NCBI GenBank assembly: GCA_016932715.1
Contig: JAFGCG010000028.1
Span: 1-64,000 of the forward strand
DNA from: Anaerolineales bacterium
GTDB taxonomy: Bacteria > Chloroflexota > Anaerolineae > Anaerolineales > Villigracilaceae
DNA: 64,000 nt
Direction of reading: 5' to 3'
Positions 1 to 64,000 of the stretch are shown one piece after another (within the stretch, counting starts at the first letter, position 1; each line of letters starts with the position of its first letter). The position numbers and the translations under genes are program-made. The notes under the pieces are model-generated. The model did no database searches. It saw only the letters and a list, made by a program, of their open reading frames with translations, and was not told the DNA's origin.

Positions 1-195
1 AGTTCACGAAGAAACTCGAATTTCTTTTGGTTTTTCGTGAAAATTCGTGTCCTTCGTGGAAGATTCTCTTATTTCCGATAATGTCTATTAAGTTCTTCGC
101 GTGGAACGAAGCCGTAAGCTCAGGCGAAATGCAATCAGCAAAGACGCTTCGTCTTCGGGTTTTGCCCTCCGCTCAGCACGAAGAAGGAGAACAAT
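1..195. other. Upstream intergenic DNA with TTCACGAAG/CTTCGTG repeat
   Basis: No convincing gene is seen. Bases 3-60 hold copies of a TTCACGAAG / CTTCGTG motif related to the inverted-repeat elements near 32.8 kb and 50.4 kb. The last bases (184-189, AAGGAG) are the ribosome binding site of the gene starting at 196. Confidence 0.5.
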
Positions 196-747
196 ATGAC
201 AACTGCTCCTATTACAAAGAAAAGCATTTTCAATCGCCCGGAGAAACCCTACGTTAATCCATACTTGGGCGGGATGGTGCTGGGAATTGTTTTGTTCCTG
301 GCATTCTTCCTGACAGGCAATGGACTTGGCTCCTCGGGCGCGACCAGTCGCATTGACGCGTTCCTCGTAGATGCGGTTGCGCCTCAACATGTTGATAATA
401 CGCCGTACCTGTTGAAGATGGCAGGCGGGGACAAGAATCCGCTCGATGATTGGATCATCCCGGTATTCTTCGGCGCCCTGGTCGGCGGCTTTACATCCGG
501 CTCGATCTCTGGCAGGACGAAAATCGAAACGACAAAAGGTCCAAATGTTTCGAATCGCACGCGCTGGCTCATGGCGTTTGCAGGCGGCGTGTTATTCCTG
601 TACGGCGCACGCATGGCACGCGGCTGTACCTCGGGACAGGCGCTCACAGGCGGCGCGTCCTTGGCAGCGGGATCGTGGGCAATCATGTTTGCCATCTTTG
701 CAAGCGCCTATGCAGTGGCATATTTTGTTCGCAAGCTATGGAACTAA
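196..747 (+). CDS. YeeE/YedE family membrane protein (sulfur-compound transport)
   Basis: Encodes a 183-residue membrane protein of the YeeE/YedE (DUF395) type, a family linked to uptake of thiosulfate or other sulfur species. A hydrophobic segment at about residues 24-42 is followed by others at about 87-105, 125-140 and 158-178. The family Gly/Cys signature GARMARGCTSGQALTGG is at about residues 135-151; its cysteine is the likely sulfur-handling residue. The start is set by AAGGAG seven bases upstream of ATG 196. The next gene, 10 bases downstream, encodes a second YeeE/YedE protein, so the two probably form a two-part transporter. The exact substrate cannot be told from sequence. Confidence 0.85.
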   Translation: MTTAPITKKSIFNRPEKPYVNPYLGGMVLGIVLFLAFFLTGNGLGSSGATSRIDAFLVDAVAPQHVDNTPYLLKMAGGDKNPLDDWIIPVFFGALVGGFTSGSISGRTKIETTKGPNVSNRTRWLMAFAGGVLFLYGARMARGCTSGQALTGGASLAAGSWAIMFAIFASAYAVAYFVRKLWN

Positions 748-757
748 GGAGGCTGCA

Positions 758-2056
758 ATGAACTTCCCACTCGAAGCGTTTATCGCGGTCAGCGCAGCCA
801 ACCCATGGACGTATGTAGTCTTTGGACTGATCGGCTTCGCCTTTGGCTTCACGCTGGAAATGTCTGGTTTCGGCAACTCCAGAAAGCTTGCCGCACAGTT
901 CTACTTTACCGAAATGACCGTGCTCAAAGTGATGTTCACTGCGATTGTCACGGCAATGGTCCTGCTGTTCGGCGCCGTGGGCCTCGGACTCCTGAACTTC
1001 AACCAGGTCTGGGTCAATCCCACTTATCTCTCCTCAGGAATCCTCGGCGGGCTGATCATGGGCGTGGGATTCATCGTCGGCGGGTTCTGCCCGACCACTT
1101 CACTCGCCGCGGCTTCCACGGGCAAAGTGGATGGAATGTTCTTTGTCCTGGGGGGATTCGTCGGCGCCTTCCTCTTCGGCGAAACCGAAAAATATTTCAC
1201 CCACTGGTACAACAATGCAGGCTACTACGGCCGCCTGACCCTCGATCAGGTATTCCATCTTCCCATCGGGGTTGTAGTACTGCTGGTCGTGTTGATGGCT
1301 CTATTCATGTTCTGGGGTGCGGAACAACTCGAACGCATCTTCGGAAAAAAGGATTTAACCAGGGAGCCAAAACTACGAATCGCTGGAGCGGGTGCGTTGT
1401 TTGTCCTCGCACTGGCAGTGGCTTTGATCGGTACGCCTTCGCTCGAAGAAAAATACAGCAAGCTCACCTTCACCCGAACGGAGACCATCCCACAGGAGAA
1501 CGCCGACCCGATCGTCAACACCGTGACCTATTCCGCGGATGAAATGCTGGAAAATCGTCTGGTGCAGATCACACCGGCAGAGCTATTCAAAACCGTTTAC
1601 AACCAGAACATCAACCTGATCATGCTGGACGTCCGGCCGGAAGCTGAGTACAACCTCTACCATATCAAGGGCGCCCTCAATGTGCCGCTGGATAAACTGC
1701 CGCGCATCATTCCGGACCTGCTGACGGAACCGCCTGCGAACAGCGTTTTCGTGCTGATGAGCAACGACGAGGCCGCCGCGACCAGGGCCTGGAAGCAGCT
1801 CGTCGCTTCGGCAGTCCCGAACGTCTACATCCTCGAAGGCGGGATCAATCACTGGATCGCCTTCTTTGGAGAAGACGAAGACTTCCAATTGGCTTCCTCG
1901 GCTGGCGAGGACCAGCTCGATTACACATTCCCTGCCGCTCTGGGGAGCAGCTACGAATCCTGTGATCCGAATCCTGTTCACTATGAGAACCTTGAATTCG
2001 AAGCGAAGATCAAATTGGAACTGAAGCGTGATAAAAGTGGTGGAGGTTGTGGGTAG
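758..2056 (+). CDS. YeeE/YedE transporter fused to a rhodanese-like domain lacking the catalytic cysteine
   Basis: A 432-residue protein. Residues about 1-215 are a YeeE/YedE membrane domain with the motif GGFCPTTSLAAAS; one more membrane segment follows, then a C-terminal rhodanese fold with LDVRPEAEYNLYHIKGA and the closing EGGINHWIAFFG. In active rhodaneses a cysteine loop sits between these; here the matching segment reads VFVLMSNDEAAATRAW and has no cysteine, so sulfur transfer by the usual mechanism is unlikely. The last residues, GGGCG, provide a cysteine instead. The start at 758 is chosen because AAGGAGG (746-752) precedes it; an in-frame extension upstream would overlap the previous gene. 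Probably cotranscribed with the gene at 196. Confidence 0.85.
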   Translation: MNFPLEAFIAVSAANPWTYVVFGLIGFAFGFTLEMSGFGNSRKLAAQFYFTEMTVLKVMFTAIVTAMVLLFGAVGLGLLNFNQVWVNPTYLSSGILGGLIMGVGFIVGGFCPTTSLAAASTGKVDGMFFVLGGFVGAFLFGETEKYFTHWYNNAGYYGRLTLDQVFHLPIGVVVLLVVLMALFMFWGAEQLERIFGKKDLTREPKLRIAGAGALFVLALAVALIGTPSLEEKYSKLTFTRTETIPQENADPIVNTVTYSADEMLENRLVQITPAELFKTVYNQNINLIMLDVRPEAEYNLYHIKGALNVPLDKLPRIIPDLLTEPPANSVFVLMSNDEAAATRAWKQLVASAVPNVYILEGGINHWIAFFGEDEDFQLASSAGEDQLDYTFPAALGSSYESCDPNPVHYENLEFEAKIKLELKRDKSGGGCG

Positions 2057-2101
2057 TTTGGTAGTTCAGTAGTCTGGCAGTTCAGTGGTTTGACAGTCTG
2101 G
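2054..2101. repeat. Six-unit octanucleotide tandem repeat beginning at a stop codon
   Basis: Six 8-base units, loosely TAGTTCAG / CAGTCTGG, run from the TAG stop of the rhodanese-fusion gene. Units vary at a few positions but keep the 8-base period. It lies directly before the terminator hairpin. Confidence 0.6.
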
Positions 2102-2107
2102 CAATGA

Positions 2108-2150
2108 GAAGTCCTCACAAGATCAGCTCGTGAGGACTTCTTCTTTCTTC
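2108..2150 (+). terminator. Intrinsic terminator (convergent genes)
   Basis: Perfect 11-bp stem GAAGTCCTCAC (2108-2118) with GTGAGGACTTC (2130-2140), followed by a pyrimidine/T-rich stretch. It separates the YeeE/YedE pair from the convergent cyclophilin gene. Confidence 0.75.
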
Positions 2151-2169
2151 TTTCGTTTTTCTTCTCACC

Positions 2170-3105
2170 CTACTGTTCTGCAATCGTGATCGTCTCGATC
2201 GCATCGCCCTGAAAATCCGGATTCCCCTGTGGGTCGCGGCGTGTGATGCCATTGACTACATCCATCCCGCTAATAACCTGTCCAAAGATGGTATAGCCGC
2301 CGTTCAACTGAGGTGTCGGACCGAAAGTAATGAAAAACTGGCTGCCGTTGGTCGGTGTCCTGGCGCCCTGATTTGCCATTGCCACTACACCGGGTTTATC
2401 GAACGTCAGGTCACTTTCTTCATATTCGAAATAATAGCCCGGTCCCCCCGTGCCTGTACCCGTTGGGTCGCCGCCCTGCGCCATGAAACCCTCCAGCACA
2501 CGGTGGAACGTCACACCATCGAAATAGCCATCGCGCGCCAGAAAGACAAAACTGTTTACAGTTTTGGGAGCCTTATCCGGAAAAAGCTCCACGACGAACT
2601 CCCCACCTTTTTCCATTTTGAATGTGGCAAAATAGTTCTTGTTCACATCGATTGTCATCGGGGGAGGAGCGTCATATCGATAGGAATCCGCAGGAGCATC
2701 CACTGCTTCCGGGGCTTTTTCCGGCCACATAAACCAGATAACCGCTATCACGACCAGTCCCAAAACGGCTGCTCCTACGATTTGAATCGTCCGTTCATTC
2801 CGTTTTTGCTGACGGGCGCGTTCCCGAGCCTCGACCTTCTTTTTGCTTGCCATTTCTTCCTTCTCCTTTGTATCGTCTTCAGCTTCGTTAAAAGCCTTCA
2901 GCAGATTGCGTGCTCGCTTGAGACTCTCTTTTGGAACATAGATTTTAACGGGCGCGAACGAAGTTGTGTGAGATACATGGGAAACAGCGTCTTGAACAAG
3001 GACAACGTCGATCTCCTCAGCCCTTAAGAAGTTTTCGATGATATCAGCCTTCCAGCGGCCAAGTACCTCGGTCAGCATGGCATACCGCATTTGATCCATA
3101 TTCAC
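2170..3105 (-). CDS. Membrane-anchored cyclophilin-type peptidyl-prolyl isomerase with N-terminal DUF2007 domain
   Basis: A 311-residue protein. Residues 1-75 match the DUF2007 domain also encoded alone at 4047-4283. A charged linker, a single membrane helix (QIVGAAVLGLVVIAVIWFMW, about 107-126) and a cyclophilin domain (about 155-310) follow. Cyclophilin hallmarks are FHRV, QGGDPTGTGTGG and NGSQFFI, so proline isomerisation outside the membrane is expected. An ATG at 2853 (Met85) is preceded by a good site, AAAGGAG nine bases upstream, and starts with MASKKKVEARERARQQKR, a typical start for the anchored cyclophilin alone. The gene may therefore yield two products; full length is given because the frame is open throughout. 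Confidence 0.85.
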   Translation of the reverse strand: MNMDQMRYAMLTEVLGRWKADIIENFLRAEEIDVVLVQDAVSHVSHTTSFAPVKIYVPKESLKRARNLLKAFNEAEDDTKEKEEMASKKKVEARERARQQKRNERTIQIVGAAVLGLVVIAVIWFMWPEKAPEAVDAPADSYRYDAPPPMTIDVNKNYFATFKMEKGGEFVVELFPDKAPKTVNSFVFLARDGYFDGVTFHRVLEGFMAQGGDPTGTGTGGPGYYFEYEESDLTFDKPGVVAMANQGARTPTNGSQFFITFGPTPQLNGGYTIFGQVISGMDVVNGITRRDPQGNPDFQGDAIETITIAEQ

Positions 3106-3190
3106 GCTCCTCGCGCGCTCCGATCTCCTGCCAATGATACTTCATTGGAAAGTAGTCAATCGTCACTAGATTCGGATTACTTCCTTCCAA

Positions 3191-3218
3191 TTCTGACGTG
3201 CTGATAACCGAATATAAT
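3191..3218 (+). promoter_or_regulatory. Promoter of ywiC-like operon, nearly leaderless
   Basis: TTCTGA (3191-3196), 16-base spacer and a perfect TATAAT (3213-3218). The expected transcription start lies at about 3225, one base before ATG 3226. GGAG abuts the ATG and is too close to act as a normal ribosome binding site, so the mRNA is probably leaderless. Confidence 0.6.
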
Positions 3219-3225
3219 CACGGAG

Positions 3226-4047
3226 ATGGCTCACACATATTTCCGTAAACAGATCTTCCTGCCTCAGGATCACGGCTCATGGGTATTTATTTTGAGCCCG
3301 CTGCTCGTCGGTCTCTTTGCAGGCGGGAGGTTTACATTTGCCTCTCTCAGCCTGGTCATTGCCGCCATGGCTGCCTTCCTGCTCCGCCAGCCAGTGGCGA
3401 TGGCGGTCAAAGCCTATTCGGGTCGCCGCGCCAAAAGCGACCTGCCCGCGGCGCGCTTTTGGATCGTTGTGTATGGGACCTTCATTCTCGCTGCGCTAAC
3501 CGGATTAATCCTGATGGGTTTTGGTTACCTCTTTTTCCTCGCCGTTCCCGCGGCACCTGTCTTTGCCTGGCATTTGTGGCTGGTCAGCAAACGCGAAGAA
3601 CGCAGGCAGGTCAATGTGGAGCTGATTGCAACGGGCGTCCTGTCTCTGGCGGCGCCGGCTGCCTATTGGGTTGGGATCGGCCGGTATGACGCCGCCGGCT
3701 GGTGGCTGTGGGTCCTGGTCTGGCTGCAGACCGCCGCGAGCATCGTCTACGCGTATCTGCGGCTCGGGCAGCGGGAACAGGCACAGGTCGCCGCGCGCCG
3801 CGAATTGTGGAAGACGGGACTGCGTGCCTTCGCGTACACGACCTTCAACCTTGCCGCGGTGCTTATGCTCGGGCTGATCTCTGTTTTGCCGCGCTTGCTC
3901 TTCCTCCCATACTTGATACAATGGAGCGAGACCCTGTGGGGCATCTTCCATCCCGCCATCAAATGGAAACCCACGCGGATCGGCATCCGCCAATTGATCG
4001 TCAGCACGTTGTGGACGATGACCTTCATCGTCACGTGGAGGCTGTAA
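3226..4047 (+). CDS. YwiC-like integral membrane protein
   Basis: A 273-residue polytopic protein. The N-terminal motif LPQDHGSWVFILSPLLVG (residues 12-29) matches the P.(E/D)HG(A/S)W signature of the YwiC-like family, followed by about seven to eight hydrophobic helices. In Bacillus the prototype neighbours nitrate-respiration regulators, but its biochemical role is unknown. Here it heads a run with DUF2007, a DsrE/YedF-like protein and a cytochrome b/Rieske pair, consistent with a link to respiration. Its stop overlaps the next start (TAATG). Confidence 0.8.
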   Translation: MAHTYFRKQIFLPQDHGSWVFILSPLLVGLFAGGRFTFASLSLVIAAMAAFLLRQPVAMAVKAYSGRRAKSDLPAARFWIVVYGTFILAALTGLILMGFGYLFFLAVPAAPVFAWHLWLVSKREERRQVNVELIATGVLSLAAPAAYWVGIGRYDAAGWWLWVLVWLQTAASIVYAYLRLGQREQAQVAARRELWKTGLRAFAYTTFNLAAVLMLGLISVLPRLLFLPYLIQWSETLWGIFHPAIKWKPTRIGIRQLIVSTLWTMTFIVTWRL

Positions 4048-4283
4048 TGGACGAAATGAAATGGGAATTACTCACGGAAGTACAGGGACGCCTGGAAGCC
4101 GAGTTCATCAAGAGCTACCTCGGGTCGCAAGGTATCGACATCGAACTGTTTCAGGAATCCGTTGGACATCACATTTACCCGGTCACGGTGGACGGCTTGG
4201 GGCGTGTGCAGCTGTTCGTTTCGAAAGCGCAAGCCAAGGAAGCGCACCGGCTTCTGGATGAATACAATCAGGCTCAGGAGTGA
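4047..4283 (+). CDS. Small DUF2007 domain protein
   Basis: A 78-residue soluble protein similar throughout to the N-terminal domain of the cyclophilin at 2170-3105: both share a WxxLTEVxGRxxAxxIxxxLxxxxIDxxLxQ pattern and a later (V/I)K/QLxVxK segment. DUF2007 is described as a putative signal-transducing domain of unknown ligand. The start overlaps the ywiC-like stop codon, and GGAGG lies just upstream, implying translational coupling. Confidence 0.8.
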   Translation: MDEMKWELLTEVQGRLEAEFIKSYLGSQGIDIELFQESVGHHIYPVTVDGLGRVQLFVSKAQAKEAHRLLDEYNQAQE

Positions 4284-4285
4284 AC

Positions 4286-4624
4286 GTGAAGAATACTGTT
4301 ATCCTGGTAACGAATAACGGCCTGGGGAATGCTGACGAAAAATTGCAGCAATTATTGTTCACCAAATATCTTGAACTGTTGTTACACAATGAAGACCTGC
4401 CTGCCGCGTTATGTTTTTATACCGAGGGTGTGAAATTGGTCTGCGAAGGCTCGCCGGTCATCGAATCCCTGCACAGCCTGGAAAACAAAGGTGTGCATCT
4501 GATCGTTTGCTCCACATGTTTGAATTACTTCAACCTGACAGAAAAACTGCAAGCGGGAATCGTCGGAGGGATGGGAGACATCCTCGAAGCGCAAATGAAA
4601 GCAGAAAAGGCGATCACGATTTAG
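4286..4624 (+). CDS. DsrE/YedF-like sulfur/selenium-metabolism protein
   Basis: A protein of 112 residues resembling the C-terminal DsrE-like domain of YedF, a sulfurtransferase-like protein of selenium metabolism. Conserved family segments visible are VILVTNNGLGNADEKLQ, GVKLVCEGSPVIESL and IVCSTCLNYFNL; the cysteines in the last segment are candidates for persulfide or selenide binding. I prefer GTG 4286 over GTG 4280, because 4280 would overlap its own AGGAG site, whereas 4286 lies five bases downstream of it. The TusA-like half of a full YedF is absent here; a stand-alone TusA-like protein is encoded at 56572. Confidence 0.75.
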   Translation: MKNTVILVTNNGLGNADEKLQQLLFTKYLELLLHNEDLPAALCFYTEGVKLVCEGSPVIESLHSLENKGVHLIVCSTCLNYFNLTEKLQAGIVGGMGDILEAQMKAEKAITI

Positions 4625-4626
4625 AT

Positions 4627-6396
4627 ATGTCTCTCACATCGAAACATAAACGCTATTTCTCTCGAGACTATTTACTCGCAATTTCCATCCTTACCTTCCT
4701 GTTGATAGCGGGCCTGCTTGCTCCGCTCCGCGCGCAAGCCTCTCATCAGGTTCAATCCACTGTCACGCCGCCTGCGCAGCCTACTCCGACATTCGACCCG
4801 CAAAGATTGGAAAAGCCTGTCATTGCTTCAGACCATTCCGAGCAATTGAAAAAGGGCGCGCTGATCTACTGGGGCGTCTGCATGGCTTGTCACGGTGATC
4901 GCGGGCAGGGACTCAGCGAGGAATGGCGCGCTGCCTACGGCCAGGACAGCGACTGCTGGCAATCAGGCTGCCATGGACCTGATTACCCGCCCGAAAGTTT
5001 TCTCATCCCAAAAGACCCGGTCATTCCCGCCGTGGCAGGGGCAGGAGCACTTGCACGCTTCAGGAACGCCCAGGAAGTGCACGATTTCATCCTTGCGGAC
5101 ATGCCGTGGTGGGACCCGGGTCAACTCACAGATGAAAAGGCCTGGCAGGTGACTTCCTATATTTTGAGCCTACGCAAAGTTATGCCGAAAGCATTCGAGC
5201 TGACAGACACCAACGCTTCCGCCATTCGGACGCAGTCCGCAGTGCCGCAGCCAGGCGATGACCATCCCGCTGTACTTGCGCTGACCGGGATCCTGGCGCT
5301 TGCCGCCATCGGCATGATCGCACAAGACCTGCAGAAGAACAAACTCAGGCTGGTGGAACGACCAAATTTCTTCCATCATTTGCATCCACCGACGATCCCC
5401 GCGCTCCAGGCGCGTCTGCGATACACACTTGGAGCGGGCGGCCTGGCTGTCTTCCTGTGCCTGATCCTGCTGGTCACCGGCATACTGGAAATGTACTATT
5501 ACATTCCCACACCGGAACACGCAGCCGTTTCCGTGGAAGTCATTACGTCACTCGTGCCGTTTGGGGCACTGACCCGCAACCTGCACTTCTGGTCTGCGCA
5601 GGCACTGATGATCGTGGCGGGCATTCACCTCCTGCGCGTGATCCTGACCGGAGCCTACGCACGCCATCGCAGGCTGAATTACCTGATTGGCTTGGGGATG
5701 CTGCTGCTGGTCGGACTATTGGATTTCACCGGCTATGTCCTGCGCTGGGATGAAGGCATCCGCTGGGCGCTGGTCGTCGGCACGAACCTGCTCAAGACCG
5801 TTCCATGGATCGGGGACATGCTCTACCGGCTCACGGTGGGAGGTCCCGAACCGTCACTATCGTCTGTGGAACGGTTCTATACCTGGCATATCTTCGTGCT
5901 GACCCTGCTCATGATCGTCCTGGGCGCATGGCACATCTTTCGCGTCCGGCGGGATGGAGGTGTCGCCGTTCCGCCTCCCGCTGAACGCAAAGACAACGCG
6001 CGCCTCTCCCGCTTTGATCTCGTGCGGCGGGAAGTGCTGGTCATGCTCCTTGCGGGCGTTGTCCTGCTTTTTGTTTCCGCGTTTTTCCCCGCGCCGATCG
6101 AACGCCCCATGACAGAAACCATGATCGACATCGAGAACACGCGCGCGCCCTGGTTCTTCCTGTGGGTGCAGCAGCTGCTCAGATTTGGCGATCCCTTTCT
6201 TTGGGGAGTGGTCCTGCCAATAGCATTGCTGGCAGGACTCGCGGCTCTGCCCTACTTGCTTCCCCAGGCGAGTGATCACGAATTAGGTCAATGGTTTCCG
6301 CGTGGAAACCGCGTTGCCCAAATCCTTATGATTATCATTACGCTGATCCTGCTCATTTTGACAATCATATTCATCATCCCGACCACTCAATTATGA
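4627..6396 (+). CDS. Cytochrome c - cytochrome b6-like fusion protein (Rieske/cytochrome b complex)
   Basis: A 589-residue fusion. It has an N-terminal membrane/signal segment (about 14-36), an extracytoplasmic cytochrome c domain with CMACH (85-89), and a second cysteine pair C110-x4-C115-H116 that fits a rare CX4CH haem motif. A membrane helix and a cytochrome b domain follow. Two histidine pairs are visible: HFWSAQALMIVAGIH with 13 residues between the histidines, and HIFVLTLLMIVLGAWH with 14. The 13/14 spacing is that of cytochrome b6 rather than bc1. With the following Rieske protein it would form a quinol-oxidising complex passing electrons to the fused cytochrome c. The start at 4627 avoids overlap with the preceding gene; no strong ribosome binding site was seen. 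Confidence 0.85.
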   Translation: MSLTSKHKRYFSRDYLLAISILTFLLIAGLLAPLRAQASHQVQSTVTPPAQPTPTFDPQRLEKPVIASDHSEQLKKGALIYWGVCMACHGDRGQGLSEEWRAAYGQDSDCWQSGCHGPDYPPESFLIPKDPVIPAVAGAGALARFRNAQEVHDFILADMPWWDPGQLTDEKAWQVTSYILSLRKVMPKAFELTDTNASAIRTQSAVPQPGDDHPAVLALTGILALAAIGMIAQDLQKNKLRLVERPNFFHHLHPPTIPALQARLRYTLGAGGLAVFLCLILLVTGILEMYYYIPTPEHAAVSVEVITSLVPFGALTRNLHFWSAQALMIVAGIHLLRVILTGAYARHRRLNYLIGLGMLLLVGLLDFTGYVLRWDEGIRWALVVGTNLLKTVPWIGDMLYRLTVGGPEPSLSSVERFYTWHIFVLTLLMIVLGAWHIFRVRRDGGVAVPPPAERKDNARLSRFDLVRREVLVMLLAGVVLLFVSAFFPAPIERPMTETMIDIENTRAPWFFLWVQQLLRFGDPFLWGVVLPIALLAGLAALPYLLPQASDHELGQWFPRGNRVAQILMIIITLILLILTIIFIIPTTQL

Positions 6397-6809
6397 AAAA
6401 CCTGTCCCGCCGCAATTTTCTAAGATTATCCACCAATTCCCTTCTGGCTCTCGCGAGCGCGCTTGGCATCGGCGGATTGATCCGCTATTTGAGCTACCAG
6501 TTTGACCCCGCGCCATCCAGCGAGTTCGATATTGGTCCGGCAAGTGACTATCCTCTCAACAGCCGCACTGTCATCCCTCATATTCCTGCGATCATCGTTC
6601 ACGACAAGAAGGGCTTGCACGCCCTGAGTCTGAAATGCACTCATCTGGGCTGTACGGTCGAACAGCGTAACTTCGGGTTTGAATGTCCCTGCCATAGTTC
6701 ACGATACGACATGGATGGCGCGGTATTGAAGGGACCCGCCGCTGCCAATCTGCGCCAGCTGCGGGTGACAGAATCGGAGGACGGGAATTTACACGTCTTT
6801 ACCACGTAA
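6393..6809 (+). CDS. Rieske [2Fe-2S] protein with Tat-type signal
   Basis: A 138-residue iron-sulfur subunit. SRRNFLRL at residues 5-12 is a twin-arginine export signal and anchor. The cluster ligands are C82-T-H84 (CTHLGC) and C98-P-C100-H101 (CPCHSS), the classic two-box Rieske pattern. The ATG overlaps the TGA of the cytochrome b gene (ATGA), so the two subunits are translationally coupled and should form one complex on the outer face of the membrane. Confidence 0.92.
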   Translation: MKNLSRRNFLRLSTNSLLALASALGIGGLIRYLSYQFDPAPSSEFDIGPASDYPLNSRTVIPHIPAIIVHDKKGLHALSLKCTHLGCTVEQRNFGFECPCHSSRYDMDGAVLKGPAAANLRQLRVTESEDGNLHVFTT

Positions 6810-6851
6810 GCAGGATATACTGTAGTCAATTCGCAAAAGGAGCGAGAGAGG

Positions 6852-8003
6852 ATGAATTTCGATTTAACGGAAGAACAAAGGGTTTGGCAAAAGACCGTTC
6901 ATGATTTCGTCGCCAAAGAAGTCCAGCCAAAAGCGCATGAAGTGGATGTGACCAGCGAGTTCAATTGGACTGCCGCGCGCAGGATGGGTCCGCTTGGACT
7001 GCTCGGCTTGAATATCCCCGAAGAGTACGGCGGCGCGGGCGTGGACGCGATCAGTGCGGCGATCGCCCTCGAAGAGATTGGCTGGGGCTGCGGTTCGACC
7101 GCCCTGGCAATTGCCGCGCATAATGGGCTGGGGACAACACCGATCGTTTTGTACGGAAATGAAGAACTTAAACAGAAGTGGTTACCGCTTGTCGCCAGCG
7201 GAAAGAACAAACTCGCCGCCCTCGCGCTCACGGAGCCGGGAGCGGGTTCCGATTTACAGGGCGGGGTCACGACCAAAGCCGTCAAAAACGGGAACGAGTG
7301 GCGCATCAACGGCGCCAAGATGTGGTGTACGAACGCCTCTATTGCCGAATATATCATCACCCTCGTTCGCACCGACCCTGCGGGCGGGTCGCGTTCATTG
7401 AGCCAGATCCTCGTCCCGACCGACACGCCCGGGCTGACGATTGGTCCAGCCGAAAAGAAGATGGGCTTGCACGGCTCACCCACGCATGCGGTGACGTACG
7501 CAGAGGTTTGCGTCCCGCTGGAAAACCTGATCGGCGAAGAGGGGAAAGGCTTGCAGCAGACGCTGGCAACCCTCGATGGCGGGCGGATCGGCATCGGCGC
7601 GATCTCCATCGGGCTGGCGCAAGCCGCGTTCGAGTACGCGGTCGGCTACGCGCGCGCGCGCAAAACGTTCGGCAAAGCCATCGCGGAACAGCAAGCCGTC
7701 CAATGGATGCTGGCAGACGCCGCGACCGAGATCGAAATCGCGCGCAACCTGCTCTACAAAGCCGCCTGGCTCAAAGAACAGGGACGCAACTACAACAAAG
7801 AAGCTGCCATGGCGAAAATGTTCGCCACCGAAATGGCGGAACGCGTCTGCCGGAACGCGATCCAGATCCACGGCGGATACGGCTACTCGAGTGAATATCC
7901 AGTCGAACGCATTTACCGCGACGCGCGCCTGATGACCATCGGCGAAGGGACCAGCGAGATCCAAAGGCTGGTGATCGCCCGGCATGTGCTGGCAATGGAG
8001 TGA
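6852..8003 (+). CDS. Acyl-CoA dehydrogenase
   Basis: A 383-residue flavoprotein of the short/medium-chain acyl-CoA dehydrogenase family, which forms the 2,3-enoyl-CoA in fatty-acid or branched-chain acyl oxidation. FAD/substrate motifs are ALTEPGAGSD (about 126-135) and the C-terminal QIHGGYGYSSEYPVERIYRD. The catalytic base is the glutamate of GEGTSEIQ near residue 366. AAAGGAG lies 10 bases upstream of ATG. It follows the Rieske gene by 42 bases and may share its transcript. The chain-length preference is not evident. Confidence 0.92.
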   Translation: MNFDLTEEQRVWQKTVHDFVAKEVQPKAHEVDVTSEFNWTAARRMGPLGLLGLNIPEEYGGAGVDAISAAIALEEIGWGCGSTALAIAAHNGLGTTPIVLYGNEELKQKWLPLVASGKNKLAALALTEPGAGSDLQGGVTTKAVKNGNEWRINGAKMWCTNASIAEYIITLVRTDPAGGSRSLSQILVPTDTPGLTIGPAEKKMGLHGSPTHAVTYAEVCVPLENLIGEEGKGLQQTLATLDGGRIGIGAISIGLAQAAFEYAVGYARARKTFGKAIAEQQAVQWMLADAATEIEIARNLLYKAAWLKEQGRNYNKEAAMAKMFATEMAERVCRNAIQIHGGYGYSSEYPVERIYRDARLMTIGEGTSEIQRLVIARHVLAME

Positions 8004-8011
8004 AATAAAAA

Positions 8012-8038
8012 TGCGACTGCATCAGCAGTCGCAGTTTT
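8012..8038 (+). terminator. Intrinsic terminator after acyl-CoA dehydrogenase
   Basis: Nine-bp stem TGCGACTGC / GCAGTCGCA (8012-8020 with 8025-8033), four-base loop, then GTTTT. Confidence 0.8.
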
Positions 8039-8061
8039 GATTCTATCCGTTACTCTTTTTC

Positions 8062-8466
8062 TCAACGCGTCAGCACCAGCACCGTGTCATTACTCGTAAG
8101 CATCAACGTATTGCCTTCCACTTTATAGGCAGCGGTGTTTGCTAATACCTGCTGGAAAGCATTCTCCTGTACCATGCGCGGATCATCACATGCCATCAAT
8201 GTCATAACAATCTCACCAAAGGTGATCTGGTCTCCTTCAACAGCATAACTGCCGCCAAGTCCGTTGCAGCCCGAGTTGCCTGTTACCGTTCCGTCTTCGT
8301 TGAAGGTCAGCCCAGCCTGCGTGTCTGCCACAGCAGGGGTTGGAGCGCTGGCGGGACCATAGGAGATCAACTTCCAGGAACCGATCAGGGATACGGAAGG
8401 CTCTTCTGCTGTACAGGCGGATACCACCAGAGCAATCACAAACAGTATGAGCAGATACTTTTTCAC
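8062..8466 (-). CDS. META-domain lipoprotein (HslJ-like)
   Basis: A 134-residue secreted lipoprotein. A short signal peptide ends in the lipobox VVSAC (cysteine at residue 18). The rest is one META domain with the typical GSWKLISY start and the repeat-like FNEDGTVTGNSGCNGLGGSY segment, plus the DDPRM(V)xxE motif. Related domains occur in HslJ and in secreted inhibitors; the function is unknown. It starts at GTG (8466) with AAAGGAG upstream. Confidence 0.85.
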   Translation of the reverse strand: MKKYLLILFVIALVVSACTAEEPSVSLIGSWKLISYGPASAPTPAVADTQAGLTFNEDGTVTGNSGCNGLGGSYAVEGDQITFGEIVMTLMACDDPRMVQENAFQQVLANTAAYKVEGNTLMLTSNDTVLVLTR

Positions 8467-8529
8467 AGTCTGTCTCCTTTCAAATACACAGCATGAGGAC
8501 GCCCCTGACCGTGAAAAGTTCCCGGGGCC

Positions 8530-8566
8530 GCGTATCGCTTATCGCGATCTGCCACAAGCGATACGC
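8530..8566. repeat. Eleven-bp inverted repeat between META gene and pckA
   Basis: GCGTATCGCTT (8530-8540) and AAGCGATACGC (8556-8566) form a perfect stem just beyond the pckA stop codon. No T-tract follows on either strand, so it may protect the pckA 3' end rather than terminate. Confidence 0.5.
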
Positions 8567-8581
8567 GCTGAGCCAGGCAGC

Positions 8582-10228
8582 CTACACCCTGGGTCCTGCT
8601 TCCACGACTTCGGGCGGAGTGTTATCCGTGAACTTGGCGAAGTTTTCCTTGAAGCGCATCGCCAGGTCCCGGTAGCGCCTGTCGTATTCCTTCTTGTCTC
8701 CCCAGGACGAGGAGGGAGAAAGCACCTCGGCGGGCACATCCGGGCATTCCGTCGGAACCTCAAATCCGAAGATGGGATCTTTTGTATACTTCACCTGATC
8801 GAGCCTGCCCGTCAGCGCGGCGCTCAACAAAGCTCGTGTGTAGCGGATGGAAATGCGTTTGCCAATTCCGTAGGGTCCGCCCACCCAGCCCGTGTTGACC
8901 AGCCAGCACTTGACTCCATAACGTTCGATCTTATACCTGAGCAATTCCGCATATTTGTAGGGATGATGAACCATGAAGGGACCGCCGAAACAGGCGGAGA
9001 ACGTCATCTCCGGTTCCTCACGCAGGCCGACTTCCGTTCCCGCGATTTTGGAGGTGTACCCGGAGATGAATTGATACAACGCCTGGTTCGGATTGAGCCG
9101 CGCGATGGGCGGCATGACTCCGTTCGCATCACAGGTCAACAGAATAATATTTTTCGGGTGCCCCGCTCTCTTTTCGGGGACGGCGTTCGCGATGAACTCC
9201 AACGGGTAGGAAGCGCGCGTATTTTCCGTGATCGTGTCATCCTCCAGGTCAATGAGGCGAGTGACCGGGTCGAAGGGAACGTTCTCGAGGATCGTCCCAA
9301 AGCGCTTGGTCGTCGCATAGATCTCCGGCTCGGCAGCTTCCGATAAGCCGATCACTTTGGCATAGCATCCACCCTCGAAGTTGAAAATGCCGTTGTCGCT
9401 CCAGCCATGCTCATCATCGCCGACGAGACGGCGCATCGGGTCTGCCGAAAGAGTCGTTTTCCCGGTGCCGCTTAAACCGAAGAACAATGCCACATCGTTC
9501 GGGTCCTGCGGGTCGACGTTTGCCGAACAATGCATGGACAATACCCCCTCGAGCGGCAAAAGATAATTCATCACTGTAAACGCAGTTTTCTTCAACTCAC
9601 CGGCATATCCCGTAAAGCCAGCGATGGCAAGCTTTTTCTCGAAGTTCAGGACGATGAAGGTTTCGCTGTTCGTATTGTCGATCGTTGGAGCCGCTTTGAA
9701 ATCTGGCACGACAATGATCGTAAATTCAGGGACAAACCGTTTGTATTCTTCCAGGGCGCCCGGCAGGATGAACATATTGCGGACAAACAGGCTGTGCCAG
9801 GCATGCTCCGTCACAAAACGGAAAGGCAGGCGGTAATTCTCATCTGCACCCGCATATACATCCTGGACAAACACATCCTTGCCCTGCAAATATCCAAGCA
9901 AACGAGCGTAGAGGGCATCGAACTTTGCAATGTCGAAGGGACGATTATAGGGACCCCACCAAACATTGTTTTCGGAATCAGAGTGGCGTACCACAAATTT
10001 GTCATTCGCAGAGCGTGCAGTATGCTTGCCCGTGTAAGCGAGGAGAGGTCCCCCAATGGCGGTGGCGCCTTCTCCACGAAATATCGCCTCTTCGTAAAGC
10101 GCCTCGGTTGATAGATTCCAATAGGCCAGCCGTAAATTCGAGACACTGTGATTGGACAGGTTGTAGTCCGCCTTACGCGTCTGTGCAACGGGTTCCGCAG
10201 GGGTTTTGATGTTGAGCAAGTTATTCAT
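8582..10228 (-). CDS. pckA: Phosphoenolpyruvate carboxykinase (ATP)
   Basis: A 548-residue enzyme converting oxaloacetate and ATP to phosphoenolpyruvate and CO2, a gluconeogenic step. The kinase-1a (P-loop) motif FGLSGTGKTTLS, the upstream FTGYAGELKK, the metal-binding DDEHGW and the LTCDANGVMPPIARL segment are those of the ATP-dependent class. ATG 10228 is preferred to an in-frame start seven codons earlier because GGAG lies at the right distance. It lies 11 bases downstream of the aminotransferase and is probably cotranscribed, linking oxaloacetate/aspartate metabolism. Confidence 0.96.
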   Translation of the reverse strand: MNNLLNIKTPAEPVAQTRKADYNLSNHSVSNLRLAYWNLSTEALYEEAIFRGEGATAIGGPLLAYTGKHTARSANDKFVVRHSDSENNVWWGPYNRPFDIAKFDALYARLLGYLQGKDVFVQDVYAGADENYRLPFRFVTEHAWHSLFVRNMFILPGALEEYKRFVPEFTIIVVPDFKAAPTIDNTNSETFIVLNFEKKLAIAGFTGYAGELKKTAFTVMNYLLPLEGVLSMHCSANVDPQDPNDVALFFGLSGTGKTTLSADPMRRLVGDDEHGWSDNGIFNFEGGCYAKVIGLSEAAEPEIYATTKRFGTILENVPFDPVTRLIDLEDDTITENTRASYPLEFIANAVPEKRAGHPKNIILLTCDANGVMPPIARLNPNQALYQFISGYTSKIAGTEVGLREEPEMTFSACFGGPFMVHHPYKYAELLRYKIERYGVKCWLVNTGWVGGPYGIGKRISIRYTRALLSAALTGRLDQVKYTKDPIFGFEVPTECPDVPAEVLSPSSSWGDKKEYDRRYRDLAMRFKENFAKFTDNTPPEVVEAGPRV

Positions 10229-10239
10229 TGTTGTTTCTC

Positions 10240-11457
10240 CTACATCCAATCACGGATCAATTTCTTATCGCCAATGTAGATTTCATTCGGGCTGGTGGGG
10301 TCGAGCACCCATTTGATGCGCGCGATCCCCTCGGTCACGTCTTTGACCGAGCCCGCGAACGAGATGCGGATGTGGCCTTCCATGCCGAATTCCTTCCCAG
10401 GCACCACCACCACCATCGCCTTCTTGAGCAGGAACTTCGACACTTCCACCGAGTTGTTGCTGAAGGCGCGGATGTCGGGCAAAGCGTAGAATGTTCCCTT
10501 TGGTTCGATCAGACGGGCTCCATTGAACGTACGCATTTCCTGCATGACCACGTCCCGATTGTTCTGGATCTGCAGGCGCAGCGCCTCGACGACCGATTGC
10601 AGACCATTCAGCGCACCTTCGGCCGCCGCCTGTGCAACCGGCGAGACACAGGACGTGGTCTGCCCAATAACATTGCCCATGATAATCGCGAGATCACGCG
10701 GCGCAATGACCCAGCCGATCCGAAAGCCGGTCATACCATACAGCTTTGCCACCCCATTGACCACAACAATGTGAGAGTTCTCGATGTCCTTCTTGGTGAA
10801 ATGATAAGCAGGCACAGCCACATTGCGATCGAACGTCAGCTTGTGGTAGATGTCATCGCAGACCATGACGATGCCCTTCTTCTCACACATCCCGACAATC
10901 TTCTCGATCAATTCAGGCGGATAGATCGCCCCTGAGGGATTGTTCGGGCTGTTGACAATAATTGCCCGCGTGGAGGAGGTGACCACCCTTTCGATATCCT
11001 CGAACCGCGGAACGAATGTGCCATCTTCCGGAGTGACGACGACCGGGATCCCCATACACATCTTGATGATCTCCTTGTAGGAGACCCAGTACGGCGCGAT
11101 CACGATGACTTCATCCTGTGGATTCAGGATGGAATAAAAAATATTGAAGAGGGATTGTTTCGCCCCGTTGGTAATACTGACATTCTCCGGGGCTACCAGG
11201 CGGTCGTAGTTCTCTTCCGTATAACGGATGACTGCCTTCTTGAGGGAAGGCAATCCATCCGGCGGGGTATATTTCACTTCCCCACTGGTCAATTTGGCGG
11301 CGGAGGCAAGGATCGCCGCGATGGGCGTCTTGTTCTTGGGTTCACCGATCCCCAAATTGATCACGGCTTCCCCGCGCTCCCGCAACAGTCGTGCCTCCTC
11401 ATTGAGCGCGAAGGTGGGAGATTCGGCAATCTCACTGGCTAGTTTGCTTAACTTCAT
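10240..11457 (-). CDS. Class I pyridoxal-phosphate aminotransferase (aspartate aminotransferase-like)
   Basis: A 405-residue fold-type I aminotransferase. Visible are INLGIGEPKNKTP near the N terminus, NSPNNPSGAIYPP, the aspartate of VCDDIYHKL and the PLP lysine in NGVAKLYGMTGFRIGW. The likely reaction is amino transfer between glutamate or aspartate and a 2-oxoacid. A 2-aminoadipate aminotransferase role (LysN) for the lysine pathway in this window is possible but unproven. ATG 11457 with GGAG upstream is preferred to a longer in-frame start. It is followed directly by pckA. Confidence 0.85.
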   Translation of the reverse strand: MKLSKLASEIAESPTFALNEEARLLRERGEAVINLGIGEPKNKTPIAAILASAAKLTSGEVKYTPPDGLPSLKKAVIRYTEENYDRLVAPENVSITNGAKQSLFNIFYSILNPQDEVIVIAPYWVSYKEIIKMCMGIPVVVTPEDGTFVPRFEDIERVVTSSTRAIIVNSPNNPSGAIYPPELIEKIVGMCEKKGIVMVCDDIYHKLTFDRNVAVPAYHFTKKDIENSHIVVVNGVAKLYGMTGFRIGWVIAPRDLAIIMGNVIGQTTSCVSPVAQAAAEGALNGLQSVVEALRLQIQNNRDVVMQEMRTFNGARLIEPKGTFYALPDIRAFSNNSVEVSKFLLKKAMVVVVPGKEFGMEGHIRISFAGSVKDVTEGIARIKWVLDPTSPNEIYIGDKKLIRDWM

Positions 11458-11897
11458 AGGTGCTCCATTGGCTTTCCACTCCCTGCTTCGTCGTGGCGCC
11501 CACACTAGCGCGGGGTCTTCAAGAAGGTTCCACTCGATTCAATGCGAAAAAGAGAGGGGATGATTACAGGATGGAAATTTACAAAATCTGGTCAGAGAAA
11601 CATCTTTGACCAGGTAGCTATCTAACCACTGGCACTTAAATTCCGGCTATTATACACTACATCGTTAATTTATTCACAAGTAATCTGCCCGGCATCCAGT
11701 TCAGTGTGCCGGGTTCGGCGGCTTCCCAGGAGTGAAGACAAAATAAATCTGGCGAGAGATTCTCTCCAACCAGATCAAGCTATGCAGCCACTCAAAACGA
11801 CTCTGACGATCGGCTCTTCGGACGAAATAATTATAACTCGATACCTGAAGCTACAAAGCGGAATACCAGGCGAATCCTGGCCACAAAATGGAATAAG
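11458..11897 (-). promoter_or_regulatory. Promoter region of aminotransferase-pckA operon with two related palindromes
   Basis: No gene is apparent in this 440-base gap. On the minus strand a perfect TATAAT (plus 11649-11654) lies about 190 bases upstream of the start codon. Two similar imperfect palindromes flank it: one at 11586-11613 (CTGGTCA/TGACCAG arms) and one at 11747-11775 (ATCTGG-c-GAGAGA / TCTCTC-caa-CCAGAT). They could be operators. Confidence 0.4.
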
Positions 11898-11921
11898 AAA
11901 AGCGCCCAGGCGGGCGCTTTT
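11898..11921. terminator. Bidirectional terminator after dodecin gene
   Basis: Ten-bp stem AAAAGCGCCC / GGGCGCTTTT (11898-11907 with 11912-11921), four-base loop, T-runs on both strands. It ends transcription from the dodecin gene. Confidence 0.85.
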
Positions 11922-11940
11922 CTTTGCAAGACAGGGTTGA

Positions 11941-12147
11941 TCAATCTTCCAGAATAAACGTGACCTTCAGCTGCACGCGATATTCCGCGATATCGCCATT
12001 CTCATCTACAAGCACATCCTGATTCTGGATCCAGGCCGATTTGACGTTTTTGAGCGTTTTCACAGCTCGCGCCACTCCCTCTCGAATGGCATCATCAAAA
12101 CTCTTTGTGGATGAGGCTTTGATCTCTGTAATACGAGCGACAGACAT
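11941..12147 (-). CDS. Dodecin family flavin-binding protein
   Basis: A 68-residue protein matching dodecins over its whole length: the start VARITEIKASSTKSFDDAI, the central ARAVKTLKNVKSAWIQNQ and the strand YRVQLKVTFILE. The tryptophan in KSAWIQNQ is the residue that stacks on flavin in this family. Dodecins form 12-subunit cages storing flavin or CoA derivatives. AAAGGAG precedes ATG 12147. It is monocistronic: a terminator follows and a divergent gene lies upstream. Confidence 0.93.
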   Translation of the reverse strand: MSVARITEIKASSTKSFDDAIREGVARAVKTLKNVKSAWIQNQDVLVDENGDIAEYRVQLKVTFILED

Positions 12148-12366
12148 GGCAGACTCCTTTCTTGGGTTTGGAAAGCGGGAAACGCGAAGCTATTATATAT
12201 CCGATTCTGTGTTTGCTCGGGTTTCCGCAAGTCGAATCACTTCGATGCACCCATTCCAAGCCCGGCACAAAGAACACTGCCCGCAGGCTGCCCCTTCTGC
12301 GTTCAATGAGTTTATGTTGTACAATAGCAGTAACAGCAAGGTGTATTCACTGAAAAGGAGTGCCCC

Positions 12367-14811
12367 ATGGAGGACTACGAAAAGCTAGGATCGTTTTACC
12401 TTGGGCGGGTTTATGACCTCAAGGCTCAGAAGCCAAAAGACGAGCTCTTACTCTATGATTCAAAGGACCTGGTCACACACGCGGTCTGTGTGGGTATGAC
12501 CGGCAGCGGCAAGACGGGCTTGTGCCTTGCTCTGATCGAAGAGGCTGCCATTGACGGTGTGCCGGCGATCCTGATTGACCCAAAGGGCGATCTTGCCAAT
12601 CTGCTGCTGACTTTTCCTCAGCTGCGCGGCGAGGATTTCCTGCCCTGGATCAACCTCGATGATGCTCGCCAAAAAGGCATGTCACCTGAAGAATACGCCA
12701 ACAAACAGGCGGACACATGGAAGAACGGGCTGGCAGGCTGGGGACAGAGCGGCGAACGCATCCAGCGCCTGCTCAATGCTGTCGAAATGCACATCTACAC
12801 ACCCGGCAGTAATACAGGCATTCCCGTTTCGATCCTGAAGTCCTTTGCCGCACCGGAAGCTGCCATCCGTGATGACAACGATCTCCTGCGGGAAAGGATC
12901 AGCACAACCGTCACCAGCCTGCTCGGTCTGGTCGGGATCGAGGCGGATCCCGTTCAGAGCCGGGAACACATCCTGCTTTCCACCATTCTGGATCATACCT
13001 GGCGGCAGGGACAGGACATGGACCTGGCGGCGTTGATCCAGCAGGTGCAGACCCCTCCCCTGACGAAGATCGGCGTGCTCGATCTCGAATCCTTCTATCC
13101 ATCCAAGGAACGTTTCGGCCTGGTCATGGCACTGAATAACCTGCTGGCTTCCCCCGGCTTCAGCACCTGGCTGAAGGGCATCCCACTCGACATCGGACAG
13201 ATCCTGTACACACCGGGCGGCAAGCCGCGCGTGGCAATCTTTTCCATTGCCCACCTGAGCGACCCTGAGCGCATGTTCTTTGTCTCGCTGCTAATGAACC
13301 AGGTCCTGGGCTGGATGCGCGGTCAATCGGGCACCACCAGCCTGCGCGCCCTGGTCTACATGGATGAGATATTTGGCTACCTGCCGCCGCTCGCAAACCC
13401 GCCTTCCAAGCTGCCTATGCTTACCCTGCTCAAACAGGCACGCGCCTTCGGGATCGGCATAGTGCTGGCAACTCAAAATCCCGTTGACCTCGATTACAAG
13501 GCGCTTTCCAATATCGGAACATGGTTCATCGGCCGTTTGCAGACGGAACGCGACAAAGCACGCCTGCTCGATGGGCTCGAGAGTGCTGCGGCGGGCGCCC
13601 AGTTCAACCGGGGACAGATCGAAAAAATCCTTTCCAGCCTTGGCAACCGCGTCTTCCTGATGAACAACACACATGAGGATGCTCCGGAACTTATGCAGAC
13701 GCGCTGGGTCCTCTCGTACATGCGCGGTCCCCTGACCCGCGACCAGATCAAAGTCCTGATGGACCCGCTGCGCAGTACCGCGACCTCACTTGCTCCTCAG
13801 GCTACCCCGGCGGGTCCCTCCCCCGTGTCTGCCGAGACTCATGCAATACCGCCGGCCGTTTCGTCAGGCAAACCAGCCCTGCCACCCGGAATCTCGGAAT
13901 TCTTCCTGCCCGCACGCGGCAGCGGCGCGGCCGGAAACAAGCTGGTCTATGAACCCAAAATTATCGGCGCGGCCAAGATCAATTTTGCGGATGCAAAAGC
14001 AAAAGTCAATGTTTCAGAGAGCAAAGTCTTTCTCACACCGATCACCGACGACGCCATCCCCGTGACATGGGATTCGGCTGAAGAGATCAGCATTCCAGCT
14101 ACTGACCTGGAAAAGTCTGCCCGGGCTGGCGCACAGTTTGGTAATCTGCCTGCCTGCGCCAGCCAGGCGAAGAATTACACTGCCTGGAGCAAAGACTTTA
14201 CCAACTGGCTTTATGGCTCGCAGGCGATCAACTTGAACCGCAGCCCCAGCCTGAAGGAAGTCTCGCAGCCTGGCGAGGACGAGCGTGATTTTCGTATCCG
14301 CATGCAGCAGCTGTCGCGTGAAAAACGGGATGACATGGTGGAAGCCCTGCGAAAGAAGTACGCATCCAAGATCGTTTCTTTACAGGAGCGCCAGCGCAAA
14401 GCCCAGGCTGCCGTCCAAAAGCAACAGGAACAGGCAAACCAGGCAAAAATGCAGACTGCCCTGTCTGTTGGCGCTACATTGCTGGGCGCGTTCACAGGAC
14501 GCAAGGCTCTTAGCAGCACAGTCAGCCGCGCCAGCAGCGCTGCCCGGCGGGCAGGCCGCGCAATGGAAGAGAGCGGCGATGTCGCGCGCGCAAATGAAAC
14601 CGCTGAGGCAGTTCAACAGCAATTGGCCGATCTGCAAACACAGTTTGATACAGAATCTGCGGCCCTGGCTGAGAAATTGGATCCATTGAGCGAGACCCTG
14701 GAAACCATTTCGATCAAACCCAAGAAGGCTGACATCCTCGTTCAATTGGTCTCGCTTGCCTGGGTACCCTACTGGCAGGATGAGCAGGGCAATCTTACGC
14801 CGGCCTGGTAG
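12367..14811 (+). CDS. HerA-like ATPase with C-terminal coiled coil
   Basis: An 814-residue ATP-binding protein of the HerA/FtsK-like superfamily. Walker A is GMTGSGKTG (residues 43-51), Walker B is ALVYMDEIFGYLPP, and FGIGIVLATQNPVDLDYKAL serves as sensor region. After about residue 475 a proline/alanine linker leads to a C-terminal part with a charged coiled coil (QERQRKAQAAVQKQQEQANQ), a glycine-rich segment and further helices. Such proteins are predicted DNA or protein translocases without a defined partner; no NurA-like nuclease gene is adjacent. TACAAT at 12320 may be its -10 element, and AAAGGAG lies just before the ATG. Confidence 0.85.
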   Translation: MEDYEKLGSFYLGRVYDLKAQKPKDELLLYDSKDLVTHAVCVGMTGSGKTGLCLALIEEAAIDGVPAILIDPKGDLANLLLTFPQLRGEDFLPWINLDDARQKGMSPEEYANKQADTWKNGLAGWGQSGERIQRLLNAVEMHIYTPGSNTGIPVSILKSFAAPEAAIRDDNDLLRERISTTVTSLLGLVGIEADPVQSREHILLSTILDHTWRQGQDMDLAALIQQVQTPPLTKIGVLDLESFYPSKERFGLVMALNNLLASPGFSTWLKGIPLDIGQILYTPGGKPRVAIFSIAHLSDPERMFFVSLLMNQVLGWMRGQSGTTSLRALVYMDEIFGYLPPLANPPSKLPMLTLLKQARAFGIGIVLATQNPVDLDYKALSNIGTWFIGRLQTERDKARLLDGLESAAAGAQFNRGQIEKILSSLGNRVFLMNNTHEDAPELMQTRWVLSYMRGPLTRDQIKVLMDPLRSTATSLAPQATPAGPSPVSAETHAIPPAVSSGKPALPPGISEFFLPARGSGAAGNKLVYEPKIIGAAKINFADAKAKVNVSESKVFLTPITDDAIPVTWDSAEEISIPATDLEKSARAGAQFGNLPACASQAKNYTAWSKDFTNWLYGSQAINLNRSPSLKEVSQPGEDERDFRIRMQQLSREKRDDMVEALRKKYASKIVSLQERQRKAQAAVQKQQEQANQAKMQTALSVGATLLGAFTGRKALSSTVSRASSAARRAGRAMEESGDVARANETAEAVQQQLADLQTQFDTESAALAEKLDPLSETLETISIKPKKADILVQLVSLAWVPYWQDEQGNLTPAW

Positions 14812-14836
14812 TGTCCACGAAGCAGCCCAGAATCTG

Positions 14837-14860
14837 AAAAGCGCCCAAATGGGCGCTTTT
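14837..14860. terminator. Bidirectional terminator
   Basis: Ten-bp stem AAAAGCGCCC / GGGCGCTTTT (14837-14846, 14851-14860), loop AAAT. It has the same arms as the terminator at 11898 and lies between convergent genes. Confidence 0.85.
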
Positions 14861-14888
14861 CCTGTTCCTGCCTATTCCTTCAAAACTA

Positions 14889-15650
14889 TTACTTCCGCCG
14901 CGCCATGCCGCTAATTGCCTGAAGCAATGCGTTTGCGACAAGCTGGCCCGATTGCTGGCGATGCGGCTTAGCCATCGGTCCCGCGGACATCAAAGCCGTC
15001 AGGGCTGCCTGCAAATTGTCCTGTCCCTGCTGTTTGGCGCTCATGAAGGTCATACCGGCATTCAACAGGTCACCAAGGTCGATCCCGTCTGATTGCTGGC
15101 TGCCAGTCTGTGGCGCCGATTGCTCTCCACCCAGCAATGATCCAAGCAAATCACCGCCCTGGGAGGTCCCCTGCCCTCCTCCGAGTAAAGAGCCCAGCAG
15201 ATCCCCACCTGTCTGCGAAGCAGACGGAGCAGCTTGCTGTCCGCCCCCCAGGAGCGATTGGATCAGCATCATGGCATTGTCGGGCGTCACAGCGGATTGT
15301 CCCTGGAATTGTTGCGCGGCCTGTGCCAGTCCCTGTGAGTAGACATGCGCTGAGCCGCTTGTGCCATGCTGAGACAGATACTGGCTTGCCTGACTCAGTT
15401 GTTGAGAAGGGGGAGCATCCTTCTGGCCTGCCATTACCTGGGAGATCATTTGAAACGCCTGCACCATATTGTCGCCGTGATTCTGGTTCTCTGTATCCGC
15501 CTGGTTGAGGGATGACTGGTTGGCAGCCAGGGCTTGAGTAGCCACATTGAACAGCGAGGCCAGATCCAGGCCGCGCGTTTGCGGCTGGGCTGCTGGCTTT
15601 TTCAAAGCAGCCTTTGCTTTACTACCATCAGATGTTGTGTTTTTGTTCAT
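14889..15650 (-). CDS. Low-complexity Gly/Gln/Ser-rich protein with GGDLLGSLLGG repeats
   Basis: A 253-residue protein I do not recognise. The N terminus is Lys/Ala-rich. The middle is Gln/Ser/Gly-rich with LIQSLLGGGQQAA and two near-identical GGDLLGSLLGG units (about 147-175), followed by a related IDLGDLLNAG. There is no signal peptide or membrane segment. AAAGGA lies upstream of ATG. It is separated from the PLD-like gene by 63 bases on the same strand. Composition suggests a partly disordered or self-associating protein; no function is proposed. Confidence 0.6.
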   Translation of the reverse strand: MNKNTTSDGSKAKAALKKPAAQPQTRGLDLASLFNVATQALAANQSSLNQADTENQNHGDNMVQAFQMISQVMAGQKDAPPSQQLSQASQYLSQHGTSGSAHVYSQGLAQAAQQFQGQSAVTPDNAMMLIQSLLGGGQQAAPSASQTGGDLLGSLLGGGQGTSQGGDLLGSLLGGEQSAPQTGSQQSDGIDLGDLLNAGMTFMSAKQQGQDNLQAALTALMSAGPMAKPHRQQSGQLVANALLQAISGMARRK

Positions 15651-15713
15651 ACCTGGATATCCTTTCTTGTTTTATCCATGGTGGCCGTAACATTACAGCC
15701 AGGAAAAAAGAGA

Positions 15714-16883
15714 CTACGAACACATGAAAGTGGATGGGGCGGGATCCGTAGCCATATTCCAGACCCGCTCGAATTCCTGGAGATACAAACGCGCCATCTC
15801 AGCGTTATCGATGATAATGACGTTCTCATCATTGTTCTTTTCAGCATTGGTCGAGTAATTCATCGACCCGGTGATCACATAGCGTTCATCCACAACAATG
15901 AATTTGTGATGCATAAAACTTGGATTCCCATCCTGGCGGACCGGGACCTGCGCGCAGAACAGCGTGTCGAGTTCGGCAGCGTCGGTCTCGCTGCCAACCG
16001 TTTCAAAAACGCCTGCCACGCCAATTCCGGCTTGAGAGCGCTTGATCATCGCCTCTGCCAGGGGATAATCGGTAAAGCTAAAGGCAAGGAAACGAATGCT
16101 TGTCGCGGCAGAATTGACCATCGGGATGATCGCCTGTTCCAGGGCCGGATCTTCCGAAGTGAAAATCACCCCAATCCCCGTTTCATTGATCATCACGGCC
16201 TGGTTGCCCATCTGGGAGGTCGATGTTGGTCCAAACTCGCCATTCCACATCTCCTGGAATTCACGTTCGTAGATCGCCGCCAATTCGGATGAGCGGATGA
16301 CAATCACATTATTATCCTGCCTGAAGATGCTGTTTTCAGTGATATTGGTTGAGCCGGTCCAGACGATTTGCCCGTCAAAGATCCAGAACTTGTTATGCAT
16401 CAGTGCTGAACGATCATCAGAACGGACTTCGATCTCCGCCTTCTGCAGCATGGCAAACTGGCCGCGCCCGGGTTCCTCATCCGCCTCCAGTCCGTTCTCA
16501 TCATCGGTCACCCAGCGCACATCCACGCCGCGCTGTTTCGCCGCAACCAAAGCTTCCGCCACGGGCGTAAGATTGAATTCGAACGAAGCGATGTGAATAC
16601 TGGTTTGGGCGGCATTGATCTTCTCGATCAAACGCCCCTCGACGGAATTTTGCCAGGCTTGCGGGTTGTTCACGTTGATCGGATCAGTAAAATAGACTTC
16701 CCACCAGGCGCCGCTCCCGGTCACTGCTGTGGGCATAGGGGCTGTCGGGGTAACCTCTCCGTCAAAAACCCCGATCGGGTCTTTTCCTGTCAGTGAATAA
16801 TAAATACCAAGTACAAAAATCCCAATCAAGGTCAGTAATACGAGTGATGCATTGGACCTCGATATTCCGCGTCGTCTGGGCAT
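15714..16883 (-). CDS. Membrane-anchored phospholipase D-like protein
   Basis: A 389-residue protein with a basic N terminus, one membrane segment (about 13-33) and two PLDc domains. Both HKD motifs are intact: MHNKFWIFDGQIVWTGSTN and MHHKFIVVDERYVITGSMN. The two histidines should act together on a phosphodiester bond, in lipid or nucleic acid. The domain arrangement with both motifs exported favours phospholipase or cell-surface nuclease activity. ATG 16883 is chosen because AAGGAG lies six bases upstream; a start six codons earlier lacks a site. Confidence 0.88.
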   Translation of the reverse strand: MPRRRGISRSNASLVLLTLIGIFVLGIYYSLTGKDPIGVFDGEVTPTAPMPTAVTGSGAWWEVYFTDPINVNNPQAWQNSVEGRLIEKINAAQTSIHIASFEFNLTPVAEALVAAKQRGVDVRWVTDDENGLEADEEPGRGQFAMLQKAEIEVRSDDRSALMHNKFWIFDGQIVWTGSTNITENSIFRQDNNVIVIRSSELAAIYEREFQEMWNGEFGPTSTSQMGNQAVMINETGIGVIFTSEDPALEQAIIPMVNSAATSIRFLAFSFTDYPLAEAMIKRSQAGIGVAGVFETVGSETDAAELDTLFCAQVPVRQDGNPSFMHHKFIVVDERYVITGSMNYSTNAEKNNDENVIIIDNAEMARLYLQEFERVWNMATDPAPSTFMCS

Positions 16884-16928
16884 GTAGCTCTCCTTACTCA
16901 TCGGCCTGGCAAAGCAGCTCTTTGCAGC

Positions 16929-17363
16929 TTAGCCGGGTTCCTCGATCAGCCTTCTTAACTTTAATATCAGCTGATGTGGAGTATTGTTTTTATCATCGAC
17001 TTGATTCAATACATCATCCACTTCTTCGGCGGCCGGTAAACGCACCTCCTCACCAAAGATTAGTCTGAAATGCTCCAATAATTTATCCCGCAGCTGGATA
17101 CGGCTTGCCGGGTCGGCATACTTGCCGGCCGCCCAATTCCCAATCGAGCGCATGGATTGCCGGATCGCTTTTAAGCGCGGCATGAGCGCAAGTTCTGCCC
17201 CGACATCATCGAGGTCCATTGTTTTATGTACAAGTATTTCCACTGTTGTGATGCCCCAATTGAGCATTTCAGCCGCAGCTTCCCCTTCAAGCATTTCCAG
17301 AAGAGCCTCATTCCCCGTCACTTCCTTGACCATACGTTGAATGCGAGCGTTACTATCAGCCAT
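16929..17363 (-). CDS. Conserved-looking hypothetical helical protein
   Basis: A 144-residue acidic protein, not recognised. It appears largely alpha-helical, without signal peptide, membrane helix, cysteine motif or P-loop. It sits on the same strand as fabD, 18 bases beyond its stop, so it may be the last gene of the rpmF-fabD transcript. No clear ribosome binding site is visible before ATG 17363. Confidence 0.6.
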   Translation of the reverse strand: MADSNARIQRMVKEVTGNEALLEMLEGEAAAEMLNWGITTVEILVHKTMDLDDVGAELALMPRLKAIRQSMRSIGNWAAGKYADPASRIQLRDKLLEHFRLIFGEEVRLPAAEEVDDVLNQVDDKNNTPHQLILKLRRLIEEPG

Positions 17364-17381
17364 GCTGAAAGTATAGTCGAT

Positions 17382-18326
17382 TTATTCCTGCAATGCGACG
17401 AAATCTTTTGGATTCCCCAGTGGGATTCGCACCGCGGTGGGCTCGATCCGCTTGATCATTCCCAGCAGCACCTCCCCGCTCCCCGCCTCGACGTAGGCCT
17501 GGATCCCGTTTGTCAGCATCAGCTGCACCGATTCGGTCCAGCGCACGCGCGACTGCATCTGTGACTTGATGTCCGCGCGCAGCTCCTCGGCCGTGAGCAT
17601 GGACTTCGCATGGACATTTCCCACGACAGGGATTTGTGGGCTTCCGATGCCACAGGCATCCACCGCTGAATTCCATTCCGCCTGGATGGAAGCCATCAGC
17701 GGAGAATGCGCGGCGATGCTCACCTGCAGCGGCAACGCTCGCTTTGCACCGGCCGCTTTTGCGCCGGCCATCGCACGTTCCAGCGCCGATTTATGACCGG
17801 AAATCACCACCTGTCCGGGACAATTGTCGTTTGCCACTTGCACGATCTCATCAGCGGTGCTCGCCTCCGCACATACTTTATCCAGGGTGGGAATATCTAC
17901 GCCGAGGATGGCAGCCATCCCGCCGGGGTTGAGTTCCCCGGCGCGCTTCATCAGTTCGCCGCGCCTCCGGACGAGCCGCAGCCCGTCGGCAAAGGATAAG
18001 GCGCCGGAGGCGGTCAGAGCAGATAGTTCGCCGAGAGAATGTCCGGCCACAGCGGCAGGCGCAAAATCCGGGTGGTGAAGGGTAAATGTCCTCCAGACGG
18101 CAACCGAATGGACGTACAGCGCAGGCTGGGTATTGACCGTCTCATTCAAGCTGTCTGCGGGTCCCTCCCACATCAACTGTGAGAGCGAAAAGCCGAGAGC
18201 GGCGTCGGACTGGTCGAACGTCTCTTTGGCAACCGGATACGTTTCAGCCAGTTCCCTGCCCATGCCAACAGCCTGTGAACCCTGACCGGGAAATACGAAT
18301 GCGGTGGTTTGCGGGTGTAGTTTCAT
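17382..18326 (-). CDS. fabD: Malonyl-CoA:ACP transacylase
   Basis: A 314-residue enzyme that loads malonate onto acyl carrier protein for fatty-acid synthesis. It shows GQGSQ (14-18) for the oxyanion region, the nucleophile Ser97 in GHSLGE and the catalytic histidine in SIAAHSPLM. GGAG precedes ATG 18326. It lies 132 bases downstream of rpmF; in many bacteria rpmF also leads a fatty-acid gene cluster, though plsX and fabH are not here. Confidence 0.95.
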   Translation of the reverse strand: MKLHPQTTAFVFPGQGSQAVGMGRELAETYPVAKETFDQSDAALGFSLSQLMWEGPADSLNETVNTQPALYVHSVAVWRTFTLHHPDFAPAAVAGHSLGELSALTASGALSFADGLRLVRRRGELMKRAGELNPGGMAAILGVDIPTLDKVCAEASTADEIVQVANDNCPGQVVISGHKSALERAMAGAKAAGAKRALPLQVSIAAHSPLMASIQAEWNSAVDACGIGSPQIPVVGNVHAKSMLTAEELRADIKSQMQSRVRWTESVQLMLTNGIQAYVEAGSGEVLLGMIKRIEPTAVRIPLGNPKDFVALQE

Positions 18327-18458
18327 GTGTCTCCATTGTCCTTCGCGCTGAACAGCGTAATGATTTTTATATTAAACACAAACGGGTCGTGTTCGTCACG
18401 ACCCGCTTTGTAGACTCAGGGCAACTGCCCAGCAAGGTTCGGCAGATGCTGAACCCTG

Positions 18459-18659
18459 CTACTCGGCCTTTTTCTTTTCTTTCTTGATTTCAACAACTTC
18501 GCGACCTTCGTAAAATCCGCAATTGGGACAGACGGTGTGTGGAAGGCGCATCGAACCGCAGTTCGAGCAGGCAGTCAGGTTACGGGGCTGCAAGGCGTCG
18601 TGCGCGCGGCGCATATTGCGGCGGCTCTTTGAGTGTTTGCGCTTTGGATGTGGGGGCAT
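18459..18659 (-). CDS. rpmF: 50S ribosomal protein L32
   Basis: A 66-residue basic protein: the start MPPHPKRKHSKSRRNMRRAH and a four-cysteine zinc ribbon (CSNCG ... CPNCG), the zinc-binding form of L32. AAGGAG lies nine bases before the ATG. A strong hairpin lies in its upstream region (18775-18815). Confidence 0.96.
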   Translation of the reverse strand: MPPHPKRKHSKSRRNMRRAHDALQPRNLTACSNCGSMRLPHTVCPNCGFYEGREVVEIKKEKKKAE

Positions 18660-18774
18660 TCGACTTACTCCTTAATTTATACGGGCAGGGTTATCCCGCC
18701 CCTGAGCTTTTCTAATCGAGCGGGCAGATTATAGCGGTAGGATAAGCGTGCGTCAAGTAGGCAGGCGATTAAAA

Positions 18775-18815
18775 TGCTCGACGTCAGAGTGAGGGGGGCA
18801 CCCTGACGTCGAGCA
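18775..18815 (-). promoter_or_regulatory. Strong hairpin in the rpmF upstream region
   Basis: Perfect 13-bp stem TGCTCGACGTCAG / CTGACGTCGAGCA with an inner GTG/CAC pair and a G-rich loop. It lies 115 bases upstream of rpmF and no T-run follows. The rest of the 270-base gap between rpmF and ridA shows no gene. Confidence 0.5.
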
Positions 18816-18932
18816 AGGCACATTATAGTATAGTTCAATGGAGAGTCAAGAGCCATTAGCAGCAACTAACTTTTTTGTAATGATGCTACAATGTTTTTAT
18901 GATCACCCCAAAATCACATAAGGAGATTCGAT

Positions 18933-19322
18933 ATGCCCAGGCAGCAAATCAGTACCAAATCTGGTGCGTCGCCCATTGGAGCGTACTCACAGGGGATCCG
19001 CGCCGGAGACTTCATCTTTGTCTCCGGGCAGGGACCACTCGACCCCGCCACGGGCCAGCTCGTTCTTGGCACCATCGAAGAACAGACCGCCCGTGTGCTG
19101 GAGAACATCAAGATCATCCTCGCCGCGGCCGGCGCGACCATGGCAGATGTGGTCAAGGTCAGCGTGCATCTCAGTGACGTGGCGCTCTTCGAAGCCTACA
19201 ACAAGGTTTATGCCACATACTTCCCTGACCCCAAACCGGCGCGTACGACTGTGGGCAGCCAATTGCCAGCCAAAGGCATGCTGGTAGAGATCGATGTGAT
19301 CGCTTATGTCGGAGAGAAATAG
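18933..19322 (+). CDS. ridA: RidA family enamine/imine deaminase
   Basis: A 129-residue protein matching RidA end to end: SGASPIGAYSQGI, FVSGQGPLDPATG and the signature PARTTVGSQLPAKGMLVEID with the substrate-binding arginine. RidA hydrolyses reactive enamines formed by PLP enzymes and protects them from damage. AAGGAG lies upstream of ATG. The DinB-like gene follows on the same strand. Confidence 0.93.
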   Translation: MPRQQISTKSGASPIGAYSQGIRAGDFIFVSGQGPLDPATGQLVLGTIEEQTARVLENIKIILAAAGATMADVVKVSVHLSDVALFEAYNKVYATYFPDPKPARTTVGSQLPAKGMLVEIDVIAYVGEK

Positions 19323-19372
19323 TCCATGCGCGCGGCACGGTGCAATGGCAAAGGCGATGGGCAGTGAACGCG

Positions 19373-19855
19373 ATGAGCAAGCCCCAGCTTCTGGCATCCA
19401 TCCAAAATGGATACGACCGCTTCAAAGAGTTGCTGGTGGAGTTCGAAGGTGAGCAAATGCAGCAGGCAGGTGCCGTCGGGAAATGGTCGGTCAAGGACAC
19501 CGTGGCGCATATTGTCGTCCATGAACAGCGCATGATCCAATGGATGAAAGAAAGACTGCATGGAGAACATCCTCGGCTGCCACAGCCTTACAACATGCCG
19601 GACGACGAACTGAACAAGCTCAACGAGCAGATCAACCAGGAAAACCGTGACAGGCCGCTGGACGATATCCTGCGCGACCTCGACAGGACACATGGAGAGG
19701 CTCTGAGGCTGGTGGAAACAAGCCCGGAAGAGGACATCCTTGACCCAGCGCGCTTTCGATTGCAGGGAGGAGAGCCGCTCTGGGAAGCCATCGCGGCAAA
19801 TACGTTCTGGCATTATGAAGAACACGCTCAGGACATCAGACCTCACAGGTCTTAA
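19373..19855 (+). CDS. DinB/DfsB-like four-helix protein
   Basis: A 160-residue protein of the DinB/YfiT four-helix superfamily: the core KWSVKDTVAHIVVHEQRMIQW gives a metal-ligand histidine, and the C-terminal FWHYEEHAQDI supplies further histidines. Members are thiol- or DNA-damage-related hydrolases or transferases, often uncharacterised. The start is uncertain: ATG 19373 is given, but a GTG at 19340 is in frame and neither has a strong ribosome binding site. The stop codon lies inside a 32-bp palindrome. Confidence 0.75.
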   Translation: MSKPQLLASIQNGYDRFKELLVEFEGEQMQQAGAVGKWSVKDTVAHIVVHEQRMIQWMKERLHGEHPRLPQPYNMPDDELNKLNEQINQENRDRPLDDILRDLDRTHGEALRLVETSPEEDILDPARFRLQGGEPLWEAIAANTFWHYEEHAQDIRPHRS

Positions 19856-19869
19856 GACCTGTGAGGTCT
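19838..19869. repeat. Perfect 32-bp palindrome
   Basis: AGACCTCACAGGTCTT (19838-19853) is followed by its exact reverse complement (19854-19869). It covers the end of the DinB-like gene, whose TAA sits at the centre. No T-tract follows. It resembles a dispersed REP-like element. Confidence 0.75.
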
Positions 19870-19890
19870 ATCCCATAGTAAAATGAAGGT

Positions 19891-20604
19891 ATGGAAGTTC
19901 AGATCGCGGCGGCAAAAGTCAACAAATACGCAACCTCGGAGAGCGGCGACACACTGGAGGTCGTCGAGCGGCCCAACGGCGGGCTTTCGGTTGTCCTGGC
20001 TGACGGGCAAACATCCGGGCGCGGCGCCAAAGCCCTTTCGCAAATGGTCGTTCGCAAGGTGATCAGCCTGCTTGCCGAGGGAGTGCGGGATGGGGCGGCT
20101 GCGCGCGCCGCCTCCGACGCGCTATTCACGGAGAGACAGGGCAAGGTCATCAGCACACTCAACATTGCCTCCGTGGATCTGAGCAGCGGCACGATCGTCC
20201 TGACCCGCAACAACCCTGCGCCCATGTTTGTCTGCCGCGGCGAACAAATCGGCTGTCTCGAAGAGGAAAGCATCCCGCTTGGCACATCCCGCAACATCCG
20301 GCCGCTGATCACGGAGGTGCCAATCGAGCCGGGTCTAACCATTATCATCTACACCGACGGGCTGCTGCATGCAGGCAAACGCCGCGGCCTGCCGATGGAC
20401 ATCGGCGCGACCGTTCGCTCCATACTGGAAGATCAGGACCCATCCCCGCAAATGCTGGCAGACACCCTGCTTGCCGAGGCAGTCGGCCTGGATGAAAATC
20501 GCCCTGCCGATGATATCAGCGTACTGATCCTCAAGGTCAGCGCCCGCGCCGGGGATAATGTCCGTCGCATGACAGTCCGCCTGCCCATTGAGGGGCTCGG
20601 ATGA
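19891..20604 (+). CDS. SpoIIE/PP2C-type serine phosphatase
   Basis: A 237-residue stand-alone PP2C-like domain of the SpoIIE class. Metal-binding aspartates appear in VLADGQTSGRGAKALS, YTDGLLHAG and PADDISVLIL. These enzymes usually dephosphorylate anti-anti-sigma factors or similar partners; none is encoded nearby. No sensor domain is fused. The stop overlaps the next start, so it is coupled to the RCK protein. Confidence 0.85.
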   Translation: MEVQIAAAKVNKYATSESGDTLEVVERPNGGLSVVLADGQTSGRGAKALSQMVVRKVISLLAEGVRDGAAARAASDALFTERQGKVISTLNIASVDLSSGTIVLTRNNPAPMFVCRGEQIGCLEEESIPLGTSRNIRPLITEVPIEPGLTIIIYTDGLLHAGKRRGLPMDIGATVRSILEDQDPSPQMLADTLLAEAVGLDENRPADDISVLILKVSARAGDNVRRMTVRLPIEGLG

Positions 20605-21644
20605 TGATAAAACGATCTGCCCGCCTCAGGCAGTGGAAGGCGGGCTGGCGCGACACTCTCATCCTGCTCAAAGAATTTCAATCGCCATTACTTCTCTTTA
20701 CAGTGGCGGTGATCGGCGGCGGGCTGATCTACTCGGCAATTGCCAGGGCTGTTAGAGACCCGGTTCACAGCCTCATGGAGGCGTTTTACATCGTCCTCAC
20801 GGCTGCGTTCCTGCAGCCCATGGGAGAGTTTCCAAAGTATTTTGGCTTGCAATTATTCTATTTTGTCATGCCCGTGCTCGGAATTGTCATCCTGGCACAG
20901 GGACTGGCAGACTTCGGCAGTCTGCTCTTCAACCGGCGGGCACGAAGCAAGGAATGGGAAATGGCTGTCGCCTCCACAATGAATAATCATGTCGTCCTGA
21001 TCGGGCTTGGTCATCTGGGTTATCGTGTTGTCGAACGATTGTATGACATGGGGGAAAACATTGCCGTGGTCGAGATCAATCCCGGTACTCATACAACCGC
21101 CGCCGCCCGTGACATGGGCATTCCGGTGATCCAGGCAGATGCCCGGCACCCCGGCGCACTCGAGGCTGCCAATATCCAGGATGCGCGCACGATCATTCTC
21201 GCCAGTCAAAATGATGCCATGAACCTGCAGATCGCGCTCAAAGCCCGGTCGCTGAACCCGGACATTCAAGTGGTGATCCGCATCTTCGACGAAGACTTCG
21301 CACACTCGCTGCAGGAACAGTTTGGCTTCATTGCCCTGAGCGCGACGGAAATGGCGGCGCCGGTCTTTGCGGCGGCAGCGGCCGGCGCAGATGTTACCAA
21401 TCCGATTTCGATCGAAGGTCAGCAGCTCAGCCTGGCGCGCCTGGCGATCCACTCTTCATCGAGCCTGGCAAACAAAACCGTCGGGTACGTGGAAGATAAC
21501 TATCATCTGAACATCATCCTGCTCAGACATGACCATCAATCTGAAATGCATCCCACAGACACGCGTCCGCTGCATGCGGGCGACACGCTCGCCGTCCTGG
21601 GCGGACCCGACCAACTGAGCCGGTTGATGCAGGATAATCAATGA
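20601..21644 (+). CDS. Potassium-channel-like protein with RCK (TrkA-N/TrkA-C) domains and degenerate pore
   Basis: A 347-residue protein: two membrane helices (about 30-50 and 80-105) flanking a pore-loop-like segment, then a Rossmann TrkA-N domain (VVLIGLGHLGYRV at about 130-142) and a TrkA-C domain. The layout is that of a two-helix potassium channel with a gating ring. The segment between the helices reads VLTAAFLQPMGEFP and lacks the TVGYG-type selectivity filter, so potassium selectivity is doubtful. It could pass other ions or act as a membrane sensor of nucleotides. Confidence 0.8.
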   Translation: MMIKRSARLRQWKAGWRDTLILLKEFQSPLLLFTVAVIGGGLIYSAIARAVRDPVHSLMEAFYIVLTAAFLQPMGEFPKYFGLQLFYFVMPVLGIVILAQGLADFGSLLFNRRARSKEWEMAVASTMNNHVVLIGLGHLGYRVVERLYDMGENIAVVEINPGTHTTAAARDMGIPVIQADARHPGALEAANIQDARTIILASQNDAMNLQIALKARSLNPDIQVVIRIFDEDFAHSLQEQFGFIALSATEMAAPVFAAAAAGADVTNPISIEGQQLSLARLAIHSSSSLANKTVGYVEDNYHLNIILLRHDHQSEMHPTDTRPLHAGDTLAVLGGPDQLSRLMQDNQ

Positions 21645-21646
21645 GT

Positions 21647-21701
21647 TTGTAGTGACGACTTCAGTCATCAGGAACAAGAGCGACTGAAGTCGCTACTACA
21701 A
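21647..21701. repeat. Imperfect 20-bp inverted repeat
   Basis: TTGTAGTGACGACTTCAGTC (21647-21666) pairs with GACTGAAGTCGCTACTACAA (21682-21701), with two mismatches. It fills the gap between the RCK gene and the P-loop gene and looks like a dispersed element; it could also act as a terminator on the plus strand, since ATTTTT follows. Confidence 0.6.
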
Positions 21702-21708
21702 GATTTTT

Positions 21709-22074
21709 ATGGAGCCTCCAAGTAATAAGCTTCTTATTGGCATCGTCGGACCCTGTGGTGCAGGCAAATCCACTCTCAGCGCGGGGCTTAAAAACCATGG
21801 TTACACCTGCCGTCATATCGCACAGGAACATTCCTACGTGCAAGCCATGTGGCAGAAAATCACCAAGCCTGACATTTTGATCTATCTGAATGCATCCTTC
21901 CTCGTCAGCACGAGGCGCCGCAAATTGAACTGGCAGCCAAAGGATCACGAGGAACAACTGCGCCGGCTCAGTCATGCACGCCAGCATGCAAATTTGCTGA
22001 TCGATACAGATGACCTGACTCCCGAACAAGTCCTGCAGAAAGTGCTGGACTATTTGAAGGAAATCAATCCATGA
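21709..22074 (+). CDS. Small P-loop NTPase
   Basis: A 121-residue protein with an N-terminal Walker A (GIVGPCGAGKST, about 11-22) and the order of a short nucleoside-kinase-like fold. There is no clear second catalytic domain, and a specific kinase cannot be named. No ribosome binding site is evident. Its stop overlaps the M1 peptidase start (ATGA). Confidence 0.65.
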   Translation: MEPPSNKLLIGIVGPCGAGKSTLSAGLKNHGYTCRHIAQEHSYVQAMWQKITKPDILIYLNASFLVSTRRRKLNWQPKDHEEQLRRLSHARQHANLLIDTDDLTPEQVLQKVLDYLKEINP

Positions 22075-23579
22075 ATAGATTATTCGTTTCTTTTCTCAGC
22101 CTCAGCCTGGTTCTCGTTTCCTGTTCTGTTTTCCAGCCGAAGGCTACTCCCACAGCCACTCCTTCTCCGGTACCCGATATATTCGATACTCCCTGGGAAG
22201 ACCGCTCCCTCTTCAAAAGTGGACTCGTGACAGCGGAACAAGCGACCCTCGATGAATTGCCGAATGCCAGCGTTTATCATCTGGAATTCAAAATTGCAGA
22301 CGACAACTATCACGTTACAGGGACCGAGCAGGTCCGCTACACAAATGCGGAAGAGGTCTCATTGGAGGCAGTCCATTTCCGCCTCTTCCCCAATATCCTG
22401 GGCGGCGAGATGATCGTGTCGAATGTAAAAGTGGATGAAGGATCTGTCACGCCGGATTATGAACTGGAAGACAGCCTGCTGGTGGTGCCATTACCGAAGC
22501 CCCTTGCGCCAGGTCAAAGTGTCGTTTTGAGTATGGAATTCGCCATCACCGTCCCGCAATCTGTCGAACTGAATTATGGAGTGCTTGCCTATTTCGATGA
22601 GGTGCTGACGCTTGCCCATGCCTATCCCATGATCGCAGTTTATGATGACGAGGGCTGGAATGCAGAGATCCCGCCCCAGAGTGGAGACGTGACCTATGCA
22701 GATGCATCCTTCTTTCTGGTAAAGATCGAGGCGCCGAAAGGGTTAACGCTGGTCACGTCCGGGCAGAGGCTCCGCGCCGACGAAGCCGGGCCGCTTCAGA
22801 CGTTGAGCGTTGCGAGTGGTCCCGCCCGTGATTTTTACCTGGTCGCCAGTCCCAACTATGAAGAAATATCGCAGACCTTCGGCGAAGTCACCATTCGCAG
22901 CTATGCACCGGACGGTTTCGAGAAAGGTGCACAAATGGCGCTGGAGATTGCCGGGCAGGCGATCGAAGTTTTCAGCACGCGCTATGCGCCTTTTCCGTAC
23001 ACGGAGTTTGATATTGTCGCGACGCCAACGCTCGCCCTGGGTATCGAATACCCGGGCATGATCGCGATCACGTCGCGCATCTACGATGTTGAGCAGAACT
23101 ATCGCGGCACAACCGGAAGCGTTTACATGGAGTCGACCGTCGCGCACGAGGTGGGACATCAATGGTTCTACAACCTTGTCGGCGGCGACCAACTCGACGA
23201 CCCGTGGCTGGACGAGTCGTTGACTCAATTCGTCACGCTTCAATATTTCACCGATGAGTACGGACCCAACGGAGCCCAGGGCTTTCGCAGTTCGCTCGAG
23301 GACCGCTGGAATAATGTGGGCCGGGCAAATATTCCGATCGGTCGGCCGGTTGCCGAATATTCCGGGCAGGAATACGGTGCGATCGTCTACGGGCGCGGAG
23401 CGTTGTTCTTCGTCGCCCTGCAGGAAAAAATAGGCACAGAGGCATTCGATGCCTTCCTCAGGGAATATACCCAGACGCTCTCCTGGGGTATTGCCACACC
23501 GGAAGCATTGCAGTCGCTTGCGGAGAAACATTGCGCATGTGATCTGGATGAGATTTTCAACGAGTGGGTTTATCCGTAG
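22071..23579 (+). CDS. M1 family metallopeptidase, lipoprotein
   Basis: A 502-residue exported zinc peptidase. The signal peptide ends in a lipobox (LVLVSC, Cys18), followed by a Pro/Thr linker. The gluzincin motif HEVGHQWFYNLVGG with the third ligand in DPWLDESLTQF fits HExxH-x18-E. A beta-rich N-terminal domain (about 60-270) precedes the catalytic domain. An aminopeptidase role at the cell surface is likely, although the exopeptidase GxMEN motif is replaced by GIEYPGM. Confidence 0.87.
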   Translation: MNRLFVSFLSLSLVLVSCSVFQPKATPTATPSPVPDIFDTPWEDRSLFKSGLVTAEQATLDELPNASVYHLEFKIADDNYHVTGTEQVRYTNAEEVSLEAVHFRLFPNILGGEMIVSNVKVDEGSVTPDYELEDSLLVVPLPKPLAPGQSVVLSMEFAITVPQSVELNYGVLAYFDEVLTLAHAYPMIAVYDDEGWNAEIPPQSGDVTYADASFFLVKIEAPKGLTLVTSGQRLRADEAGPLQTLSVASGPARDFYLVASPNYEEISQTFGEVTIRSYAPDGFEKGAQMALEIAGQAIEVFSTRYAPFPYTEFDIVATPTLALGIEYPGMIAITSRIYDVEQNYRGTTGSVYMESTVAHEVGHQWFYNLVGGDQLDDPWLDESLTQFVTLQYFTDEYGPNGAQGFRSSLEDRWNNVGRANIPIGRPVAEYSGQEYGAIVYGRGALFFVALQEKIGTEAFDAFLREYTQTLSWGIATPEALQSLAEKHCACDLDEIFNEWVYP

Positions 23580-23622
23580 GACAAATTGGCAATTTCTCCT
23601 ACCCACGTCCATCCAACAGGGG

Positions 23623-23628
23623 TATAAT
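23623..23628 (+). promoter_or_regulatory. Extended -10 element upstream of secDF
   Basis: GGTATAAT carries a perfect -10 hexamer; no good -35 hexamer is visible at 16-18 bases. It lies about 95 bases before secD and directly ahead of a structured leader. Confidence 0.4.
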
Positions 23629-23637
23629 CAGCGCCGC

Positions 23638-23704
23638 GTGGCGCACGATGGTTGAGTAGAACGGTGCTTTTCCGTTCGTACCGAAACCCAGCGCCACATT
23701 TTTA
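23638..23704 (+). ncRNA. Candidate structured leader RNA of secDF
   Basis: Nested helices: outer GTGGCGC (23638-23644) / GCGCCAC (23691-23697), middle GGTT (23650-23653) / AACC (23685-23688), inner ACGG (23661-23664) / CCGT (23672-23675). ATTTTT follows the outer helix, so the element could act as a terminator or regulated leader. I do not recognise it as a named RNA family. Confidence 0.45.
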
Positions 23705-23723
23705 TGGATGGAGATACCTACGC

Positions 23724-25172
23724 ATGATCCGAAATCTTTACACCCGTTTGGTTCTCATTCTCATAATCGCTGCCCTTGCCATATGGGTGGATGTGAGTCG
23801 CGAGATCCAGATCCTCAATCCCTTCAATCCTGACGCGATGCTCTTCCAACGCAACGTCGAGCCCCGGCTTGGGCTCGACCTGCAAGGCGGTCTGCAGGTC
23901 GTCCTTGAACCCGATATGCCTCCGGGGGTCAAGGTCGAGGCGGCTGATCTGGAAACTGCGCGCACGATCATCGAAAACCGCACCAACGCCCTGGGCGTCA
24001 GCGAAAACCTGATCCAGGTGGCAGGCGGCAGCCGCATTGTGGGAGATTTCCCCGGGGCTGAAGATACAGAAGCCATTCTTGGCACCATCCGTCAGACAGG
24101 GGTGCTCGAGTTTGTAGATACGGGCGACTTCACGCCGGAGGAAGGAACCATTCTTATGACGGATTTGACCAGTGGTTCCACAGATGAGACCTCACCTGTC
24201 GGCACGCCGGCTTCAGCAACGGAGACGCCAGATGCCACGCCTTCGCAAACGGAAACTCCGGCGGAGCCCACTCCGACCGCGGAAGCCACCGAACCACAGA
24301 CGGTGTATCACACGGTCATGACCGGGCGAGAGCTTCGCAGCGTCAATGTAGGCGTGGACCAGTCCGGCAAACCGGCGATTGACTTCACGCTTTCCTCGAC
24401 AGGCACAACGATTTTTGCTCAACATACCACTGCAAACATAGGTAAAATCCTGGCAATCACCCTGGATAGGCGGGTGATCTCGGCGCCGCGCATCGAGGGC
24501 GCCATTCCCGGCGGCCAGGGACAGATCACCGGCAACTTCACAGCGGAATCGGCGAACACACTGGCAGTGCAACTGCGTTATGGTTCCCTGCCCGTTCCCC
24601 TGAAGGAAGTCGAAACACGGATTGTGGGTCCGACGCTCGGCGAGGACTCGCTCCAAAAGAGTCTCGTGGCTGGATTGATCGGCATGATCATTGTGATCCT
24701 CTTCATGGTGATTTACTACCGCCTGCCGGGCATTGTCGCCGCCCTCGCCATCCTCTTTTACGCGGCGATCGCATTTGCCATCTTCAAATACTTCCACTTC
24801 ACGCTCACGCTGCCCGGCATTGCAGGCTTCCTGCTCAGTACCGGCGCGGCGCTGGATGCCAACATCCTGATCTTCGAACGTTTGAAGGAAGAACTGCGGA
24901 ACGGGCGGAATCTGGTCCAGGCAGTCGATCAGGGCTGGACCCGGGCCTGGTCCTCCATCCGCGACTCGAATCTGGCGACGATCATCACCTCAGCCATCCT
25001 CTACTGGTTTGGATCCCAGTTTGGCGCCACAATTGTGAAGGGCTTTTCGCTCACACTGGCACTTGGCGTGGCTATATCATTGTTCACTGCCATCTATGTG
25101 ACGCGGACCCTGCTTACCATCGTGTTACGGAACTTCAAGCCGCAGAATTTGCAGGCCTGGTTCGGCATCTAA
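23724..25172 (+). CDS. secD: Protein translocase subunit SecD
   Basis: A 482-residue translocase component that uses the proton gradient to help exported proteins leave the Sec channel. A first membrane helix (about 9-26) and LGLDLQGGLQVVLE (D1 motif) are visible. The large external P1 region contains a Thr/Pro/Glu-rich insert (about 155-200). Five more helices follow, with GLIGMIIVILFMVIYYRLPG and TGAALDANILIFERLKEE. ATG 23724 with GGAG upstream is preferred to a TTG further up that would lie in the structured leader. secF follows after 17 bases. Confidence 0.93.
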   Translation: MIRNLYTRLVLILIIAALAIWVDVSREIQILNPFNPDAMLFQRNVEPRLGLDLQGGLQVVLEPDMPPGVKVEAADLETARTIIENRTNALGVSENLIQVAGGSRIVGDFPGAEDTEAILGTIRQTGVLEFVDTGDFTPEEGTILMTDLTSGSTDETSPVGTPASATETPDATPSQTETPAEPTPTAEATEPQTVYHTVMTGRELRSVNVGVDQSGKPAIDFTLSSTGTTIFAQHTTANIGKILAITLDRRVISAPRIEGAIPGGQGQITGNFTAESANTLAVQLRYGSLPVPLKEVETRIVGPTLGEDSLQKSLVAGLIGMIIVILFMVIYYRLPGIVAALAILFYAAIAFAIFKYFHFTLTLPGIAGFLLSTGAALDANILIFERLKEELRNGRNLVQAVDQGWTRAWSSIRDSNLATIITSAILYWFGSQFGATIVKGFSLTLALGVAISLFTAIYVTRTLLTIVLRNFKPQNLQAWFGI

Positions 25173-25189
25173 GCAACGAGAGAAAAAAC

Positions 25190-26113
25190 ATGATTGACAT
25201 CCTCAGTAAACGTTACCTGTACTTTGCGATTTCGCTCCTGGTGATCATCCCGGGACTTATTATGCTTGGCGTACGCGGGCTGCCGCTTGCGATCGATTTC
25301 ACCGGCGGCTCCATGCTGGAACTCAAGTTCGAAAGTGGCAGACCTCTGACGAACACAGAAATCATCCGGTTGTATGAAGACGCCGGGATCAATGACGCCC
25401 AGGTCCAAACCACCGACCGCGGGACAATGTTGATCCGCTCTTCCGTTCTCACGATCGACACACGCAGGACCATTCTCAACGAGCTGCAGGCCCAAAGCGG
25501 CGGAGAAGTGACCCTGCTGCGTGAGGATAGCGTGGGTCCCAGCATTGGCGCGGCAGTCACGTCACGCGCGGCGCTGGCGGTCGCCGTGGCTGCGCTGGCA
25601 GTGGTGATCTACATCACGTACGCTTTCCGGAAAGTCCCGAATGCGTCCCGCTATGGCGTCTGCGCGATCATCGCCATGATCCACGATGTGGCAGTGGTGT
25701 TCAGCATCGCAGGCTTCGGCGCGTATTTCTTCGACTGGCAGATCGATTCGCTCTTCCTCACCGCGTTGTTGACCGTGATCGGTTTCTCGGTGCAGGATAA
25801 AGTTGTGGTGTTCGACCGCATCCGCGAGAATTCGAACGTGCTGCGGCGGCTCGAGTACGAAACCCTGGTCAATCATTCGATCGTGCAAACCCTGCAGCGC
25901 TCGATCAATACCCAACTCATGACCGTGGAATTCCTGCTCCTGGCGCTGGCGCTCTTCGGCGGCATCACCCTGCAGGAATTTGCCGTGATCCTGCTGGTGG
26001 GTCTCTTCAGTGGTACGTACTCCTCCATTTTTATTGCTGCACCGATCCTGGTGCTGTGGGAAAAACAGGAGTGGAAGTCCTGGTTCGGGCGCGGTGCAGC
26101 CGCTCAGAGCTAG
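25190..26113 (+). CDS. secF: Protein translocase subunit SecF
   Basis: A 307-residue partner of SecD, forming the SecDF complex. The N-terminal helix is followed by GLPLAIDFTGGSMLEL, the short periplasmic domain and five membrane helices with GFSVQDKVVVFDRIREN, the counterpart of the SecD DANILIFER motif. It is separated from secD by 17 bases and followed by a strong terminator. Confidence 0.94.
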   Translation: MIDILSKRYLYFAISLLVIIPGLIMLGVRGLPLAIDFTGGSMLELKFESGRPLTNTEIIRLYEDAGINDAQVQTTDRGTMLIRSSVLTIDTRRTILNELQAQSGGEVTLLREDSVGPSIGAAVTSRAALAVAVAALAVVIYITYAFRKVPNASRYGVCAIIAMIHDVAVVFSIAGFGAYFFDWQIDSLFLTALLTVIGFSVQDKVVVFDRIRENSNVLRRLEYETLVNHSIVQTLQRSINTQLMTVEFLLLALALFGGITLQEFAVILLVGLFSGTYSSIFIAAPILVLWEKQEWKSWFGRGAAAQS

Positions 26114-26134
26114 CTGGCTTGTAGTCATTCCATA

Positions 26135-26160
26135 AAAAAACTCCCTTGCGGGAGTTTTTT
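26135..26160 (+). terminator. Intrinsic terminator of secDF
   Basis: AAAAAACTCCC / GGGAGTTTTTT stem (26135-26145 with 26150-26160), loop TTGC. Confidence 0.9.
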
Positions 26161-26399
26161 ATATCATTTGATCTGTTCAGACCTACAACAACGCGATGAT
26201 GTAACGGTTGACCAACCTGACAAATGAAAACCGCCGGGCAGACAACAGCTCAGCAGGGTACTCCGCTCGAAGTCCCTTTAATTTCTCAAGCAGCTCAACA
26301 ATATCCTGATTGTGGTCAAGGCGGTACATTATCCCAGTTCCCAGGTGCACGTGAATTTGTTACACATTCAAGACGAGATTGGGAATGGGAGGTTACAAG
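26161..26399. other. Gap without a supported gene
   Basis: An open frame on the plus strand from 26224 has protein-like composition in its first 60 codons (for example QQYPDCGQGGTLSQFPGA) but no ribosome binding site. It runs into the antisense of the next gene, so it is not called. It may be a decayed gene end. Confidence 0.35.
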
Positions 26400-26430
26400 A
26401 AAAATCCGTCCGGCTAAGCGACCGGACGGA
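26400..26430 (-). terminator. Terminator of the KAS III-like gene
   Basis: Nine-bp stem TCCGTCCGG / CCGGACGGA (26405-26413, 26422-26430). On the minus strand TTTTT follows. Confidence 0.8.
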
Positions 26431-26500
26431 AGAAACAAATCAATATGGAAACTCGTGCCGCTGTCCACCTTCGGCTTTCCAGGGCGGCCGCGGAATAGTG

Positions 26501-27754
26501 TTAGCCTCCAAGTTCCACTGCCAATGCGTCGTAGTACGTGCCTGCACCAAAGCCATCGATCAGGATGTGATCGAACGGCTTCATGTTTGGCAGTTCGCGC
26601 AGGAACGCGATCATGTTCGAAGCTGCGCTGACGTTCCCAAACTCGCTCAAGAGCCACGGCATTTGTACAGGGACCCCTTCATTCAGCAAATGCTTTTCCT
26701 TGAGTCTATTGATCTTATAATTGGCGTGATGGACAATCGTAACAGCCCATGACTTGCCAGCCATTCCCAATTCATCCAGCCTGGCTTGATAGGCAGCATA
26801 AACCTCACGTACCACCTGCACACCCGTGCGCACGAACAATTTGACCATGCCCATGGGACCCGCCATTGCAATCGATGAACCGTCCTGCGGCTCGTGCATC
26901 AAACCCGCGACGCGGATGTTGTGCTCGAACGGTTCGGTCACATCGACGTTGCTGCCGCCATCCATCTTCTGCTTCGAATGGGGGTAATACATTTGCACCT
27001 GCAGCACACCATCATCATCGAACACTTCGCGTGATCTGCCAGCCAGGAATTTCATGGTCTTGCCGGGAATCACGCCCACGACCCCCGCGGCGTTGCCAAA
27101 CAACTGCAAAGCGTTCGCATCATGCGATGAAACGATAAAGCGGCTCAGCCCTTCAATGCCGCCCACCAGCACCTTCTTTCCATATAGTGATTCGGCAATA
27201 TTATGGTCGAGGTGCTCATTCTCCGGCAATTCCGGGTTCAACGCGAGGTGCAGGCTGCTCGTGGAGCCGTCACAAGCTTTATGAATGGATACTTTCAATG
27301 CCCCTTCAGGAATGCCTGCCGCGCTCGTGATTCTATTCAGATAATCCTCAGAAACAGGAGCACTCATACCGATCAGCACAGCTTCCACTTCCGAGGGCTG
27401 CCAGTTACAAGCTTTGATCGCCTCCCGCAGGAAGCGCGTCCCAATTTCGATCTCGAGCTGGGTATGCTGCTCACGAGTCAGGTTTAACGGGAGATGGTGC
27501 CGGCTGCGAAAACCCAGCTCGGACAGATTCAGCCGTTCGTTCGCGGGAATCGGGCGTCCAAGACGCTGCTCCAGGAACTCGGGCAGGGAGTCATTGTCGT
27601 AACTCTGACCCCAGGTACCATAAACGCCTGCAATACCCACGGCGGGATTGCTGACACACTCGATCCCAAAAGGAATGCTCTGTCCAACATTGACCATGCC
27701 CTTTTCGACGTTGGGACGGTCAAAAAAAGATACTCTTGTATTCTCAGCTGTCAT
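26501..27754 (-). CDS. 3-oxoacyl-ACP synthase III (FabH)-like thiolase-fold enzyme
   Basis: A 417-residue thiolase-fold protein with the KAS III triad: cysteine in SIHKACDGSTSSLHLAL, histidine in TIVHHANYKINR and asparagine in SEFGNVSAASN. It is about 90 residues longer than housekeeping FabH. It is monocistronic and far from fabD, so a specialised condensation (secondary lipid, branched starter or polyketide-like) is possible. AAGGAG precedes ATG 27754; a minus-strand TATAAT (plus 27838-27843) is a candidate -10 element. Confidence 0.82.
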   Translation of the reverse strand: MTAENTRVSFFDRPNVEKGMVNVGQSIPFGIECVSNPAVGIAGVYGTWGQSYDNDSLPEFLEQRLGRPIPANERLNLSELGFRSRHHLPLNLTREQHTQLEIEIGTRFLREAIKACNWQPSEVEAVLIGMSAPVSEDYLNRITSAAGIPEGALKVSIHKACDGSTSSLHLALNPELPENEHLDHNIAESLYGKKVLVGGIEGLSRFIVSSHDANALQLFGNAAGVVGVIPGKTMKFLAGRSREVFDDDGVLQVQMYYPHSKQKMDGGSNVDVTEPFEHNIRVAGLMHEPQDGSSIAMAGPMGMVKLFVRTGVQVVREVYAAYQARLDELGMAGKSWAVTIVHHANYKINRLKEKHLLNEGVPVQMPWLLSEFGNVSAASNMIAFLRELPNMKPFDHILIDGFGAGTYYDALAVELGG

Positions 27755-28113
27755 TTAATTACTCCTTAGTGCCTATCATCGAAACCCCATTGTGTATGGA
27801 AAGTTTCGCTTCTTTTCGGAATTAGGGCGGCGGCAGGATTATAACTGCCATCATCGTATCCCTTTATGAGAATTCGCTTAGGCAACATCGAGAAAATAGA
27901 AACCGGTTTTCGAGATGCCCAGGATCCAAAGCAAGTGTCTCATTTCAAGGGTGTGTGAAATGTATCACTCCAAGACCTCCAATTTCTCTCAATATGAACT
28001 CCTTTCATTACTATTACGTCATTGCCCCGCCAAAGTTGGACAACGGGAACCGCCCATATCGTCTATAAGTTTTTCTTTCAAGTAATATGTCCTTACAGAT
28101 GAGAAGGTGTATA
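27755..28113. other. Gap between divergent genes
   Basis: Apart from the putative -10 element of the KAS III-like gene, nothing recognisable is seen. The region is more A/T-rich than its neighbours and borders decayed signalling genes. Confidence 0.4.
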
Positions 28114-28407
28114 ATGAAAGACGAGGTTACAACCTTCCACATCGAAGAAAATAAGGAAGTAACCATCTACAAACAAATGGCTTCTACAAGCAAAAAACAA
28201 CTTGCACAATCGCCAAAACCCCACTACAAATCACGAAAAACGAATAAAGTAAATTCTCACCCCCTGCTGAACGACGAGCTAACGGTCGTGGGTATTGGCG
28301 CCTCCGCTGCCGAAGAACTGGAAACGAGTCAGGAAGAACGGCAGACCGTGAACAAGGAAAGGAAGAGCAAGCTGGAGGAGATCACGCGCGCCCACCGGGA
28401 ACTCTAA
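28114..28407 (+). pseudogene. Remnant of a CheB/CheR-type hybrid signalling protein with large internal deletion
   Basis: A short frame of 97 codons. Residues ELTVVGIGASAAEELE look like the CheB methylesterase start (VVGIGASAGG), joined directly to ETSQEERQTVNKERKSKLEE, the coiled coil that in CheB-CheR-PAS hybrids follows the CheR domain (EELxTxNEELQTVNEEL). The whole methylesterase/methyltransferase middle, normally hundreds of residues, is missing. After the TAA the same frame continues as EHVRERTRVG, so the stop lies inside the old frame. Confidence 0.6.
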
Positions 28408-28433
28408 GAACACGTCCGGGAGCGGACGCGCGT

Positions 28434-28532
28434 GGGCATCTGGTCAAAGATCATGCCGAGGGGATTCTAGCAGGAGTTCGGCGTGTCCTGGAGGGAGAAA
28501 TTTATGTGAACGATGAATTAAGGAATGTATGA
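28434..28532 (+). pseudogene. Fragment of a response regulator C-terminal half
   Basis: Thirty-two codons without a start: GHLVKDHAEGILAGVRRVLE followed by GEIYVNDELRNV. They align with ARGYLIKDDPRGILTGIQHI and LEGEIYVSEELRDLG in the intact regulator encoded just downstream. This is the tail of a second, largely deleted copy. Confidence 0.65.
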
Positions 28533-28563
28533 TGAAAACTTTTACACAACTGGTGATTAACGC

Positions 28564-28995
28564 ATGAGCGTATATTCCATTCTCCTCGTGGAGGACCACG
28601 CGGGCTTCGCGAAGGCTTTGCTCACCATGCTGGGCCAAAATCAAAATCTGCAGGTGGTGGCTGTTGCCCGGGATGCCGAGGAGGCTTTCGAAAAACTACG
28701 AACGCTGAACGTCGATCTGGCACTGGTGGATTTTTCCCTGCCGGATATGACCGGCGTTGAACTTCTGGAGAAGCTGCGCGATTCTTACCCCGACCTGCGC
28801 TGCGCGATCCTCTCGGGCCATCTCCTGCCTCAGCACGCCCGCCGCGCCATCGCCATAGGCGCGCGCGGTTATTTGATCAAGGATGATCCTCGCGGCATCC
28901 TGACGGGCATTCAGCACATTTTGGAAGGGGAAATTTATGTGAGCGAAGAACTGCGCGATTTGGGACTGTCTGACCTGCGTAGTGATCTTCCCTGA
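28564..28995 (+). CDS. Single-domain response regulator
   Basis: A 143-residue receiver domain: acidic pair in LLVEDHAGF, phosphoacceptor aspartate in LALVDFSLPD, conserved lysine in GYLIKDD. It ends shortly after the segment that normally leads into a LuxR-type HTH, so no DNA-binding output is present; it may be a truncated NarL/FixJ regulator or a stand-alone phosphorelay protein. No histidine kinase gene is adjacent. Confidence 0.75.
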   Translation: MSVYSILLVEDHAGFAKALLTMLGQNQNLQVVAVARDAEEAFEKLRTLNVDLALVDFSLPDMTGVELLEKLRDSYPDLRCAILSGHLLPQHARRAIAIGARGYLIKDDPRGILTGIQHILEGEIYVSEELRDLGLSDLRSDLP

Positions 28996-29063
28996 GTTCA
29001 GCCTGCGCAGAGCCACAGGACGCTGTCAACGGCACTTCGCTTGCGCAGCCTCAGCGAGATCGG

Positions 29064-29753
29064 TCAACTTGCAAACGTAGGCGGGCGGGGCGTGATCAGC
29101 CCCATTTCGCGCGCCTTCTCCACGGCAGCGGTACGCGAATGGACTCCCAGTCTCAGATACAGGCTGGAGAGCAGATTCCGCACCGTCGAATTGGAAATCG
29201 TCATCATCTGCGCGAGGTCCGCCGTGCTGGCATCCGGATAGGCCGCGCACAGCGATATCACTTCCATTTGACGAGGGGTGAGCAAGTCACCGTTTGCCAT
29301 GTTCTCAGCCTGCAAATAGAGTCCGTGCGCCTTCTTACTAAAAAAGATCCCGCCGCGTGCGACTGACAAAACGATATTTCCAAGTTCCTTGAACGCCGCC
29401 TGATCGTCTTTCAGAATGTATCCACTCGCGCCCACTTCGATCAGCGAACGCATCAGACCGGGCTCGGAATACATCGAAATGATCAGCACGGAAAGATTGG
29501 AATATTTTTGCAGCAGTTTCGGGATGGCATGCAGGATGGGGAAAGGGTTGGGGTTGTCTGGCGAGGTGCGGACGCTGAGATCCAGCAGAAGGACATCGAC
29601 ACGATGTTTGGCTAAGAGTGGCTCCAGTTCCTCACCTACTGTCGCTGTTGCAACAACTTCAATTTCAGGAGTACTGCTCAGACGGTAAATAAATCCGTCA
29701 ATGATACTCGGGTGATCATCGAGGATCGCAACGCGAACTTTTTCTGCTGGCAT
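29064..29753 (-). CDS. NarL/FixJ family response regulator
   Basis: A 229-residue regulator: receiver domain with acidic pair in AILDDHPS, phosphoacceptor in VLLLDLSVR and lysine in GYILKDD, then a LuxR-type HTH (DLLTPRQMEVISLCA ... ISNSTVRNLLSSLYLRLGV). The recognition segment is slightly unusual (TVRNLL rather than TVKxHL). GGAG lies six bases before ATG. Its kinase is not in the window. Confidence 0.88.
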   Translation of the reverse strand: MPAEKVRVAILDDHPSIIDGFIYRLSSTPEIEVVATATVGEELEPLLAKHRVDVLLLDLSVRTSPDNPNPFPILHAIPKLLQKYSNLSVLIISMYSEPGLMRSLIEVGASGYILKDDQAAFKELGNIVLSVARGGIFFSKKAHGLYLQAENMANGDLLTPRQMEVISLCAAYPDASTADLAQMMTISNSTVRNLLSSLYLRLGVHSRTAAVEKAREMGLITPRPPTFAS

Positions 29754-30047
29754 GGTTTCTCCGTCAATGAGTCTGGATAGGATGGCAAAAGAGCAGAATT
29801 ATGAACTGGCAAGGTATCTCCAAAATTCAGTACAAACGTCTAGATCAAAACAGTACATGTCTATTGAACCATACTTCATTCTATTTTACAATGCCTTTAA
29901 TAAAATCATCCAATGTTGCGGATGAGGAGGCGCACAAATTGGCAGGTAAACGCGAATTTGGTTTACCTCCCCAGTCTTTGTATCTTCCGAAGCGGTCACA
30001 AAGCAAAGTGTAAGTTCAATATCGCAATTACTGTTTGGAGGCTTACC
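29754..30047. other. Intergenic region upstream of spoVS
   Basis: No gene is seen. Weak promoter-like sequence (TTTTACAAT at about 29883-29891) may serve spoVS; GGAGG lies eight bases before its ATG. Confidence 0.35.
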
Positions 30048-30311
30048 ATGGATATGATCAAAGTTTCTGCAACTTCGCGTACATCCGCCGTTGCCGGCGC
30101 AATTGCAGGTGTAGTCCGTGAACATCGTCGCGCGGAAGTGCAAGCCATCGGCGCGGGAGCAGTCAATCAGGCTGTCAAGGCGCTTGTCCTGGCAACCGGG
30201 TATCTGAAGAGCGATGGCATCAACGTGATTTGTGTGCCGGAATTCGCAGATGTGACGATCGAAGACAAGGTTAGAACTGCCATCAAACTTGTCGTTGAGC
30301 CCCAGGCTTAA
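30048..30311 (+). CDS. spoVS: Stage V sporulation protein S homologue
   Basis: An 87-residue protein matching SpoVS throughout: IKVSATSRTSAVAGAIAGVV, AEVQAIGAGAVNQAVKAL and the C-terminal RTAIKLVVEP. SpoVS is a small Alba-like nucleic-acid-binding protein that influences late sporulation in Bacillus, but is widespread in non-sporulating bacteria. ATG 30048 with GGAGG upstream is chosen over a longer frame. Confidence 0.93.
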   Translation: MDMIKVSATSRTSAVAGAIAGVVREHRRAEVQAIGAGAVNQAVKALVLATGYLKSDGINVICVPEFADVTIEDKVRTAIKLVVEPQA

Positions 30312-30444
30312 TGGTTTATTTTCAGCCAGACCAGCTCAAGTTTCCTCACATTAGTTGAACTGGGTGGTGCAAAACCGTTCAACGCGGAGACCATGAACAA
30401 AGTTTTTTGCGCGAGCTTTTTATAGTTTCATGGGTTTCGTAAAT

Positions 30445-30482
30445 AACCAAAAAGGACTCTGTCGCGGGAGTCTTTTTTGGTT
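30445..30482. terminator. Bidirectional terminator ending spoVS and the arginine operon
   Basis: AACCAAAAAGGACTC (30445-30459) pairs with GAGTCTTTTTTGGTT (30468-30482) apart from one G-T wobble. It lies between convergent spoVS and lysK, ending the long minus-strand biosynthetic transcript. Confidence 0.85.
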
Positions 30483-30491
30483 AAATCTCAT

Positions 30492-31586
30492 TTACTTGAT
30501 CAGTGTCTTTAAGACATTGCACAAGACCTGCACCGATTTTTCATATTCGTCAAGCCGGATATGTTCATTGGGCGTATGATCAAGACTCGAATCTCCGGGT
30601 CCATACACCACGGCCGGACATCCCCACAGGGGCGCGACGATATTGACGTCGGCGGTGCCCGTTTTATAGACGAAGCGCGGCTCACCGCCCTGCGACCTGA
30701 TCCCGCTCAAGAAAGCGCGTACCAGCGGGTTGTTTTTCCCGCCCGCCCAGGTCGGGATGGCAAAGCCAACGGGTTCAACCAAGACCCTCAGGGTCTCTGC
30801 CTCCTTCATTTCACTTTGGAGATTCTCCGCGAAGACCCTTAGGGTTTCTTCTTGCAATTTCTCATACCAATCATCCGGTGATATCTCTGGAGGTAGCCGT
30901 ACACCGATATTCAGCCGTGCCCACTGCTCGAAGCCGTCCTGACCGGAATCCATGCCGCGCAGCGTGGGAATGAGTTTGTCGAAAGCGCGTTGCTTTTCTG
31001 CATTGAATGCATCCACAGACGACTTGACAGCCAGCCACACATCAACAGCCGCTTCGCAGGCGGTCTGTTCCCCGCTCGCAGAATGAACCTGACCACGCCG
31101 GACCGTAATATTTGCCCAGGCGCTGCCCTTGTACCCCAGCGCGACACGATCCCAGTTATTAGGTTCGCCAATGATCGCATAATCCGGCTTGTACTTCGTT
31201 GCGACGTAGCGCGCGCCATCCGAATCGCGCTCCTCTTCCACCGCGCCGATCACAATGAATTGCCATCCGGTCACCGCGCCGAACTGCGCGATTGCGTCGG
31301 TGAAACAAGCCAACGGACCCTTGGCATCGACGGAGCCGCGTCCATAAAGCAAGCCGCTCACTTGCTGAACTTCGATCCCCCCCGGAACCGTATCGATGTG
31401 CCCCAGCAGAAGCACCTGCTTCGATCCGCTTCCCATTACACCGACCGCGTTGCCTGCTTCGTCAACAAAAGTCTCATCGTAACCAAGCGACTGCATGCGC
31501 CTCGTCAGCCATTCCACGGCGCGGCGCTCCTGCCCCGAGGGGCTATATTGTGAGACCAGGCCGATCAGGGTTTCGAAGTCACTCAT
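30492..31586 (-). CDS. lysK: [LysW]-lysine / [LysW]-ornithine hydrolase
   Basis: A 364-residue M20-type metallohydrolase that releases lysine or ornithine from the LysW carrier. Metal ligands are in LLLGHIDTVPG, GRGSVDAKGPL, GAVEEERDSDG and the C-terminal SSLDHTPNEHI. It is the last gene of the arginine operon and overlaps lysJ by 8 bases. Two palindromes embedded in frame (30782-30796 and 30832-30847) encode a repeated ETLRV segment (EETLRVFAENLQ, EAETLRVLVEP), an apparent insertion of repeat DNA. LysK serves both lysine and arginine pathways in organisms with one copy. Confidence 0.9.
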   Translation of the reverse strand: MSDFETLIGLVSQYSPSGQERRAVEWLTRRMQSLGYDETFVDEAGNAVGVMGSGSKQVLLLGHIDTVPGGIEVQQVSGLLYGRGSVDAKGPLACFTDAIAQFGAVTGWQFIVIGAVEEERDSDGARYVATKYKPDYAIIGEPNNWDRVALGYKGSAWANITVRRGQVHSASGEQTACEAAVDVWLAVKSSVDAFNAEKQRAFDKLIPTLRGMDSGQDGFEQWARLNIGVRLPPEISPDDWYEKLQEETLRVFAENLQSEMKEAETLRVLVEPVGFAIPTWAGGKNNPLVRAFLSGIRSQGGEPRFVYKTGTADVNIVAPLWGCPAVVYGPGDSSLDHTPNEHIRLDEYEKSVQVLCNVLKTLIK

Positions 31587-32748
31587 CCGGTTGTTCGCTC
31601 GCCAACACTTCCGTCAATGCCTCCACCACACGATCGATCTGCTCGTAGGTGATCACCAGCGGCGGCAGCAAACGGATCACACTCATACCTGCATTCAAAG
31701 CAATGATCCGCCTCTCCTGAAGCGCTTTAAGATAGGGAGCGACCTTCTGCTTCATCTCGATGCCGATCATCAGACCGATACCGCGTACTTCCCGAATGTC
31801 TGGAGAATTGATTTCCTGCAATTTCTCCATCAAATACTTACCCTTCGCCGCAGCCTGACCCGGTAAGTCTTCCTCTTCCATGACGGTCAGCGCAGCGAGG
31901 GCTGCTGCGCACGCCAGCGGATTCCCGCCAAACGTCGAGCCATGCACGCCGGGGGTCAGATTCTTCACATTCCTGCCGATCAGCAACGCACCCATCGGCA
32001 AGCCGCCTGCCAGTGATTTTGCACAGGTCAGCAGATCAGGCGTGACTCCGTAATGCTGGATCGCAAACATCTTGCCGGTGCGCCCAAATCCGGTTTGGAT
32101 TTCATCCACGATCAACAAGGCGCCGCGCTCATCACAGATCCGCCGTGCCGCCTCGATGTATTCCGCAGTCGCAGCATACACACCGCCCTCGCCCTGGACA
32201 ACTTCCAGGATCACGGCTGCTGTTTCATCGGTGACAGCCTTCTCCAGCGCTTCGATGTTGTTGTACGCCACGTGGCAAAAACCCGGGACGAGCGGTTCGA
32301 AACCATCGCGATATTTTTTGTTGAACGTCGCAGATAGTGAGCCGTAGGTTCTGCCATGGAAGGCGCGCATCGCCGCAACGATGTTCTTCCGGCCCGTGGA
32401 AATGCGCGCAAATTTGAACGAGGCTTCCACCGCCTCGGTCCCTGAGTTGCAAAAGAAGACCCGATCCAGGCCGGGAACCAGATTGCAGATCTTTTCCATC
32501 AAGGCTGCGCGCTGGTCGTTGGGGAAGCTTTCGAATAGCGTGATCAGCGTGGAAGCCTGCCTGTAGATCGCCTCCGCGATCTTCGGGTGCGCGTGACCGA
32601 GGTTGGCAACCCCATGCCCTGATTCACAATCGATGTACTCATTGCCATCTGCATCGAACAGGGACGCCCCTTGTCCGCGCACGATGGTCAACGTTTTTTT
32701 GGCATACACGCCGGATGTATATTTGTTTTCAGTTTCGACGATGTTCAT
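31579..32748 (-). CDS. lysJ: [LysW]-aminoadipate / glutamate semialdehyde transaminase
   Basis: A 389-residue class III aminotransferase (ArgD/LysJ type) that converts the carrier-bound semialdehyde to LysW-lysine or LysW-ornithine with glutamate as donor. [15 protein letters not shown], the aspartate of [15 protein letters not shown] and the PLP lysine in [13 protein letters not shown] are intact. ATG 32748 with AAAGGAG upstream is preferred to a longer frame running into repeat DNA. It lies between carB and lysK. Confidence 0.92.
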
Positions 32749-32761
32749 GGTTTCTCCTTTT

Positions 32762-32858
32762 TTCACCACAAAAGCTTGCACTGAGCGTGTCGAAGTGACA
32801 TGAAGTCTCACAAAGGAGAATTAGCACCTTCGTGTCCCTTCGTGCCCTTCGTGGTGAA
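32762..32858. repeat. Inverted-repeat element at the carB 3' end
   Basis: Ends TTCACCAC (32762-32769) and GTGGTGAA (32851-32858). The interior has direct CTTCGTG copies. It supplies the carB stop codon and its tail [16 protein letters not shown]. Same family as the element at 50400-50549. Confidence 0.6.
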
Positions 32859-35800
32859 TGATTTTCCAAAATGACTCTGCAAACTTCGATAGTGCAGTTC
32901 CTTCTTCTTCAATGCCTGGATCGCAGATACTGCAGCCGCCGCGGCCGAGAGCGTGGTCAACAATGGGACATTCATCGCGATGGCTGCCGAGCGGATTTCG
33001 ACTCCGTCGCTGTGTGCGTTCGGGCCGAGGGGTGTATTGAGGACCAGCTGCACTTGCCCATTCCGGATCAGATCCACGGTGTGTGGCGACCCGTCCGCGA
33101 ACTTGTTGATGGTCTCCACAGGCAACCCCACCTTGCAAAAAAACTCCGAGGTCCCCGGTGTGGCATATAACTTGAAGCCCATGCGGTGCATGTCACGCGC
33201 GAACTTCAATCCCGCGCTCTTGTCGTAGTCGTTGACCGTGATCAGCACTCCCCCGCTTTCCGGCAATGCCATCCCGGCCGCGGTCTGCGACTTGGCAAAG
33301 GCGTGCCCGAAGTGCGAGGCATGTCCCATCACTTCGCCGGTGGAGCGCATCTCCGGTCCGAGCAAAATGCTGGAACCTGGCAGTTTCTTGAACGGGAACA
33401 CCGCTTCCTTGACGAAGAACCCGTCGACGCGCGGCTCGCTGAGGACGCCTAACTCCCTGAGTGTTTTCCCAGCCATGACCTGTGCGGCGATGTACGCCAT
33501 GTTCAAGCCCGTCGCTTTGCTGGCATAGGGAACGGTTCGTGAAGCGCGCGGGTTGACTTCCAAAACGCACACTACTTCATCCTTGAGGGCAAACTGCACG
33601 TTCATTAGTCCGCGCACGCCGAGCGCCAGCCCCAGATGCTCGGTGTATTCACGCATGATGCCCTGATGGTAGGCACTGACCTTGTACGGTGGCAGGACAC
33701 ATGCTGCGTCGCCTGAATGAACGCCCGCTTCTTCGATGTGCTGCATCACCGCCCCAATGACTACACGCTCTCCATCTGCCAGTGCATCCACGTCGACTTC
33801 GAAGGCATCTTCCATAAACTTATCGATCAGAATCGGTTGACCGGGAGCTGCCTCGATCGCCTTTTGGATGAATCCCGCCAAATGGGACTCAGACTCCACT
33901 AAAGCCATCGCCCGCCCCCCCAGCACAAAGGATGGGCGAACCAACACAGGGTAACCGATCTGCTCGGCAACTGCGCGGGCTTCCTCGAGCGAACGCGCGA
34001 TCCCGTTTTCAGGCTGAGGGATGTCCAGCTCCTTGAGCAGCCTGGCAAACTCCTCACGATCCTCCGAAAGCTGGATGGCGTGCGGCGAGGTGCCCAAAAT
34101 TTTCACGCCCGCGGCTTCGAGCCCAGCCGACAGGTTCAACGGTGTCTGCCCGCCGAACTGCACAATTACACCGACAGGCTGCTCACGCTCGATCACGTTC
34201 AGCACGTGTTCCAGCGTCAGCGGCTCGAAGTATAAGCGGTCGGCGGTGTCGTAATCGGTCGAGACCGTCTCCGGGTTGCAGTTGTACATGATGGTCTCGT
34301 AGCCCATCTTCGACAGCGCGAACGCCGCCTGGCAGCAGCAATAATCAAACTCGATCCCCTGCCCGATGCGGTTGGGACCACCGCCGAGGATCAGGATCTT
34401 TGGTCGATCCGTCGGGCGTGATTCGTCTTCCATTTCATAGGCACTGTACAGGTATGGCGTCTGCGCTTCGAATTCCGCCGCGCAGGTATCCACGCGCTGG
34501 AAGGTGGGCAAGATGCCAAGTCGTTTGCGTAACTCGCGCATGCTCTTTTCAGGTGAGAGGAAAGAGGAAAGAAGGCGAGCGACATGCGAGTCTGCAAATC
34601 CCATTTGCTTGGCTTCACGCAACAACGCTTTTAACTCTTCATTCTGCATTCTGCGTTCTGCGTTCTGCATTCTGCGTTCTGCATTCTGCACTCTGCGTTC
34701 TACATTCTGCATTTCCTGCATCTGCGCCAGGAACCAGAGATCATAGCCCGTGACGTTGGAGATTTCCTCGAGTGGAGTCCCCTGCCGGATGAGGCGATAG
34801 ACACGAAAGAGACGGTCGGCAGCGGGAACCTTCAGCTCGGATAACGTTTCTTGCGCGGCGACCAGCTTGCGGCTGGGTCCCGAACCGTCAAGAGCATCCA
34901 CTCCAATCTCAAGCGATTGGATTGCCTTGTTCAAGGCTTCCGGGAACGTGCGCCCCAATGCCATCACTTCGCCCACGGACTTCATCTGCGGACCGAGAGT
35001 CGGATCCACGCCCGGAAATTTCTCGAACGCCCAGCGCGGGATTTTCACAACGACGTAATCGAGCGAGGGCTCGAAGGCCGCTTTGGTCTGCTTCGTGATG
35101 TCATTCGTAATTTCATCAAGGGTATAACCAGCGGCAACCAAGGCCGCGAGCTTGGCAATCGGAAAACCCGTGGCTTTCGACGCCAGCGCCGACGAACGAC
35201 TCACGCGCGGATTCATTTCAATGACAACCACGCGTCCCGTCTCCGGGTCCACCGCGAACTGCACATTCGAGCCACCCGTCTCCACACCCACCGCGGAAAG
35301 GACACGATGCGCGAGGTCGCGCAGGATCTGGTATTCGCGGTCGGTGAGAGTTTGCGCGGGCGCGACCGTGATACTGTCACCCGTATGGATCCCCATCGGG
35401 TCAAGGTTCTCGATGGAACAGACAACGACAAAGTTATCCGCTTTGTCGCGCATCACTTCGAGTTCGTACTCCTTCCAACCCAGAACCGATTCTTCCAGCC
35501 AGGCCTGCCCGATCGGCGATTCGGCAATCGCCTTGTGGATCGCGCCGGGGAGTTCCGCCGGCTCATAGACCCACGAGGCGCCCGCGCCGCCCATCGCGAA
35601 CGAAGCGCGCACAAGCACCGGATAGCCTGTCTCCTCGACGAGCTTTTCCGCCTCCTGCAAGGAGTACGCCGCGCCGCCGCGCGGGACGGAGATGCCTGCA
35701 TTTTGCATGGTCTCGCGAAACAGCATTCGATCTTCAGCGGCTTTGATGGCAGTCAGCTTCGCGCCGATGAGCTGGACGCCATACTTTTCAAGCACGCCGT

Positions 35801-36110
35801 TTTCACTGAGCACCAGGGCGAGATTCAAACCAGTCTGCCCGCCGACCGTTGGCAGCATCGCATCAGGTTTCTCGTACGCGATGATGGCTTCCAGCGCTTC
35901 AGGCGTGAGCGGCTCGATGTAGGTCGCGTCGGCAAGTTCGGGATCGGTCATGATCGTGGCAGGGTTGGAATTGATCAACACCACGCGATAACCTTCGGCG
36001 CGCAATGCCTTAACCGCCTGCGTGCCGGAATAATCGAACTCGGCAGCCTGACCGATGACGATGGCTCCGGAGCCAGGAACAAGAATGGTATGGATATCAG
36101 TTCGTTTCAT
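32808..36110 (-). CDS. carB: Carbamoyl-phosphate synthase large subunit
   Basis: An 1100-residue enzyme making carbamoyl phosphate for arginine and pyrimidines. It has two ATP-grasp halves ([15 protein letters not shown] and [15 protein letters not shown] mark each start) and a C-terminal MGS-like regulatory domain. Two features are foreign: a seven-residue repeat [19 protein letters not shown] (after [10 protein letters not shown], about residues 466-490), encoded by ten 7-base units at 34640-34709, and a tail [13 protein letters not shown] from an inverted-repeat element. The insert falls in the linker region between the halves, so activity may be unaffected. It is separated from carA by a four-helix-protein gene. 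Confidence 0.95.
34640..34709. repeat. Ten-unit heptanucleotide tandem repeat inside carB
   Basis: Consensus CATTCTG or CGTTCTG per unit, ten units, all within carB. Three units equal seven codons, giving the MQNAERR heptad. Gain or loss of one or two units would shift the carB frame. Confidence 0.85.
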
Positions 36111-36262
36111 AAATAAATGAAGAAGTCAGAATGAGGAACGCAGAATTAGCAAACACAGAAATTGAAAATCCTTTTATGCGTCGAGAAAAGTTCATTTCCA
36201 GTCGCTCTCAAATTCATCATTCTGCATTCATTATTCATCATTCTGCATTCATTATTCATCAT
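36111..36262. repeat. Spacer with heptanucleotide repeats downstream of the four-helix gene
   Basis: From 36212 to 36262, seven-base units ATTCATC, ATTCTGC, ATTCATT alternate, making two 21-base blocks plus a partial one. Bases 36122-36150 hold a related AGAATGAGGAACGCAGAAT copy in the opposite orientation. Confidence 0.7.
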
Positions 36263-36624
36263 TTCGGATGATTCCTTTTGGACGTGTTGATGGATGAGAC
36301 AAAAATCGCAATCAACTCATCGGTTTCTTTTTGTAAATCTGCAATTTTGAGGGCAGGGACAATTTCACCTTCCGTCAGCAATTCCAGCCAATAAGCGGTT
36401 TCGTCGAGTTCTTTCAACGAGCCGCTCATCATATTCACAAAATCTGCCGGAGATTTTGCTCTGCAAGCCTCCCGGTACTGTGCTCCAACTGAAGTACCGC
36501 TTCGCAAAACTTGTTTTCCGATCACTTGCGCTTCCCCGGAGTGAGGCAGATTCTGATACAGATTAATAATCTGCAAGGCGAACTTCTTCGTTCTTACCCG
36601 CAAATCCGTTGCGTCGTGCGCCAT
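36259..36624 (-). CDS. Four-helix bundle protein (23S rRNA intervening-sequence / bAvd family)
   Basis: A 121-residue protein of the S23/bAvd-like four-helix family: VIGKQVLRSGTSVGAQYREA, followed by SPADFVNMMSGSLKELDETAYWLELL. These small basic proteins occur as free-standing genes or inside 23S rRNA intervening sequences; their role is unclear. It splits carA from carB and is flanked on both sides by heptanucleotide repeats, suggesting it was carried in with, or captured by, the repeat DNA. Confidence 0.88.
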   Translation of the reverse strand: MAHDATDLRVRTKKFALQIINLYQNLPHSGEAQVIGKQVLRSGTSVGAQYREACRAKSPADFVNMMSGSLKELDETAYWLELLTEGEIVPALKIADLQKETDELIAIFVSSINTSKRNHPK

Positions 36625-36642
36625 TACAAGCCTCCTTACTTA

Positions 36643-36698
36643 TCATTCTGCATTCATCATTCCGCATTTCTCATTCTGCATTCCTCATTCATCATTCC
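36643..36698. repeat. CATTCTGCATTC-type repeats overlapping the carA end
   Basis: Short tandem CATTCTG / CATTCAT / CATTCCG units. They encode the last residues of CarA ([12 protein letters not shown]). Confidence 0.7.
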
Positions 36699-37814
36699 GA
36701 AGAATTCCGCAAAGATATCATGCGCGTCATGCGGACCGGGCGAAGCTTCGGGATGGAACTGCACACTGAGCACAGGTTTGTTTTTCAGTCGAAACCCTTC
36801 CAGCGAATCGTCGTTCAAACTCTTGTGGGTAATTTCTACTTCGTTCAGGCTCAGATCGCCAACCGTGACACAGTAATTATGATTCTGCGAGGTGATCAGG
36901 ACTTCACCGGTTTGCAAATGACCTACGGGATGATTCCCGCCGTGATGGCCGAATTTGAGTCTGTGCGTATCTGCGCCGAGGGCCCGCCCGATCAACTGGT
37001 GACCGAGACAGATCCCGAAAATCGGCACGCCGCTTTCGATCAGTCCGCGGACCGCTTCGACCGCGTACGGCAATCCCGCCGGGTCGCCGGGACCATTGGA
37101 CAGAAAGATTCCATCCGGCTTCATCTCCAGCGCTTCAGCGGCTGTAGTATCCGCGGGGACAACGGTCACGTGCGCGCCATAGCTTGCCAGATGGCGTAGA
37201 ATGTTTTTCTTGATGCCGAAGTCATATGCAACGATGGACCATGGACGACTGACCACTGACGACTGATTACTGATTACTGGTTCTACCCACTTACTTCCTT
37301 CGTCATCCATCCAATGGTATAGCTCCTCACAGGTTACTTCCCTGACCATATCGCGCCCATCGAGTCCGGGCCATTCACGAGCCATAGCCAGCAATGTTTC
37401 CGCGGGTGTCCCCTTCGTGGAAAGCGCTGCCTTTTGTGTCCCGCCATCGCGCAGTCTGCGAGTCAGCCAGCGCGTGTCCACGCCGCTGATGCCAGGCACG
37501 TTGTGCTGAGCGAGCCAATCCGAAAGCGATGACGAAGCCCGCCAGTTCGACACGACCGGGCTCAACGAGCGGACCACCACCGCCGAAACCTGCGGGACAT
37601 CTGATTCGTAATCTTCGGTGTTGATGCCAACATTTCCAATATGGGACGCGGTAAACAGCACACCCTGTCCGTGATAGGACGGGTCGGTCAGGATCTCCTG
37701 ATATCCGGTCATGCTGGTATTGAAGACCAGCTCAAAGACAGCGTCAGTCTGCGCGCCAAAGGCTCGACCTTTGAGGATCGTTCCGTCCTGTAAAGCAAGC
37801 GTTGCGGGATTCAT
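36657..37814 (-). CDS. carA: Carbamoyl-phosphate synthase small (glutaminase) subunit
   Basis: A 385-residue glutaminase delivering ammonia to CarB. The class I amidotransferase triad is intact: cysteine in [11 protein letters not shown], histidine and glutamate in [12 protein letters not shown]. The segment [21 protein letters not shown] contains about 14 extra residues encoded by a 7-base tandem repeat (37236-37280) just before the DFGIK motif. The C-terminal [12 protein letters not shown] is also repeat-derived. Its start lies 2 bases from the gltD stop. Confidence 0.94.
37236..37280. repeat. Heptanucleotide tandem repeat inside carA
   Basis: About 6.4 units of a TGACNAC-like heptamer (GGACCAT, GGACGAC, TGACCAC, TGACGAC, TGATTAC twice). 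The 45-base length keeps the frame. Confidence 0.8.
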
Positions 37815-37816
37815 GA

Positions 37817-39310
37817 TTATGGCAACACCGTTTCGCCCATCAGATAGCGATCACATTCGCGCGCAGCGCCGCGACCTTCGTTGATCGCCCAGACGACCAG
37901 GCTTTGTCCGCGCCGCATGTCACCCGCTGCAAAGACGCCGGGCAGGCTGGTGGCAAATTTGCCGTAGTCGGCTTTGACATTGCTGCGCCGATCACGCTCG
38001 ACGTTCAGTGATTCAAATATCGTATCCTCGGGACCCAGGAAGCCCATCGCCAGGAGGACCAACTGGGCGGGGCGAGTCTGTTCCGTGCCGGGAATCTCAC
38101 GTGGAGAGAAGCGTCCATTTTCATCCTTGACCCACTCGACCTGCACGATCTCAACTTCTTTGACGTTGCCCTTTTTATCGCCAATAAAGCGCCTGGCAGT
38201 CACAGAATACGTACGCGGGTCGCTGCCGTAGATGGCGTGAGCTTCCTCCTGCCCATAATCGACGGTGTAAACTTTTGGCCATTCGGGCCAGGGATTGTCC
38301 GGCTGGCGGGTATCCGGAGGCCGGTTGAGAATTTCGAGTTGGATCAGACTGCGGCAGTTGTGCCGCAAGGAAGTGCCGACGCAATCGGTGCCTGTATCCC
38401 CGCCGCCAATCACGACCACGTCCTTGCCCTCGGCAGAGATGAATGGATAACCAAAATTATTCTCGCCATGTCCATTCAGCAGATGCTGGGTATTGCCATG
38501 CAGAAACTCCATCGCAAAGTGAATACCCTTCAAGGCGCGTCCCTCCACAGGCAGGTCGCGCGGCTTGGTCGCGCCGCCGCACAACACCACCGCGTCGAAC
38601 TCGCTCAGCAATTTCTCAGCCGGATAATTCTTCCCAACCTCGGTCCCGGTCACAAACGTGACTCCTTCGGCAGCCATCAAGTCGACGCGGCGCTGGACAA
38701 CCTCTTTGTCGAGTTTCATATTGGGAATGCCGTAGATCAACAAGCCGCCGATGCGGTCCGCGCGCTCGAAAACGGTCACCCAGTGCCCGGCTTTGTTGAG
38801 CTGATCGGCGCAGGCCAGCCCGGCCGGACCGGATCCGACGATCGCCACTTTCTTCCCGGTACGAACGGCAGGCGGCGCCGGGACGATCCAGCCTTCGGCA
38901 AAGCCCCTTTCGATAATGGTTTTTTCGATGTTCTTGATCGTGACCGGAGGATCGTTGATCCCCAGCGTGCAGGAGGCTTCACATGGCGCCGGGCAGACCC
39001 GCCCGGTAAATTCAGGAAAGTTGTTGGTTTTAAGCAACCGGTCGAGCGCCTGCCGCCACAATCCGCGATAAACCAGATCATTCCACTCGGGGATCAGATT
39101 GTTGATCGGGCAGCCCGAAGCCATGCCGTTAAGAAGTACGCCGGTATGGCAGAATGGAATACCGCAATCCATACAGCGCGCCGCTTGAACTACTAATTTA
39201 TCATCAGGGAACTGCAGGTGAAACTCCTGCCAGTCTTTGATGCGTTCCTGCGGTGGACGGTCTGTCGGCAGTTCGCGCTGATACTCCATAAATCCTGTTG
39301 GTTTAGCCAT
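37817..39310 (-). CDS. gltD: Glutamate synthase small subunit
   Basis: A 497-residue NAD(P)H-oxidising subunit of glutamate synthase. The N-terminal cysteine-rich domain ([34 protein letters not shown]) binds two [4Fe-4S] clusters. FAD and NAD(P) Rossmann motifs follow ([26 protein letters not shown]). It sits downstream of gltB and upstream of carA, so the arginine operon also provides glutamate for ornithine and nitrogen for carbamoyl phosphate. Confidence 0.95.
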
Positions 39311-39351
39311 GACTCTTCTCCGTTTCTTTCTTCGCCTTGAACTCTCGACAG

Positions 39352-42300
39352 CTAGTTTCCACTGACGCGGGAAACATCGCTCTTGTTTAATTCAAAGGCA
39401 GCCATCAAAGCTTCTTCGCCGCTCAGCCCGCTGGATTCGACCTCCTTGAACGACTTGAGCATGCGCTCATAATCATTGGGTACGACGCGGACGAACCTGG
39501 ACAAGCATTCATCCCAATTCGCCAGGACGCGTTGTGCGAAGAGGCTTTGCGTGGCATCCAGATGGCGTCCCAGCATGGTTTGGACATAGCAGATTTCATC
39601 AGGCTCGGTCAGCTGCTGCAGACTGACCATGTCGGTGTTGCAGTGTGCCGGCATTTCACCTTTTTCGTCGAAGACATAAGCGATCCCGCCGGACATGCCC
39701 GCCGCAAAATTGCGTCCGATGCGGCCCAGCACGATCACGCGCCCACCGGTCATGTACTCACAGCCGTGATCGCCGACGCCTTCCACCACCGCTTCCATGC
39801 CGCTGTTGCGGACGCAAAAACGCTCACCCGCCCGGCCGCGAATGAACGCCACGCCGCTCGTCGCGCCGTAAAAGGCGACATTGCCGATGATGATGTTATC
39901 CTCCGCCACAAACGTCGAACCGGCAGGCGGGTATACGATGATCTTTCCACCTGACAAGCCTTTGCCGATGTAATCATTCGAGTCACCTTCCAGGATCAGG
40001 CTCAGACCCTTCGGGATGAACGCTCCAAAACTTTGACCGGCCGAGCCTTTGAAGGTCAGGCGGATCGTATCGTCGGGCAGACCGGCCGCGCCGTAGCAGC
40101 GCGTCACTTCACTGCCGAGGCGGACTCCCACCGTCCGATGAATGTTGCGAATCGGCACCTCCGCGCGGACCGGTTCTGCGCGTTCGAGCGCCGGTCGGCA
40201 AAGATCGAGCAGGACTTGCACGTCAAGTGTATTCTCCAGCCCATGGTCTTGTGGAACACGACGGGTTTGCGGAACATCCTCATCCTCGTCCATATCGGGC
40301 TGGTAAAACAGGTTTGAAAAATCGAGGGTCTTTGCTTTCCAATGCTGGATCGCATCGTTCATCGTCAGGCGGTCAGAGCGCCCAACCATCTCTTCCAGGG
40401 TGCGAAAGCCGAGCTGTGCCATCAGCTCACGCACTTCCTCGGCAATGAAACGCATGAAGTTGACCACATGCTGGGGATCGCCAGCGAAATTCCTGCGCAG
40501 CTCGGGGTTTTGCGTCGCCACACCGGTTGGACACGTATCGAGATGGCAAACGCGCATCATCACACAGCCAAGCGCCACCAGCGGTGCGGTGGCGAAGCCA
40601 AATTCCTCCGCACCCAATAAGGCAGCAACCACCACATCGCGTCCGGTTCGCAGCTGTCCATCGGTTTCGATCACTATGCGGTCGCGCAGATTATTGATGA
40701 GCAGGGTCTGATGAGCTTCTGCCAGGCCCAATTCCCAGGGCAAACCGGCGTGTCGGACGCTGCTCAGGGGTGAGGCGCCCGTACCACCGTCGTAACCGCT
40801 GATCAGCACAACATCGGCATGCGCCTTTGCCACACCGGCTGCAACGGTCCCAACACCGACCTCCGAAACAAGTTTCACGTTGATCCGTGCCTCGTGGTTG
40901 GCGTTCTTCAAATCGTGAATTAACTGCGCCAGGTCCTCGATCGAATAAATATCGTGATGGGGCGGCGGAGAGATCAACCCCACGCCGGGCGTTGAGTAAC
41001 GTACCCTGGCAATCCAGGGATAGACCTTGCGGCCCGGCAGTTGCCCGCCTTCGCCAGGTTTTGCGCCCTGTGCGATCTTGATCTGCAAGTCTGTGGCGTT
41101 GACGAGATATTCGCTGGTCACGCCGAAGCGCGCCGAAGCCACCTGTTTGATGGCGCTCTTTTTCGAGTCGCCGTTGGGCAGGAGCTTGTAACGTTCGGGA
41201 TCTTCACCGCCTTCCCCACTGTTGCTCCTGCCTCCAATGCGATTCATCGCAACGGCGAGGGCTTCGTGAGCCTCCTTGCTGATCGAGCCATAACTCATCG
41301 CACCGGTTTTGAAACGGCGCATGATGGATTCGGCCGATTCCACTTCGTCCAGCGGAATGGGACGGGCTGCAGGCTTGAATTCGAACAGGTTCCGCAGCGT
41401 GCCCATGTGTGCGTTCGCCTGGTTGATCAATGCCGAATATTCCTTGAATGTGGCATAACTGTCGGTGCGGACAGCCTGCTGCAATTTGTGGACAGTATCG
41501 GGATTGAACCCGTGATATTCGCCCTCACTGCGCCACTGATATTCACCGCCGGTTTGCAGATGTCGCGCCACCATCCGGTCGGGGTAGCCCTGGCGGTGAC
41601 GCATCTCCGCTTCCTGCGCGATGATCGCCAGGTCGATGCCGCCGATGCGCGAGGAAGTCCAGGTGAAGTATTTGTCGATCACGCTTTGATGAATGCCGAG
41701 CGCTTCGAAGATTTGCGCGCCGCAATAACTCTGAATGGACGAAATGCCCATCTTCGACAAGGTCTTGACGATCCCTTTCGTGGCAGCCTTCAGGAAATTC
41801 ATGACAGCCGCCTTGTGTTCAAGGTTCGTGAGCGCATTGCGAGTGATCAATTCGTCGAGTGTTTCGTACACGAGGTACGGATTGATCGCGGTCGCACCAT
41901 AGCCAATCAGGGCGGCAAAATGATGGATCTCGCGCGGCTCCCCGCTCTCCAAAAGCAGGCCGACCTGGGTACGCGTACCGCATCGGATCAGGTGGTGATG
42001 CAAACCTGAAACTGCCAGAAGCGCCGGAATGGGCACATGGTCGTGATCGATCCCGCGGTCGGAAAGAATGATCAGGTTGAATCCGCGCGCGATCGCGGCA
42101 TCGACCGCCTTGAACATCTCCTCGAGCGCCCGCTCCAGCCCCGGGCCGCCTGAACCGCGCGGAAACAGAATCGGCACGGTCATCACGGCAAAACCGGGGA
42201 CCTTGTCATGACGGATCTTTGCCAGGTCCTTGTTGGTCATCAGCGGATAATCCAGCCGGATTTGATGGCAGCTTTGCGGTGTCGGCTCGAGGATGTTGCT

Positions 42301-43983
42301 TTCGGCGCCCACCATGACTTCGGTGGAAATCACCAATTCCTCGCGCAGCGCATCGATCGGCGGATTCGTCACCTGGGCAAAGAGTTGTTTGAAGTAGTCG
42401 TACAGCAGCTTGGGTTTGTCGGAAAGGACTGCCAGTGCAGCGTCGTTTCCCATGGACCCGACAGGCTCGACCGCGTTCTGCGCCATCGGCATCAGGATCA
42501 TACTTAGATCCTCATCAGTGTAACCAAAGGCCTGCTGACGCTGCAGCACCGTCGCGAAGTCAGTCTGTGGAACCGGCACACCGTCTGCCTTGGGCAACTC
42601 CTCCAGCTTGATCTGGTACTTATTCAACCAGTCACGATAAGGATGTTCAGATGCCAATTTGTGCTTGATTTCGTCGTCACTGATGATGCGCCCCTCATTG
42701 GTATCCACCAGCAACATGAGGCCTGGTTTGAGACGCCCTTTGTGAACAACATTTTCGGGGGAGATGTCAATCACGCCAACTTCGGATGCCAAAATGATCT
42801 GTTCATCTTTGGTGATGTAGTAGCGGGCAGGACGAAGACCATTGCGATCGAGCGAGGCGCCGATCATGATCCCGTCACTGAAACACATCGCCGCCGGACC
42901 ATCCCAGGGCTCCGTCAGGTTGGCGTGATATTCGTAGAACGCGCGCTTATCATCTGGCATGTCCTTGTGTTTGGACCACGGTTCAGGAATCATCATCATC
43001 ATCGCGTGCGGCAGCGAACGCCCGGCCAGGGTCAGGAGTTCAACGCAGTTATCGAACATGGCGGTATCACTGCCGTCGGGCTGCGTGATCGGCAGCGCCT
43101 TCTTGAGCTCCGCGCCAAATACGGACGACTCCAGGAGGTTTTCCTGCGCGTGCAGCCAGTTGATGTTGCCGCGCAGGGTATTGATTTCCCCATTGTGCGA
43201 AACGTATCGATACGGGTGAGCGCGCTCCCAACTTGGAAATGTGTTCGTGCTAAAGCGGGAATGGACGATCGCCAGTGCGCTTTCCATGTCCGGTTCGGAC
43301 AGGTCGGGGAAGTATCCCCGCAGCTGGTCCGAAACCAGCATGCCTTTGTAAACCAGCGTCTTATAGGAGAGGCTTACCACATAAAAATATTTTCCACCTA
43401 CAAAGACGCCACCATAGCGAATTGCGTTTTCCGCGCGTTTGCGGATGAGATATAACCTGCGCTCGAAATCCATGTCGGTGACGATCTTCGGGTCGCGGCC
43501 GATGAAGACCATGCGCATTTTCGGCTCGGCGCGTTTGGCAGTGTCGCCCAAAGCGCTGTTATTCGTTTTCACCGTGCGCCAGCCCAGCACACGCTGGCCC
43601 TCAGAGGCAATGATCGCTTCAAAATGCATTTCGATGGCGCGCCGCTGGCTGGGATCAGGCGGCAAAAATATCATCCCGACGGCATACTTGCCCGGCTCCG
43701 GCAGGCTGAAACCGTGACGCTCCGCCTTCCTCTGCAAAAAGGCGTGCGGGACCTGGATCATGATCCCGGCCCCATCGCCTGTGTTCGGCTCGACGCCGCG
43801 CGCGCCGCGATGGGTCAGGTTGGTCAAAACCTCCAATCCCTGTTCGAGAATGCGGTGGGACTTTTTACCGTTAATATTGACCACCATGCCCACACCGCAG
43901 GCGTCATGCTCGAACTGCGGGTCGTACAGACCCTGCCTGGGCGGCATTCCAATTTGCTGCTGCTCCTCTTTACGTTTACGCAT
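39352..43983 (-). CDS. gltB: Glutamate synthase large subunit
   Basis: A protein of about 1543 residues that makes two glutamates from glutamine and 2-oxoglutarate. The N-terminal nucleophile cysteine lies in [12 protein letters not shown] near residue 29, after a short propeptide; the FMN-binding synthase domain contains [15 protein letters not shown]; the [3Fe-4S] ligands are in [20 protein letters not shown]-rich C-terminal repeats follow. ATG 43983 is chosen because AAAGGA is six bases upstream; an ATG three codons earlier abuts that site. It lies 15 bases after lysZ. Confidence 0.96.
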
Positions 43984-43998
43984 ATAGACCATCCTTTG

Positions 43999-44820
43999 TT
44001 ATTCGATCACAGTGCCCCTCCCCGCTAATGCGGCTGAGATCGGTTTATCGATCCTGCCATCGGCAATGACTACGCGGCTCACACCACCTTTGAGCGCCTC
44101 CTCCGCTCCCAGGACTTTTTTCTTCATGCGGCCCTGCGCCGCGTCACTCGCCGCCGCAAGCTGACTCTGCGGCAGCTGCCGAATGAGGGTTGTCTCATCC
44201 GGGAAGTTCTTCATCAACCCGGGGACCGCCGTGAGCAGGATCAGCGCCTCAGCCTTGAGCGCGGACGCCACCATCGCCGCGGCGCGGTCCGCGTCCACGT
44301 TGAGCGCTTCGCCTTTTTCACTGACTGCCACGGGAGCAATCACGGGCAGATAACCGGCGTTCAACAACAAATGCAGCAAGTCACTGTTCACCGTTTCGAT
44401 CCTGCCTGTGTAATCGTCGCGGATAATTTTACGTTTTCCGTTCTCGACACTTTGAATGGAATCTTTACGTGCGGCTTGCATCAACCTGCCGTCCAGGCCG
44501 CACAACCCAAAGGCGTTGACCTCCAGCCTCTGCAACTGCTCCGTCAACAGCGAATTGACTTTGCCATTGACCGCCATCAGAAAAATCTCAAGCGTTTTGC
44601 GATCGGTGTAGCGCGACGTGTATCCCGAGGGCGAGGTAATCATCTTAGGTGGGGTTCCCAACCCCTCGCCCAACGCGTTCGCTTCTGCAGAGCCGCCATG
44701 CACAAGCACAAGTTTTCGTCCCTGCGTGAGTTGTTCGCAGACATCCCTGCAGATCGCGGAAAAGTCCAGGCCTTCCGTGCCGCCGAGTTTTACAACTGTG
44801 ATGGATGTTTGTTTTGTCAT
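43999..44820 (-). CDS. lysZ: [LysW]-aminoadipate / [LysW]-glutamate kinase
   Basis: A 273-residue amino-acid kinase of the ArgB/LysZ family that phosphorylates the side-chain carboxylate of the carrier-bound aminoadipate or glutamate. It shows VVKLGGTEG at the start, VLVHGGSAEANAL and NVDADRAAAMVASAL. As argC/lysY, an argX-type ligase and lysW lie directly upstream, it acts on LysW-bound substrates rather than N-acetylglutamate. The start is uncertain: ATG 44820 fits the family start (VVKLGG at residue 8), but the nearest AAGGAG overlaps the argC stop 50 bases upstream. Confidence 0.9.
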   Translation of the reverse strand: MTKQTSITVVKLGGTEGLDFSAICRDVCEQLTQGRKLVLVHGGSAEANALGEGLGTPPKMITSPSGYTSRYTDRKTLEIFLMAVNGKVNSLLTEQLQRLEVNAFGLCGLDGRLMQAARKDSIQSVENGKRKIIRDDYTGRIETVNSDLLHLLLNAGYLPVIAPVAVSEKGEALNVDADRAAAMVASALKAEALILLTAVPGLMKNFPDETTLIRQLPQSQLAAASDAAQGRMKKKVLGAEEALKGGVSRVVIADGRIDKPISAALAGRGTVIE

Positions 44821-44877
44821 AATGTTGCACTTGACCACTCGATAATTCGTGTTCCGAATATCGAGGCTCAAATCTCC

Positions 44878-45912
44878 TTAAATTGGATGCAATCCACTAA
44901 ACTCAAGCCCTGTGGTCTCCGCCCAGCCCATAATTAAATTGGTACATTGTACCGCAGAACCGGCTGCCCCTTTCATTAAATTATCGATTGCGCACATGGA
45001 CACGATGTGCCCACTGCTTTCATCCAATTCAAAACCCAGATCGGCGTAATTCGTTCCAGCCAGGATCTTCGGTTCCGGCACGCGATAAATGCCGCGTTGT
45101 TCTTTGACAATTCGCACAAACGGATTTTCATTCGCGACGAGGCGATAGGCTTTCCACAAATCTTTCGTGGCAACACCCGGCTTTACTTTGGCATGAGCTG
45201 TCGCCAGCACGCCGCGCACCAGATCCACGGCAGTCATGGTCAGCGAGACCTGCTGCACGCCCATTTCCTGAATCACTTCCGCAGTGTGACGATGACCGAA
45301 GGCAGAGAATGTCCGGATCACATTCGCGCGTTCCGCGTGATGCGACCCCGCGTTCCCCTCCGCGCCCGACTCCGACGATCCCACTTTGATCTCAATAAAA
45401 ACAGGAAACGACGTATCCAATAAATCCGCTTTGACAAGCGGCAGCAGCGCAAGGTTGCTCGCCGTGGCATTGCAGCCCACCCCACTGACATAATTTGCAT
45501 TTGCCAAATCTGCGCGATGCAATTCAGGCAACCCGTACACAAACTTACTCAACCACTCAGGTGCGGCATGTTTCTCGCCGTACCACTGCTCGTAAAATGC
45601 CGGATCGCGCAGGCGAAAATCCGCCGCCAGGTCGATGATCTTCGAACCGATCTTTGCATACTCTTCGATGTGATGCTGCGCCTGTCCATGTGGCTGCGCG
45701 AGAAAAAGGATGTCGACAGGCTCGAGCGTCGCGGCATCACTGAACTTGAGCTGCGTTTGCTTGCGCAGGTTCGGATGGACCTGGTATACGTATTCACCCA
45801 AATGCGAACGCGAGGTTGCCTGTTTTACTTCCACATGCGGATGGCTTAGCAGCAGCCGCAGCAACTCCCCGCCCCCGTAGCCTGATCCGCCGATGATGGA
45901 TGCGGTTGTCAT
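44878..45912 (-). CDS. argC: [LysW]-aminoadipyl/glutamyl-phosphate reductase
   Basis: A 344-residue reductase (ArgC/LysY) reducing the carrier-bound acyl phosphate to the semialdehyde with NADPH. It has the Rossmann start [17 protein letters not shown], the nucleophile cysteine in [12 protein letters not shown] and the histidine-bearing [26 protein letters not shown] resembles LysY-type proteins. It overlaps the argX-like stop (ATGA) and feeds lysJ. Confidence 0.93.
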
Positions 45913-46781
45913 TGAACATACTCCTTGCTTGCAACGTTGACAACATACTCGACAATCTCGCCCGCGATGTCGACGCCGCTTAAAGGCTGCATGGTATGAA
46001 ATTCCATCGTGTGATTGATCTCGTTGACGATCAAGCCCCGATCAGGGTGTTCGACCAGATCCACAGCCAGTACGCCGCCGCCGACGGAGGCGGCCGCCCG
46101 CAGGCTCAAGTCTTCGATCTCAGGCGTGATGGGACAAAGTTCGCCCTCGCCGCCGCGCGCCGTGTTCGTGATCCAATGCTCAGACTTGCGATACATGGCA
46201 GTGATCACATTCCCGCCGATCACGATCACGCGGATATCGCGTCCGGGCTTGTCAATATATTCCTGAATGTAAAACACGGAATGCTGTGCGGAACCAAGCG
46301 TTGCCTTGTGTTCCAGCACCGCCTCGGCTGCATCGCGGTCATTGACCTTTGCCAGCAGCCGACCCCACGAGCCAACCACCGGCTTGAGCACCACGGGATA
46401 ACCCATGGCTTCGATTGCCTCCAGCGCAGCTTCCGGTGTGAATGCGGTCGCGTTGTGTGGCTGTGGGATTCCATCGCGGGTGAACATTGCGCTGGTCATC
46501 AACTTATCCCCGCAAATTTCCGCCACCTGCGCGGTATTCACCGTGGGCACGCCGAACGCATTCAACAGCCGCAGCGCATACAGTCCGCTGTTGAAACTGA
46601 TGCTTCGTTCCAGCACGGCGTCATACTGCTGCCACACCTGGGGACAGTTCAAGTCAAAGTGGATCGCGCGGTCATCAAGCCGGTCATAATCGATGCCGCG
46701 TTTTTCCAGCGCGCCGAAAATCCACTTCTCTTCGACGCGCACACGTGAATACAACACGCCGATTTTGAGTCGTCTGTGCAT
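45909..46781 (-). CDS. LysX/ArgX family LysW ligase, probably glutamate-specific (ArgX)
   Basis: A 290-residue ATP-grasp ligase that joins the alpha-amino group of an amino acid to the C-terminal glutamate of LysW. ATP-grasp segments include [18 protein letters not shown] and [10 protein letters not shown], with metal ligands in [11 protein letters not shown] paralogue is encoded at 50574-51443. The loop after NHTMEF differs: [13 protein letters not shown] here and RNSITTTGVNIPA in the other. Because this copy is in the arginine-type operon beside argC and lysW, I assign it to glutamate (ornithine branch). GAGG precedes ATG. Confidence 0.85.
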
Positions 46782-46796
46782 AAAACCTCACGAAAT

Positions 46797-46855
46797 GCAG
46801 AAGTCAGAATGCGGAATGCAGAATTATTCTGCACTCTGCATTCCGCATTCAACAT
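46797..46855. repeat. Hairpin-forming CAGAATGC/GCATTCTG repeat between lysW and argX-like gene
   Basis: CAGAAGTCAGAATGCGGAAT is followed after a few bases by the opposing ATTCTGCACTCTGCATTCCG. The arms can fold into a long imperfect hairpin. Same family as the carB heptamer. Confidence 0.6.
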
Positions 46856-47026
46856 TTACTCTCCCCAATCTTCCTGTTCCATGGGGGCAAGCTGGATCGT
46901 CGCGGGGTCGAGCGCGGTCACTTCCAGATCCACGCCGCAATCGGGGCAGACGATGATCTCTCCCACTTCGGTGTTTTCCGCCAGCGTAACTTCTGCAGCA
47001 CATTCAGGGCAAGTAACTGTAGACAT
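46856..47026 (-). CDS. lysW: LysW amino-group carrier protein
   Basis: A 56-residue acidic protein too short for many gene finders. It starts MSTVTCPECAAEV, has a second cysteine pair in CPDCGVDLEV (zinc-binding ribbon) and ends EDWGE. The EDWGE tail is the defining LysW feature: its terminal glutamate is linked to the alpha-amino group of aminoadipate or glutamate, protecting it and presenting it to LysZ, LysY, LysJ and LysK. AAAGGAG lies nine bases before ATG. It sits between argH and the argX-like ligase. Confidence 0.96.
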   Translation of the reverse strand: MSTVTCPECAAEVTLAENTEVGEIIVCPDCGVDLEVTALDPATIQLAPMEQEDWGE

Positions 47027-47029
47027 GAT

Positions 47030-48403
47030 TTAATCTCCTTTGATTTTCAGTTTTGCGATTCGGATTTGATTTTTTACCGATTGAGGGCTGGTGCCGCCAA
47101 TCGCATTTCGTTTTTCAATTGATTTCAACACCTCAAAGACCTGCTGAACATCCGCTTCGAACGGCCCCAGAGCCTGCCACTCGCTCAAAGGGAGTTGGTC
47201 CAGGCTGAGGCCTTTTTCCGCCGCGGCACGAACAGCTTTCCCCGTCACCGCATGGGCTTCTCGAAATGGCATCCCCTTGCGGACAAGATAATCTGCCACG
47301 TCCGTCGCCAGCATGGAGGCGTCGATCGCTGCCGACATTCTCTCTTTGTTGACATTCATCGTTTCCAGTGCGCCAGCCAGCACAGGCAGGATCGCCAGTA
47401 ACGTGTCCGTGGCTTGAAAGACGGGAACTTTATCTTCCTGCAAATCTTTGTCGTAGGTGGAAGGTAATCCTTTCAGCGTGGCCATGAATCCTGTCAGCAA
47501 GCCGATCATCGTCCCGGCTTTGCCGCGCGCCAACTCGAACAGATCGGGGTTCTTCTTCTGCGGCATCAGGCTCGAGCCGGTGGAATACGCGTCGCTGAGC
47601 TCGATGAAGCCGAACTCGGCGGTGGTGAACAGCACAATATTTTCCGAAATTTTGCTGAGATGGACGCCACACAGACCGCAGCAGAAAAGATATTCCGCTA
47701 CAAAATCGCGATCGGATATGCCGTCGATGCTGTTTGGGCTCGCCATATCAAAGCCGAGACTCTGCGCCAGGGCTGCGCGATCGATTGGGAAGGCTGTCCC
47801 AGCCAGTGCCCCACATCCAAGTGGACAAAGGGCAACGCGAGCGCGTAAGTCTTGTAAACGTTCGCGGTCGCGCTGCAGGGACCAAAAGTGGCTGAGCAGC
47901 CAGTGGGCAAAGGTCACGGGTTGAGCCCGCTGGAGGTGGGTGTAGCCAGGCAGGAGTGTCGTCTGATGCGCTTCGGCAAGAGCCAGCAGAACGGACTGGA
48001 GTCCTTTGATCGCATCCTCCAACAGAGGCAGCGAGTCCAGCATCCAGGACCGGAAATCCGTAGCCACCTGATCGTTGCGGCTGCGGCCCGTGTGAAGTTT
48101 GCCCGCCGCCGCGCCGATCAGTTCCCCCAGCCGCCGCTCGACCGCAGTATGAATATCCTCGTCGCTTTCGGCGAAGACAAATGCTTTTTCTGCAAATTCT
48201 TTTTCAACTGCCTGCAAGCCATCGACGATTTGTTCGCACTCTGTTTCTGTCAAAACGTTCGCTTTCTGCAGTGCCCCCGCCCAGGCAATCGACCCGCGCA
48301 CATCCTGCAACGCCAGGCGCCGGTCGAACGGCAAGGAGGTGTTGAGCGCCCAGGCCTGTTCATTGAGTTTGGTGGAGAAGCGTCCGCCCCAGAGAGTCGT
48401 CAT
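47030..48403 (-). CDS. argH: Argininosuccinate lyase
   Basis: A 457-residue enzyme cleaving argininosuccinate to arginine and fumarate. It begins LWGGRFSTKLNEQAW and carries HTGRSRNDQVATD, LPGYTHLQRAQP and the fumarase-superfamily signature GSSLMPQKKNPD with the catalytic serine. It overlaps the GNAT stop by 4 bases and is followed by lysW. Confidence 0.96.
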   Translation of the reverse strand: MTTLWGGRFSTKLNEQAWALNTSLPFDRRLALQDVRGSIAWAGALQKANVLTETECEQIVDGLQAVEKEFAEKAFVFAESDEDIHTAVERRLGELIGAAAGKLHTGRSRNDQVATDFRSWMLDSLPLLEDAIKGLQSVLLALAEAHQTTLLPGYTHLQRAQPVTFAHWLLSHFWSLQRDRERLQDLRARVALCPLGCGALAGTAFPIDRAALAQSLGFDMASPNSIDGISDRDFVAEYLFCCGLCGVHLSKISENIVLFTTAEFGFIELSDAYSTGSSLMPQKKNPDLFELARGKAGTMIGLLTGFMATLKGLPSTYDKDLQEDKVPVFQATDTLLAILPVLAGALETMNVNKERMSAAIDASMLATDVADYLVRKGMPFREAHAVTGKAVRAAAEKGLSLDQLPLSEWQALGPFEADVQQVFEVLKSIEKRNAIGGTSPQSVKNQIRIAKLKIKGD

Positions 48404-48858
48404 GTCAGGCTCCTTTGAGGGATGTTTGTACCCGGCATGATCTCAAGTGTCATGGCATAGTCAGCATATCCCATCGCCTGCCAGAACGCGACCGCGGGGG
48501 TATTCTCGGTCAAAACCGAAACAGTCCAGCGTTTCTCTTTGGGCCAGAGAGCAAACAACTGAGCCATGGCACAAGAACCGATGCCTGCGCCTCGGCGGTG
48601 ACGTACCACAAAAAATTGCCGCAGATGGATCTCGTCAGCGGTTTCCCGGAACAACGCGTACGCCACAGGCTCATTCTCTTCGAAGAGGATGGCTTGATAT
48701 TCGCCGGACACCAGCCACGCGCGCATGCGTTCTTCGAGCTCCCAGACATCCATGGGGTTGCGATGTCCTTCATCTCGAATCAACTGGTAATTCCAGGCAG
48801 CCAGCATGGAGCAGTCATCGACAGACGCAAAACGGGCATTCAAGGTAGTACTGATCAT
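48400..48858 (-). CDS. GNAT family acetyltransferase
   Basis: A 152-residue GNAT fold with the acetyl-CoA loop VVRHRRGAGIGSCAM (R-x-x-G-x-G/A) and the C-terminal NTPAVAFWQAMGYADYAMTLE. It begins one base after the argG stop and overlaps argH, so it is a stable operon member. A role as N-acetylglutamate synthase is not needed in a LysW-type pathway; the substrate is unknown. Confidence 0.82.
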   Translation of the reverse strand: MISTTLNARFASVDDCSMLAAWNYQLIRDEGHRNPMDVWELEERMRAWLVSGEYQAILFEENEPVAYALFRETADEIHLRQFFVVRHRRGAGIGSCAMAQLFALWPKEKRWTVSVLTENTPAVAFWQAMGYADYAMTLEIMPGTNIPQRSLT

Positions 48859-50130
48859 TTAGTCTCGTTTGAATCTTGAGTAATCAGGTTGGGGCATATC
48901 CAGCCCCGAGACAGGCAATCCGTTCAAAGCGCGGACCTTGAGGCTGAGACCAAAGAGGCGGATGAAACCTTCCGCATGGCTCTGGTCGTAGACATCTTCC
49001 TCGCCAAAGGTGGCGAAGTCTTCGCGGTACAAGCTGAACGGCGATGTGCGCCCGGCCGAGATGATGTTGCCCTTGTACAGCTTGAGCCGCACTTTGCCTG
49101 TGACAGGTCCCTGCGTGGCGTTGACGAACGCGTCCATCGCTTCGCGCAGCGGCGTGAACCACAGACCGTTGTATGCCAGCTCCGCATACTTCACTGCGAC
49201 CATCTCTTTGAAATGCATCGTTTCGCGATCGATCACCAAGGATTCGAGTTCGCGGTGGGCATACAGCAGGATCGTCCCACCCGGGGTTTCATACACGCCG
49301 TGCGATTTCATACCGACAAGGCGGTTCTCCACCAGGTCGATGCGGCCAATCCCATGCGTGCCGCCGATGGCATTCAGGCATTCGACGATCTTTGCAGGCG
49401 AAAGTTTTTCACCATTCACGGCAATAGGGTTGCCGCAATCGAATTCGATCTCCACATATTCAGCCTGCTCGGGCGCGTTCTCGGGCGAGGCAGAAATCTG
49501 GTACATCGCTTCTTCCGGTTCGTTCCACGGGTCTTCGAGTAAACCGCCCTCGTGCGACAGATGCCACAGGTTCGAGTCGCGGCTGTAAATGGATTTGATC
49601 GTCGCGGTCACCGGGACATTGTGTTTCGCGGCAAAAGCGATCGCGTCCTCGCGCGAGCGAATATCCCATTCGCGCCAGGGAGCGATGATCTTCAAGCGCG
49701 GGTCGAGCGCCATGACGGTCAGCTCGAAGCGCACCTGGTCATTGCCCTTGCCGGTCGCGCCGTGCGCCACTGCATCCGCGCCGACCTCGTGCGCCACTTC
49801 CACAAGATGTTTCGCGATCAGCGGTCGTGCAACGGACGTGCCTAATAAATACTTGTGCTCATAGACGGCTCCCATCTTGAGCATGGGGAAAAGATACTCG
49901 CTGGCGAATTCCTCCTTCATATCGTGCAGAACAAACTGGCTCGCACCGCTCTTGAGTGCCTTCTGCTCCAGCCCATTCAGATCCTCGTCGCCCTGCCCCA
50001 CGTCCGCGCAAAAGCAGACCACTTCACAACCGTAGTTCTCCTTCAGCCACGGGACGATCACGGATGTGTCCAGCCCACCGGAGTAAGCCAGCACAACCTT
50101 CTTCACTTGCGGTTTTGGTTTGGATTTCAT
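48859..50130 (-). CDS. argG: Argininosuccinate synthase
   Basis: A 423-residue ATP-dependent ligase of citrulline and aspartate. The PP-loop [18 protein letters not shown] is at about residues 11-28; [27 protein letters not shown] and [16 protein letters not shown] are typical. It is the first structural gene after the arginine-type attenuator, and AAGGAG precedes ATG 50130. Confidence 0.97.
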
Positions 50131-50179
50131 GTTTCTCCTTATATAGCAATGACTTCGTCGTTGCTCGAATAAAAAAATA

Positions 50180-50210
50180 AAAACAGCCCGCCGAGAAGGA
50201 GGGCTGTTTT
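50180..50210 (-). terminator. Leader terminator of the argG operon
   Basis: Minus strand: AAAACAGCCC, 11-base loop, GGGCTGTTTT, then a T-rich run. It lies 50 bases upstream of argG and after the leader ORF, so it acts as the terminator of an attenuator. Confidence 0.85.
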
Positions 50211-50254
50211 GGTTGATTGATACGCTGTGTCAGCGCACTTGCAGGCTCATTCCA

Positions 50255-50338
50255 TCATCCAAACGAAAGGCTCCCAACCTTCTCAGGAGAAGTGGGCTTC
50301 GGACGACGGGAACGCGGCAATGCAAATGAACTGGGCAT
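50255..50338 (-). CDS. Arginine-rich leader peptide of the argG operon
   Basis: A 27-codon ORF starting MPSSFALPRSRRPKP and ending KVGSLSFG, then TGA. Codons 9, 11 and 12 are all CGT (arginine). The ATG lies about four bases after the predicted transcription start and lacks a ribosome binding site, implying leaderless translation. The stop precedes the terminator by about 45 bases. It closely parallels the lysine-rich leader upstream of homocitrate synthase. Confidence 0.75.
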   Translation of the reverse strand: MPSSFALPRSRRPKPTSPEKVGSLSFG

Positions 50339-50348
50339 ATTGGGCTGG

Positions 50349-50376
50349 ATTTTACTACGCCTGCGAAATGTGTCAA
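50349..50376 (-). promoter_or_regulatory. Promoter of the arginine operon
   Basis: Minus strand: TTGACA (plus 50371-50376), 16-base spacer CATTTCGCAGGCGTAG, then TAAAAT (50349-50354). The spacer and flanks are shared with the lysine-operon promoter at 55027-55054. Confidence 0.8.
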
Positions 50377-50399
50377 TACCCAATTTGCTGCAAAAGCTC

Positions 50400-50549
50400 T
50401 CACCACAAAGGTCACGAAGGAACACAAAGGAAATGACAAGTATCAACCTCGGGGCAAGCCCCGAACCCCTTCTTCCGCAGCAAGCTGCGGGGTATGGAAC
50501 CCGCGAGAGAATCAAAGCCTTCGTGCAACTTTGTGTCCCTTTGTGGTGA
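50400..50549. mobile_element. MITE-like 150-bp element with 12-bp terminal inverted repeats
   Basis: Ends TCACCACAAAGG (50400-50411) and CCTTTGTGGTGA (50538-50549) are perfect inverted repeats. The interior holds small hairpins (CGGGGcaaGCCCCG and CCGCAGCAAGCTGCGG). There is no coding capacity. It lies between the lysX stop and the arginine promoter. Confidence 0.6.
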
Positions 50550-50573
50550 ACTGCCCGGCGCCCGAACTTCATC

Positions 50574-51443
50574 TTATGCAAACATGGCGAATTCCTCCGC
50601 TGGAACTCGTACTTTCGACAAAACATACTCAACCATCAACGCAGGGATGTTGACGCCCGTCGTCGTGATGCTGTTACGAAATTCCATGGTGTGATTGACT
50701 TCGTTCACGACCAGGCCGTTCGCGGTTTCGAACAGATCGATCGCCAGCAACCCACTGCCCATGGCACGCGCCGTTCGCCGGCAAATTTCGACCAACTCGG
50801 AATTCAGCGGGCAGTTCGACGCAACACCGCCGCGCGCCGTGTTCGTGATCCAGTTTTCGGAGGTGCGGTAGATTGCGCAAACAGGCTCGTCACCGACCAC
50901 GAAGGCACGGATATCGCGCCCCGGCTTGTTGATATATTCCTGCAGATAGAAGACCTGATGATTGACACCGAGTGTCGCTTTATGCTCGATGAACGCCTCC
51001 GCTGTGGAACGGTCTTCCACTTTGGCAAGCAGGCGTCCCCACGAGCCAACCACGGGTTTCAGCACAAACGGATAGCCGATCTTTTCCGCGGCTGCCAACG
51101 CTGACTCTTCATCGAAAGCCATGATCACGCGCGGGGTCGGGATTCCTTCTCTCACCAGGATCTGGCTGGTGACGTATTTGTCGCCGCAGCGCTCCGCCAC
51201 CTGTGGTGAGTTGACCACCTTCACGCCATTGGCTTCGTAGATTTTCGAGATGTACAGTCCGCGTGAATACGAGACCGAACGCTCGAACAAAACATCCACC
51301 GGCTCAGGGACATGCGAGATGTCAAAATACAGGTTCCCATCATTGATGCGGACGACCTCCACATCTTTGTGCTTTTCCAGTTCCTCCAGCAGATATTTCT
51401 CTTCGAGACGTAAGCGTGTGTATAAAAATCCGATGCGAGTCAT
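50574..51443 (-). CDS. lysX: Alpha-aminoadipate-LysW ligase
   Basis: A 289-residue ATP-grasp ligase paralogous to the 45909-46781 gene. ATP-grasp segments [17 protein letters not shown] and VGDEPVCAIYR and the metal-binding VNEVNHTMEFRNS are intact. The following loop ITTTGVNIPALMVEYV resembles, from memory, the Thermus LysX type (NSVHTTGVDIP). It is the last gene of the homocitrate synthase-lysT-lysU unit, with its own upstream lysine-type leader, so aminoadipate is the likely substrate. AAAGGAG precedes ATG. Confidence 0.88.
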   Translation of the reverse strand: MTRIGFLYTRLRLEEKYLLEELEKHKDVEVVRINDGNLYFDISHVPEPVDVLFERSVSYSRGLYISKIYEANGVKVVNSPQVAERCGDKYVTSQILVREGIPTPRVIMAFDEESALAAAEKIGYPFVLKPVVGSWGRLLAKVEDRSTAEAFIEHKATLGVNHQVFYLQEYINKPGRDIRAFVVGDEPVCAIYRTSENWITNTARGGVASNCPLNSELVEICRRTARAMGSGLLAIDLFETANGLVVNEVNHTMEFRNSITTTGVNIPALMVEYVLSKVRVPAEEFAMFA

Positions 51444-51475
51444 TTGTTATCTCCTTTGCTGTGTCACCATGACAC

Positions 51476-51973
51476 CTAACGTAACAGTTCCTGAATGTCG
51501 TGTTCTTTCAGGAAGTTGACGATGCCACCCGCTTCGGCGATCTTCAAAACAAAATCGGGCAGCGGGCGCGCCTGATATCGATGTCCATTTGTGTGATTGG
51601 AAATCTCGCCGCTGGCAAGGTCGACGTCGATCTCATCGCCCTCGCTGATGCCAGCCACCGCCTCAGGACATTCGAGGATCGGCAGACCGATGTTGATGGC
51701 GTTGCGGAAAAAGATACGCGCGAAAGATGCCGCGATGACGCATTTCGCCTGCGAACCTTTGATAGCGATCGGCGCGTGCTCGCGTGAGGAACCACAACCA
51801 AAGTTTTGCCCACCGACGATCACATCGCCGGGCTTGACATTTTTGGCATACTCCGGCTTGACCTCGCAAAAGACATTCCTGGCGAGTTCGAGGGGATCGA
51901 TCGTGATGTTGTAACGGCCGGGAATGATCTCGTCCGTGTTCATGTTTTCTCCAAATGTCCAGGCTTTGCCCAT
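51476..51973 (-). CDS. lysU: Homoaconitase small subunit
   Basis: A 165-residue swivel-domain subunit of the aconitase superfamily: TDEIIPGRYN, GGQNFGCGSSREHAPIAIKG and FRNAINIGLPILEC. With LysT it isomerises homocitrate to homoisocitrate. LeuD (isopropylmalate isomerase) is the close alternative; the adjacent homocitrate synthase and lysX favour LysU. Lies 53 bases after lysT. Confidence 0.87.
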   Translation of the reverse strand: MGKAWTFGENMNTDEIIPGRYNITIDPLELARNVFCEVKPEYAKNVKPGDVIVGGQNFGCGSSREHAPIAIKGSQAKCVIAASFARIFFRNAINIGLPILECPEAVAGISEGDEIDVDLASGEISNHTNGHRYQARPLPDFVLKIAEAGGIVNFLKEHDIQELLR

Positions 51974-52000
51974 AAGGTTCTCCTTATTCGAATATAGAAG

Positions 52001-52045
52001 TCAGAATGCAGAATATTCTGCAATCTTCATTCTGCATTCTGCATT
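52001..52045. repeat. CAGAATGCAGAAT/ATTCTGCATTCTG repeat at the lysT 3' end
   Basis: GAAGTCAGAATGCAGAAT faces ATTCTGCAATCTTCATTCTG and two further CATTCTG units. It encodes the last LysT residues (MQNAE). Confidence 0.65.
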
Positions 52046-53295
52046 AGATATTCACGTGGATCGGTGATGCGGCCCGTCAACGCGGTCGCCGCAGCCGTAG
52101 CAGGACTCGCCAGGTAGATTTCCGAAAGCGGACTGCCCATACGCCCAATGAAGTTGCGGTTCATCGTTGTGAGGGCGCGTTCGCCGGGCGCCAGAATCCC
52201 GCCGTGGCGGCCAATGCACGCGCCGCAGCCCGTGCCGGTAACCGTGCAGCCCGCGTCCATCAGGATCTCGATCAGTCCGTTTTGCAGGGCTTTTTTGTAA
52301 ATGCGCGCGCTGGCCGGCGTGACAATTACGCGTGTGAACGGATTCACTTTCCGGCCCCTGAGCATGTTCGCCACGATCTCGAGGTCTTCGTAGCGCGCGT
52401 TGGTGCAGGTGCCGATGTAGACCTCCTGCACTTCCAAGCCCTCCACCTGCTCCAGCGGCTTGACGTTGTCCACGTCCGGGTGACAGGCCACTTGCGGCGC
52501 GAGAGTCGAGACGTCCAGTTCGAGGAGACGCTCATAGCGCGGGTTCGCCGGTCGGATCTGCTCGAAGGGTCCTTTGCCTTTTGCTGGCGTCTCATTGTCA
52601 AGGTAGTCCAATGTCACCTGGTCTGCAGCGATCAACCCGCACTTCGCGCCGATCTCAGTGGACATGTTCGGGAAGATGATCCGTTCGTGCAGCGGCAATT
52701 GATCGATGTACTCGCCGCCAAATTCGACCGAGCGATAGGTGCCGCCATCCATGCCGAGCAAACCGGCGATGTAGATCATCACGTCCTTGGCATAAACGCC
52801 GGCTTGCGTGCGCCCATGCAGTTCAACGCGGATCGTCTCTGGAACTTTGAACCAGCATTTGCCGGTCACCCAGGCCACGCCGATCTCCGTCGAGCCGAGG
52901 CCCGTGCCAAATGCGCCCAGTGCGCCATAGGTGTTGGAATGTGAGTCCGCGCCGATGACGATGGAGCCCGGTGTGACAAATCCTTCCTCGATCATCACCT
53001 GATGACAGACACCCTGCTGGAACAGATGAGGTAATTCCTGCTCTTTCACGAAATCAAAGATCCTGCGATGGTTTTCGGCAGCCAGCACGTTCGGCGCCGG
53101 GTACGCATGATCAAGGTGGATCACAACCCGGTTCTTATCCAGGATTGGTTTACCGATCTCACGAAATGCCCTGATCGCCAGAGGCGTCGTGTTATCGTGG
53201 CTCATGATGTAGTCCACATCCAGCAGCAAAATTTCGCCTGCCTTCACAATCCTGCCGGCTTTGCGGGAAAAAATTTCTTCGACCAATGTGCCCAT
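52027..53295 (-). CDS. lysT: Homoaconitase large subunit
   Basis: A 422-residue [4Fe-4S] subunit. Cluster cysteines are in VYIGTCTNARYEDL and TGCGACIGRHGG; active-site segments include HLDHAYPAP and GADSHSNTYGALGAFGTG. It acts with LysU in the alpha-aminoadipate pathway; LeuC is the nearest alternative. ATG 53295 with GGAG six bases upstream is chosen over a start four codons earlier. The C-terminal MQNAE derives from a dispersed repeat. Confidence 0.9.
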   Translation of the reverse strand: MGTLVEEIFSRKAGRIVKAGEILLLDVDYIMSHDNTTPLAIRAFREIGKPILDKNRVVIHLDHAYPAPNVLAAENHRRIFDFVKEQELPHLFQQGVCHQVMIEEGFVTPGSIVIGADSHSNTYGALGAFGTGLGSTEIGVAWVTGKCWFKVPETIRVELHGRTQAGVYAKDVMIYIAGLLGMDGGTYRSVEFGGEYIDQLPLHERIIFPNMSTEIGAKCGLIAADQVTLDYLDNETPAKGKGPFEQIRPANPRYERLLELDVSTLAPQVACHPDVDNVKPLEQVEGLEVQEVYIGTCTNARYEDLEIVANMLRGRKVNPFTRVIVTPASARIYKKALQNGLIEILMDAGCTVTGTGCGACIGRHGGILAPGERALTTMNRNFIGRMGSPLSEIYLASPATAAATALTGRITDPREYLMQNAE

Positions 53296-53384
53296 AAGTT
53301 TCTCCAAATGCAGATTTCAGAATGATGAATGCAGAATTCTTAGTGCCGAACCGCAGGTCTTATTCTGTCTGCATTTTGCATTCC
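53296..53384. repeat. Gap with CAGAATGATGAATGC-type repeats
   Basis: The space between lysT and homocitrate synthase holds CAGAATGATGAATGCAGAAT and an opposing GCATTTTGCATTCCTCATT, another copy of the hairpin-forming repeat family. Confidence 0.55.
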
Positions 53385-54767
53385 TCATTTGTTGTTCCCG
53401 TTATATTTTTTCAGCACCATGCGCGTTTCGGTCCGCCGGACGCCCTGCACACCGCGGATCTCCTCGATCAGGTTATTCAAGGCCATCACATCCTCCACAT
53501 TGACGAACGCATTGATGTCGAAATCGCCGGTGATCTCGTAGACATTGGCAACATTCTTGAACCCGCGCAAACGACGGACGACTGATGAGGTGTACACATG
53601 TGAATCAACTTCCAGCATCACCATCGCGCTGATATCGTGCGGGATGACGTCGATCGCGCGCCCCGTGACCTGTTCGGCAATCTCGAAGATGTCGCTGTCG
53701 AAGAGTTGTTTCCGGTCATCGCCCAGATTTTTGATCCGCGCAACAATGACTTCCAGCTCCGCCATGCTGACCTCGATCCCGTATTCCTCCAGCCGTGCTG
53801 CGACCGCGCTTTTCCCCGTGTATTTGTCGATCACGATCTTGCGCTCGCGCCCCAACAGCGCCGGATCGAAGGGTTCATACGTACGCGGGTCTTTGAGGAT
53901 GCCGTTGGTATGCACGCCGCTTTTATGGCTGAACGCGTTTTGACCCGTGATGGGTTTATTGGGTGCAAGAAAAAAACCCGAGACTCGTTCGAGATAACTT
54001 GAGAGGTTCATCAGAGGCTCGAGGTTATATTTCTCCACTCCATCAAGATTGTGAAATGCGACAATTGCTTCGGCAAGGTCAGGAATCCCGGTACGCTCGC
54101 CAAGCCCGTTGACCGTGGTGTGGATGCAGTCCGCGCCCCCGCGAATCCCTGCCATGGCATTCGCCAGGGCAAGCCCATAATCGTCGTGGCAATGCAAATC
54201 GATTTTGCAGGGAAGCAATCGCTCGCGCAGCGCACAGACTCTTTCAAACATAATGTGCGGCTGCATGATGCCAAGGGTGTCCGCAAAGCTGATACGGTCC
54301 GCGCCCGCTTCGATGGCGGCGTTACACACGCGCACCAGGAATTCAAAGTCTGTACGGGTCGCGTCTTCGGGCGTGTAGCGCACTTTCAAGCCGAGGCTGC
54401 GCGCGTAGGCAATGTGCTCACAGATGATCGCAAGCGCCTGCTCCTGCGTCTTATGCAGTTTTGAATCCAGGTGAATTTTGGAGGTCGCATAAAAGATCGC
54501 GACCCGGTCGGCGCCACAGGCTTTGGCGCGGTCGATGCTCTGGCGGGAGGCAATCGAATGGGCAACGATCTCCGCCCGCAGTCCGAGGGAGGCGATGTGT
54601 TCCACTGCCTTCGCAATGCTGGGCGCGACACTTGGGTCGCCCGCTTCGATCATCTCCACACCGACTTCATCCAGCAGGCGCGCGATCTCGATTTTTTCGT
54701 CAACCGTAAAATTGACATACGGAGTTTGCTCGCCCTCACGCAATGTTGTATCCAAGATTTCAAGCAT
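53385..54767 (-). CDS. hcs: Homocitrate synthase with C-terminal RAM (Lrp/AsnC-type) domain
   Basis: A 460-residue enzyme condensing acetyl-CoA with 2-oxoglutarate, the committed step of lysine synthesis through aminoadipate. The DRE-TIM barrel shows LDTTLREGEQTPYVNF, metal ligands in DLHCHDDYGLALANAM and the active-site segment NAFSHKSGVHTNGI. Residues about 380-455 form an extra alpha/beta domain (VMLEVDSHVYTSSVVRRLRG ... ITGDFDINAFVNVEDV) like the amino-acid-binding RAM domain of Lrp regulators. That domain suggests lysine feedback inhibition, as described for archaeal enzymes. AAAAGGAG precedes ATG. The gene follows a lysine-codon leader. Confidence 0.92.
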   Translation of the reverse strand: MLEILDTTLREGEQTPYVNFTVDEKIEIARLLDEVGVEMIEAGDPSVAPSIAKAVEHIASLGLRAEIVAHSIASRQSIDRAKACGADRVAIFYATSKIHLDSKLHKTQEQALAIICEHIAYARSLGLKVRYTPEDATRTDFEFLVRVCNAAIEAGADRISFADTLGIMQPHIMFERVCALRERLLPCKIDLHCHDDYGLALANAMAGIRGGADCIHTTVNGLGERTGIPDLAEAIVAFHNLDGVEKYNLEPLMNLSSYLERVSGFFLAPNKPITGQNAFSHKSGVHTNGILKDPRTYEPFDPALLGRERKIVIDKYTGKSAVAARLEEYGIEVSMAELEVIVARIKNLGDDRKQLFDSDIFEIAEQVTGRAIDVIPHDISAMVMLEVDSHVYTSSVVRRLRGFKNVANVYEITGDFDINAFVNVEDVMALNNLIEEIRGVQGVRRTETRMVLKKYNGNNK

Positions 54768-54781
54768 AGGTTCTCCTTTTT

Positions 54782-54834
54782 GGAGTCCAACGACTCCTGT
54801 CGTTGAATTTCGAAGTCTGGAGACTTCGGACTCC
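54782..54834. repeat. Three-stem palindromic element
   Basis: Outer arms GGAGTCC (54782-54788) and GGACTCC (54828-54834) enclose two hairpins: CAACGAC-tcct-GTCGTTG and CGAAGTC-tgga-GACTTCG. It lies between the lysine leader terminator and the homocitrate synthase start, inside the 5' untranslated region. Confidence 0.7.
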
Positions 54835-54840
54835 GAGTAA

Positions 54841-54873
54841 ACAAAAAGCGCTCTCCGTTGTCGGAGAGCGCTT
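54841..54873 (-). terminator. Leader terminator of the lysine operon
   Basis: Minus strand: AAGCGCTCTCCG, loop ACAA, CGGAGAGCGCTT, then TTTGT. A 12-bp stem about 75 bases upstream of homocitrate synthase. Confidence 0.87.
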
Positions 54874-54913
54874 GGTAAGCAGGCAGGTATAAAGAACTAC
54901 AATGAGTTTCCGT

Positions 54914-55012
54914 CTATTTCCTGTTTAACCAAACGAAGCCCAATTCCGACAACCGAAGTTGCAGATTGGGCTTGCGCTTAGACTTGGGTTCAAACAGAAA
55001 AACAGAACTCAT
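54914..55012 (-). CDS. Lysine-rich leader peptide of the homocitrate synthase operon
   Basis: A 32-codon ORF beginning MSSVFLFEPKSKRKPN and ending GFVWLNRK, then TAG. Codons 10, 12 and 14 are AAG (lysine). The ATG lies about seven bases after the predicted transcription start and has no ribosome binding site. Its layout (hydrophobic start, then PKSKRKP) mirrors the arginine leader (PRSRRPKP). Confidence 0.77.
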   Translation of the reverse strand: MSSVFLFEPKSKRKPNLQLRLSELGFVWLNRK

Positions 55013-55026
55013 AGGTATTGGGCGGT

Positions 55027-55054
55027 ATTCTACTACCCTTGCGAAATATGTCAA
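55027..55054 (-). promoter_or_regulatory. Promoter of the lysine operon
   Basis: Minus strand: TTGACA (plus 55049-55054), spacer TATTTCGCAAGGGTAG, then TAGAAT (55027-55032). Near-identical to the arginine-operon promoter. Confidence 0.8.
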
Positions 55055-55202
55055 TAGTTTTAAGGGCACCAATTTGAAAAATTTGTCAGACAGAAAAAGC
55101 GCGAGGGACTCGACATGGTGGTCGCTCCCTCACTTGACAAGGCGATAATCATCCACGGAGCCATCTTTATGAACCACCTGGTGGTAAATATATCCGCCGA
55201 TG

Positions 55203-55430
55203 TCAGCCTGAACTGTTCAACAGATGGACTTCACATTCCATGCCGGCGCGTATGAGATGAGACTCAACCAGTTCGCGATCATGCTGCTCGAACCGCAGAG
55301 CAATGCCACAGTCGCTGGAGAGCTCGCGCGGTGTGGGGATCAATTTGACGTCCAACCCCGCTTTTTGCAGGATCTTCTCTGCACGCAATGCGGATGAGGT
55401 TGTGTGGAACAGGACAACGCCCTGGCTCAT
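55203..55430 (-). CDS. DUF3343 small protein (putative Se/S carrier-like)
   Basis: A 75-residue protein: VVLFHTTSSALRAEKILQKAG, then PRELSSDCGIALRFE, the DUF3343 pattern with one conserved cysteine. The family is regularly found with YedE, YedF and a cysteine desulfurase in selenium-related clusters and is suspected to carry sulfur or selenium. The start overlaps the cysteine desulfurase stop (ATGA). Confidence 0.85.
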   Translation of the reverse strand: MSQGVVLFHTTSSALRAEKILQKAGLDVKLIPTPRELSSDCGIALRFEQHDRELVESHLIRAGMECEVHLLNSSG

Positions 55431-56575
55431 GAGGCTGCGATCCTTTCCAGCGCGCGGATTGTGGCGTCGATTTCAGTAAGCGTGGTCAGCGGACCGGGAG
55501 CGAAACGCACCGTGCCTTCTGGGAAGGTGCCGATGCTGCGGTGTGCAGCCGGAGCACAATGCAATCCCACGCGGCAAAAGATTTCATATTCATCGTCCAG
55601 CCGATAACCGATCTCAGAAACGCGTTTACCATCCAGGGTAAACGAGATCACAGCGGTGGACAGATTTGGATCATTCACTCCATACAAATGCAAGCCTTTG
55701 ATGTTTCCTAATCCTTCGCGCAGGCGCGTTGTCAATTCGATTTCGTGAGCGCGCAGTACATCCATTCCATACTCTTTCAACCAGTTGAGTCCCGCTCCCA
55801 GTCCGGCAATGCCCACGCCGTTGGGTGTGCCGCTTTCGTAGCGGTCTGGCAAATCGTCCGGCTGAATCTCAAACTCCGAGCGGCTGCCTGTGCCGCCGCG
55901 CACCAACGGATCAAGCTGCGATGGATCAAAGGAGTCAGCCAGCACAAGACCACCTGTGCCGGGCGGACCCTGCAATCCCTTGTGACCGGTAAATGCAAGC
56001 AGGTCGATGCCCATGTCGGTCATGTGGATCGGCAGAACACCTGCTGTTTGCGCGGCATCCACTAGGAGGAACGCACCAGCAGCGTGGGTCAGTTTGGCTA
56101 TCTCAAGGATCGGCGCGATGGTACCAGTCACATTGCTAGCATGGTTGATTGCTGCCAGCCGCGCACCAGCTCTCAGAACGTCCGCGCAGGCTGAGGCGTG
56201 GATCGAACCGTCTGATTCGGCTGGGATAACATCCACTTGCACCCCGCGCTTTTCCAACTCCCGCAAAGGACGCATGACCGCGTTGTGTTCCATCCCGCCT
56301 GTCACGACACGATCACCGGGATGGAGCAGTCCCTGCAAAACAGTGTTTAATGCATACGTGGCATTTTGCATGAACAGGATCCGTAGAGGATCAGAGATGC
56401 CAAAGAGTTCCGCTAACGACTCACGAGTGTCGTACACAATACGCCCAGCCGCGATGGACAAACGATGACCGGAACGCCCGGGGTTCCCCCCGGCGCGTTC
56501 CAGAAAATCGTTCATCGCTGCCAATACCTGCGGCGGTTTTGGATAGGAAGTAGCAGCGTGGTCGAGGTAGATCAT
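55427..56575 (-). CDS. Cysteine desulfurase family protein (class V aminotransferase)
   Basis: A 382-residue PLP enzyme resembling SufS/CsdB. It begins IYLDHAATSYPKPPQVL, has the PLP lysine in FTGHKGLQGPPGTGG and the catalytic cysteine in RVGLHCAPAAHRSIGT. It should liberate sulfur (or selenium from selenocysteine) as an enzyme-bound persulfide. The neighbours yedE, TusA-like and DUF3343 point to selenium or sulfur delivery rather than general Fe-S assembly. It overlaps the genes on both sides by 4 bases. Confidence 0.9.
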   Translation of the reverse strand: MIYLDHAATSYPKPPQVLAAMNDFLERAGGNPGRSGHRLSIAAGRIVYDTRESLAELFGISDPLRILFMQNATYALNTVLQGLLHPGDRVVTGGMEHNAVMRPLRELEKRGVQVDVIPAESDGSIHASACADVLRAGARLAAINHASNVTGTIAPILEIAKLTHAAGAFLLVDAAQTAGVLPIHMTDMGIDLLAFTGHKGLQGPPGTGGLVLADSFDPSQLDPLVRGGTGSRSEFEIQPDDLPDRYESGTPNGVGIAGLGAGLNWLKEYGMDVLRAHEIELTTRLREGLGNIKGLHLYGVNDPNLSTAVISFTLDGKRVSEIGYRLDDEYEIFCRVGLHCAPAAHRSIGTFPEGTVRFAPGPLTTLTEIDATIRALERIAAS

Positions 56576-56793
56576 TTTGTAAATGTGATGCGATAGGTCT
56601 CGTCATCAGCCTGTGTGACTTCGGCTTTCCAACCTATCTTATTTCCAGCGCGTTCGATGTTGGTACGGGATGTGAACGAATCGCTGAGGACGATCAATGT
56701 ACCGGAGCCAAGCGCAAGCAGTGCCTCGCGCGTCTGCATGGCAGGCTCGGGACAGGAAAGACCACGTACATCGAGGGTTTTGGTTTCCGTCAT
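56572..56793 (-). CDS. TusA-like sulfur carrier
   Basis: A 73-residue protein with LDVRGLSCPEPAMQTREAL, the TusA/SirA CPxP motif carrying the sulfur-accepting cysteine (Cys14). It corresponds to the N-terminal half of YedF. It lies 10 bases after yedE and overlaps the desulfurase, which is its likely sulfur donor. Confidence 0.9.
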   Translation of the reverse strand: MTETKTLDVRGLSCPEPAMQTREALLALGSGTLIVLSDSFTSRTNIERAGNKIGWKAEVTQADDETYRITFTK

Positions 56794-56803
56794 TTCAAAC
56801 TCC

Positions 56804-57910
56804 TTAGGCTGCGCGTGTTTCGCGCATGGTCAGCCCGATCACTGTCAGGACGATCAAGCCGATGATCACAGCCGAGGGTCCATACGCGCCTGGACCCGCC
56901 GGTGAACTGGCAAGACTAAAAGTATGCGCCACCCCTGCGCCAACGATCATGCCGAAGACAAATATCGTCGCATCACCGTCACCTTCGCCGCTCAGGAAAA
57001 CCTGACGGCCTGGGCATCCGCCCGCGAGCGTAAACGCCAGTCCAGCCAGGACCATGCCGCCAAAATTCCAGAGAAGATTTGTATGAGAAACAGGCTGTTC
57101 TGCAAACCCGGCTTTGAACTGACCCAACAGAAGATTGGTGACGAACGCCGCCGCGACCAGAGCCAGCACCCCGTTGAACAGGTGGGCATCGCGCAGGAGG
57201 ACAATATCCCGCAAGGCACCGACGGTGCAGAAGCGGCTGCGTTGAGCAAGAAAGCCGATCAGCAAGCCCACAAACAGCGCGACCAGAAGAGGCGCGTACT
57301 GACTGCCCGGTCCCTTCTCCGAGAAGAAGATGGGGCCAACGGGATTGCCGTCTGCATCGCGGCCGAAGAGCGGAGCGGCAAGGAGCAGGACCAACAGGAT
57401 GATGACGAAGACGGGCATGACCCAGCCGACCGCGGCGGAAGCGGGCCGGCTGCGCCCGAGGCTGAAGCCGCGTTTGAGGAAGACGATCCCCAGCCCGATC
57501 CCCGCGAACAAACCGAGGATGCCGGGAATGGCGTTCCAGTCGCCGCCACCGAGTCGCAGATACGCGCGCCACGGACAACCGAGAAAGACCAGCGCGCCAA
57601 TGACCGCAAACATACCGAGCAGGAAGCGGATCAGTGGGGACGAGCCACCGCGCGGTTTGAATTCGCGGAAGAGCAGCGCGGCAATCAGCGCGCCAAGCAC
57701 AAAGCCAATGATTTCCGGGCGGATGTATTGCACCGTGGCAGCACGATGAAAACCAAGCGCTCCGGCAATATCGCGGCTGAAACAGGCCACGCAGATCCCC
57801 ATGTTGCCGGGGTTGCCAAGTTTGACAAGGATGGGAGCCAGCACCCCGACCACGATGCCGGTCAGGATGGGTCCCCAGCGGGACGTGAGAAAGTTCGAGA
57901 GCAAACGCAT
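56804..57910 (-). CDS. yedE: YedE-type putative selenium transporter
   Basis: A 368-residue membrane protein with about ten hydrophobic helices in two related halves. Cysteine-bearing motifs are NMGICVACFSRD, VFLGCPWRAYLRLGGGDW, RSRFCTVGALRD and LAGGCPGRQVFLSGEGDGD, the set typical of YedE proteins associated with selenium metabolism. It heads a four-gene unit and has a long leader with a tiny ORF and a terminator-like hairpin. AAGGA precedes ATG 57910. Confidence 0.9.
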   Translation of the reverse strand: MRLLSNFLTSRWGPILTGIVVGVLAPILVKLGNPGNMGICVACFSRDIAGALGFHRAATVQYIRPEIIGFVLGALIAALLFREFKPRGGSSPLIRFLLGMFAVIGALVFLGCPWRAYLRLGGGDWNAIPGILGLFAGIGLGIVFLKRGFSLGRSRPASAAVGWVMPVFVIILLVLLLAAPLFGRDADGNPVGPIFFSEKGPGSQYAPLLVALFVGLLIGFLAQRSRFCTVGALRDIVLLRDAHLFNGVLALVAAAFVTNLLLGQFKAGFAEQPVSHTNLLWNFGGMVLAGLAFTLAGGCPGRQVFLSGEGDGDATIFVFGMIVGAGVAHTFSLASSPAGPGAYGPSAVIIGLIVLTVIGLTMRETRAA

Positions 57911-57934
57911 GATGAAGGTTCCTTGTTAAATAAA

Positions 57935-57966
57935 ATGAGTCTCCGCGCGCAAGGCTGGAGACTCAT
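57935..57966 (-). terminator. Terminator-like hairpin in the yedE leader
   Basis: Minus strand: ATGAGTCTCC, 12-base loop, GGAGACTCAT, then TTTATTT. It lies 25 bases upstream of yedE and could be the terminator of a regulated leader. Confidence 0.65.
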
Positions 57967-58062
57967 GCGGAACCCACAGGCTGTGAATCAAGCCAAGGGT
58001 GACACGGTCAACCTGCCGCGCGTCAGAGTCGGATGCGGCACGCGCATCCATGGACGACGGGC

Positions 58063-58089
58063 TCAACTGCGGCGGAACAGGTCCGGCAT
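58063..58089 (-). CDS. Eight-residue leader ORF upstream of yedE, UGA-terminated
   Basis: ATG 58089 is preceded by a near-perfect AAAGGAGGTGACGCG site. The ORF encodes MPDLFRRS, then TGA. After the TGA the same frame stays open for 24 codons. A hairpin GGATGCG-CGTGC-CGCATCC begins 14 bases beyond the TGA. The minus-strand TACAAT at plus 58123-58128 may be its -10 element. Translation of the short ORF is well supported by its binding site; its function is unknown. Confidence 0.6.
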   Translation of the reverse strand: MPDLFRRS

Positions 58090-58262
58090 CGCGTCACCTC
58101 CTTTCAGGGAATACATACTGCCATTGTAGGGAATGTACGTCAGAAACATAAGTGACAATCTTCACAAGTTTTTCATGGCAAGTTGCCCGCTGAATCAGCC
58201 GAACAACGATTTGCACCAGAGCGGAGACGATTTCGCCTTGGATCCCCCCGCAAGGCTCAATA

Positions 58263-59294
58263 TTATTCGGCTCCCGCCAACTCATTCAGCCTTCCGGCTA
58301 CCAGGTTCAAATAAGCCGTTTCGAATGCTGGCTGGTTACCTGCGTAACATACCTGAATCGAATACGGTCCATCTGCTGTCTCAAGGGTCTGGCCTGCCAG
58401 CGCCTGCGGCTCCTGGATCACATCGATCTGCGATTCACGCCAGGCTCCGAGCTGAGGATCGACAACCAGCGCGGCGACCGCTGCATCCCAGAGCGGGGTA
58501 GCCAGGAACTGCTTGTTCATCAATTGCCATATATGGATGAAGCGCACAAGTACACGCGAGGCTTTGCCGCGCGCCGCAGATCGCAAGGCTCGAACCGCGG
58601 CCCGGCTGAACAATAAGGGCGAGGAGCCGTGGACGTGCGTCACATCCAACGGTACTAGGGCAATCCGGACACCTGATTGAAAAACAAGCCTGGCAGCCAA
58701 GGGATCAGTATAGAAATTCCATTCCGCGACCGTGTTGGGATGACCAGGTATATCCTTGTGAATGGTACCGGGAACGGTGAATGCCCCCCCGCTCACGAAA
58801 ATCGTTTCAATGTGTTGGACTAATTCCGGATCAGCTTGAAGAGCCAGGGCTAGATTCGTCAAAGGTGCCAGGGCGACGAAGGTCACCGGGGCAGGACTCG
58901 CCAGGATTTGTTGTCGGATCAGTGTGGGAGCATCGCACGGGGCCCGCGGAGCTTTCTGCCTAGGGAGCAGGGGACGAGTGCCATAGTCCGTCAGGAGCCG
59001 CCAAATTGCCGGGAAGTCTGTACGCCCGGAGAGGGACTGAGCCGGGCCCCGAGCAAGAGGTATCTCCATCCGGCCCGCTAACGCCAACAGCCGAGCAGCA
59101 TTTTCCAGGCCGGGCTGGACGTGAACCACACCATTGGCGACCGTAACTGCGCGCACGTCCACTGCCGGATGCTGCAGGAGGAAGAGCAGCGCGACGTAAT
59201 CGTCGAAGGAAAGATCGGTATCGATCAGTATCGGGCGCCGATCAACGCTGACAGAAGAATTCAGTGGTGCAGGCAGAGTATCAGGAAGAGACAT
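58263..59294 (-). CDS. Nucleoside hydrolase family protein
   Basis: A 343-residue protein of the inosine-uridine nucleoside hydrolase fold. The N-terminal calcium-binding motif is ILIDTDLSFDDYVALLF (canonical DTDxGxDDxxAL; glycine is replaced here). Other family segments are VTFVALAPLTNLALAL, FVSGGAF and EWNFYTDPLAARLVF; the ligand near the C terminus is in TPLWDAAVAAL. Cleavage of the N-glycosidic bond of nucleosides is expected. It is monocistronic. Confidence 0.85.
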   Translation of the reverse strand: MSLPDTLPAPLNSSVSVDRRPILIDTDLSFDDYVALLFLLQHPAVDVRAVTVANGVVHVQPGLENAARLLALAGRMEIPLARGPAQSLSGRTDFPAIWRLLTDYGTRPLLPRQKAPRAPCDAPTLIRQQILASPAPVTFVALAPLTNLALALQADPELVQHIETIFVSGGAFTVPGTIHKDIPGHPNTVAEWNFYTDPLAARLVFQSGVRIALVPLDVTHVHGSSPLLFSRAAVRALRSAARGKASRVLVRFIHIWQLMNKQFLATPLWDAAVAALVVDPQLGAWRESQIDVIQEPQALAGQTLETADGPYSIQVCYAGNQPAFETAYLNLVAGRLNELAGAE

Positions 59295-59782
59295 AGGTCA
59301 CCAAATGAAACACGAATGCTAAAAGCTTACTTGCAATTTATGTGCCGAAGCCGCTTTGGCGAAACCGGCTGGAGCGTAGTGTACACCCGTTTTGACACGG
59401 CGAGTCCCACTGTCATGATCCTGGCATGGCGCCATAACATCTTGTTATCAATAATGGTCATCGCCTTACTCCTCACTTATTTTGCCGGAAAATATGCTCA
59501 TTGATGGGCACAATGTAGCAGCCTCTTTAGGGAACAAGGAAGTCTGCCACTCGGTTTTGCCGATCCGAACATGTACCGGGATCACTCCCCAACCATAGGT
59601 CACGAATCTTGATATTGCTTTCAGGTCGCGGCTCTGCTTCGCCGGAACGGTAACGAAGAACCATGGGGCGGGTCCCTTCCAGAATCAAATCTTGCCTTTG
59701 AACTCGATGTTCATTGGTACAGTATATCAAATGCCTAACGGCCTGCGTTACCCCTGGCGACACTGAATAGAGTGATCTATTA
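59295..59782. other. Gap without a well-supported gene
   Basis: A short plus-strand frame ending at 59504 encodes a hydrophobic stretch (NILLSIMVIALLLTYFAGKY) and could be a tiny membrane protein, but no ribosome binding site is visible. A minus-strand frame at 59527-59763 has no supporting feature. Confidence 0.35.
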
Positions 59783-59800
59783 ATTACCCATATGGGGAAT
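59783..59800. promoter_or_regulatory. Candidate operator 1 upstream of amt
   Basis: ATTACCCATATGGGGAAT, an 18-bp near-palindrome with core ACCC-N4-GGGG. Its spacing to operator 2 is 43 bases, about four DNA turns. Confidence 0.5.
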
Positions 59801-59825
59801 AGTATTACCGCCTTATATCTCTACA

Positions 59826-59843
59826 ATTACCCTAATGGGTCAT
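59826..59843. promoter_or_regulatory. Candidate operator 2 upstream of amt
   Basis: ATTACCCTAATGGGTCAT, sharing most positions with operator 1; 30 bases before the amt start. Confidence 0.5.
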
Positions 59844-59872
59844 TCAAAACTATCAGAGATAAGGAGCACCTC

Positions 59873-61096
59873 ATGAACGAGATCAATACTGGCGATACCG
59901 CCTGGGTCCTCATCGCCACAGCACTTGTGATGATGATGACGCCGGCACTGGCTTTCTTCTACGGTGGCATGGTCCGAAAGAAGAACCTTCTTTCGACCAT
60001 CAATTTGAGCTTCATCACAGTTGGCTTGATCAGCCTGCAGTGGGTACTCATTGGCTATACCCTGGCGTTTGGCACAAGTCAGGGCGGTCTGATCGGCGGC
60101 TTGAACTTCTTTGGGCTATCCAACGTAGGCGCCGAACCCAACGCGGATTATGCCGCCACCATTCCACATCTTGCTTTTTCAGCCTACCAGATGATGTTCG
60201 CCATCATTACGCCGGCCTTGATCACCGGAGCGTTTGTCGAACGGGTCCGCTTCAAAGCGTTCCTGGTCTTCACCGTTTTGTGGGCAACCTTTGTCTATGA
60301 CCCTGTGGCTCACTGGGTCTGGGGCGTGGGCGGCATCCTGCGCAGCATCGGTGCGCTGGACTTCGCCGGTGGGACGGTGGTGCACATCACAGCCGGCTTC
60401 TCGGCGCTGGCGTTTGCGATGGTGCTTGGGAAACGCAAATGGTTCGGGCAGGCTGTGATGGAGCCCAGCAATATTCCCCTCACCGTTCTGGGCGCGGGAC
60501 TGCTGTGGATGGGCTGGTTCGGCTTCAACGGAGGCAGCGCGCTGGCTGCCAACGGACTGGCGGTGAACGCATTGGTCACGACGAATACGGCGGCGGCCGC
60601 GGCGGCAGTGGTCTGGATGTTCCTCAGCTGGAAGGATAACAAGCCCAGCGTCCTCGGGATCGTGACCGGCGCGGTAGTGGGACTGGTTGCGATCACGCCC
60701 GCGGCGGGTTTCGTCACGCCGCTTTCCGCGATCGTGATCGGCGGACTGGCCGCTCCGGTCAGTTACTATGCCATCAAGCTGCGCCAAAGATGGGGGCTGG
60801 ATGAATCTCTGGATGTGTGGGCTTGTCACGGCATGGGCGGTACCTGGGGTGCTCTGGCGACTGGCTTGTTTGCGACCAAACTGGTCAACCCGGCCGGCGC
60901 CGACGGCTTGTTCTATGGCAACCCGAGTCAGTTCCTGATCCAGGCTCTTGCCGTCGTCGTCGCGATTGCATTCGCCTTCGCGGTGACATTTGTACTCGCC
61001 AAACTCATCCACCGCTGGCTGGGGTTGCGAGTCACTGAAAATGAGGAAGAAGTGGGGCTCGATATCAGCGAACACGGCGAACGAGCGTACGCCTAA
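59873..61096 (+). CDS. amt: Ammonium transporter
   Basis: A 407-residue Amt/Mep/Rh channel with eleven membrane helices expected. AFFYGGMVRKKNLLS, ITGAFVERVRFKAFL and the twin pore histidines (GGTVVHITAGFSALAF and VWACHGMGGTWGAL) are intact. ATG 59873 with AAGGAG upstream is chosen over a longer frame that would run through the operator sites. It is followed by glnK, the usual Amt partner that blocks the channel when nitrogen is plentiful. Confidence 0.96.
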   Translation: MNEINTGDTAWVLIATALVMMMTPALAFFYGGMVRKKNLLSTINLSFITVGLISLQWVLIGYTLAFGTSQGGLIGGLNFFGLSNVGAEPNADYAATIPHLAFSAYQMMFAIITPALITGAFVERVRFKAFLVFTVLWATFVYDPVAHWVWGVGGILRSIGALDFAGGTVVHITAGFSALAFAMVLGKRKWFGQAVMEPSNIPLTVLGAGLLWMGWFGFNGGSALAANGLAVNALVTTNTAAAAAAVVWMFLSWKDNKPSVLGIVTGAVVGLVAITPAAGFVTPLSAIVIGGLAAPVSYYAIKLRQRWGLDESLDVWACHGMGGTWGALATGLFATKLVNPAGADGLFYGNPSQFLIQALAVVVAIAFAFAVTFVLAKLIHRWLGLRVTENEEEVGLDISEHGERAYA

Positions 61097-61118
61097 CCTG
61101 GACAAAAGGAGAGATATC

Positions 61119-61532
61119 ATGACCAAGAAAATCGAAGCCATTTTCCGCGAAGAGAAACTTAATGTGGTCAAGGAAGCGCTCTATGAGATTGGGATTATCG
61201 GCATGAACGTGACGGAGGTGCGCGGCCACGGCCGCCAGGGCGGGATCGAACTGTCCGGACGAACCGGAAGCTACCGGGTGGATTTGTTGCCACGCGTCCA
61301 ACTCAATATCATCCTGAGCGATCGCAACGTGGAAAAAACCATTGAAACCATCCAGCAGGCCGCCCAGACCGGCAGCATCGGCGATGGGCTGATCTTCGTT
61401 TATCCCGTTGATGATGTCATCCGTATTCGTACGGGAGAACGCGGACACGATGCTCTCACTTATGAGGGTGATATCGATATGCTTGCAGAAGGCGGCGCAA
61501 AGGTGGAAGTACAAATGCAGGCTACGGACTAA
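61119..61532 (+). CDS. glnK: PII nitrogen regulatory protein with C-terminal extension
   Basis: A 137-residue PII protein, about 25 longer than usual. EAIFREEKLNVVKEAL, VRGHGRQGGIELSG and the T-loop SYRVDLLPRVQL are recognisable. Tyr52 aligns with the uridylylated Tyr51 of Escherichia coli PII. The position of Tyr46 is a glycine, and the lysine after GRQ is also glycine. The ATP-binding region is GDGLIFVYPVDDVIRIRTGE. The extra C-terminal tail is acidic (YEGDIDMLAEGGAKVEVQ). AAAGGAG precedes ATG 61119; a terminator follows. Confidence 0.93.
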   Translation: MTKKIEAIFREEKLNVVKEALYEIGIIGMNVTEVRGHGRQGGIELSGRTGSYRVDLLPRVQLNIILSDRNVEKTIETIQQAAQTGSIGDGLIFVYPVDDVIRIRTGERGHDALTYEGDIDMLAEGGAKVEVQMQATD

Positions 61533-61555
61533 GATCCGCTTCAATCTATCACACA

Positions 61556-61596
61556 GATGTACCCGGTTTGTACGTTGAACCGGATACATCTTTTTT
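61556..61596 (+). terminator. Terminator of amt-glnK
   Basis: GATGTACCCGGTT (61556-61568) pairs with AACCGGATACATC (61578-61590) with one wobble, then TTTTTT. Confidence 0.87.
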
Positions 61597-61607
61597 AATT
61601 TAAGTGC

Positions 61608-61619
61608 ACCCATTTGGGT
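61608..61619. promoter_or_regulatory. Candidate operator 3
   Basis: ACCCATTTGGGT, perfect ACCC-N4-GGGT core, in the spacer before the ArsB/NhaD-type gene. Confidence 0.4.
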
Positions 61620-61668
61620 GAGGGAATTTTCTGTATTCTTTGCGATGAAACACAAGTTTCTGTACAAG

Positions 61669-61686
61669 ATTCTCCATTGGGGTAAT
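61669..61686. promoter_or_regulatory. Candidate operator 4 (reverse orientation)
   Basis: The reverse complement reads ATTACCCCAATGGAGAAT, matching most positions of operators 1 and 2. Located 75 bases before the permease start; centre about 64 bases from operator 3. Confidence 0.45.
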
Positions 61687-61760
61687 AGGAATTTCGATGC
61701 GTTTCCATAAAATGAAAACCATATTGATCGTGTCAAATTCCAGGTGTTCTGAGGTACTTT

Positions 61761-63065
61761 ATGTTTTTCGCCCTGCTCATCTTTGTGTTGGCTTATATCG
61801 CGATTGCAAGCGAAAAGTTTCCGCGTCATTGGATCGCCCTGATCGGCGGCGTATTACTGATCGTATTTGGCGTGCTGAGCCCACTGGAGGCATTTTCTTA
61901 TATCAGTTGGGAAACGCTGGGCTTGGTCACCGGGATGTTCGTCATCGTCTCGATCCTGCAGCAGGCTGGTTTCTTCTCCTGGCTGGCACTGAGCGCGGTT
62001 CGCACGGTCAATTATCACCCCGCTTCGCTCTTTGCCGTTTTGATCTTGTTATCGGCTGGCATGGCAATGTTCATGGGCAGCATTACGGTCATGTTATTCC
62101 TGGCGGCACTGACGCTGCAGTTGTGCCAAATGCTGAAACTCGACCCTGTACCGGTGATCATTGCCGAGGTCTGCGCGGCAAATACAGGGGGCGCGGGAAC
62201 GCTGGTCGGCGACCCGCCAAACATGGTTCTGGGCGCCATGCTGGATTTCAACTTTGCGGATTTTGCCACACACACCGGTCCCATATCCCTGCTCGCTGCA
62301 TTCATTCTCCTGGGGATCTTCTACATACTCAATCGCAAAGTCTTGAAGGATGCTCATAGCTTGCTTACCGAAGAAACCATCCAGGAAATCGAGATCTTGC
62401 ACCAGGAACCGGTCCACACTCACCTGACGCGTGTTGGAGTCATCGGCTTCATTGCAGCGGTCACATTGTTGATCTTGCATGTCCCACTCAGCGAGCTGAC
62501 AGGTTTGCCAATCAACGGCGCGGCGGCGGCCTTGATCCCAGCTGCGCTGGCGATCCTCGCGGTACGCCGTGATGAGCGCAAACAAGTCATGCTGCGTGTG
62601 GACGGCGAGAGCATTCTATTCTTTGCGGGTTTGTTCGTATTGATTGGCGGACTCGAGAAGGTTCATCTCTTCGAGAAACTGGCGGAAAGCCTGGCGCAGA
62701 CTGCCTCCACGAATCCGACCGGCCTGGTCATGGCACTGCATTGGGGACCGGGCCTTGCCAGCGGGATTGTGGATAACGTCCCACTGGCACTGGCAATGGG
62801 CTACGTGATCAAGGATATTGCCGCCATCCCGGGCATGCCGGCCCTGGCGTTGATGGTCTGGTCGCTGGCATTGGGCGTGGATATCGGCGGCAACCTTACT
62901 CCCATCGGCGCCTCTGCCAACGTTGTCGCCTATGCCTATATGGAGCGCAACCACACCAGCATCGGTTGGAAACGCTGGCTCATCGTCGCCGGTCCTCCGA
63001 CCGTGTTGATTATGATTCTGGCGTCATTGCTGGTCGTTTTCAAAGGTCAGATCGGCTGGTATTAA
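61761..63065 (+). CDS. ArsB/NhaD-type (SLC13/ion transporter superfamily) permease
   Basis: A 434-residue polytopic membrane protein with about eleven helices. Two-fold repeat motifs of the ion-transporter superfamily are visible: GGAGTLVGDPPNMVLG in the first half and DIGGNLTPIGASANVVA in the second. This is the pattern of ArsB, NhaD and related anion/sodium transporters. The substrate is unknown; its place between two ammonium transporter genes is unusual. GAGGT precedes ATG. amt2 follows after 35 bases. Confidence 0.85.
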   Translation: MFFALLIFVLAYIAIASEKFPRHWIALIGGVLLIVFGVLSPLEAFSYISWETLGLVTGMFVIVSILQQAGFFSWLALSAVRTVNYHPASLFAVLILLSAGMAMFMGSITVMLFLAALTLQLCQMLKLDPVPVIIAEVCAANTGGAGTLVGDPPNMVLGAMLDFNFADFATHTGPISLLAAFILLGIFYILNRKVLKDAHSLLTEETIQEIEILHQEPVHTHLTRVGVIGFIAAVTLLILHVPLSELTGLPINGAAAALIPAALAILAVRRDERKQVMLRVDGESILFFAGLFVLIGGLEKVHLFEKLAESLAQTASTNPTGLVMALHWGPGLASGIVDNVPLALAMGYVIKDIAAIPGMPALALMVWSLALGVDIGGNLTPIGASANVVAYAYMERNHTSIGWKRWLIVAGPPTVLIMILASLLVVFKGQIGWY

Positions 63066-63100
63066 ACCGATTCAATTTATTTATTCAAAGGAGAAGAGCT

Positions 63101-64000
63101 ATGAATAAAACAACTGCACTACGATCGATGAAATGGCTGCGCTGGGTGGTGATCCCGGCCGTCGTTTCGACTGCACTACTTTTTGCTTCGCCGGCTTACG
63201 CGCAGGATCCGGACCCGATTGAAGAACTTACACGCGGCCTGAACACTGTCTGGATCCTGCTGACTGCCTTCCTGGTATTCTGGATGCAGGCCGGATTTGC
63301 CTTCGTGGAAGCCGGTCTGACACGCGCAAAGAACACAACCAACATTATGTTCAAGAACCTGGTCGACTTCGTCTTTGCCACGCTGGCATTCTGGGCATTT
63401 GGGTATGCCTTTATGTACGGTTCCACTGCCTCAGGCTGGATCGGTACAAGCGGGTTCTTTGTGGATGCATCCCTGGATGATGTAGTCGGGGTTCCGGCAC
63501 TGGCTTTCTGGTTCTTCCAGCTGGTCTTCGCCGGGACAGCTGCGACCATCGTCTCAGGCGCCATGGCGGAACGCACAAAATTTTCGGCGTATCTGATCTT
63601 TAGCTTTGCCATTTCGGCAATCATTTACCCGATCGCCGGCCATTGGATCTGGGGCGGCGGCTGGCTGTGGACTCTTCCATTTGGCGCGGGCTTCCGGGAT
63701 TTTGCCGGCTCGACCGTTGTACACAGCGTTGGCGGCTGGCTGGCTTTGATTGGCGCCCTCGCGCTCGGACCGCGGCTGGGCCGTTTCACCAGAGACGGCA
63801 AACCCATTGCCATTCCGGGCCATTCCATTTCCATGGTGGTCCTGGGTGTTTTTATCCTGTGGCTGGGCTGGTTCGGCTTCAACCCCGGTAGCCAGCTCGC
63901 GATCCACGGCGGGAATGCCGATGCCGTCGCTCTGGTCGCGGTCAACACGAATCTGGCGGCAGCGGCCGGTGGTTTGGTTGCCATGGTCGTCTCCTGGTTA
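63101..64000 (+). CDS. amt: Second ammonium transporter, cut by window end
   Basis: The first 300 codons of an Amt protein; the frame is open to the last base. It begins with a signal-like segment (WVVIPAVVSTALLFASPAYA), unlike the first Amt copy. FWMQAGFAFVEAGLTRAKNT, IVSGAMAERTKFSAYL and the pore histidine segment STVVHSVGGWLALIG are conserved. AAAGGAG precedes ATG 63101. It is more like AmtB-type proteins than the first copy, so the two were probably acquired or duplicated long ago. Confidence 0.93.
   Translation, partial: MNKTTALRSMKWLRWVVIPAVVSTALLFASPAYAQDPDPIEELTRGLNTVWILLTAFLVFWMQAGFAFVEAGLTRAKNTTNIMFKNLVDFVFATLAFWAFGYAFMYGSTASGWIGTSGFFVDASLDDVVGVPALAFWFFQLVFAGTAATIVSGAMAERTKFSAYLIFSFAISAIIYPIAGHWIWGGGWLWTLPFGAGFRDFAGSTVVHSVGGWLALIGALALGPRLGRFTRDGKPIAIPGHSISMVVLGVFILWLGWFGFNPGSQLAIHGGNADAVALVAVNTNLAAAAGGLVAMVVSWL

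Follow-up and report, generated by a model that had tools for sequence, protein, structure and literature searches.

The closest described systems are the leader-peptide attenuators of the trp, his, thr, leu, ilv and phe operons of Proteobacteria, in which a short ORF carries codons for the regulated amino acid and matches its operon, strand 1 of the RNA lies directly past these codons, and competing 1:2, 2:3 and 3:4 pairings are combined with an intrinsic terminator. The leader of the homocitrate synthase gene (hcs) analysed here has the same plan. It differs from the Proteobacterial attenuators in its amino acid, lysine, in an ORF that starts only 5-14 nt past the -10 box, in an extra hairpin (P2) between strands 2 and 3 and, in our sequence, in an ORF that spans strand 2 with a stop codon preceding the 3' strand of P2; it matches no leader family in Rfam. 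Leader-peptide control also occurs outside Proteobacteria, in the trp, ilv and leu attenuators of Actinobacteria, the survey of which reports no conserved upstream RNA structures for the arginine and lysine operons of that phylum (PMC1262725). According to a 2010 survey, no leader-peptide case outside Proteobacteria and Actinobacteria preceded its own Firmicutes one (PMC2965389), and a 2013 survey lists His, Leu, Thr and Trp as the only attenuators offered by Rfam at that time (PMC3766115). Elsewhere, lysine genes are controlled by RNA switches of the L-box (RF00168) and T-box (RF00230) type, neither of which the hcs leader matches. Among the matches listed in the open-licence literature we found no report of such leaders in Anaerolineae or Chloroflexi. 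For lysine itself, Tsubouchi et al. reportedly described in 2005, in J Biol Chem, leader-peptide attenuation of the lysine (aminoadipate) cluster of Thermus thermophilus, where a short peptide likewise precedes hcs and a LysW-type lysine cluster is attenuated. A survey by Lopatovskaya and others (2010; cited in PMC4833913) may hold more on such leaders. Attenuation by a leader peptide is thus already known as a kind; the initial annotation of this DNA had taken peptide-based control of the aminoadipate route to be new, a view weakened by the Thermus precedent, and what is new is the Chloroflexota suite with its near-leaderless ORFs.

The window, that is, the whole stretch of DNA analysed, comprises 64,000 nucleotides from an Anaerolineales bacterium. 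The hcs leader occupies its minus strand, with the following parts.

55049-55054, minus strand: -35 hexamer TTGACA (promoter scan)
55027-55032, minus strand: -10 hexamer TAGAAT, 16 nt from the -35 hexamer (promoter scan)
54914-55012, minus strand: leader peptide ORF MSSVFLFEPKSKRKPNLQLRLSELGFVWLNRK, beginning MSSVFLFEPKSKRKP, from ATG 55012 to TAG 54916-54914 (ORF list and coding signature of relatives)
54971-54985, minus strand: control codons AAG TCT AAG CGC AAG, with the key Lys codon at 54979-54977 (Lys in 56/56 leaders)
54965-54973, minus strand: strand 1, the 5' arm of the 1:2 hairpin, AAGCCCAAT (folding and aligned relatives)
54945-54953, minus strand: strand 2, GTTGTCGGA, with strand 1 (inner part) or strand 3 as partner (pairing in relatives)
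54936-54944, minus strand: 3' arm of the 1:2 hairpin, ATTGGGCTT (folding and aligned relatives)
54920-54930, minus strand: 5' strand of P2, GGTTAAACAGG (pairing in relatives)
54874-54883, minus strand: 3' strand of P2, CCTGCTTACC (pairing in relatives)
54857-54865, minus strand: strand 3, TCCGACAAC, antiterminator partner of strand 2 (pairing in relatives and duplex test)
54846-54873, minus strand: intrinsic terminator (3:4) of 12 pairs with a loop of 4, followed by a T-run (terminator scan and relatives)

The promoter is sigma-70-like, matching at 11 of 12 positions (0.4 on average in the shuffled region), and transcription is expected to start about 7 nt past the -10 box, so that the ORF would be nearly leaderless. 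Counted from its ATG the peptide has 32 residues; the ORF listing gives a longer, TTG-started frame of 52. The final AAG of the control run forms the beginning of strand 1, the 1:2 pairing is extended by CAAC/GTTG around TTCG, and strand 3 overlaps the 5' arm and loop of the terminator. The initial annotation had proposed a promoter, a nearly leaderless ORF, lysine codons, a 1:2 hairpin, an alternative pairing and a 12-bp terminator, all of which we recovered on the minus strand where it had placed them; the conserved hairpin P2 was absent from it. One terminator-like site is not above scan expectation (0.7 in shuffles), and since a lone site is expected by chance, the weight of the terminator comes from its conservation across leaders. 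The fold of the leader RNA is well below that of 200 dinucleotide shuffles (z -6.3), in part by way of an outer stem. This stem would join the ORF start (55012-54987) to the region behind the 1:2 hairpin (54930-54902) and thus compete with P2; among leaders whose peptide is of the MFRD type it is not evident. Small palindromic or repeated elements lie between genes of the window at 54837-54782, 51990-52053 and 46807-46850, and also behind the terminator in some relatives. A mobile repeat as the origin of the leader itself was considered and rejected, its DNA being present once in the genome (E<=0.001).

Covariance models of the L-box and T-box gave no match in the window, where no Rfam family reached its gathering score, and neither was among the sub-threshold hits overlapping the leader, as the initial annotation had predicted. 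The strongest of these hits, to a Neisseria sRNA and to GlmZ, had E-values near 0.07 and scored far below the gathering thresholds. The L-box was found nowhere in the whole genome, the same search being positive in 4 of 14 control genomes. The T-box gave seven matches in the genome, two of them over the gathering score, on contigs C22, C38, C125, C122, C146, C180 and C23, and none on the contig of hcs (C69); this genome therefore uses T-boxes besides leader peptides.

The leader DNA matches 25 other genomes at E<=1e-12 in a search of 152 genomes of the family, its own included. Among 400 genomes sampled from the order, 47 encode a homocitrate synthase of the window type, as do 8 among 400 drawn from the phylum, all 8 within the order; one of the 47 (G703) was left out, its hcs being partial. 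The initial listing of leaders was filtered by a Lys/Arg motif, with starts picked by eye, and was later redone motif-free, on the basis of a promoter, an ATG within 20 nt and an ORF of at least 20 residues. Found in this way, the leader plan is present in 54 of 57 distinct regions upstream of hcs, and 54/54 of these leaders carry the Lys motif within their first 22 residues, compared to 17.5% of random peptides of the same composition; the 54 loci are related and thus do not represent 54 independent events. The three regions without a leader are those of two Woesearchaeota (L013 and L014) and one with only 139 nt upstream before the contig ends (L102). The Woesearchaeota homocitrate synthases are 61-65% identical and have a small LysW-like ORF just upstream; a transfer of hcs between domains is possible. 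Together with a leader before lysX (L025) and one at a contig end (L042), the set comprises 56 leaders. A promoter with at least 10 of 12 matches is found in all 56 (the search extending no more than 60 nt from the assigned ATG), the -10 box lies 5-14 nt from the ATG, and this ATG is the first past the -10 box in 55. The terminator is present in 55/56, beginning 116-165 nt past the ATG, the 56th leader being cut by a contig end. The Lys leader is conserved in three families of one order, and the control genomes searched for leader loci held none. One more weak promoter match was seen on contig C167.

The ORF bears the signature of a coding sequence. Among the 23 leaders of MFRD type, pN/pS is 0.21 in frame, and a simpler counting method gives 1.25 and 1.68 for the two shifted frames; 8, 7 and 16 of 17 columns each are variable at codon positions 1, 2 and 3. 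By these measures the ORF evolves as a protein, and its translation is predicted. The key codon is Lys in 56/56 leaders (AAG in 54, AAA in 2), and none of the relatives' leaders lacks lysine at this codon; leaders without lysine codons would have spoken against the original proposal. Two codons upstream of it, 37 leaders have Lys, 9 have Arg and 10 have another residue. Lysine makes up 16% of the leader stretch through the Pro of the motif, a stretch chosen so as to end at the motif, versus 4.5% across 15 of the window's genes. Behind the motif, one-base gaps were needed in our alignment (A1) of the leaders (L001, L009, L023-L025 and others); such indels shift the frame behind the Lys codons among relatives, indicating that the peptide beyond them is not kept.

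The leaders also contain an antiterminator (2:3) and a terminator (3:4) that exclude each other, together with the protector 1:2, with weaker support in family f2. Pair counts were made on 42 of 55 leaders, the 13 omitted (family f70 and part of f2) being too divergent to align. In these 42, the 2:3 pairing is formed in 91.1% of alignment cells (24-59% when the partners are slid by 1-3 columns), the 1:2 pairing in 94.8% (outer helix 98.1%, inner 90.7%), the terminator in 95.7%, both sides being altered in 36 cells, and P2 in 90.4% (29-50% when slid). Only three 2:3 pairs have changes on both sides, a count reached by 199/500 shuffles; the number of cells so changed (16) and the covariation score were reached by 0/500. 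P2 behaves similarly, 175/500 shuffles reaching its count of doubly changed pairs, while its cell number and covariation score exceed the shuffles. In a duplex test on single sequences, 32/55 leaders gave p<0.05 (26/38 in family f1, 5/7 in f70 and 1/10 in f2).

The effect of a ribosome on these pairings was computed by masking 28 nt at the key codon, the ribosome footprint being of that size. The 5' part of the terminator then forms a median of 15.4 pairs with upstream RNA instead of 3.6, the rise being at least 3 pairs in 51/55 leaders; a ribosome placed at the stop codon gives a median of 2.7. Shuffled bodies show an average rise of 1.2, and 26/660 reach the observed one. The model thus predicts that ribosome stalling on the control codons would free strand 2 for strand 3. 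Without a ribosome, fewer than two antiterminator pairs form in the pre-terminator RNA in only 18/55 leaders, so that, by this equilibrium measure, the unattended RNA would not always terminate; in some leaders (among them L030, L095 and L007) the antiterminator is favoured even then.

The genes behind the leader make the amino acid that its codons encode: hcs, lysT, lysU and lysX form a lysine-making operon, followed in the window by an arginine part of the cluster with a leader of its own.

53385-54767, minus strand: hcs, homocitrate synthase, the first gene past the attenuator (TIGR02146, 414.2 bits, only just above the curated cut-off of 413.55)
52027-53307, minus strand: homoaconitase-type large subunit, lysT (TIGR01343 and TIGR02086, over cut-off)
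51476-51973, minus strand: homoaconitase-type small subunit, lysU (TIGR02087, over cut-off)
50574-51443, minus strand: lysX, the first of two LysX-type ligases (TIGR02144, 348.8 bits, cut-off 275.6)
50376 to about 50180, minus strand: argG leader MPSSFALPRSRRPKPTSPEKVGSLSFG, with Arg codons and a like promoter and terminator (sequence reading)
46856-47026: LysW gene, in the arginine part (TIGR01206, over cut-off)
45909-46781: second LysX-type ligase, in the arginine part

Residues 376-455 of the hcs product, at its C-terminus, match the regulator LysM (NF040947, E 5.8e-18), which suggests that this part of the enzyme is an amino-acid-binding domain. The argG leader, probably the 'first' leader meant by the initial annotation, is followed by argG, a GNAT gene, argH, LysW, the second LysX, genes of the argC/lysY and lysZ types, and then gltB, gltD, carA, carB, a gene of the LysJ/ArgD type and LysK (gltB, gltD, carB, argH and the GNAT gene were named by eye). 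A LysW system of this type may function for lysine and arginine alike. The genes for lysine alone thus follow the Lys leader, and those for arginine, together with the shared ones, follow the Arg leader.

Leaders of this design are not limited to lysine and arginine. The start block GTAGAATACCGCCCAANATG occurs, with up to 2 mismatches, in 96 of 152 genomes of the family, and we read a selection of sister loci (L046 and L109-L176) picked among the matches listed, which is not a census; one example of each gene was assigned by NCBIfam and the rest by a script that looks for short sequence signatures, and their hairpins were judged by eye. Among the loci read, Arg-x-Arg-Arg is present in 28/28 distinct argG leaders and Arg codons in nearly all of 10 carA leaders; Thr runs precede aspartokinase in 8/8 and Phe/Tyr runs precede aroH in 9/9, a His run precedes hisG in two (the second being L173), and argD and lysX have one leader each. 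The Phe/Tyr, His and Ile/Leu/Val types are exemplified by L147, L148, L163, L173 and L130; in L163, whose assignment is less certain, an Ile/Leu/Val run lies about 540 nt upstream of an ilvD-type ORF. The genome of the window has a Thr leader of its own (L153, G000:C96:72436), MFAHGFGMTMTTTTSRSFREEFVPG, before an aspartokinase gene and with the same start block. One carA leader (L124, MFIQILLNYINQTFFDLTDLIQDFNKNFN) has no Arg codon and is perhaps decayed or re-specified. In 9/9 chosen pairs of Lys and Arg leaders, the 40 nt preceding the ATG resemble each other; the ORF and attenuator body are similar above shuffles (p<0.05) in only 4/9, mostly in the terminator, which leaves common descent of the whole Lys/Arg cassette unsupported. 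Besides the -35 and -10 hexamers, a spacer (ATTTCGCA..G.GTAG) and a GC-rich CCGCCC before the ATG are common to Lys and Arg leaders, in the window (55060-55016) as at sister loci, and a common regulator or stringent-type control acting on the shared start region is possible. Read from sequence, the agreement of codon and pathway in the sister leaders is a natural codon swap and the strongest of all the support for control by the leader peptide.

We therefore propose, with a probability of about 0.9, that the hcs leader is a ribosome-mediated, Yanofsky-type attenuator of hcs-lysT-lysU-lysX that senses charged tRNA-Lys. The basis for this is the conservation of the leader, the coding signature of its ORF, the fixed Lys codon, the competing pairings and the codon/pathway match in the sister leaders; from these we infer that the promoter is active, that the ORF is translated, that termination occurs in the cell and that lysine is the signal. 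The ribosome would start on the nearly leaderless ORF and, with ample lysine, pass the Lys codons, allowing 1:2 to pair and strand 3 to join strand 4, so that the polymerase stops. When charged tRNA-Lys is scarce, the ribosome would halt at the Lys codons right before strand 1 and cover it; strand 2 would then pair with strand 3 around P2, the terminator would come too late and the operon would be transcribed. The original proposal of a switch by charged tRNA-Lys is thus upheld by codons, pairings and pathway, and is to be relaxed as to strict lysine specificity, given the nearby Arg codons. The codon after the key Lys is Arg in 51/56 leaders (Lys in 3, His in 2), and a few leaders (L030 and L033) have a single Lys between Arg codons, so that something besides lysine may contribute to the signal. 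The leader might accordingly serve as a dual attenuator: scarcity of either charged tRNA would halt the ribosome at the Lys-Arg(-Lys) run, and the initial reactions of the lysine pathway would be coupled to both amino acids, for which the cluster has LysW-type enzymes in common. The Arg codon two before the key Lys in 9/56 leaders, the Arg-x-Arg-Arg at the like place in Arg leaders, and the location of lysW with the kinase, reductase, transaminase and hydrolase genes behind the window's Arg leader are all in agreement with such a dual role. We nevertheless consider it unlikely, if well within reason: the key position is always Lys in Lys leaders and Arg in argG leaders, as if it alone were decisive, and the neighbouring Arg codon (CGC in 46 and CGA in 5 of 56) may persist for reasons of RNA or ancestry.

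Attenuation by tRNA supply is also to be weighed against a halt caused by the peptide itself. Arrest peptides such as TnaC and SpeFL respond to other ligands, and a nascent chain together with free lysine in the exit tunnel, rather than an empty A site, could stall the ribosome on the hcs leader; the K-x-K-R-x-P motif kept across families, with its Pro codon at the base of the hairpin, would suit such an arrest. The residues before the motif vary freely by group (MFRDRASILMEA, MFTHPVFLM, MESPVNIPVAF, MNEFSRSKF) and the frame behind it shifts among relatives, which together argue against an arrest peptide, and sister leaders of five other amino-acid groups keep the plan with other residues. We thus hold this explanation to be very improbable. 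An undescribed riboswitch binding lysine or aminoadipate, with the ORF incidental, appears to us slightly more improbable still. It would account for a conserved, structured RNA with alternative helices and a terminator; it fits poorly with an ORF under protein-level selection and with the lack of any Rfam family at gathering score, and conserved unpaired nucleotides resembling a binding pocket are not evident by eye in alignment A1. That sister leaders exchange codons and bodies yet keep one plan is particularly hard to reconcile with a riboswitch. A chance ORF next to an ordinary terminator, without regulatory meaning, is scarcely credible, since a single terminator-like site is expected in a region of this size, but not the plan at 54/57 distinct loci, the coding signature and the covarying alternative pairings.

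The attenuator of hcs would then be one member of a larger set. We think it probable that Anaerolineales possess a modular suite in which one promoter-plus-start design stands before Lys, Arg, Thr, Phe/Tyr, His and possibly also branched-chain operons, with control codons particular to each, and that the LysW cluster is split between a Lys leader for the lysine-only genes and an Arg leader for the arginine and shared genes, the Lys leader possibly reading the supply of both lysine and arginine. The presence of the Lys leader beside Arg, Thr, Phe/Tyr and His leaders of similar start suggests that such control is at home in Chloroflexota too, and the suite would constitute a natural experiment on codon specificity. 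For the organism, two leaders would offer a simple account of how balance is kept in a pathway shared by lysine and arginine.
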